Below, one piece after another: positions 1 through 24,853 of a stretch of DNA of 24,853 bases. Positions within the stretch are counted from its first letter, which is position 1; each line of letters starts with the position of its first letter. The notes below the pieces were generated by a model, which was not told where the DNA came from, ran no database searches, and was given only the letters and a program-made list of their open reading frames with translations. The DNA comes from a virus, in the IMG/VR virus record IMGVR_UViG_3300031566_000347, positions 1 to 24,853 of that record, one strand, 5' to 3'. Made by a program: the position numbers and the translations under genes.

Positions 1-5
1 CCACT

Positions 6-22
6 TTGACGCCCTGTACAAT
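6..22 (+). promoter_or_regulatory. Promoter-like TTGACG/TACAAT pair ahead of the terminase genes
   Basis: TTGACG (6-11) and TACAAT (17-22) lie in the 47-base leader before the first gene. The 5-base spacer is too short for ordinary sigma70 recognition (16-18), so this is not a standard promoter. It is listed because similar short-spaced pairs recur at 3073-3092 and, inverted, at 18504-18522. TACAAT alone could serve as a -10 element, with a start near 29 and a leader of about 20 bases. Confidence 0.25.
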
Positions 23-47
23 TTCAAAACCCGTGGGGGATTAGGAA

Positions 48-476
48 ATGACGCTACCAGGAAAGAAGCCCAACGAAGGCCAGCCGGTCCGGCACCGCAA
101 TGCGCCGCGGCACGACTGGACGGAGGTCGAGGACAAGCCGTTTGAGGACGCTCCGCCGCTATCGAAGGCGGGACCCAACGGGCGCCGGTGGCCGGCGCAG
201 ACGCGGCGCTGGTGGCATGCGGTTTCCACGATGCCGCACTGCATTCTCTGGACTGAGGCTGACTGGCAGTTTGCGCTCGATACCCTATTGCTCGCTGCGG
301 CCTTCCATAGTGGCGATATGAAGCAGGCGAATGAGCTGCGGCAGCGCGAGAAGATCATGGGCACGACGCTTGATGCCCGCCGCGACCTGCGCATCAAGTA
401 CGTCGAAGCGGCGGCGCAGACGGAGAAGCCGGCGCTAGTGGCTATTGAAAGCTACCGGAAGGAGGTCGAGGGATGA
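48..476 (+). CDS. terS: Terminase small subunit
   Basis: This 142-residue protein probably recognises phage DNA and recruits the large terminase to start packaging. The assignment rests on its resemblance to actinobacteriophage small terminases: a Trp-rich stretch (WPAQTRRWWHAVSTMPH, about residues 48-64), then LWTEADWQFALDTLLLAAAFHSG, then an arginine-rich end containing REKIMGTTLDARRDLRIKYV. That end resembles the helical oligomerisation region of the family. The ATG at 48 has a G-rich Shine-Dalgarno (35-40, GGGGGA) 7 bases upstream. The stop overlaps the next start (ATGA), and the large subunit lies two genes downstream, which supports the call. Family recognition is from memory of sequence patterns, not from a search. 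Confidence 0.82.
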   Translation: MTLPGKKPNEGQPVRHRNAPRHDWTEVEDKPFEDAPPLSKAGPNGRRWPAQTRRWWHAVSTMPHCILWTEADWQFALDTLLLAAAFHSGDMKQANELRQREKIMGTTLDARRDLRIKYVEAAAQTEKPALVAIESYRKEVEG

Positions 477-700
477 AGGAAGCCCTGCAATTCGAGCAGG
501 CTGACCTGTGGGCTATACCCATCATAGTAATTCTGTATGCTGGCCTTGCTTGGGCCTTCTTCGAACTTGGAAGCTACGAGATGACAGGGACGCGCGGCTG
601 GCGCCGGATACCGGCGGGCGCGAGACTGTCAGTGAAAATCCTACAGCGCAACTTCAAAAGATGGCTTGCCGAGATGGAGGCAAGGCGGAGGAAGCGATGA
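473..700 (+). CDS. Small single-pass membrane protein, unknown function
   Basis: A 75-residue protein not recognised as a known family. Residues about 12-32 (LWAIPIIVILYAGLAWAFF) form one hydrophobic helix, followed by a strongly basic C-terminus ending MEARRRKR. This suggests an inner-membrane anchor with a cytoplasmic positive tail. The start is well supported: AAGGAGGT at 459-466, a full anti-SD match, lies 6 bases before the ATG, and the ATG overlaps the small-terminase stop as ATGA. The stop likewise overlaps the next gene's ATG at 697. It is translationally coupled on both sides, so it is probably real, but nothing shows its role; membrane genes between terminase subunits are not part of the packaging machinery as usually known. 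Confidence 0.7.
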   Translation: MKEALQFEQADLWAIPIIVILYAGLAWAFFELGSYEMTGTRGWRRIPAGARLSVKILQRNFKRWLAEMEARRRKR

Positions 701-1266
701 AGAACCCGTTCAGGCGACGCAGGCCCCCACCGCCCATGACGAGAGAGAACGCCCTGCTGAGTATCCGGAGGGACTTTGGCCCCGTAGATTACTTGACCGA
801 TGGGCAACTGGAATGCGCCGTACTTAGCGCAGCAGGGCTGAGGGAACCATTGAGGGCGCCTGAGCGAGCGCCGATGAGGGGCTACGACGAAGGGGAATGG
901 CAGATTCAGTTAGGCACACAAGTCCGCGACGTGTTTGGCGCTCCGGCCAGGGTGAGGGACATGCGGTTCTATCGCCGGCCGGACCAGGGGAACTTCGAGC
1001 TGCTACTGGAGGTGGAATTCGAGAACGGCATTCGCCATTGGGATGTGTACTATCACTTCTTGCCGGACGACGCAGATGCCTCCAACTTCATCAAGCCCTG
1101 GAAGGGGGGCCGCAGGATGACTCACTGGCATCTAGGCGGCGATTCCTGCGTCGCACATGCTGCCTTGGACTCAGTAATCGAGATGACCGCCCGAGCCCTT
1201 GAACTGTACTGGGGGGATGAACGTGACCTCTGGTGGGCATGGTTTGAATGGATCGATGGTGACTGA
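697..1266 (+). CDS. Hypothetical protein between terminase subunits
   Basis: A 189-residue protein that I do not recognise. The ATG at 697 is chosen because it has GGAGGAAG just upstream and overlaps the previous stop as ATGA; an upstream in-frame ATG at 508 would lie wholly inside the previous gene. The N-terminus is basic and proline-rich (KNPFRRRRPPPPM). The centre is rich in acidic and aromatic residues (ELLLEVEFENGIRHWDVYYHF), consistent with a small alpha/beta fold. The C-terminus is Trp-rich (LWWAWFEWIDGD). No catalytic motif is evident. It overlaps the start of the large terminase by 11 bases, suggesting coupled translation. Confidence 0.65.
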   Translation: MKNPFRRRRPPPPMTRENALLSIRRDFGPVDYLTDGQLECAVLSAAGLREPLRAPERAPMRGYDEGEWQIQLGTQVRDVFGAPARVRDMRFYRRPDQGNFELLLEVEFENGIRHWDVYYHFLPDDADASNFIKPWKGGRRMTHWHLGGDSCVAHAALDSVIEMTARALELYWGDERDLWWAWFEWIDGD

Positions 1267-2884
1267 AGTAACAAGCGCCCCCGTCATCTTCGGCCCGACC
1301 TGGCGGCGCGACAAGCGCGGGCGCTTCATCCTGCCGAAGCACACCCTCGGCTGGGACATACTCGGCTGGACGGCGGAATACCTGCTGCAGCCAGACGGAC
1401 CGAAGGCCGGCGAACCGTGGCACTTCACGCCCGAACAAAGCAGATTCCTTCTGTGGTGGTACGGTATCAACGAGCAGGGGGGCTTTATCTATCGCTCCGG
1501 GATGCTGCGCCGCATGAAGGGCTGGGGCAAGGACCCGCTCGCCGCCGCCATCTCTGCCGTTGAGTTCGTCGGACCCTGCCGCTTCGATCACTGGGAAGAC
1601 GGGAAGCCGGTCGGCCACCCCCATTATGCCGCCTGGATTCAGGCCGCCGCCGTCAGCCGTGACCAAACGCGCAACCTCATGACGATCTTCCCCGCCATGC
1701 TGTCCCGGAAGGCGATCAACGAATACGGCATGGACATTGGCAAGGAGATCATCTACGCGGGCGGCGGGCGCCAGCGCATCGAGGCCGTGACGAGCTCGCC
1801 GCGTGCGCTGGAAGGCGGTCGCGCGACCTTTGTTGTGAAGGACGAGACCCATCAGTGGATCGGCTCGAACGAAGGGCACGAGATGAGCAAGGTGATCGCC
1901 CGTAACGTGGCGAAGTCCCGCGACGGCTCCTCGCGCGTACTGGCGATTTCCAACGCGCACGCGCCGGGCGAGAACTCGGACGCGCAGAAGGACTACGAGA
2001 CGGCGCAGAAGATCGCGCAGACCGGCGAATCATCCGATTTCCTCTATGACTCGCTGGAAGCACCGGAAGGCATAGACCTTGACGACGACGCCTCCGTGAT
2101 GGCGGGGCTGCTGGGCGCCCGGGGTGATTCCGAGTGGGTCAGTCCTGAGCGCCTGCTGGCCGAGATCCGCGACCCGCGGACATCGTCCGCGATGGCGCGG
2201 CGCTTCTACCTCAACCAGATCGTCGCCGAAGAGGACAAGCCGTTCGACTACGAGCAATGGCTGACGCTGGCGAAACCCGGCCACGTCGTGCCCGACGGTG
2301 CTCTCATAACGCTCGGCTTCGACGGCTCGACGAAGCGCGACCATACCGCGCTGATCGGGACAGAGATCGGGACCGGCCATCAGTGGGTTGTGGGCTACTG
2401 GGAACCGCGCGAAACCGAGGGCGGCGACACAGAGATCAATTTCCTTGAGGTCGATGAGACCATAACCCTCGCGTTCAAGCGATGGAAGGTGTGGCGCCTG
2501 AATGCCGACCCGTACTACTGGCGCGACATGGTAGGTTGGTGGGCGGGCCGTTACGGCGCTGAGGTCGTCGTGAGCTGGTCCACGACCATCTATCGCAAGA
2601 TGGCGGGCTCCCTGCTGGCCTATCGCAACGCGATCCAGACGGGCGCCCTGACGCACGACGGGGATGCTCGCTTTGCCGCCTGCATCCAGAACGGGCACAA
2701 GCAGATGCGGGAGTTCACCGATGACGATGGCAACCGCATGTGGACGATTCAGAAGGAGCGCCCCGACTCGCCGTTGAAGATCGATGCGGCGATGGCGGGC
2801 TGTCTGTCCTGGGAGGCATACACGGCGGCGATAGCGGCCGGCGTGAGTACGGAGTCGGCGAAAGTCGGCATGATGCTGGTATAG
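1256..2884 (+). CDS. terL: Terminase large subunit (ATPase and nuclease)
   Basis: This 542-residue motor protein pumps DNA into the procapsid and cuts it. The ATPase domain shows a degenerate Walker A segment (RRMKGWGKDPLA, residues 85-96), with Asp where Ser/Thr is usual; I recall this variant as common in actinophage terminases. A Walker B-like strand with the catalytic pair D196-E197 follows (VVKDETH), then a coupling motif (VLAISNAH, 228-235). The RNase H-like nuclease domain has Asp candidates at D356 (LGFDGS), D418 (NADPYYW) and D510 (LKIDAAMAG). Three in-frame starts exist: TTG 1199, ATG 1217 and ATG 1256. ATG 1256 is preferred because it overlaps the upstream gene by only 11 bases; 1217 has a G-run directly abutting it and is the main alternative. 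Confidence 0.93.
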   Translation: MVTEVTSAPVIFGPTWRRDKRGRFILPKHTLGWDILGWTAEYLLQPDGPKAGEPWHFTPEQSRFLLWWYGINEQGGFIYRSGMLRRMKGWGKDPLAAAISAVEFVGPCRFDHWEDGKPVGHPHYAAWIQAAAVSRDQTRNLMTIFPAMLSRKAINEYGMDIGKEIIYAGGGRQRIEAVTSSPRALEGGRATFVVKDETHQWIGSNEGHEMSKVIARNVAKSRDGSSRVLAISNAHAPGENSDAQKDYETAQKIAQTGESSDFLYDSLEAPEGIDLDDDASVMAGLLGARGDSEWVSPERLLAEIRDPRTSSAMARRFYLNQIVAEEDKPFDYEQWLTLAKPGHVVPDGALITLGFDGSTKRDHTALIGTEIGTGHQWVVGYWEPRETEGGDTEINFLEVDETITLAFKRWKVWRLNADPYYWRDMVGWWAGRYGAEVVVSWSTTIYRKMAGSLLAYRNAIQTGALTHDGDARFAACIQNGHKQMREFTDDDGNRMWTIQKERPDSPLKIDAAMAGCLSWEAYTAAIAAGVSTESAKVGMMLV

Positions 2885-2893
2885 GAGGAAGAC

Positions 2894-3058
2894 GTGACAA
2901 AGGAACGTGTCGTAGCGTCTAGTCGGGGGTGCCTGTTCGAGTATTGTTCGTATAGCACGAACATGCATTGGCCCTGGCTGACTAATCTACTGTGGGCGTG
3001 GCATTGGCTGTGGTGTCGCTGGGCCCGCCACGACTATCCATCGGGGTTTCCGCGATGA
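2894..3058 (+). CDS. Trp/Cys-rich small protein, GTG start
   Basis: A 54-residue reading frame starting with GTG, not recognised. AGGAGG (2883-2888), overlapping the terminase stop, sits 5 bases before the GTG. The stop overlaps the next ATG as ATGA (3055-3058). These two features make translation likely despite the small size. The peptide contains CLFEYCSY, then a dense aromatic stretch (MHWPWLTNLLWAWHWLWCRW) with eight Trp residues, then a short basic end. The aromatic stretch could be an interfacial or membrane-associated helix. Function unknown. Confidence 0.55.
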   Translation: MTKERVVASSRGCLFEYCSYSTNMHWPWLTNLLWAWHWLWCRWARHDYPSGFPR

Positions 3059-3234
3059 TCCGCTTACCCGTGTTGACACTTTGGCGTATAATAGAGATGA
3101 TGATTGACGCCGACGACCGCAAGGTACTCGGGCAGTGGTTCGTTCTGCTTGTCGCTGCCATCATCGTCCTCATCGTGGCGGCCGGCGCCCTCGGCTTTGC
3201 CCTCTCCATCTTCGAGGCCACAAGGAGGCTGTAG
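3055..3234 (+). CDS. Small single-pass membrane protein
   Basis: A 59-residue protein with one strong transmembrane helix (WFVLLVAAIIVLIVAAGAL, about residues 28-46) and a short basic C-terminus (EATRRL). The ATG at 3055 overlaps the preceding stop as ATGA, favouring coupled translation, although its own Shine-Dalgarno is weak. Alternative starts at 3097 and 3100 (MMIDADDRK) would give a 45/44-residue protein. A TATAAT at 3087-3092 just ahead of them could allow a separate, nearly leaderless message. I do not recognise the family; a holin role is conceivable for a tiny one-TM phage protein, but its place between terminase and portal gives no support. Confidence 0.6.
   Translation: MIRLPVLTLWRIIEMMIDADDRKVLGQWFVLLVAAIIVLIVAAGALGFALSIFEATRRL
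3073..3092 (+). promoter_or_regulatory. TTGACA/TATAAT pair with 8-base spacer
   Basis: Perfect consensus hexamers TTGACA (3073-3078) and TATAAT (3087-3092) are separated by only 8 bases, so they cannot act together as a normal sigma70 promoter. The TATAAT could work alone as a -10 box. It would place the start near 3099, at the alternative ATG codons 3097/3100, as in leaderless messages. The pair lies inside the coding region of the small membrane gene. Confidence 0.3.
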
Positions 3235-3459
3235 ATGCTTACTCGCCTTCGTCGTTGGTGGCGTACCTACCAGAATCTGCGCTGGTTTCGCCGAACCTAT
3301 GGCTGCAATCCTGCAGAACGCCTAGCCTACAGCCGACCCGCACCTACATGCGATCTCTGTGGTCGCCCATACGATGAGTGCAGGTCGGTTGCGCGCTGCT
3401 ATATGGAGCAACTGGCCAAGGCGGAACTCGCTGGACGAGAAGAAATTAGGAGACTCTAA
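3235..3459 (+). CDS. Cys-rich small basic protein, possible zinc-binding
   Basis: A 74-residue protein, not assigned to a named family. The N-terminus is very basic and Trp-rich (LTRLRRWWRTYQNLRWFRRTYG). The middle contains C24, C39, C42, C49 and C55, with TCDLCGRPYDEC resembling a small zinc-binding knuckle; the C-terminus is a charged helix. The start directly follows the previous stop, with AAGGAGG 6 bases upstream, so translation is well supported. It lies immediately before the portal gene. Nucleic-acid or protein binding is a guess from the basic residues and Cys spacing only. Confidence 0.6.
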   Translation: MLTRLRRWWRTYQNLRWFRRTYGCNPAERLAYSRPAPTCDLCGRPYDECRSVARCYMEQLAKAELAGREEIRRL

Positions 3460-3460
3460 C

Positions 3461-4990
3461 ATGGGACTCATCGCCAAGACCCTCCCCGTTCCCTTCGCAG
3501 CCCGTAACGTCGCCCCCATCATGACGCCCTCCTCCTTCACCAGCAGCCTGTCGCCGCTGGCCAGCAATTATCTCGGTCACTCCAGCGCCTACATGCGGAA
3601 CGAGATCGTCTTCGCGGCGATCGAGATGCTGGCGACGTCGGCGGGCGAGCCGCACATCATGGGTATGCGTTGGCAGCGCTCCAGCCCGCAGATACGCGGC
3701 GAGGTCCGCAACCTCTGGGCAGCCGGGGTGCCCTACTACCAGGTGCCAAGCCGCCTCATTCGGAACGGCTTCATCAAGGAGGTGCCCGAGCATCCCCTGG
3801 TTCACCTGCTGAACAATCCCAACCCCTTCATGAGCCGCGGCCAGCTCTGGGGCACAATCGTCATGGACCTGAAACTGGCCGGCAACGCCTACATCCTGAA
3901 AGCGCGCGGGCCGCTCGGGAACACCGCGGAACTCTGGCGGCTCCGGCCCGATAGGGTGCGCATCATACCGTCGGCGACAAACTACATCGAGGGTTACGAG
4001 TACAACGTAGGGCGCGATAAGATCGTCTACCCCGCCGCCGACATCATGCACTTCAAGACGCGGCACCCACTTGATGAGTACTATGGGATGCCGCCGCTGA
4101 TGGTGATTGCGGGACGCGTCGCCATCGACGATTACATGAAGAACTTCCTCAAGACGTTCTTCGAGCGCGGCGGCGCCGGCATGGGCGGCGTGCTGACGGT
4201 CAACAAGGAACTTAACCAGGCCCAGCGGGATGAGATCCGCGGCCTGTTGAAGAGCCGGACGGCCGGGCCCGCCAACTGGCACGAGACACTGGTGCTGGAC
4301 AATACGGACTCGACATACAATCAGATGGGCCTGAACCGCGGCCTGCGCGACGCGCTCCCGAAGGAACTCGACGCCGTCTCGGAGGCGCGGATCGCGATGG
4401 CGTTCGGCATCCCGGGGTCGATACTGGGCCTGCTCATCGGTTACGAGTCCTCGAGTTACGCCAACAAGCGGCAGGACTGGCAGGTCTTCTGGGACCTGAC
4501 CATGACGCCGCTCCTGTCCGACCTCGATGACGTACTGAACCTGTCGATTGTGAAGGATTTCGCCGGCATAGATGAAGTCGCGTTCGACCTGAGCGACATT
4601 CGCGCGCTCCAGGAAGACGTAGACAAGATGCAAAAGCGCGAGCGGGAGAACTTCCTGGCGGGCGGCGCGACCTGGCCTGAATACCGCGAGTACTTGGGGC
4701 GCGACCCGGACGCGGGCGGCTATGTCGTGCTGCCGGCGAACATGCAGATCGTTTCAGTGAAGACGTTGAACGGCGAAGAGCCCTTGCCCCTACCTCCCGC
4801 ACTACCATCGGGCGAGACGGTGGTGGAGGCGTTGCGGGCCACGTTCACGCCGCCGACATTGATGCTACCAGCGGCGCAGAACGTCACCGATGAGGTGCGG
4901 CACGAATGCGGGCGCTTGGTGGCGCGTGATGTGGAGGGGAACCCCGAGTTATTCTGCGGCAAGTGCAATATGAAGTTCAGGCCGCATTAG
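3461..4990 (+). CDS. Portal protein (HK97 type)
   Basis: The 509-residue portal forms the dodecameric ring at one capsid vertex through which DNA enters and leaves. Family-like segments include AYMRNEIVFAAIEMLATSAG near the N-terminus, HPLVHLLNNPNPFMSRGQLW, GNAYILKARG, ELWRLRPDRVRIIP, and the helical region with RDALPKELDAVSEARIAMAFGIP. The start at 3461 has AGGAG 8 bases upstream; a longer in-frame opening from 3359 lies inside the preceding gene and is rejected. The final 30 residues carry H481, C483, C499 and C502 (RHECGR and FCGKC), a possible zinc site appended to the usual fold. A promoter and candidate small RNA gene follow the stop. Confidence 0.92.
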   Translation: MGLIAKTLPVPFAARNVAPIMTPSSFTSSLSPLASNYLGHSSAYMRNEIVFAAIEMLATSAGEPHIMGMRWQRSSPQIRGEVRNLWAAGVPYYQVPSRLIRNGFIKEVPEHPLVHLLNNPNPFMSRGQLWGTIVMDLKLAGNAYILKARGPLGNTAELWRLRPDRVRIIPSATNYIEGYEYNVGRDKIVYPAADIMHFKTRHPLDEYYGMPPLMVIAGRVAIDDYMKNFLKTFFERGGAGMGGVLTVNKELNQAQRDEIRGLLKSRTAGPANWHETLVLDNTDSTYNQMGLNRGLRDALPKELDAVSEARIAMAFGIPGSILGLLIGYESSSYANKRQDWQVFWDLTMTPLLSDLDDVLNLSIVKDFAGIDEVAFDLSDIRALQEDVDKMQKRERENFLAGGATWPEYREYLGRDPDAGGYVVLPANMQIVSVKTLNGEEPLPLPPALPSGETVVEALRATFTPPTLMLPAAQNVTDEVRHECGRLVARDVEGNPELFCGKCNMKFRPH

Positions 4991-4998
4991 GGATGCAC

Positions 4999-5026
4999 TT
5001 GACAGGCCATAGAACAAGCGTATAAT
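4999..5026 (+). promoter_or_regulatory. Near-consensus sigma70 promoter
   Basis: TTGACA (4999-5004) and TATAAT (5021-5026) match both consensus hexamers exactly with a 16-base spacer, in the gap after the portal gene. The predicted start is about 5033. It reads towards the protease and capsid genes, but a terminator at 5092-5115 comes first. Confidence 0.8.
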
Positions 5027-5032
5027 TAACTT

Positions 5033-5115
5033 AGCAATTAGTTCGACGCTCCGCGCAGCCTAGCGCAGCCAGAAGCGTCTCTTAGCGGGCCAAGCGCCCC
5101 TGAGGGCGCTTTTTT
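5033..5115 (+). ncRNA. Candidate small RNA of about 83 nt
   Basis: The stretch between a consensus promoter and a rho-independent terminator holds no ATG-initiated frame, so the transcript is likely non-coding. It can fold: GACGCT (5045-5050) pairs with AGCGTC (5074-5079). Inside is GCGC-AGCCTA-GCGC (5053-5066), and GCGCAGCC occurs twice (5053-5060 and 5063-5070). The 3' end is the terminator hairpin. No known RNA family was recognised. Alternatives are a leader with an attenuator controlling the protease-capsid genes, or a regulated promoter with no separate RNA function. Confidence 0.5.
5092..5115 (+). terminator. Rho-independent terminator
   Basis: AAGCGCCC (5092-5099) pairs perfectly with GGGCGCTT (5104-5111) around a CTGA loop, and the T-run at 5110-5115 follows (then CTTT). 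It lies 22 bases before the protease start, about 85 bases from the promoter at 4999. It would end the short transcript or act as an attenuator before the head genes. Confidence 0.85.
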
Positions 5116-5136
5116 CTTTGCCCGGAGATTGAGCCT

Positions 5137-6084
5137 ATGCCACTACCGAAGCCGAGAAAAGACGAAACCCGAGGTGCGTTCGTCGGTCGCTGCATGAGCG
5201 AGATGGCGGAGGAATACCCAGAGAAGGACCAACGTGCCGCCATTTGTTACAGGCAGTGGCGAGAATCCAAAGGTGAATCTGACATGGGATCCTGGTACGA
5301 AATCCGTGATGCGGTTGGCGATACCGTCGAGGTTCTGCTCTACGACGAGATCGGTTCGTGGGGCATATCGGCGAAGGACTTCGTCGACCAGCTTCAGGCC
5401 GTCAAGGCCAAGACAATCAATGTCCGCGTGAACTCCCCCGGTGGCGATGTCTTCGACGGCGTCGCCATCTACAACGCCCTGAAGAACCACCCTGCCGCCG
5501 TCCATGTGGTCGTTGATGGCGTGGCGCTTTCCAGCGCCTCCTTCATCACCCAGGCTGCCGACACCGTCCTGATGGGGATGGGTTCGACCATGATGATTCA
5601 CGAACCCGCCGGCATGGTCATGGGCGACGCCTCGGACATGGACAAGATGGCCGAGGTGCTGAACAAGATGGGCGACACCATCGCGGCCTTCTATGCCGCC
5701 CGCGCCGGCGGCGACGAACCGCTCTGGCGGGCCCGAATGCGCCTGGAGTCCTGGTATCGGGCGCAGGAGGCCGTCGACATCGGCCTGGCGGATGGCGTAG
5801 TAGGCGGCAAGACCGAGAACCGCGCCGGCATCTTCAACCTGGCACGCTTCAAGAATGTGCCGGAGTGGGTGCCACAGGCCGCCCCTGCCCCCGTTCCAGT
5901 GGAAGTAGAGACAGAACCACCGGAACCGGAACCCTCGCCCATTGCGGAAGCGCTGCGTGAGGGCGTTCGAGAGGTCGTCAGAAATCCAGGAGAAATAGCA
6001 CGCACCGCCGCCTCTTCGCTGTCGGCCCTCCGAGAAGGCGTTGAAGAGGTGGTCAAGCATACCAACGAGGAGAAGACAGGATGA
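5137..6084 (+). CDS. ClpP-type head maturation protease
   Basis: A 315-residue serine protease (S14/ClpP family) expected to process the capsid precursor. Visible motifs are INVRVNSPGGDVFDGVAIYNAL (about 94-115), the nucleophile region DGVALSSASF with S132 the likely catalytic Ser, and MMIHEP with H155. Before it, residues 1-49 form a separate module (KDETRGAFVGRCMSEM and DQRAAICYRQW) of a type seen next to or fused with phage proteases. An internal ATG at 5284 with AAAGGTG upstream could yield the protease domain alone. The acidic, proline-rich C-terminus ends with two similar helices (ALREGVREVVR and ALREGVEEVVK), perhaps a scaffold-like extension. The stop overlaps the capsid start (ATGA). 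Confidence 0.88.
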   Translation: MPLPKPRKDETRGAFVGRCMSEMAEEYPEKDQRAAICYRQWRESKGESDMGSWYEIRDAVGDTVEVLLYDEIGSWGISAKDFVDQLQAVKAKTINVRVNSPGGDVFDGVAIYNALKNHPAAVHVVVDGVALSSASFITQAADTVLMGMGSTMMIHEPAGMVMGDASDMDKMAEVLNKMGDTIAAFYAARAGGDEPLWRARMRLESWYRAQEAVDIGLADGVVGGKTENRAGIFNLARFKNVPEWVPQAAPAPVPVEVETEPPEPEPSPIAEALREGVREVVRNPGEIARTAASSLSALREGVEEVVKHTNEEKTG

Positions 6085-7463
6085 AACTCGTAATACCACA
6101 GAATCCCGAAGAACTACAGGAGATGCTGTCCGATCCGAAGACGATCGAAGATCTCCAGAAAAGCGGCCAGTATGGCGAGGTCCTCAAGGCTTACGGGCGG
6201 GCGCTCGCAAAGTCCGAGGATACCCGCGGCCAGATGGCCGAGATCGTCGCCGAGGCCGTAACGGCCAGCTTCACCGGCCAGGGGGCCGCGAAAGAAGCCA
6301 TCGATAAGGTCGTTACTGACGCCCTGACGGTCAAGTTGGGCGAATACGGCGTCAAGCGCCCGGAGATGGTTGTCGGTGCCGACGCGAAGGCACACGGCGC
6401 CGCCTACAACAAGCACGCTCTCGGCGCCGCCCTCGACAATGAATTCGAGAGCACCGCCGACTTCTTCCACTCGATCTACCATGGCAACCTGGGCGGCCAG
6501 GACCGCTGGCGGAAGATACGCAACGACTATTCCAGCATCGACCCGGCCGCCGGCGGCTTCCTTGTCCCCGAGCGGCTACGCGCCGAATTGCTACGGCTCG
6601 CCCTGGAGACGGCGGTTGTGAGGCCGCGAGCTCGCGTTATCCCGATGGACTCGGCGCGGGTTCCGTTCCCGGCCATCGACTCGACATCTCATGCCTCGAG
6701 CGTCTTCGGTGGCATCACCGGCACCTGGATAGAGGAGAGCGGGACGCTCGGCGAGTCTGAGGCCAAGTTCGGCCGCGTCGTGCTCCAGGCCGCGAAACTC
6801 GCGACGAGCTGCGACGTGCCGAACGAGTTGCTGCAAGACTCCATCGTCTCCTTTGCGGCGCTGATCGAACAGTTGATGCCGGAAGCGATTGCCTGGTACG
6901 AGGACGTCGGCTTCCTGACCGGCAACGGCGTCGGCCAGCCGCTCGGCGTACTGAACAGTCCGGCCCTTGTGACCATCACCAAGGAGACGAACCAGGTCGC
7001 CGACACGATCGTCTGGGAGAACCTGGTCAAGATGTACTCCCAGATGCTGCCGGGTTCCCTCGGACGCGCGGTGTGGGTAGCGAACATCAACTGCTTCCCG
7101 CAGATCGCGACGATGGGCCTATCGGTAGGTACCGGCGGCTCGGCTATCTGGCTGAACAACGGCACGCAGGGTCCGCCGGCGACCATTCTTGGCCGCCCGC
7201 TGATTCTGACCGAGAAGGTCCCGACGGTCGGCGGCGCCGGCAGCGGCAAGGACATCTCCTTCATCGACTTCGGTTACTACCTGATCGGCGACCGGATGCA
7301 GATGCGGGCAGAGTCCTCGCCTCACTACCACTTCGGTACGGACCAGACCACCTACCGCATCATCGAGCGCGTAGATGGCCGCGGCTGGCTGATGAGTTAC
7401 CTGACGCCGGCCAACAGCACCAGTTACCTCAGCCCGTTCGTAACACTGGGCGAGAGGGGCTAA
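6081..7463 (+). CDS. Major capsid protein (HK97 fold)
   Basis: The 460-residue coat protein. Residues 1 to about 125 are helical and charged (EELQEMLSDPKTIEDLQK, RGQMAEIVAEAV), as expected for the scaffolding delta-domain of HK97-type precursors that the upstream protease removes. The mature region includes SIDPAAGGFLVPERLR, ARVIPMDSARVPFPAID, TGTWIEESGTLGESEAKFG, LTGNGVGQPLGVLNSP and ILGRPLILTEKVPTVGG, all typical of the Phage_capsid family. GAGGAG (6067-6072) lies 8 bases before the ATG. Two tandem hairpins follow the stop. The exact cleavage site cannot be read from sequence alone. Confidence 0.95.
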   Translation: MKLVIPQNPEELQEMLSDPKTIEDLQKSGQYGEVLKAYGRALAKSEDTRGQMAEIVAEAVTASFTGQGAAKEAIDKVVTDALTVKLGEYGVKRPEMVVGADAKAHGAAYNKHALGAALDNEFESTADFFHSIYHGNLGGQDRWRKIRNDYSSIDPAAGGFLVPERLRAELLRLALETAVVRPRARVIPMDSARVPFPAIDSTSHASSVFGGITGTWIEESGTLGESEAKFGRVVLQAAKLATSCDVPNELLQDSIVSFAALIEQLMPEAIAWYEDVGFLTGNGVGQPLGVLNSPALVTITKETNQVADTIVWENLVKMYSQMLPGSLGRAVWVANINCFPQIATMGLSVGTGGSAIWLNNGTQGPPATILGRPLILTEKVPTVGGAGSGKDISFIDFGYYLIGDRMQMRAESSPHYHFGTDQTTYRIIERVDGRGWLMSYLTPANSTSYLSPFVTLGERG

Positions 7464-7476
7464 GACAATTAGGCCA

Positions 7477-7542
7477 GCTTGGGGGCGGCAATAAACCCCC
7501 GCCCCTGAGCCATTCACTCGGCGGCATTAATCCCCCGCTGAG
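7477..7542 (+). promoter_or_regulatory. Two homologous tandem hairpins after the capsid gene
   Basis: Hairpin 1 pairs GGGGCGG (7482-7488) with CCGCCCC (7499-7505) around CAATAAACCC; GCT (7477-7479) and AGC (7508-7510) can extend it. Hairpin 2 pairs CTCGGCGG (7517-7524) with CCGCTGAG (7535-7542), one G-U pair included, around CATTAATCCC. Stem sides and loops are similar, so the pair looks like a duplicated element. Neither is followed by a T-run, so neither is a standard rho-independent terminator. A transcript-stabilising, processing or partial-termination role is possible. Confidence 0.6.
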
Positions 7543-7561
7543 AGAGAGGCAATGAATAGAC

Positions 7562-8083
7562 ATGGAAGCATTAGGAAGACTGTTTGATCTTAGCTGTGGC
7601 TGGGCGCCGGTCAGCATGGACACTGCGGGCGCGACAGGCAAGCGCGTCTCGCTGGAGAATTACGGCGGTGTGACCATCGTCTACATTGCTTCAGCGGCCG
7701 GCACTACCGATGACCCGGTACCGTCCCTGCAACAGCACACCGCCTACACAGGCGGCACGACGGATGACCTCACCGTCATGGACACGATCTACCGCAAGTC
7801 GGAGACGCTACTTGATGGCGATGAAGCGTGGGTCAAGACCACGCAGACTGTGGCGGCCATCATGACGGCGGTGGCAGGCGAGGCCGAGAAGCAGAATATC
7901 TACGTCATCGAAATCGATGCGGACCAGCTCAGCGACGGCTACACGCACATCAGCGTGAACCACGCCGACCTGGGAGACGATGCGAAGCTCGGGACTTGCC
8001 TCTACATTCTGCGCGACCTGAAGGTCCAGCGGACGCCGGCCAACATGCCGAACCCGCTGCGCCCTGGCGCGGCTAACGCATAG
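7562..8083 (+). CDS. Head-associated protein, probable capsid decoration
   Basis: A 173-residue protein placed directly after the major capsid gene. It opens MEALGRLFDLSCGWAPVSM. It contains VSLENYGGVTIVYIASAAGTT, TAYTGGTTDDLTVMDTIY and VIEIDADQLSDGYTHISV, ending with LRDLKVQRTPANMPNPL. I recall this pattern from other phage head modules, where it sits beside the capsid gene, but no function is established from it. The strand-rich composition and position suggest a capsid-binding or decoration protein. The start is uncertain: the purine-rich GAGAGAGG (about 7541-7549) is 12 bases away, and ATG 7616 is an alternative. Confidence 0.7.
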   Translation: MEALGRLFDLSCGWAPVSMDTAGATGKRVSLENYGGVTIVYIASAAGTTDDPVPSLQQHTAYTGGTTDDLTVMDTIYRKSETLLDGDEAWVKTTQTVAAIMTAVAGEAEKQNIYVIEIDADQLSDGYTHISVNHADLGDDAKLGTCLYILRDLKVQRTPANMPNPLRPGAANA

Positions 8084-8092
8084 GGGGAATTG

Positions 8093-8407
8093 ATGGCGAA
8101 CATAGCGGCGGCACGAGCAGAAGTTCAGAAAGTCGTCTCCTTCTTCGTTACCCGCTTTGGTTCGCAGGCGGAAGTATTCGAGCACTTGACGGCGGCGCTG
8201 GGTTATCTACAGGACGATCCAGCGCCCCGTCCGCCCGAACCAGAGCCACTGACGGAGACAGAAACAAGCGGTGGCGAGCGCACCATCTACGAAGACACTG
8301 AGCCATTGCTAGGAGACGTATCGATAGTTTCCGGCTCGCCAGTCGCAGAGGAAACAGAGGTCGCGAAGCCGCGACGCAACAAAGCCGGCAGGAACCGACC
8401 TGCTTAA
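8093..8407 (+). CDS. Small acidic hypothetical head-region protein
   Basis: A 104-residue protein, not recognised. The N-terminal 45 residues look like an amphipathic helix (ARAEVQKVVSFFVTRFG, AEVFEHLTAALGYL). The middle is a proline/glutamate-rich linker (PAPRPPEPEPLTETETSGG), and the end is basic (KPRRNKAGRNRPA). The ATG at 8093 has GGGGG 5 bases upstream; a TTG immediately before it is a less likely start. Position between capsid-associated genes suggests a minor head or assembly protein. A helix plus disordered acidic tail would suit a scaffold or chaperone, but this is only a guess. Confidence 0.6.
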   Translation: MANIAAARAEVQKVVSFFVTRFGSQAEVFEHLTAALGYLQDDPAPRPPEPEPLTETETSGGERTIYEDTEPLLGDVSIVSGSPVAEETEVAKPRRNKAGRNRPA

Positions 8408-8422
8408 AAGAGGAGGCACGAA

Positions 8423-8863
8423 ATGAGCATGGCTCTAATCAAGAGCATCTGGGAAAGCGGCGTCCTCCGCTTTCGCAATAGGGGCACCCTGACTCCCATC
8501 GTCACATTCGGGACGCTCCGACTCCACGAGTACCTAGTAGTTACCGACATCGATGCACAAGCCGCCGCACCGACAGCGGCTCAAGTGTTGGGCGGGATCA
8601 TCACCCACAACTCCAAGACCGGCGCGAGTACGCTTACCGTGCCGACGGGCGCACTGCTCGATGCGGCGGTGCCCGGCCTGGCTATAGGCGAGACGATTAA
8701 GTGCTACTACATCAACCGTGGCAACCAAGAGATAACGGTAACGGCCGCAGCGGGCATTACCATCGGTGATGCGGGTCAGACGGTCGCCACCAACGAATCG
8801 GCGCTGCTCGTCTTCCTGAAGACGGCCTCCGAAACCTTCGTTTGCTACCACATAGGAGCGTGA
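8423..8863 (+). CDS. Beta-rich head protein, first of a tandem paralogous pair
   Basis: A 146-residue protein with AGGAGG 6 bases before the ATG. It begins MSMALIKSIWESGVLRFRNR, followed by alternating hydrophobic strands (TPIVTFGTLRLHEYLVV, ETIKCYYINRGNQEITV, ESALLVFLKTASETFV) typical of a compact beta-sandwich. The next gene encodes a paralog with the same layout. There is no catalytic motif. Location after the capsid gene and the all-beta pattern suggest a capsid decoration or head-fibre protein; the family name was not recognised. Confidence 0.7.
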   Translation: MSMALIKSIWESGVLRFRNRGTLTPIVTFGTLRLHEYLVVTDIDAQAAAPTAAQVLGGIITHNSKTGASTLTVPTGALLDAAVPGLAIGETIKCYYINRGNQEITVTAAAGITIGDAGQTVATNESALLVFLKTASETFVCYHIGA

Positions 8864-8907
8864 CACATGGCTTTCAGCTTGATCAAGAGCATCTGGGAAA
8901 GCGGCGT
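8438..8907 (+). repeat. Direct repeat from gene duplication
   Basis: An identical 26-base segment occurs at 8438-8463 and 8882-8907, each inside the N-terminal coding part of the paralogous head genes. Flanking sequence differs mostly at synonymous positions. It marks the better-conserved part of the duplication. Confidence 0.7.
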
Positions 8908-9313
8908 GCTGCGTTTCAGGAACAGGTCTGCGGGCACGCCCATCGTAACCATTGGCACGTTGCGGCTGCATGAGTATCTGGTCGTTACGAATTACGACGA
9001 CCAAGACGCTACATTAGCGGCAGCCGCCCTCGCCGGCGGGATCATCGTCCACACGTCCAACACGGCCGGCGGAACACTAACGTTTGATACGGCGGCAAAC
9101 ATCATTGCCGCGTTTCCCGGTATCGGCGTAGGGGACGCGGTTGAGTGTTACCTGATCAACGACGGCGATCAGACGGACACCCTGGCAGCCGATGGCGGTG
9201 CGACCGTGACGCTTGGGGATGTCGGCCAGGTTCTGGAAATCAACGAGTCCGCGATCCTGTTGATACTCGTGACGGCTACCACGACCGTGACCGTCTACAC
9301 GATAGGAGGCTGA
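8867..9313 (+). CDS. Beta-rich head protein, second of a tandem paralogous pair
   Basis: A 148-residue paralog of the preceding gene product. The first 20 residues are nearly identical (LIKSIWESGVLRFRNR is shared), then GTPIVTIGTLRLHEYLVVT matches closely. The centre has diverged, but the pattern G-D-x-(V/I)-x-C-Y-x-I-N and the final ESAILLILVTATTTVTVY strand are kept. The ATG at 8867 uses AGGAG in the end of the upstream gene. Retention of both copies suggests they occupy different sites or form a hetero-oligomer on the virion. Confidence 0.7.
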   Translation: MAFSLIKSIWESGVLRFRNRSAGTPIVTIGTLRLHEYLVVTNYDDQDATLAAAALAGGIIVHTSNTAGGTLTFDTAANIIAAFPGIGVGDAVECYLINDGDQTDTLAADGGATVTLGDVGQVLEINESAILLILVTATTTVTVYTIGG

Positions 9314-9316
9314 GCC

Positions 9317-10093
9317 ATGACCGTCTACAATCGCGGCCTTGAAGGCAGGCTCAACGATATCCTGGCGATCCTCGGGACGACTACGCCGCAACTCTTTCCC
9401 TTCTGGGAACCGACGGGGCAACTCGTTACGGGCATCGGCGTCGGCGACCTGACGCCCTCAAATGCTGGTGCTGCTGAGGACCTGGAGCACGACTTCGCAC
9501 CGCTGAGATTGCCGTGCGGATTGTATAGTTACCACTTCAATCCCACCGGCGACTGTCACCTTGCCGGTATCGATCATGCGGATTACAGCTTCGCAGGCAC
9601 TGGAGGTATGAGTCTAGGCGCGTGGATTCGGCCCACTACCGTCACCAACAACTGCATCGTCGCTAAATACGACGTGGCGGGGACCGATCGCGAATATCGT
9701 CTCTGGCTCGACGCTGCCAGCAAGCTCGACTTCGAGATGTACGACGACACCGCGAATGCGAGTGAGATAGCCGTCAGCGCCGCTACCGACATCATCAAGG
9801 GAGCCATGCAGTTTGTCTGTGCGACATACGACGGGACGGCCGCCACGCCAAAAGTCTATCTCTACGTCAACGGCGTAGCGGTCAATGACGGTAGTACGGC
9901 GGAGACGGGTGCGTTCGCCGACATGGTCCCGGGCGCAACGCCATTGACTGTTGGCTGTTCGGGTGTCACGGCGGTGCCGACGTTCGAGTTCCACGGTCGT
10001 ATCGCACCGCCCTTTATCACCGGCAAGGAGCTAACGGCGGCTGAGGTCGCGGAACTCTACAAGATCATGGTGCCGATGATAGGGCTGGCGTGA
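9317..10093 (+). CDS. LamG / concanavalin A-like lectin-domain protein
   Basis: A 258-residue protein. Residues about 75-245 match the LamG_3 pattern: YSYHFNPTGDCHLAG, DYSFAGTGGMSLGAWIRP, NCIVAKYDVAGTDREYRLWL, LDFEMYDDTANAS, FVCATYDGTAATPKVYLYVNG and a final FHGRIAPPFITGKELTAAEVAELY. Such jelly-roll domains often bind sugars or other surfaces. The N-terminal 70 residues may attach to the virion. AGGAGG precedes the ATG. The position within the head module, well away from the fibre genes, suggests display on the capsid; a free or tail location cannot be excluded. Confidence 0.78.
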   Translation: MTVYNRGLEGRLNDILAILGTTTPQLFPFWEPTGQLVTGIGVGDLTPSNAGAAEDLEHDFAPLRLPCGLYSYHFNPTGDCHLAGIDHADYSFAGTGGMSLGAWIRPTTVTNNCIVAKYDVAGTDREYRLWLDAASKLDFEMYDDTANASEIAVSAATDIIKGAMQFVCATYDGTAATPKVYLYVNGVAVNDGSTAETGAFADMVPGATPLTVGCSGVTAVPTFEFHGRIAPPFITGKELTAAEVAELYKIMVPMIGLA

Positions 10094-10272
10094 TGTCCTG
10101 GGCGCAACTCTTATCAATAGCGCAGGAAGCCCGAGAAGAGGCCCTGCGCCAACAGACGGAGCCGCTTGTGGCATGTCCGAAGGACGGCGAACCGCTGGAA
10201 TATCACGCGGGGAAGGGCGTACTACATTGCCGCTTCTGCGGCTGGCAGATAGTAGGCAGGCCGAATGGATAG
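10093..10272 (+). CDS. Small zinc-ribbon-like protein
   Basis: A 59-residue protein with an N-terminal amphipathic helix (WAQLLSIAQEAREEALRQ) and a C-terminal half containing C28, C46 and C49 (ACPKDGEPL and LHCRFCGWQ), with H38/H45 as possible fourth ligands. I recall similar short proteins just ahead of connector genes in actinobacteriophages; their role is not known to me. The ATG overlaps the preceding stop as TGATG; a GTG one codon earlier is equally possible. Confidence 0.72.
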   Translation: MSWAQLLSIAQEAREEALRQQTEPLVACPKDGEPLEYHAGKGVLHCRFCGWQIVGRPNG

Positions 10273-10286
10273 AGAGGAATGTTCTG

Positions 10287-10508
10287 ATGCGAGTTGTAAT
10301 TGGCGAGACGCCGGATGCTCAGCGCTATCACTGTTTCCTTGATGGACAGGATATCAGCAACCGCTGCTATGCCGCAGATGACGAAGAAGGAACCGCGTGG
10401 TGCTATGTCAGGGACGATGCCGGCCGGCTGGTTCTGAACGCCGCTTCTCCCGCTGAGCCTTTGACTGAGCGCTTAACGGGGACGATTCGCTTAGAACGAA
10501 TGAAATGA
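10287..10508 (+). CDS. Small hypothetical protein
   Basis: A 73-residue protein, not recognised. It begins MRVVIGETPDAQRYHCFLDG and contains YAADDEEGTAWCYVRDDAGR, a small acidic beta-rich pattern ending in a basic strand (GTIRLERMK). The ATG at 10287 has GAGAGGA upstream; the longer open frame from 10173 would overlap the zinc-ribbon gene in another frame and is rejected. It sits just before the head-tail connector. Confidence 0.6.
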   Translation: MRVVIGETPDAQRYHCFLDGQDISNRCYAADDEEGTAWCYVRDDAGRLVLNAASPAEPLTERLTGTIRLERMK

Positions 10509-10521
10509 GCGAGGGAGACGC

Positions 10522-11586
10522 ATGGGAAACACCGCAACACGGTGCTACACGACGGTTGCAGCGGTCAAGTCCGATGTGGGGCTCGCCGGTCCTGACCTCG
10601 ATCCACGTATCCTACGGAATGTCCAGGCTGCGACTCAGCACACCGAGAACATACTTAGCGGGCGCCGGTTTATCCCGGAGACGGCGACGAAACTCTACCG
10701 CTGGCCGTCGCGGAACGGCCTCGGCGGCTATACGCTGAAACTGCCCGACGATGACCTGCTCTACCTCACTACGCTGAAAACGAAGGCGCAGGACACGACG
10801 CCGACGACCATCGACCCTACCGACTACTTCCTCGAACCCGTCAACGATCCGCCCTACAACCGTATCGAGATAGACCTATCGTCGTCGGCCGTCTTCGAGT
10901 CGGGCGATACACCGCAGCACTCGATCTCCGTGCTGGGGCGCTTTGCCTACTGCGAGGACACCGTTACTGCAGGCGCTCTGGCGGAAGCCGATGACGGTAC
11001 CGAGACGGCGCTGGACGTCAGCGACAGCTCGCTTATCGATGTCGGCCACACCATCCTCATCGGCACTGAGGCCATGTTCGTCTCGGGCAAGACACTGAAG
11101 GACACGACGGCGAACACGGGTGCGGCCATGCTCAAGGACAAAGCCGGCACAACTATCACGCTCGCGGCAGGCCACGGCGCGCTCCTCAAGGCCGGCGAAG
11201 TCATTACCATCGACTCGGAGCGGATGCTTGTCGAGTCGATTAGCACCGACACCCTGGCCGTCGAGCGCGCCTATGACGGCTCTGTGCTGGCGACCCATGC
11301 CAACCCCAGTGATGTCTACGCGCCGCGCACGCTGACGGTCGTGCGAGCGGTAAACGGCACGACCGCCGCCGCCCACGACGACCTGGCCGCAATCGTGAAG
11401 TACGCGCCGCCGGCGGACATTGAGGAATACTGCCGAGCTCGCGCCATCTTCCACCACGAGGCGGGCAAGTCCGGCTGGACTGGCGTCATCGGCGGAAGCG
11501 AGGGCGGCGCCGTTGAGACGAAGGGCTTCAATCTGTGGGCGATGGAGAAGGCGCTGAAGGCGAAATATGGGAAGGTCGGCGTCTGA
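10522..11586 (+). CDS. Head-tail connector/adaptor with repeat insertion
   Basis: A 354-residue protein in the position of the head-tail adaptor that binds below the portal. The N-terminus (YTTVAAVKSDVGL, RILRNVQAATQHTENIL, GRRFIPETATKLYRWP) and the PTTIDPTDYFLEPVNDPPYN segment fit phage connectors. The C-terminal helix (ADIEEYCRARAIFHHEAGKSG) probably completes the fold. Between about residues 150 and 290 lie repeated beta modules built on the pattern G-x-x-I-x-I-x-x-E-x-M-x-V: IDVGHTILIGTEAMFVSG, LKAGEVITIDSERMLVES, then a shared tail (AVERAYDGSVLATHA and VVRAVNGTTAAAHDD). Ordinary adaptors of this kind are far shorter. The stop overlaps the next ATG. Confidence 0.75.
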   Translation: MGNTATRCYTTVAAVKSDVGLAGPDLDPRILRNVQAATQHTENILSGRRFIPETATKLYRWPSRNGLGGYTLKLPDDDLLYLTTLKTKAQDTTPTTIDPTDYFLEPVNDPPYNRIEIDLSSSAVFESGDTPQHSISVLGRFAYCEDTVTAGALAEADDGTETALDVSDSSLIDVGHTILIGTEAMFVSGKTLKDTTANTGAAMLKDKAGTTITLAAGHGALLKAGEVITIDSERMLVESISTDTLAVERAYDGSVLATHANPSDVYAPRTLTVVRAVNGTTAAAHDDLAAIVKYAPPADIEEYCRARAIFHHEAGKSGWTGVIGGSEGGAVETKGFNLWAMEKALKAKYGKVGV

Positions 11587-11909
11587 TGGCGGCGCCCATA
11601 CAGGTCAGCGTCAACGTCAAGGGCCCGCTCTTCTCGAAGCGGATCACGGCGAATGTGCGGGACGCGATGTACCAGGAAGGCATCAAGAAGATAACCGACC
11701 GCTGGATGCGCAAGAGCCGCCGCCGGCTTGGGCGTCGCAAGAACATTCTCAGCCTGAGCGAGCGGCCAATGCGCAATGAGGTGAGATCGACGCTAATCCA
11801 GCCGCGCACCAGCGGCAAGGCGTGGATGGGCTCAAACATAGCGATTGCGAAAGCGATGGCACCGCGCGTCCTGCGTAAAGCGGCGAAGCGGATTACGGGG
11901 CAACTCTGA
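11586..11909 (+). CDS. Putative head-closure or tail-completion protein (gp10-like)
   Basis: A 107-residue, very basic protein located between the connector and tail-terminator genes. The sequence VSVNVKGPLFSKRITANVRDA, followed by a helical region (EGIKKITDRWMRKSRRR) and ending ARKR-type helices (MAPRVLRKAAKRITGQL), resembles HK97 gp10-like proteins. The ATG overlaps the previous stop (TGATG), and an upstream in-frame start at 11535 lies within the connector gene. Assignment relies largely on position, size and charge. Confidence 0.6.
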   Translation: MAAPIQVSVNVKGPLFSKRITANVRDAMYQEGIKKITDRWMRKSRRRLGRRKNILSLSERPMRNEVRSTLIQPRTSGKAWMGSNIAIAKAMAPRVLRKAAKRITGQL

Positions 11910-12319
11910 TGGCTTACATCGCTGATGCTCTCAGGCTTATCCAGTCTTACCTAGGCGGCATGGGCTGGTTTAATGCCGTCACAATCGGCGAACCCGACGG
12001 GCCGCCCTCGACGCCCGCCGCGGCGGTTTTCCTGACAAGCGGCAGCGCCAGCCAGTTAACGGCGACGTCGTTTCAGCGGCGACGCGATGTGACCGTCCGC
12101 ATCTATATGGAAGTGACAGATGAGCCACGCGAGGACGCCGAACTTGCACTGGACAAAATGGTCTATGACGCTGAGGCAGCATTCAAAAGCGACCTGAGTC
12201 TCAGCACGACGGGCTGGGTCATCCTCGGCGATATCACGGAGACCTTCGACTACGCGACCATCGGCAACCGGCCCTTCCGGGTAGCCGATATGGTTCTGCC
12301 TCTATCACAGAGGGAATAG
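11909..12319 (+). CDS. Tail terminator / minor tail protein
   Basis: A 136-residue protein, probably the ring that caps the tail tube and joins it to the head. It opens with a helix (IADALRLIQSYLG), followed by strands (VTVRIYMEVTDE) and a helix (EDAELALDKMVYDAEAAF), ending FDYATIGNRPFRVADMVLPL. This helix-strand-helix-strand layout is usual for tail terminators. TGATG overlap with the preceding gene supports the start. Order (connector, closure, terminator, tube) fits the siphovirus plan, though the tube gene is displaced by the accessory patch. Confidence 0.68.
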   Translation: MAYIADALRLIQSYLGGMGWFNAVTIGEPDGPPSTPAAAVFLTSGSASQLTATSFQRRRDVTVRIYMEVTDEPREDAELALDKMVYDAEAAFKSDLSLSTTGWVILGDITETFDYATIGNRPFRVADMVLPLSQRE

Positions 12320-12328
12320 GAGGGCGGT

Positions 12329-12547
12329 ATGCCAAGTGAAGGGATGACAGTTTCGGTTCAGGCCAGAACGACGGGTCTCTGGCGGATTGCGGTAGTCCGA
12401 CCCCTCCTCCGACATATTCGACCGCATCGATTGGCGGTGTGGGCTATTTGCCGCTGGCTCAATGGGCATGTCGGCGTCGATGTCAAAGTTGGCAAGCGCA
12501 AATGGGAACGCGGCGGACACATCACCGTGTTCGCTGAAAGAAGGTAG
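12329..12547 (+). CDS. Small basic hypothetical protein
   Basis: A 72-residue protein, not recognised. It is rich in Arg, Val and Trp (LWRIAVVRPLLRHIRPHRLA, VWAICRWLNGHVGVDVKVG). AGGAGGG overlapping the previous stop lies 4 bases from the ATG, so translation is plausible. It opens an accessory patch that separates the tail terminator from the tail-tube gene. No motif points to a function. Confidence 0.5.
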   Translation: MPSEGMTVSVQARTTGLWRIAVVRPLLRHIRPHRLAVWAICRWLNGHVGVDVKVGKRKWERGGHITVFAERR

Positions 12548-12550
12548 CAC

Positions 12551-12775
12551 ATGGACAAGCGCGATGAACTCATTGCTCAGGGATACGGTGCCGTGGTCAA
12601 GGGCCGTCTGGCCCACCGGACTGACGGCTACTGCTGGACCGACAAGGATCACCTTATACCACTCAAGGACCTGGAAGAAGCGAAAGCGCATGGGTACGAG
12701 ATATGCCGGAAATGCGGCTCGACATCGGCTGCGGAGACAAGCGAGACGAAGGCTACCTCGCGACTGACATCCTAG
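12551..12775 (+). CDS. Ada-type zinc-site-like small protein
   Basis: A 74-residue protein with C28, H34, C52 and C55. The segment LKDLEEAKAHGYEICRKCG resembles the second half of the Ada metal-binding domain pattern (acidic helix, A-x-x-x-G-Y, C-x-x-C), a zinc fold also found in small phage proteins. GAAGGT precedes the ATG. From residue 51 onward the gene overlaps the next gene in another frame; the resulting Ser/Thr-rich tail (AAETSETKATSRLTS) looks incidental, as if the methyltransferase gene had been joined into its 3' end. Function unknown. Confidence 0.5.
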   Translation: MDKRDELIAQGYGAVVKGRLAHRTDGYCWTDKDHLIPLKDLEEAKAHGYEICRKCGSTSAAETSETKATSRLTS

Positions 12776-13149
12776 GTAAGCCCGACGTTCTCTGCGACGC
12801 CCGCTGGCTGCCCTTCAAGGATGGCGCGTTTAGCGGCGCGCGGATGCTGCATGTCCTGGAGCACATCCCGCGCGAGTTCCTGGTACAGACGATGAATGAA
12901 TGCCATCGGGTGACGGCTGAGGGCGGCGAGCTGGAAATCGAGATACCGATCTTCCCGTCGGATGACGCGATGGCGGACCCGACGCACGTCAGCTTCTACG
13001 TCCCGCGAACCTTTGACTATTTCGTTGACGGCTCAGGGCATGACGAGCACCGGCGCATGTACGGCATCGAGCGCTGGGCCTATGTCCTGCGCCAGCGTGG
13101 CGGCATGAACAGCATCATCAACGTGAGGATGGCGAAATGCGCGTCCTAG
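12703..13149 (+). CDS. Class I SAM-dependent methyltransferase
   Basis: A 148-residue methyltransferase of the Methyltransf_11 type. Motif I is LDIGCGDK (residues 6-13, the SAM-binding loop). The strand ATDILG is the likely ribose-binding acidic position, and LPFKDGAFSGARMLHVLEHI (about 37-56) covers the next motifs. PTHVSFYVPRTFDYF is common in nucleotide-sugar or glycan methyltransferases of this group. No target-recognition domain typical of DNA methyltransferases is present, and no DPPY/NPPY motif, so a small-molecule or glycan substrate is favoured. ATG 12703 or 12712 may start it; both overlap the zinc-site gene. Its end overlaps the glycosyltransferase gene by 13 bases. Confidence 0.82.
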   Translation: MPEMRLDIGCGDKRDEGYLATDILGKPDVLCDARWLPFKDGAFSGARMLHVLEHIPREFLVQTMNECHRVTAEGGELEIEIPIFPSDDAMADPTHVSFYVPRTFDYFVDGSGHDEHRRMYGIERWAYVLRQRGGMNSIINVRMAKCAS

Positions 13150-14183
13150 TCGTGGCTTCACCGCACTCCTTCTCGACCCGCGATGTCTACACCGGGCACC
13201 TCGCGGGCCTGCGGGCCTGTCTGGGCGAGAAGAACGTGGTGAGTTATGACCTGCTGCGCCGCTTCAACCTCTACGTCGCATGGGCGCAATGGATGGAAGA
13301 GAAGCACGGCATCGTGCCGCGTGAGTTGAGGCCGAACATCCTCGCCGCCGAGCCGGTCTTCGGCGCCGCCCATTATCACGAGGTCGATGCCATCTACATT
13401 GTCAGTCCGATGTACTTCCCGATGTCTATTGTCGACCTCATCCGCAAAGACGGCTTCAAGGTCTATGCCTACTTCACCGAATGCCCCTACGAAGACGAAC
13501 TCTGGGCCAGGGGTCAGGCTGCCCACTTCGATGCCTGTTTTGTGAACGACCGCAACAGTCTCAGCCGTTTCCAGTCATTCAACGAACACACGGCGTATTT
13601 GGGCCACTCCTACAACCCCGCCGTACATCACCCCGGACGCGGCCCGGCCCCTGGCCACAATCACGTCATCATGGTAGGCACCGGCTTCAAGACGCGCCGG
13701 CGGTTCCTCGAAGAAGCCAACTGGGAAGGGATTGACCTGCGACTTTACGGGGCCATGTGGGCTGGACTTGAGGACGAAGAGGACTGGTCTCTGTCCTCCT
13801 GTGTCCGTCCGCGGCTCATCGACAATCAGACGACGGCGCGCATCTACCGCGGCGCCAGCATCGGGATCTCGATGCACCGCGCCGAGCGGACATACGAGGC
13901 CGAGGACTACATCGACCAGGGCGAAGCCTACTCGGTGGGGCCGCGCACCTACGAACTCGCGGCCTGTGGCCTCTTCCAGCTCTCGGACGAACGCGAGGAA
14001 TTGCATCAGATATTCGATGGGACGGTGCCCGTCTACAACTCGCCGGCCGAACTCGAACGGCTGGTCAGACATTATCTAGACAATCCAGATGAGCGCAAAG
14101 CGCTTGCGGGGCGGCAACTGGAAGCGGTCAAGCCCTATACGGTCGAGCGGCGAATGGCGCAACTTCTGGAATATGTAGCATAG
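13137..14183 (+). CDS. CgeB-like glycosyltransferase (GT-B fold)
   Basis: A 348-residue glycosyltransferase. The N-terminus begins with a Rossmann-like strand (MRVLVVASPHSFSTR). The second domain (about 180-345) matches the Glyco_trans_1_2 pattern: IMVGTGFKTRRRFLE, IYRGASIGISMHR, SVGPRTYELAACGLFQLSDEREE, and the spacer FDGTVPVYNSPAELERLVRHYL with NPDERKALAGRQ. The E in PRTYELAACG is the expected nucleotide-sugar contact. Sugar donor and acceptor cannot be read from sequence. It is coupled to the methyltransferase upstream and directly followed by the tail-tube gene, so the tail tube or another virion protein is a natural acceptor candidate. A host-surface target is possible. Confidence 0.85.
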   Translation: MRVLVVASPHSFSTRDVYTGHLAGLRACLGEKNVVSYDLLRRFNLYVAWAQWMEEKHGIVPRELRPNILAAEPVFGAAHYHEVDAIYIVSPMYFPMSIVDLIRKDGFKVYAYFTECPYEDELWARGQAAHFDACFVNDRNSLSRFQSFNEHTAYLGHSYNPAVHHPGRGPAPGHNHVIMVGTGFKTRRRFLEEANWEGIDLRLYGAMWAGLEDEEDWSLSSCVRPRLIDNQTTARIYRGASIGISMHRAERTYEAEDYIDQGEAYSVGPRTYELAACGLFQLSDEREELHQIFDGTVPVYNSPAELERLVRHYLDNPDERKALAGRQLEAVKPYTVERRMAQLLEYVA

Positions 14184-14195
14184 AGGAGATAATCA

Positions 14196-14594
14196 ATGGC
14201 TACACTGTTAGGAAGGGACGCGGCGGTCTACTGGGGCTCTACAGTCAGCCCGAGCCGGATTGCCGAGACCCGCAACATCGCAATCGACATGGGCGCGGAC
14301 TGGGTTGACGACACCGTTCACGGCGACATCAACCGCAGCGAGCAGCCGACCTTCAGTCGCTTCAACGCGACGATTACCGGCCTCTATGACGACGCCGCGT
14401 ACATCGTCATCGACGACGCGATTGCCAAGGTTCAGGGGTACTTCTACATCTACCCCAACTCCAGCATCAACACGCAATACTTCTACGGACTCGGCTATGT
14501 CTCGGTCGATGATGCGTCGTATCCCTACGATGACTTCTCGAACCTGAACTGGTCCATCCGGCCGAGCGGAGTCGTGACCTTCAAGCACGCATAG
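14196..14594 (+). CDS. Major tail (tube) protein
   Basis: A 132-residue protein with a strong Shine-Dalgarno (GAGGAG 14183-14188, 7 bases before ATG). The pattern MATLLGRDAAVYWGST, then ARNIAIDMG-like WVDDTVHGD, then SRFNATITGLYDD, and late strands QYFYGLGYVSVDD and NWSIRPSGVVTF fits small tail-tube proteins that polymerise as hexameric rings around the tape measure. Such proteins normally precede the G/GT chaperones, as here after two intervening genes. It is compact, with no C-terminal Ig-like domain. It is Ser/Thr/Tyr-rich, offering potential acceptor sites for the adjacent glycosyltransferase. Confidence 0.75.
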   Translation: MATLLGRDAAVYWGSTVSPSRIAETRNIAIDMGADWVDDTVHGDINRSEQPTFSRFNATITGLYDDAAYIVIDDAIAKVQGYFYIYPNSSINTQYFYGLGYVSVDDASYPYDDFSNLNWSIRPSGVVTFKHA

Positions 14595-14601
14595 GGACCT
14601 G

Positions 14602-15075
14602 ATGAGGACCGAAGTCAGGCAGTGGGTTGAGCGCATAGTCCGGGAACTGGAACCGCAAGGTCCAGTCCTGGAGGTGGGCGCCCGTAACGTGAACGGGACC
14701 TGCCGCGACCTGTTTCCGGCTGATGGCTATATCGGACTGGACATGCAGGGAGGGGATGGCGTCGACATGGTAGCCGACATTACGGAGTCTGTTCGCAGTC
14801 TTTACGACGGGTTCCGAACCGTCGTCTGTCTGGAGACGCTGGAACACATCACCGATGCCTTCAAGGCGCTGGCGCGGATGTACAACTGCCTTTTGCCCGG
14901 TGGCTTGTTCATCGGCTCGTGGGTCTTCAAGTTCGCGGTTCACTGCGAACCTGATTACTGGCGGGTGACGCCGGCGGGCTTCCGCTATGCCTTAGAGCAG
15001 GCGGGGTTCGTGGACGTAACGATAGAGACGGAGGGCGAGGGCCCGATCGGGGTCTTCGCAACGGCGCGGAAATGA
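14602..15075 (+). CDS. Second class I SAM-dependent methyltransferase
   Basis: A 157-residue methyltransferase. Motif I is VLEVGARNVNG (22-32), followed by YIGLDMQGGDGVDMVADI (motif II and the adenine pocket) and FRTVVCLETLEHITDAFKAL (motif IV region). LPGGLFIGSWVFKF and an ending VDVTIETEGEGPIGVFATARK complete the usual seven-strand order. It is not an obvious duplicate of the first methyltransferase; only motif layout is shared. No DNA-methyltransferase catalytic motif is seen. It lies directly after the tail-tube gene, and its stop overlaps the next ATG (ATGA). Glycan or small-molecule methylation is inferred from its neighbours. Confidence 0.82.
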   Translation: MRTEVRQWVERIVRELEPQGPVLEVGARNVNGTCRDLFPADGYIGLDMQGGDGVDMVADITESVRSLYDGFRTVVCLETLEHITDAFKALARMYNCLLPGGLFIGSWVFKFAVHCEPDYWRVTPAGFRYALEQAGFVDVTIETEGEGPIGVFATARK

Positions 15076-15425
15076 CGGTCAAGTCCTTGCGCGAGGTCGG
15101 TGGTGTACGCCTGCGCGGGCCCGTGGCGGAACTCTGGACCCGTGGCTGCAAGGCCGGACTGGTCTACGAGTGGACGTTCGAGGGCTGGCGGGCGGACTGG
15201 GAGTTGCGGGCAGAACGTTACAAGCTCGACCCGCTGATCGTGACGAATGGGCACCGCAAGGTGCGGGTAAAACTGGAACTCGGCGGTCGTTACCTAGAGG
15301 CACCGGGAACCATCTGGACGGATTACGTGGCCGATGGCAAGAGCCACCGGGCAATCATTATCAAAGGGGGAGAACTGCAATGGCAACAAAGGCGGGCGGC
15401 GCTCGCAGTAGCAAGCCGAGACTGA
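15072..15425 (+). CDS. Hypothetical protein before the tail chaperones
   Basis: A 117-residue protein, not recognised. It begins TVKSLREVGGVRLRGPVAELW, contains EWTFEGWRADWELRAERY and strand-rich VRVKLELGGRYLEAPG, and ends with a basic helix (WQQRRAALAVASRD). It starts by ATGA overlap with the second methyltransferase and overlaps the chaperone gene by 46 bases at the 3' end. Operon position suggests a tail-assembly role or membership in the sugar-modification patch; neither is shown. Confidence 0.55.
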   Translation: MTVKSLREVGGVRLRGPVAELWTRGCKAGLVYEWTFEGWRADWELRAERYKLDPLIVTNGHRKVRVKLELGGRYLEAPGTIWTDYVADGKSHRAIIIKGGELQWQQRRAALAVASRD

Positions 15426-15745
15426 CGAGAGACCAACTCCTCGAGGCGCTGAGAACGCGTCGGCAGGAGTATGAATTGGATGGGGTCGGCACGGTCCTCA
15501 TCGAGAGCATTAGCGTTGACCGCTTTGCGGCCGTGCAGGGTGATTTGGGTGACATGAACACCGCGGATGCCCTGAAAAGGATATGCCTTCTCGGTGTGGT
15601 CGAGCCGGCCCTGTCCCCTGAAGACCTGGAAGCGCTTGGCGGAGCGGACGTCGGGACCATCAACGACCTGGCGAACGCCATCATGCAGATCAGCGGATTG
15701 ATCGGGAAGAGTGCCGAGCGTTTTTTAGCGAGCACGAAGACTTAG
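15380..15745 (+). CDS. Tail assembly chaperone (gpG-like)
   Basis: A 121-residue helical protein (RLTRDQLLEALRTRRQEY, MNTADALKRICLLGVVEPAL, TINDLANAIMQISGLIGKSAERFL) in the standard position before the tape measure. It should coat and protect the tape-measure protein during tail assembly. ATG 15380 follows GGGGGAG by about 7 bases; the longer frame from 15170 lies inside the previous gene. Near its end the ribosome meets the slippery heptamer at 15721-15727, allowing a fraction to read on as the GT fusion. Confidence 0.85.
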   Translation: MATKAGGARSSKPRLTRDQLLEALRTRRQEYELDGVGTVLIESISVDRFAAVQGDLGDMNTADALKRICLLGVVEPALSPEDLEALGGADVGTINDLANAIMQISGLIGKSAERFLASTKT

Positions 15746-15894
15746 AGGGGCTGATCCTCTATTGCGTTGAGAAGCTACACCGCCTGCCGTCAGAGGTCGG
15801 GGCGTCGATGTGGGAACTAATGCTCGCCTTTGAAGTAGCGAGACGACAGACGAAGCGAGAACAGGAAGCGATAAGACGTGGCAGGCACAAGTAA
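15380..15894 (+). CDS. Tail assembly chaperone G-T fusion, programmed -1 frameshift
   Basis: A -1 slip on T TTT TTA (15721-15727) joins the first 116 residues of the G frame to a 55-residue extension (15727-15891, stop TAA 15892-15894), giving about 171 residues. The extension is open throughout and has coding character: EHEDLEGLILYCVEKLHRL, VGASMWELMLAFEVARRQ, ending in a basic tail. That is typical of T domains, which link G to the tail tube. The extension has no start codon of its own at its head. Its end overlaps the tape-measure start by 17 bases. Confidence 0.88.
15721..15761 (+). promoter_or_regulatory. -1 ribosomal frameshift site
   Basis: The heptamer TTTTTTA (15721-15727) is in the correct register (cgT TTT TTA) for -1 slippage. 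Downstream, TAGAGG (15743-15748) pairs with CCTCTA (15756-15761) around GGCTGAT. The 15-base gap between heptamer and stem is longer than the usual 5-9, so the stem's role is uncertain. Confidence 0.85.
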
Positions 15895-18331
15895 CGAAGT
15901 CAAACTGATCATCAGCGCCCAGGACAAGGCGTCGGCGAAATTGAGGGCGTTGCGCGGGAGTGTGGACAATCTCGGCAATCGCTTCCAGCGCCTTGGTGCG
16001 ACTGCACTCAATGCCGCCAAGCATCTGGGCATGCTCGGAGTTGCCGCCGGCGCCGCCTTCGGCGTGGCTGCGGTCAAGGGCGCGGCCGACTTCGAGAAGA
16101 GGCTGTCCGAGACCGTCGCCCTGACAACCGTTACGAAAGATGAGATCGCGGGCATCAGCGACAAGCTGCTCAAGATGGCCCCGGCAGTCGCGAAGGGGCC
16201 GCAGGAACTCGCCGACGCCTTCTACTTCGCCGCGTCGGCCATGGGCGACACAAGCAAGGCCCTCTCGGTCGTGGAGGCATCCGCGAAGGCGGCAGCCTCC
16301 GGCTTGGGCGAGACGAAGGTCGTCGTCGACGCCCTGTCTTCTGTGATGAACGCCTATCAGATGTCCGCGGACCAGGCGAGCCGCGTTACCGACATCCTCA
16401 TCAGCACAGTCAAGGCGGGCAAGATGCCGCCGGAGGACCTGGCCAAATCGCTAGGGAAGGTCGTGCCGCTCGCAGCCCAGCTCGGCGTCAGTTTCGAGGA
16501 GGTAGGCGCCTCCATCGCCACCATGACGCGCGTCGGGCTCGATGCGGAGAGCTCATCGACGGCATTGCGTGGCATCCTGGTCGCCCTGATCAAGCCCGGC
16601 ACTCAGGCGAAGGAAACACTTGAGGACCTCGGAATGAGTGAGGGCGAACTATCAGAGGCGTCGGATAAGGCGCGCAAGGCGTTGGGGACAGTCGGCCTGA
16701 GTGCCGAGAAACTACGTCAGCAGGTCAAGACGCGCGGCCTTTCCGCCGTTCTCATCGACATCATGGATGCCTTCGAGGGCAACGACGAGGCGCTGGCGGA
16801 TTTGATCCCGAACGTGCGAGCTCTGACGGGCGTCCTGGCGACCGCCGGCTCGCAGGCGGAGACCTATCAGCAGGTTCTCCATGACATTCAGACGGAGGTC
16901 GGCATTACGGACGAAGCCTTTGCCGAGGCGAGCGACACCTTCAGCTTCAAGATGATGCAATTGAAGGCGTCCTTCAACGTGTTGCGTATCGAGTTGGGCA
17001 ACAAGCTCCTGCCCGTATTGAAGAAGGTCGCCGATTGGCTGGTACTGAGGCAGCCGGATATAGAGCGGTTGGCCGGCAAACTCCGGGACGAACTTTCGCC
17101 GCAATTTAGGGAACTCGGACGCTGGATTCAAACAGAGGCAGTCCCCGCCCTCCAGGAGTTCGGCGACTGGGTAGGACCGAAACTCCAGGCCTCGCTTGAA
17201 TACCCCGGACCTGCCCTTGCCACGATAGCCAGCGGCTTTAAGGAAATCGTAGGGGCTGCGGAGGGATTTGGGGCATGGGTCAAGAACCACGGCATTGAGG
17301 TCGCGGTGGGCATTACAGCGATGCTTGCTGTTCTTAACGTGGGCGTAGCTACAAGTCCCGTCGCACTCGCCCTGGTTGGCCTCGGTGCTCTTAGTCTCTA
17401 TCTCGGCCTGTTCAACCAGAGGGTCGATGAGATGCCCGAACCGATGTTGAAGTGGCGCAAAGGCTTCCTAGAGTTTAGGAAGCAGGTCGGGTTGGCCGAA
17501 CTTGCGGTGCAGGACTTCCTCTTTTCGATAACTGCGGCACCCGTAGGAAAACTCCTCGGCTTCATCATTCCGGGTACAGGACCGCTATTTGACGAAGCAA
17601 CGGGCGCGATGAATGAGCTTGTCAAGGCCGCCGTCGGCATCCCCGACGAACTAGACGACATCGAAGAGGAACTTGCGGAGGTTAACAAGCAACTCGGTAT
17701 CTTTGACGCCCAGGACGCGGTGCAGGAACTTGACGACCTACGGAGGGCAGGGGACAAGGTTCCGCAAGCCTTCGCGACGATGGCAGATAGTGGCATCGCA
17801 AGTATGGTCACGCTCAACCAGATGACGACCGCCCCGATTCGGGGCGACATAGACAAGTTGATTAGCGGTGCCGATATTGCGGCCAACGCAGCGCACAAGA
17901 TGGCCGATGCGTGGGAACAAGCCCTACGGGATTCGACGGCGACCTTCGCTGAGATCGCACGGCATGTCGATGAGCAGTCGCAGAAACTTCAGTCGCTGCC
18001 GTGGAACCCGCCTGCGCGAACCCCTACCGGCGTCCCGAGTACGACGCGCAGTATCCCGGGGATAGGGATCTATGACAAGGGCGGCATCGTTCCGGGGCCA
18101 CTCGGCAAACCGCAGTTGGCAGTTGTCCACGGCCGCGAGGAAATCATACCAGCGCTGTCGGCGAATCGTAGCCAAATCCTGAATAGTTACAACACTGTCC
18201 AGATGCACATGACCGTCAATGGCACAACCGATGAAGGCGTGGAAAAGTTCACACGAGCCTTCAATGAGGCTCTACGGCGGGCAGGCTTCGGCGGTTCGTC
18301 AGTCTCAGCGGGGGCGTTTATCCCGGCATGA
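15878..18331 (+). CDS. Tail tape measure protein
   Basis: An 817-residue protein that sets tail length and is ejected with DNA. It starts with GTG (15878), with GGAAG upstream. The N-terminal helix (KLIISAQDKASAKLRALRG) leads into the PhageMin_Tail region (about 65-270: ADFEKRLSETVALTT, QELADAFYFAASAMGDTSKAL, KVVPLAAQLGVSFEEVGASIA). A hydrophobic stretch about residues 470-510 (VGITAMLAVLNVGVA and VALALVGLGALSLYLGLF) may enter the host membrane. The C-terminus has IYDKGGIVPGPLGKPQLAVV and VHGREEIIPAL, common at tape-measure ends. With the usual 1.5 angstrom per residue, the tail would be about 120 nm. No lysozyme or peptidase domain is evident. Confidence 0.93.
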   Translation: MAGTSNEVKLIISAQDKASAKLRALRGSVDNLGNRFQRLGATALNAAKHLGMLGVAAGAAFGVAAVKGAADFEKRLSETVALTTVTKDEIAGISDKLLKMAPAVAKGPQELADAFYFAASAMGDTSKALSVVEASAKAAASGLGETKVVVDALSSVMNAYQMSADQASRVTDILISTVKAGKMPPEDLAKSLGKVVPLAAQLGVSFEEVGASIATMTRVGLDAESSSTALRGILVALIKPGTQAKETLEDLGMSEGELSEASDKARKALGTVGLSAEKLRQQVKTRGLSAVLIDIMDAFEGNDEALADLIPNVRALTGVLATAGSQAETYQQVLHDIQTEVGITDEAFAEASDTFSFKMMQLKASFNVLRIELGNKLLPVLKKVADWLVLRQPDIERLAGKLRDELSPQFRELGRWIQTEAVPALQEFGDWVGPKLQASLEYPGPALATIASGFKEIVGAAEGFGAWVKNHGIEVAVGITAMLAVLNVGVATSPVALALVGLGALSLYLGLFNQRVDEMPEPMLKWRKGFLEFRKQVGLAELAVQDFLFSITAAPVGKLLGFIIPGTGPLFDEATGAMNELVKAAVGIPDELDDIEEELAEVNKQLGIFDAQDAVQELDDLRRAGDKVPQAFATMADSGIASMVTLNQMTTAPIRGDIDKLISGADIAANAAHKMADAWEQALRDSTATFAEIARHVDEQSQKLQSLPWNPPARTPTGVPSTTRSIPGIGIYDKGGIVPGPLGKPQLAVVHGREEIIPALSANRSQILNSYNTVQMHMTVNGTTDEGVEKFTRAFNEALRRAGFGGSSVSAGAFIPA

Positions 18332-18476
18332 TTACGGCGAGAAGCGTAGCAACCAGACTTAGCACTCCGAGGTTGAGGTAGGCGATGCCGCTAAAGAAGC
18401 GCTCTGGCGAGTCAATCAGGACTAAGGCCCAGAGGCCAACCGAAAGGCCTGCGAGGGCAAGTATGTGTCGACTCAT
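18318..18476 (-). CDS. Antisense small two-TM protein
   Basis: A 52-residue frame on the opposite strand to every other gene here, occupying most of the gap after the tape measure. It has two hydrophobic helices (ILALAGLSVGLWALVLI, about 5-21, and IAYLNLGVLSLVATLLAVIM, about 31-50) joined by a short charged loop (DSPERFFS), a hairpin-membrane layout. ATG at 18476 is chosen because AAGGAGGG (18488-18481 on this strand) lies 4 bases upstream; an in-frame ATG at 18515 lacks this. A TTGACA/TACAAT pair lies 28 bases further up. Its TAA overlaps the tape-measure end by 14 bases. Family unknown; superinfection-exclusion, holin-like or other membrane roles are possible. No terminator was seen. Confidence 0.6.
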   Translation of the reverse strand: MSRHILALAGLSVGLWALVLIDSPERFFSGIAYLNLGVLSLVATLLAVIMPG

Positions 18477-18503
18477 CGCGCCCTCCTTCCCGGCGGGAAT
18501 TAC

Positions 18504-18522
18504 ATTGTACACCATTTGTCAA
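18504..18522 (-). promoter_or_regulatory. Promoter-like TTGACA/TACAAT pair for the antisense gene
   Basis: Read on the minus strand, TTGACA (18522-18517) precedes TACAAT (18509-18504) by 7 bases. The spacer is too short for a classical promoter, but TACAAT is well placed as a -10 box (start about 18497, short leader, then Shine-Dalgarno and ATG at 18476). The TTGACA part overlaps the ribosome site of the plus-strand gene at 18534. Confidence 0.4.
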
Positions 18523-18533
18523 GGGGCTACCTA

Positions 18534-18905
18534 ATGGCAACTGCTTACACGTTCGTCCTTGACGGCTACACCTTCCCGCGGTCGGACGTGCCGGCGCGTG
18601 GCCCCATCGTGTACCACCAGGAACAGAACTGGTCGGAGCAGGACATCGTCGGCAGCACAGCGACCGGGGCGACGGTGCTGACCTTCCTCGGCCTGAAGAG
18701 CCAGCCGTGGACATTCGTGTCGCGTGCATCCGAAGCGACAAAGGACAAGCTGCTGGCCGTCTATAACGGGCGCGTGCCGGTAGTGATGAAGACGCCGCAG
18801 GACGCGACGGGCGTCAACGTCGTGATGACCGAACTGAAGATCGAGTACATGGAGCCGATTGAAGACGGCAAGTTTCTCTGCGAGTTCACCCTGATGAGGC
18901 GCTGA
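18534..18905 (+). CDS. Minor tail protein next to the tape measure
   Basis: A 123-residue protein in the place of the distal tail protein. It opens MATAYTFVLDGYTFPRSDVP and is strand-rich (GATVLTFLGLKSQPWTFVS, VNVVMTELKIEYMEPIE, GKFLCEFTLMRR), compatible with the beta core of Dit-like proteins, though shorter than classical Dit. The ATG at 18534 has AAGGGG 7 bases upstream; the earlier in-frame ATG at 18465 would run through the antisense gene's ribosome site and adds a tail unlike a tail protein. The next gene starts 1 base after its stop. Confidence 0.68.
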   Translation: MATAYTFVLDGYTFPRSDVPARGPIVYHQEQNWSEQDIVGSTATGATVLTFLGLKSQPWTFVSRASEATKDKLLAVYNGRVPVVMKTPQDATGVNVVMTELKIEYMEPIEDGKFLCEFTLMRR

Positions 18906-18906
18906 C

Positions 18907-21900
18907 ATGACGCTCATGGACCAGGTCTTGTTGACGACGCGCGAACTGCACTATTTCGTTCGCATCAACGGGGTTCTTATCCTGCCCGCCAACCCGACGT
19001 CGCCAACCGGCGTGCCGGGCATCTCCCGGCTCGTCGTGGACAAGATGAACCCCGTCCCCGTATGCAGCATCGACGTCAACCGCATACCGACGTGGATAAA
19101 GCGGGGCCAGGTCGTCACGGTTGACCTCGGCTATGACGGATTCTATCAGCGCGTCTTCACCGGCACGGTGCAGGATCGCAGCCGCGGCGTAGGCGCCGGC
19201 ACGATCAACTGCATGGGCGAGTCCTTCAAGATCGAACGCGGCATCGAGATACCGGAGCGCAACGTGGATGGGGCTACGGTTGACGCTACGATTGAGGCCA
19301 TCCTTGATTACGTCGGCGTCGACCACTACAGCGTCGTCGCGCCGGCCTTCACGCTCGGCGCGGCATCGAACCCCGTACTCGACCGCATGACAGCTTCGGC
19401 GCAACTCGAATTGCTAATGGGCATCGACGGCTGCATGAGGATGGAGGACCGCAACGGGCGCATCATCATCCGCCAGGTCGAAGGCTTGCCATCCTCGACC
19501 GCCTTCATGTCCTATGGCACGACAACCGCGCTGGGCATCACTGCCGGCGAGACGCGCGAAGATCCGCAGTACTTCCGGAACCGCGTCATCGTGACGGGGG
19601 CGGTCGTGACTGAGGGCGCGGCACCCGACGAGACATCGCGCACCATCACTGCCACCGCAACCGTCACGGACTCGCCGCTGGCGCAGCCGCCCTTGCCTTC
19701 GGGCACCTTCATCGACGCCGAAGTCAGCAATCATCTCCTCGACACCGATGCGAAGGCGGCAGAGGTCGCGGGACGGCTGGCGACAGCCTACGCCCGCGTG
19801 CCTCAGTACACGCCCGTCACGGTGCCAATGAACCCCCTACTGGAAGTCTGGCAGACGCTGGAGTTCGTCATCCCCGACCTGGACCTGGATGGGCGCTTTT
19901 GGGTTGCTGGACTGCGCCACACCATCGACAAGCGCGGCGCCAAGACAGAACTCATGCTGCGCGGCGGTGACGAACTCGGCGGGACGGTCAACATCAACCC
20001 GATCGCGGCCTTCACCTTCACGGTCGAGCGCGAGGTCATGGGCGCGGGCGTCTGGGTCGTCGTCAGCTTCGACGGCTCGGCCAGCTTCGACCCCGACGGG
20101 ACGACCATCACCTACGCCTGGAGCGACAACCAGACATCAACGCCGGAGATCGCCACCATCACGACGCCCACGGGCACCGTGCGGGCGCTGGCATCCTCTC
20201 TGTCGACCTCCTGGGACATTACCCTTACCGTCACCGATGCGGACGGACTGACGGGCACCCTGACGCTCTCCGTGCCCTACGGCGCGGAAGAGACGGGCGT
20301 GAGCATCATGCCGGTCTTCGCTGCGCTGAATAACAACGCTTCTGCTACCCCGGACGGCGGGCAGACGTGGAACGACCAGGCGAGCGCGACGTGCGTCAGC
20401 GTGGCGGCAAAGCCCGTTGATGCGGTGCAGTCGGGGATCGCCGTCTTCGGCTACGACGACGGGTCTATCAGGCGAACCGCAGACTTCTGCGCGACCGCGC
20501 CAGCCGCAGTCAAGGCGGCAGCGCCGGCGGATGGCGTCATTACCTGCATCGCCTGGGATATCAACTGGCCGATCTTCGTCTGGGCAGCCACGTCAACGGG
20601 GCGGCTCTATCTGTCACAGGATGACGGGCTGACCTTCGGACTCTATCACGACTTCGGCAATACCTACGCCATCAACAACATCGGCACGCCCTACGGCGGC
20701 GGCGTCTGGGTCTTCGGCGGAAGGGGCGATTATCCCGGCACGCTCATCCAGCGCGACGTCGCCCTGAACAACAACTGGTCGAGCCCCACCATCGGCGGCG
20801 AACTGCTGGCCGACCTCGCGGCATCGACGTCGGCCCTCACGATCGCCTGGGCTGCCTCCTTCTGGACCGGCACGGCCATCATCTTCAAGGGTGAGCAGGC
20901 GGGCGGCGGCGTCAACCTGTTCTACGTCGACGACATCAACGGCGACGGCACGGGCTGGAAGCGCGGCACGGGGCTAGACGCCGATCTGGTCGATGGCCGC
21001 TACGTCATCGGCGACAGGCAGTACGGCGTCTATCACGCTGCCTTCGGAGACCGCAACACCTGGCATACCGCAGATGGCGTCGCGTGGACCAAGACGGCGG
21101 AGGCCATGCCCGCCGGGGTGACGCCAAACCATGCGATCTGGCTCGGCGCGTGGCTGGAGGGGAGTGAGCAGGTGCATCTCGTCGCGGGCGAGGACGCGGA
21201 CGATGCGAGCGAGGGCATCTACAAGAGCACAGACGGGCTCGTGACGATCCTCGCCATGCGTCCGGCGACGGGCTTCCCCGCGTGGCCGGCGGATGCGCTG
21301 GGCAAGCAGGTGGCGGTCGGGGCGCCGAATTTCGGTACGAATGAGGGCCACGTCCTCATCGCTGGGAGCATGACGGGCGGCAGGTTTGCAGCATGGCGAA
21401 CAGGCGTTGGCAGTTGGAGTAGTTATACCTTCGCTGACGAGTTCGCCGGGGCAACCTGTATGCTCCCGCGTCCCCTGACATCGACTCATTGGCTGATCAT
21501 GGGCTTCCACGGCAGCTACGATTACAACGATGCCGTCAACAACAAGATTCAGTGGACGCACGACGCCGGCGAGAACTGGGGGGCATTCACACAGCCAAAG
21601 GCCGGTAACGATTACTGGCAGGATTTCGCCGTGGATGCAGGGGGCCGATGGTGGGGATTGACGCTTGATATCACGGGCAACGACCACGGCACGGCGAAAA
21701 TCTGGTACTCCGACGATGAGGGAGATTCTTGGACTCTCGCGGATACTCTGACGGATGAGGACCCGAACTACCTGCGAATGTTTCGCATCGTCTGCCACCC
21801 CTTCAATCAGAACATCATCGCGGCAATCGGCCTAGGCGGTACGCTTTCGCGGACGCCGGTGGTTCATTATACGCTTGATCGTGGCACCTCGTTCGGCACC

Positions 21901-22476
21901 AATACCCTCGGGGCAACCCTGGCCTACAATACCTATGCCTACTCGACCGATGTACTGATGACCTCAAGCGGACGGCTCGTTTGGGGCGGCCTCTATCTCA
22001 CTGGCACCGCAACAGTGGGGATTGCAGTCTCGGATGATTACGGCCAGAACTGGACGAAGGTCAAGGATTTCGGGGCGGTTGCCAATCAATGGTGCTGGGG
22101 GCCGTCCGGCACAAAGCATGGCACTATCCTTTATGCGCTTCACTATGACGGTAGCAACGGGCTGGACCTCGTAACGGAGGCATGGAGGTCGGGGGATAGC
22201 GGCGCGACATGGACGGAGTTTACGAATGAGGTTACGCAGCAGGCTGCCACCTATTTCGGCAAGGGCGGTCTGGCCTATGACCAGACAGACGACGCGCTCT
22301 ATGTGCTGAATGAAACGGTAGGCTTGACCACGAACAACTGGCTCGTCGACAAGGCGAGTCCGGCCACGACTGATGCAACCTGGATAGACTTCTCTGACAC
22401 CCTCTTGCCCATTGGCGCAGATACGCATTTTCACGTCGCGGCCGTCGGTATACAGATTCGGGTAATACCCAGATGA
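18907..22476 (+). CDS. Tail-tip hub fused to a PKD domain and Asp-box beta-propeller
   Basis: A 1189-residue modular protein. Residues 1 to about 360 are beta-rich with features of a baseplate hub (VVTVDLGYDGFYQRVFTGTV, ATIEAILDYVGVDHYSV, ATAYARVPQYTPVTVPM, FWVAGLRHTIDK). Residues about 362-456 form a PKD domain (VSFDGSASFDPDGT, ITYAWSDNQ, WDITLTVTDADG). The rest resembles a BNR/sortilin-type propeller with Asp boxes (S/T-x-D-x-G-x-T-W/F): TPDGGQTW at 481, SQDDGLTF at 570, THDAGENW at 884, SDDEGDSW at 935, TLDRGTSF at 989, SDDYGQNW at 1042 and SGDSGATW at 1095. The last five are about 53 residues apart. The clustered Arg residues of true sialidases were not identified, so binding is more likely than catalysis. 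Confidence 0.82.
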   Translation: MTLMDQVLLTTRELHYFVRINGVLILPANPTSPTGVPGISRLVVDKMNPVPVCSIDVNRIPTWIKRGQVVTVDLGYDGFYQRVFTGTVQDRSRGVGAGTINCMGESFKIERGIEIPERNVDGATVDATIEAILDYVGVDHYSVVAPAFTLGAASNPVLDRMTASAQLELLMGIDGCMRMEDRNGRIIIRQVEGLPSSTAFMSYGTTTALGITAGETREDPQYFRNRVIVTGAVVTEGAAPDETSRTITATATVTDSPLAQPPLPSGTFIDAEVSNHLLDTDAKAAEVAGRLATAYARVPQYTPVTVPMNPLLEVWQTLEFVIPDLDLDGRFWVAGLRHTIDKRGAKTELMLRGGDELGGTVNINPIAAFTFTVEREVMGAGVWVVVSFDGSASFDPDGTTITYAWSDNQTSTPEIATITTPTGTVRALASSLSTSWDITLTVTDADGLTGTLTLSVPYGAEETGVSIMPVFAALNNNASATPDGGQTWNDQASATCVSVAAKPVDAVQSGIAVFGYDDGSIRRTADFCATAPAAVKAAAPADGVITCIAWDINWPIFVWAATSTGRLYLSQDDGLTFGLYHDFGNTYAINNIGTPYGGGVWVFGGRGDYPGTLIQRDVALNNNWSSPTIGGELLADLAASTSALTIAWAASFWTGTAIIFKGEQAGGGVNLFYVDDINGDGTGWKRGTGLDADLVDGRYVIGDRQYGVYHAAFGDRNTWHTADGVAWTKTAEAMPAGVTPNHAIWLGAWLEGSEQVHLVAGEDADDASEGIYKSTDGLVTILAMRPATGFPAWPADALGKQVAVGAPNFGTNEGHVLIAGSMTGGRFAAWRTGVGSWSSYTFADEFAGATCMLPRPLTSTHWLIMGFHGSYDYNDAVNNKIQWTHDAGENWGAFTQPKAGNDYWQDFAVDAGGRWWGLTLDITGNDHGTAKIWYSDDEGDSWTLADTLTDEDPNYLRMFRIVCHPFNQNIIAAIGLGGTLSRTPVVHYTLDRGTSFGTNTLGATLAYNTYAYSTDVLMTSSGRLVWGGLYLTGTATVGIAVSDDYGQNWTKVKDFGAVANQWCWGPSGTKHGTILYALHYDGSNGLDLVTEAWRSGDSGATWTEFTNEVTQQAATYFGKGGLAYDQTDDALYVLNETVGLTTNNWLVDKASPATTDATWIDFSDTLLPIGADTHFHVAAVGIQIRVIPR

Positions 22477-22805
22477 GCGACGAAGACATCTTCCAGTTAG
22501 CCAGGCGCCTGGAGGCTGAGGTCGCAAGCCTGAAGGCGATGGTCGGTCCGCTGCTGCGCGGCGGTCTCTCGGCGGCGCTCCTGAAAGGCGTCTTGCCGAT
22601 TCACATTCACGGCGGCACTGGTGGCGGTGGCGGGACGTTGGCACCCACGACGCTGAAACTGCCCGCGACGGCGACTGACCCCGATTACATCGACGGCTAC
22701 GCCATCATCTACTTCTACTCGACAGGCGGCGTCGATGAACTCCGCGTGCGCGGCAAGATCGGCGCTACGGAGACGCAGGTGACGCTCGGAGAGCTGAGTC
22801 CATGA
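22473..22805 (+). CDS. Small tail-tip or fibre-associated protein
   Basis: A 110-residue protein coupled by ATGA to the hub fusion. The N-terminal helix (DEDIFQLARRLEAEVASLKAMV) could form a short coiled coil. A His/Gly-rich linker (HIHGGTGGGGG) follows, then a strand-rich C-terminus (GYAIIYFYSTGGVDELRVRG) resembling short domains found in phage fibres. It ends by overlapping the collagen-like gene. It may be a connector between the tail tip and the fibre; no family was recognised. Confidence 0.6.
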   Translation: MSDEDIFQLARRLEAEVASLKAMVGPLLRGGLSAALLKGVLPIHIHGGTGGGGGTLAPTTLKLPATATDPDYIDGYAIIYFYSTGGVDELRVRGKIGATETQVTLGELSP

Positions 22806-23839
22806 CGCAGAGTACGGAACCGCTCTATGCCATCTCCTTCTTCGACGGCGAGGACGCCTTCTCGCTGTGGGCGATGGGCGAACTGACGCATCTCTATTCG
22901 CACAAAGATCGCACCGTCAAGGTCGCCGCCGCTACGCAACTCTTGGCCGAACTCGGGCCAGCTGGGCTTCAGCTTTTCGCTTCATTGCGGCTGCCAGGCG
23001 TCCATATCGGCCCGAGTTTCATTGAACTGGACGGCTTGCGCCTCCACGTTCGCCACGAAAACGGCGTCCCCATGCTCTACGCGGGGGAACAGGCGGTTAG
23101 CGCCGGCCTCCGCGGACTCCGCGGGCGGCCGGGCAAGGATGGGCGCGATGGCGTTGATGGCAAAGACGGCCGTTCTATTCAGGGGGCGCCAGGCGATACC
23201 GTTATCGGTCCCAAGGGAGATAAGGGCGACAAGGGCGATACCGTCGTCGGGCCCCCTGGGCCTGCTGGCGATACCGTTATCGGGCCCAAAGGAGACAAAG
23301 GAGATAAGGGCGACAAGGGCGATACCATTGTTGGGCCTCCTGGGCCTCCAGGCGAAACCATTATTGGCCCGAAGGGCGACAAGGGCGACAAGGGCGATCC
23401 AGGAGAAAGCATCGAAGGCCCGCCAGGAAGGGATGGCCGCGACGGAATCGACGGTGAAACAATCCGCGGCCCTCGGGGATTGCGCGGCCAAAAGGGTGAG
23501 AAAGGCGATACCGTCGTCGGGCCAACGGGCGATAAAGGCGAGGAGGGCGATACCGTCGTTGGGCCCAAAGGCGAAAGGGGCGATAAGGGCGAGAGGGGCG
23601 ATGCGGTCGTCGGCCCCAAAGGCGAGAAGGGCGACCGTGGGCCAGCAGGGAAGGATGTCGGCGGCGGCGTCATGCTCGGCGGCGGCGTAGGCCCGCCCGG
23701 CCCGGAGGGACCCCCAGGACCACCTGGTACGCCAAGCGAGGGCCTTACGGTCGTCGGCACCCTACCGGCGACAGGCGACGACGGAGATGCAGTGTACCTG
23801 ACGACCGATCATCACGCGTATCTCTACACAGACGGATAA
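22802..23839 (+). CDS. Collagen-like tail fibre protein
   Basis: A 345-residue fibre. Residues 1-101 form a globular head (YAISFFDGEDAFSLW, LYSHKDRTVKVAAATQ, LGPAGLQLFASLRL). Residues 102-284 are Gly-X-Y collagen repeats rich in GDKGDK, predicted to form a charged triple helix. A second short run occurs at 297-311 (GPPGPEGPPGPPG). The repeat is broken eleven times by a six-residue G-x-x-x-x-G insert such as GDTVVG, GETIIG or GESIEG. The C-terminal cap (GTLPATGDDGDAVYLTTDHH) resembles short domains ending many phage fibres. The start overlaps the preceding stop (ATGA). Confidence 0.88.
   Translation: MTQSTEPLYAISFFDGEDAFSLWAMGELTHLYSHKDRTVKVAAATQLLAELGPAGLQLFASLRLPGVHIGPSFIELDGLRLHVRHENGVPMLYAGEQAVSAGLRGLRGRPGKDGRDGVDGKDGRSIQGAPGDTVIGPKGDKGDKGDTVVGPPGPAGDTVIGPKGDKGDKGDKGDTIVGPPGPPGETIIGPKGDKGDKGDPGESIEGPPGRDGRDGIDGETIRGPRGLRGQKGEKGDTVVGPTGDKGEEGDTVVGPKGERGDKGERGDAVVGPKGEKGDRGPAGKDVGGGVMLGGGVGPPGPEGPPGPPGTPSEGLTVVGTLPATGDDGDAVYLTTDHHAYLYTDG
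23105..23734 (+). repeat. Collagen Gly-X-Y coding repeat with regular interruptions
   Basis: Nested 9-base units coding GDKGDK and longer units containing the interruption occur through 23105-23653, with a final GPP-type run to 23734. Interruption starts at residues 123, 131, 145, 156, 173, 184, 201, 218, 235, 249 and 266. Spacings are 8, 14, 11, 17, 11, 17, 17, 17, 14 and 17, always 5 plus a multiple of 3. The region is prone to slippage or recombination. Confidence 0.85.
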
Positions 23840-23851
23840 GGAGGAACAATC

Positions 23852-24157
23852 ATGGCAGCAGGATGGAAGCGGGTCTTACTTGAAGGCGACGCAGCGGAAC
23901 TCTCGGATGATGCGCCGCCAGCAACGGACGGGACGGCGGCGGCGGCAGGGGTTGGGCCAGAGGCGAGCAGGGATGACCACGTTCATGCGTTAGGTCCGTT
24001 GGTCGCCGATCTCGACTTCGCCAGTGCCAGCGCGGTTAGTTTTGTGCTGGAGAATCAGACGACCGCTAACGCACCCGACCCCGCTGCGGAGACAATCGGC
24101 CAAGAGTATTTCGATACAACGCTGGACCGGCCGAGGGTTTGGGTAGCGACGGCATAA
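23852..24157 (+). CDS. Fibre-associated protein with RDDHVH motif
   Basis: A 101-residue protein preceded by AAGGAGGA 7 bases from the ATG. The segment DGTAAAAGVGPEASRDDHVHAL is a hallmark stretch seen in many phage tail-fibre and fibre-adaptor proteins, where the His/Asp cluster often sits at a trimer interface. The first 12 residues (MAAGWKRVLLEG) resemble those of the partial fibre gene at 24415. The C-terminus (ETIGQEYFDTTLDRPRVWVATA) resembles another short fibre domain. It probably forms part of the fibre. Confidence 0.75.
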   Translation: MAAGWKRVLLEGDAAELSDDAPPATDGTAAAAGVGPEASRDDHVHALGPLVADLDFASASAVSFVLENQTTANAPDPAAETIGQEYFDTTLDRPRVWVATA

Positions 24158-24167
24158 GGAGGGCTTT

Positions 24168-24452
24168 ATGAGCATCGTGGGCAAGGCACTCAGCGGCTTG
24201 CTCGAAGAGGAGTATGTGCGGCAGCGGAACGAGGCGGCGCAGACACTTCACAATGCGCTCGTGGAGGTCATCAACGAACAGCAACCATCCGTCGAGACGG
24301 CCATCTACGTCTTGGAGCTGCTACAACTCGGCATACTCCAGCGGAAAATAAAGGCACAGGGTCCGGGCCAGACAGCCGCGCCGATGGGCTGGCGGGCAGA
24401 ACGGGAGAAGGAACGTGGTAGCAGGGTGGCTCCAGATACTTCTAGAGACTGA
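24168..24452 (+). CDS. Small helical hypothetical protein among fibre genes
   Basis: A 94-residue protein, not recognised. The first 65 residues are helical (VGKALSGLLEEEYVRQRNEAAQ, ALVEVINEQQPSVETAIYVLELLQLGILQ), and the end is basic and polar (GWRAEREKERGSRVAP). AAGGAGGG lies 5 bases before the ATG. It overlaps the next gene by 38 bases. A coiled-coil linker or a fibre chaperone is possible; neither is shown. Confidence 0.6.
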   Translation: MSIVGKALSGLLEEEYVRQRNEAAQTLHNALVEVINEQQPSVETAIYVLELLQLGILQRKIKAQGPGQTAAPMGWRAEREKERGSRVAPDTSRD

Positions 24453-24853
24453 TCTCGACGCTCACGAGACACTTGATACCGGCGTCCACGGCGCGGGGGC
24501 CAGCACCCTTGCGACGGCTGCAACCGTAGCAGCGGCCATAACCGCCTTCTTCACCGAGACGGGGACGCAGGCGCTGACGTTGGGGGCTATCGCAGACGGG
24601 AAGTATCTGAGGCGCAGCGGCACAACGGTAGTAGGTGACACGCCCGCTGGCGGCGGTGCGATGGCGACCGACCCGCTGTGGGATGCGCTCGGCGACACCG
24701 CTTACGGTACGGGCGCGGATACGGGCGGGAAAGTCGCCGGAAACACTACTACCACCAAGAAGTTCTATACCCAGACGGGGGACGGCGCCGCGAGCGCGGC
24801 ACCGGCCTGGAATACAGTGGTAAACGGCGACCTGCCCGGTGCCAACGTCCATA
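24415..24853 (+). CDS. Tail fibre protein, partial (runs off the window)
   Basis: An open frame from GTG 24415 to the window edge, at least 146 codons with no stop. GAAGGA precedes the GTG. It begins VVAGWLQILLETDLDAHE, like the start of the gene at 23852, and continues with STLATAATVAAAITAFF, DGKYLRRSGTTVVG and KKFYTQTGDGAASAAP-type segments. These are repeated units common in long environmental phage fibres. It likely encodes the main receptor-contacting fibre, with its tip outside the window. Confidence 0.75.
   Translation, partial: MVAGWLQILLETDLDAHETLDTGVHGAGASTLATAATVAAAITAFFTETGTQALTLGAIADGKYLRRSGTTVVGDTPAGGGAMATDPLWDALGDTAYGTGADTGGKVAGNTTTTKKFYTQTGDGAASAAPAWNTVVNGDLPGANVH

Follow-up and report, generated by a model that had tools for sequence, protein, structure and literature searches.

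The stretch at 4999-5115, between the portal gene and the head maturation protease gene of a virus recorded in IMG/VR, is best read as an attenuated late promoter of the head operon that acts in cis and whose leader, in most relatives, opens with a proposed NusA-loading site of a host type; we put the probability of this reading at roughly 0.6. Its most likely role is to switch capsid production on and off. It has the basic lay-out of a cis-acting attenuator leader, namely a promoter, an untranslated leader and an intrinsic terminator before a gene on the same strand. Because of this order, head proteins can be made only if polymerase, whether it started here or upstream, gets past the terminator. 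What is new here is the place, before the head protease, together with a 5′ tag that is common to bacterial leaders. The label "host-type" for this tag is deduced from where the tag is common.

The window, i.e., the whole stretch of DNA analysed, is a partial IMG/VR virus record of 24,853 bases. It contains a head-tail module with genes for terminase, portal, ClpP-like head maturation protease, major capsid protein and tape measure, and a long operon lies downstream of the leader (Table 1). Nucleotide relatives of the window were not found among named phages. A portal profile search of GTDB contigs and 400 Chloroflexota genomes gave no prophage or host match, and the host may still be there. 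Several other genes of the window are worth recording. The portal C-terminus has a zinc-ribbon-like Cys cluster, of which C517, C533 and C536 are invariant in 16 relatives. Tandem paralogues with 57% identity (8423-8863 and 8867-9313), the first of which lacks a Pfam match, lie 3′ of the capsid gene and are followed by a gene with a Laminin_G_3 lectin-like domain (9317-10093). Two methyltransferase-like genes and one glycosyltransferase-like gene are found between the head-tail connector and the tail genes (12703-14183 and 14602-15075). The tail region encodes a protein of 1189 aa with PKD-like and Sortilin/Vps10-like stretches (18907-22476), and the tail module ends with a collagen-like Gly-X-Y repeat protein (22802-23839; Pfam Collagen, E 1e-12).

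Table 1. Features of the cassette and its neighbouring genes in the window.
Feature	Position	Strand	Basis
Portal protein, upstream gene	3359-4990	+	PHROG portal, E 2e-51; Pfam Phage_portal
Sigma-70-type promoter, TTGACA-16-TATAAT	4999-5026	+	Exact hexamers; kept in 28/35 relatives' portal-protease intervals
Predicted transcript start (about 5033) and 5′ element AGCAATTAGTTC	5033-5044	+	Relatives' alignment; start deduced from promoter, 7 nt after −10
5′ hairpin, arms GACGCT 5045-5050 / AGCGTC 5074-5079, inner stem GCGC 5053-5056 / GCGC 5063-5066	5045-5079	+	
Long bipartite intrinsic terminator, arms 5071-5090 / 5096-5113, U tract 5110-5115	5071-5115	+	
Likely Shine-Dalgarno GGAG of protease gene	5124-5127	+	Sequence
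ClpP-like head maturation protease, gene behind cassette	5137-6084	+	PHROG, E 4e-77; Pfam CLP_protease
Major capsid protein, after protease	6081-7463		PHROG major head protein, E 3e-43

The promoter had been noticed earlier as a pair of exact hexamers with a 16-base spacer, and this holds. TTGACA lies at 4999-5004 and TATAAT at 5021-5026, and the window has a single copy of the exact pattern, which is absent from all of 100 dinucleotide shuffles; it is also the sole 12/12 promoter site in the 20 kb scanned. For comparison, relatives were collected by portal searches of viral sequences (portals 45-100% identical), and 35 non-redundant loci in which portal and protease were both readable made up the counted set. 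A promoter matching at least 9/12 positions is found within the portal-protease interval in 28 of these 35 relatives (at least 10/12 in 22), with TTGACA as the −35 element in almost every one of these; the remaining seven have no promoter of at least 9/12 in this interval. The intervals total 19.9 kb, whereas the remainder of the loci, 500 kb counting both strands, has 48 promoters of at least 9/12. The terminator stands just before the ribosome-binding site of the protease gene in nearly all relatives, within about 80-150 nt of leader. In three relatives (L026, L027 and L028) it is retained and the promoter is missing, and some relatives have a small ORF between portal and cassette. The order of promoter, structured RNA, terminator and protease is kept while the leader cores diverge. 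Type A leaders, including that of the window, have GACGCt..AGCGTC followed by GCGGGCCaAGCGCCCC; type B leaders adopt a three-way-junction-like fold (L004, L005, L007 and L013); those of the remaining relatives have one or two small hairpins. A search of viral contigs for TTGACA..TATAAT..GCGCAGCC gave 43 matches, mostly unrelated promoters, of which only those linked to a portal gene were counted. The comparisons support a promoter-RNA-terminator cassette at 4999-5115 that is real and conserved in relatives.

The predicted transcript start of most relatives reads ACAACTGAATAG or a close variant. Allowing up to three mismatches, the 12-mer ACAACUGAAUAG or a near match begins the RNA in 19 of the 28 relatives with an interval promoter, and it follows none of the 48 other promoters of the same loci. 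The window's own 5′ end, GCAAUUAG (also written AGCAAUUAGUUC), is shortened and diverged, with 6/12 mismatches to the 12-mer; the window and the type A relatives have the shortened forms GCAATTAG, ACAATAG and ACAAATTAG. The divergence of the window's tag is the weakest link: the argument from the tag rests on the relatives, and with these mismatches the case for NusA loading is weakest for the window's phage itself. That the phage 5′ end is a boxA was ruled out, as its CTT precedes the predicted start. Other viral contigs have comparable arrangements. In L250, L264, L269 and L277, a promoter and ACAACTGAATAG precede a conserved structured leader (AGAGGTTG.TTGGCGGCC...) before a gene; this leader is not evidently homologous to that of the window. 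Near-identical leaders (ACAACTGAATAGYAAGGACCGGCCCCC...), another structured RNA, follow a promoter in L252, L254, L258, L263 and L272.

The same tag is found in bacteria. In bacterial genome contigs, promoter plus tag gave at least 118 matches against about five expected, as estimated from the pattern length, and among the matches listed Chloroflexota and Clostridia predominate. When the first 40 of these loci were scanned with Rfam, an aptamer (SAM, FMN, TPP, cobalamin or T-box) was found directly 3′ of the tag in 29 (13/20 and 16/20). In Chloroflexota genomes drawn without selection, of which the 90 nt before each aptamer were scanned, the tag with up to two mismatches precedes SAM aptamers in 13 of 24 cases, T-boxes in 2 of 24, TPP aptamers in 1 of 28 and RNase P in 0 of 29, against 0.1-0.4% in shuffles (0.4% for the SAM leaders). 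With three mismatches allowed, 5 of 24 T-box leaders have it. The enrichment is therefore strong for SAM, modest for T-box and weak for TPP leaders. TPP leaders were dropped as a clean negative control, since many have terminators and their aptamer begins close enough to the promoter to overlap the tag position. In SAM leaders the tag accompanies a terminator: by a crude terminator finder, both are present in 13, the tag only in 3, the terminator only in 4 and neither in 6. Exact copies of the 12-mer number only one or two per genome, so that the tag is a degenerate consensus and not an abundant repeat. CTTAACAACTGGATAG and TTTGACAACTGAAGAG (...CTTAACAACTGRATAG) occur in the rRNA leaders of Chloroflexota, shortly 5′ of 16S, and no conserved boxA precedes the tag in riboswitch and T-box leaders. 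In two Chloroflexota genomes, a structured stretch after the tag, GGCGAAATGGCAGCCGCGG...GGGGAACCCT...CCCCGAGCCAAGC, is common to L133 (1080-1300) and L175; it reads like a group I intron core, and the Rfam scan of L133 gave no match to it at the gathering threshold.

In the 2005 structure of Beuth, the KH domains of Mycobacterium tuberculosis NusA reportedly hold GAACUCAAUAG, boxC of the rRNA leader. The relatives' ACAACTGAATAG appears to be close to this oligo, the window's copy being shortened, and a consensus A[C/G]AACU[G/C]AAUAG would cover both the tag and the oligo. The tag thus appears to resemble the NusA-binding boxC of mycobacterial rRNA. The S1-KH1-KH2 part of M. tuberculosis NusA binds boxC-like RNA (PMC6614801), and a Chloroflexota NusA is homologous to the crystallised M. 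tuberculosis fragment (2asb/2atw). NusA is known to stimulate intrinsic termination, to favour pausing in leaders and to make riboswitches respond better (PMC12288461), and it promotes pausing and termination at riboswitch leaders (PMC12288461, PMC11087558). Neither a published description of the 12-mer tag nor one of a NusA-loading sequence at the 5′ end of riboswitch leaders was found in the open-access papers searched. A broader proposal, to which we would give appreciably less than even odds, is that Chloroflexota, Clostridia and others use ACAACUGAAUAG as a new, general tag for NusA loading, placed at the extreme 5′ end of attenuated leaders (riboswitches and T-boxes) and akin to the NusA site of rRNA leaders, and that a large group of uncultivated phages has put this tag before a switch of their own that gates the head genes.

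The 83-nt RNA has a folding energy of −34.3 kcal/mol (z −2.3). The earlier note had seen no ATG-initiated frame downstream of the promoter, and indeed no plus-strand ORF of at least 20 aa has its start within the leader; attenuation by a leader peptide or small ORF was ruled out for this reason. An Rfam scan of the window gave no match at the gathering threshold, and the best sub-threshold match, Atu_C8 (18.8 bits against a cut-off of 50), was discarded as a chance match. The note's foldable core is borne out in that GACGCT/AGCGTC and the doubled GCGCAGCC are present, the doublet being kept in the closest relatives only, but the GACGCT/AGCGTC stem is absent from the minimum-energy fold, because AGCGTC is taken by the longer terminator stem 5071-5090/5096-5113. 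Pairing in the 5′ hairpin is kept in 98% of cells against 32-53% in slid controls. The compensatory changes suggested as a check of this stem were found at two pairs, changed on both sides, in a small set of 10 sequences, several of them near-identical; these pairs lend modest support to the predicted hairpin. A further contig tried for covariation, L371, was discarded as unrelated GC-rich DNA.

The strong rho-independent terminator predicted before the protease gene was also recovered. A short inner terminator (5092-5111), with eight pairs, six of them G-C, and the T tract at 5110-5115, is the best among 17 terminator-like matches; the weak ones of these are barely above chance in number (17 against 12.8 ± 3.4), and 5092-5111 is far stronger than these. 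The lower 5′ arm of the long terminator overlaps AGCGTC of the 5′ hairpin, so that the two stems are alternatives, and in silico the 5′ hairpin and the long terminator are mutually exclusive. When folding of the growing transcript was modelled, the 5′ hairpin formed first and stood to about nt 74, and the terminator then took its 3′ arm. The short terminator and the 5′ hairpin are compatible, in a fold of −29.2 kcal/mol as compared with −34.3 kcal/mol for the best one. Since the two can coexist, stabilisation of the hairpin alone may not allow read-through.

In the mechanism that we infer, RNA polymerase would initiate near 5033 and make a leader of about 80 nt. The 5′ hairpin would form first, the terminator stem would then invade it, and polymerase would halt before the protease gene. 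If termination is suppressed, the head genes would be made; suppression might be brought about by a factor, or by stabilisation of the 5′ hairpin, which would deprive the terminator of its lower arm. ACAACUGAAUAG, at the start of most relatives' leaders, would load host NusA on the nascent RNA and so render folding and termination decisive.

Known systems offer partial parallels. In lambda, the Q-dependent late promoter pR′ is followed by a short leader, the 6S RNA, and immediately by the intrinsic terminator tR′, and antitermination opens the gate to the late genes. The window likewise has a constitutive-looking promoter, a short leader and a promoter-proximal terminator with late genes behind it. 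However, its cassette lies inside the head module before the protease, whereas that of lambda lies before the lysis genes, and the relatives have a tag of bacterial leaders at the start of theirs. The riboswitch and T-box attenuators found in Chloroflexota and Clostridia share with the relatives a promoter, a start at ACAACTGAATAG, a structured RNA and a terminator. Unlike these, the window has no aptamer known to Rfam, has head genes behind the leader and has a shortened tag. Judged from sequence, the cassette may work like lambda pR′-6S-tR′ and riboswitch attenuators. As for boxA/boxC of rRNA leaders, ACAACTGRATAG in Chloroflexota rRNA leaders appears to resemble GAACUCAAUAG, but the phage and riboswitch leaders have no clear transcribed boxA and have a terminator after the tag.

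The main reading of the earlier note was a candidate 83-nt small RNA. The cassette it described is real, but that it makes a stand-alone RNA acting in trans, with a promoter and terminator of its own that happen to lie between portal and protease, is unlikely. The RNA is short and strongly folded, has its own promoter and terminator and lacks an ORF, and among nine larger records there is at most one exact-tag cassette per record, a weak test of the exact pattern only. Termination would in any case leave a short RNA, and a second role in trans may exist beside attenuation. A conserved core or seed independent of the neighbouring gene was not seen; instead one relative after another has the cassette 5′ of the protease, with a core that turns over. 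As the core is not constant, it is unlike the usual active part of a trans-acting RNA. Moreover, the best conserved transcribed part in the relatives is the 5′ tag common to cis leaders, and the RNA has no Rfam match.

About equally doubtful is that the leader is a nut/put-like antitermination site, which would load Nus factors of the host, perhaps together with a phage protein, and make polymerase terminator-resistant for the head-tail operon. Its 5′-terminal position and its hairpins resemble the lay-out of HK022 put and lambda nut, involvement of host Nus factors is plausible, the tag occurs within Chloroflexota rRNA leaders, where antitermination sites lie, and the operon downstream is long. 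However, the two-hairpin consensus of put was not recognised in the leader. Further, put and nut suppress distant terminators, whereas the terminator here follows within about 80-150 nt and is retained in nearly all relatives, and the main chromosomal sites of the tag are attenuated leaders (riboswitches and T-boxes) with no conserved boxA before it. Lower still we would place an unregulated arrangement, in which a constitutive accessory promoter and a leaky terminator tune the ratio of portal, protease and capsid. Simple level control fits the three relatives that have the terminator and no promoter, but the conserved 5′ tag and the compensated 5′ hairpin would be needless for a mere leak. 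Among the three roles that the earlier note had offered, an attenuator gating capsid expression is thus best supported, because the cassette keeps its place directly 5′ of the protease despite a changing RNA core and because the tag of most relatives is also found on bacterial cis-acting attenuator leaders; a moron-like RNA and a regulator of host RNA received no positive evidence.

With the cassette read as an attenuator of the head operon, the tag bears on how NusA is directed to riboswitch leaders, a question that it makes testable with one RNA and one protein. Common to rRNA leaders, metabolite riboswitches, T-boxes and a phage capsid operon, it would also give a sequence handle for unknown attenuators in bacteria and phages.
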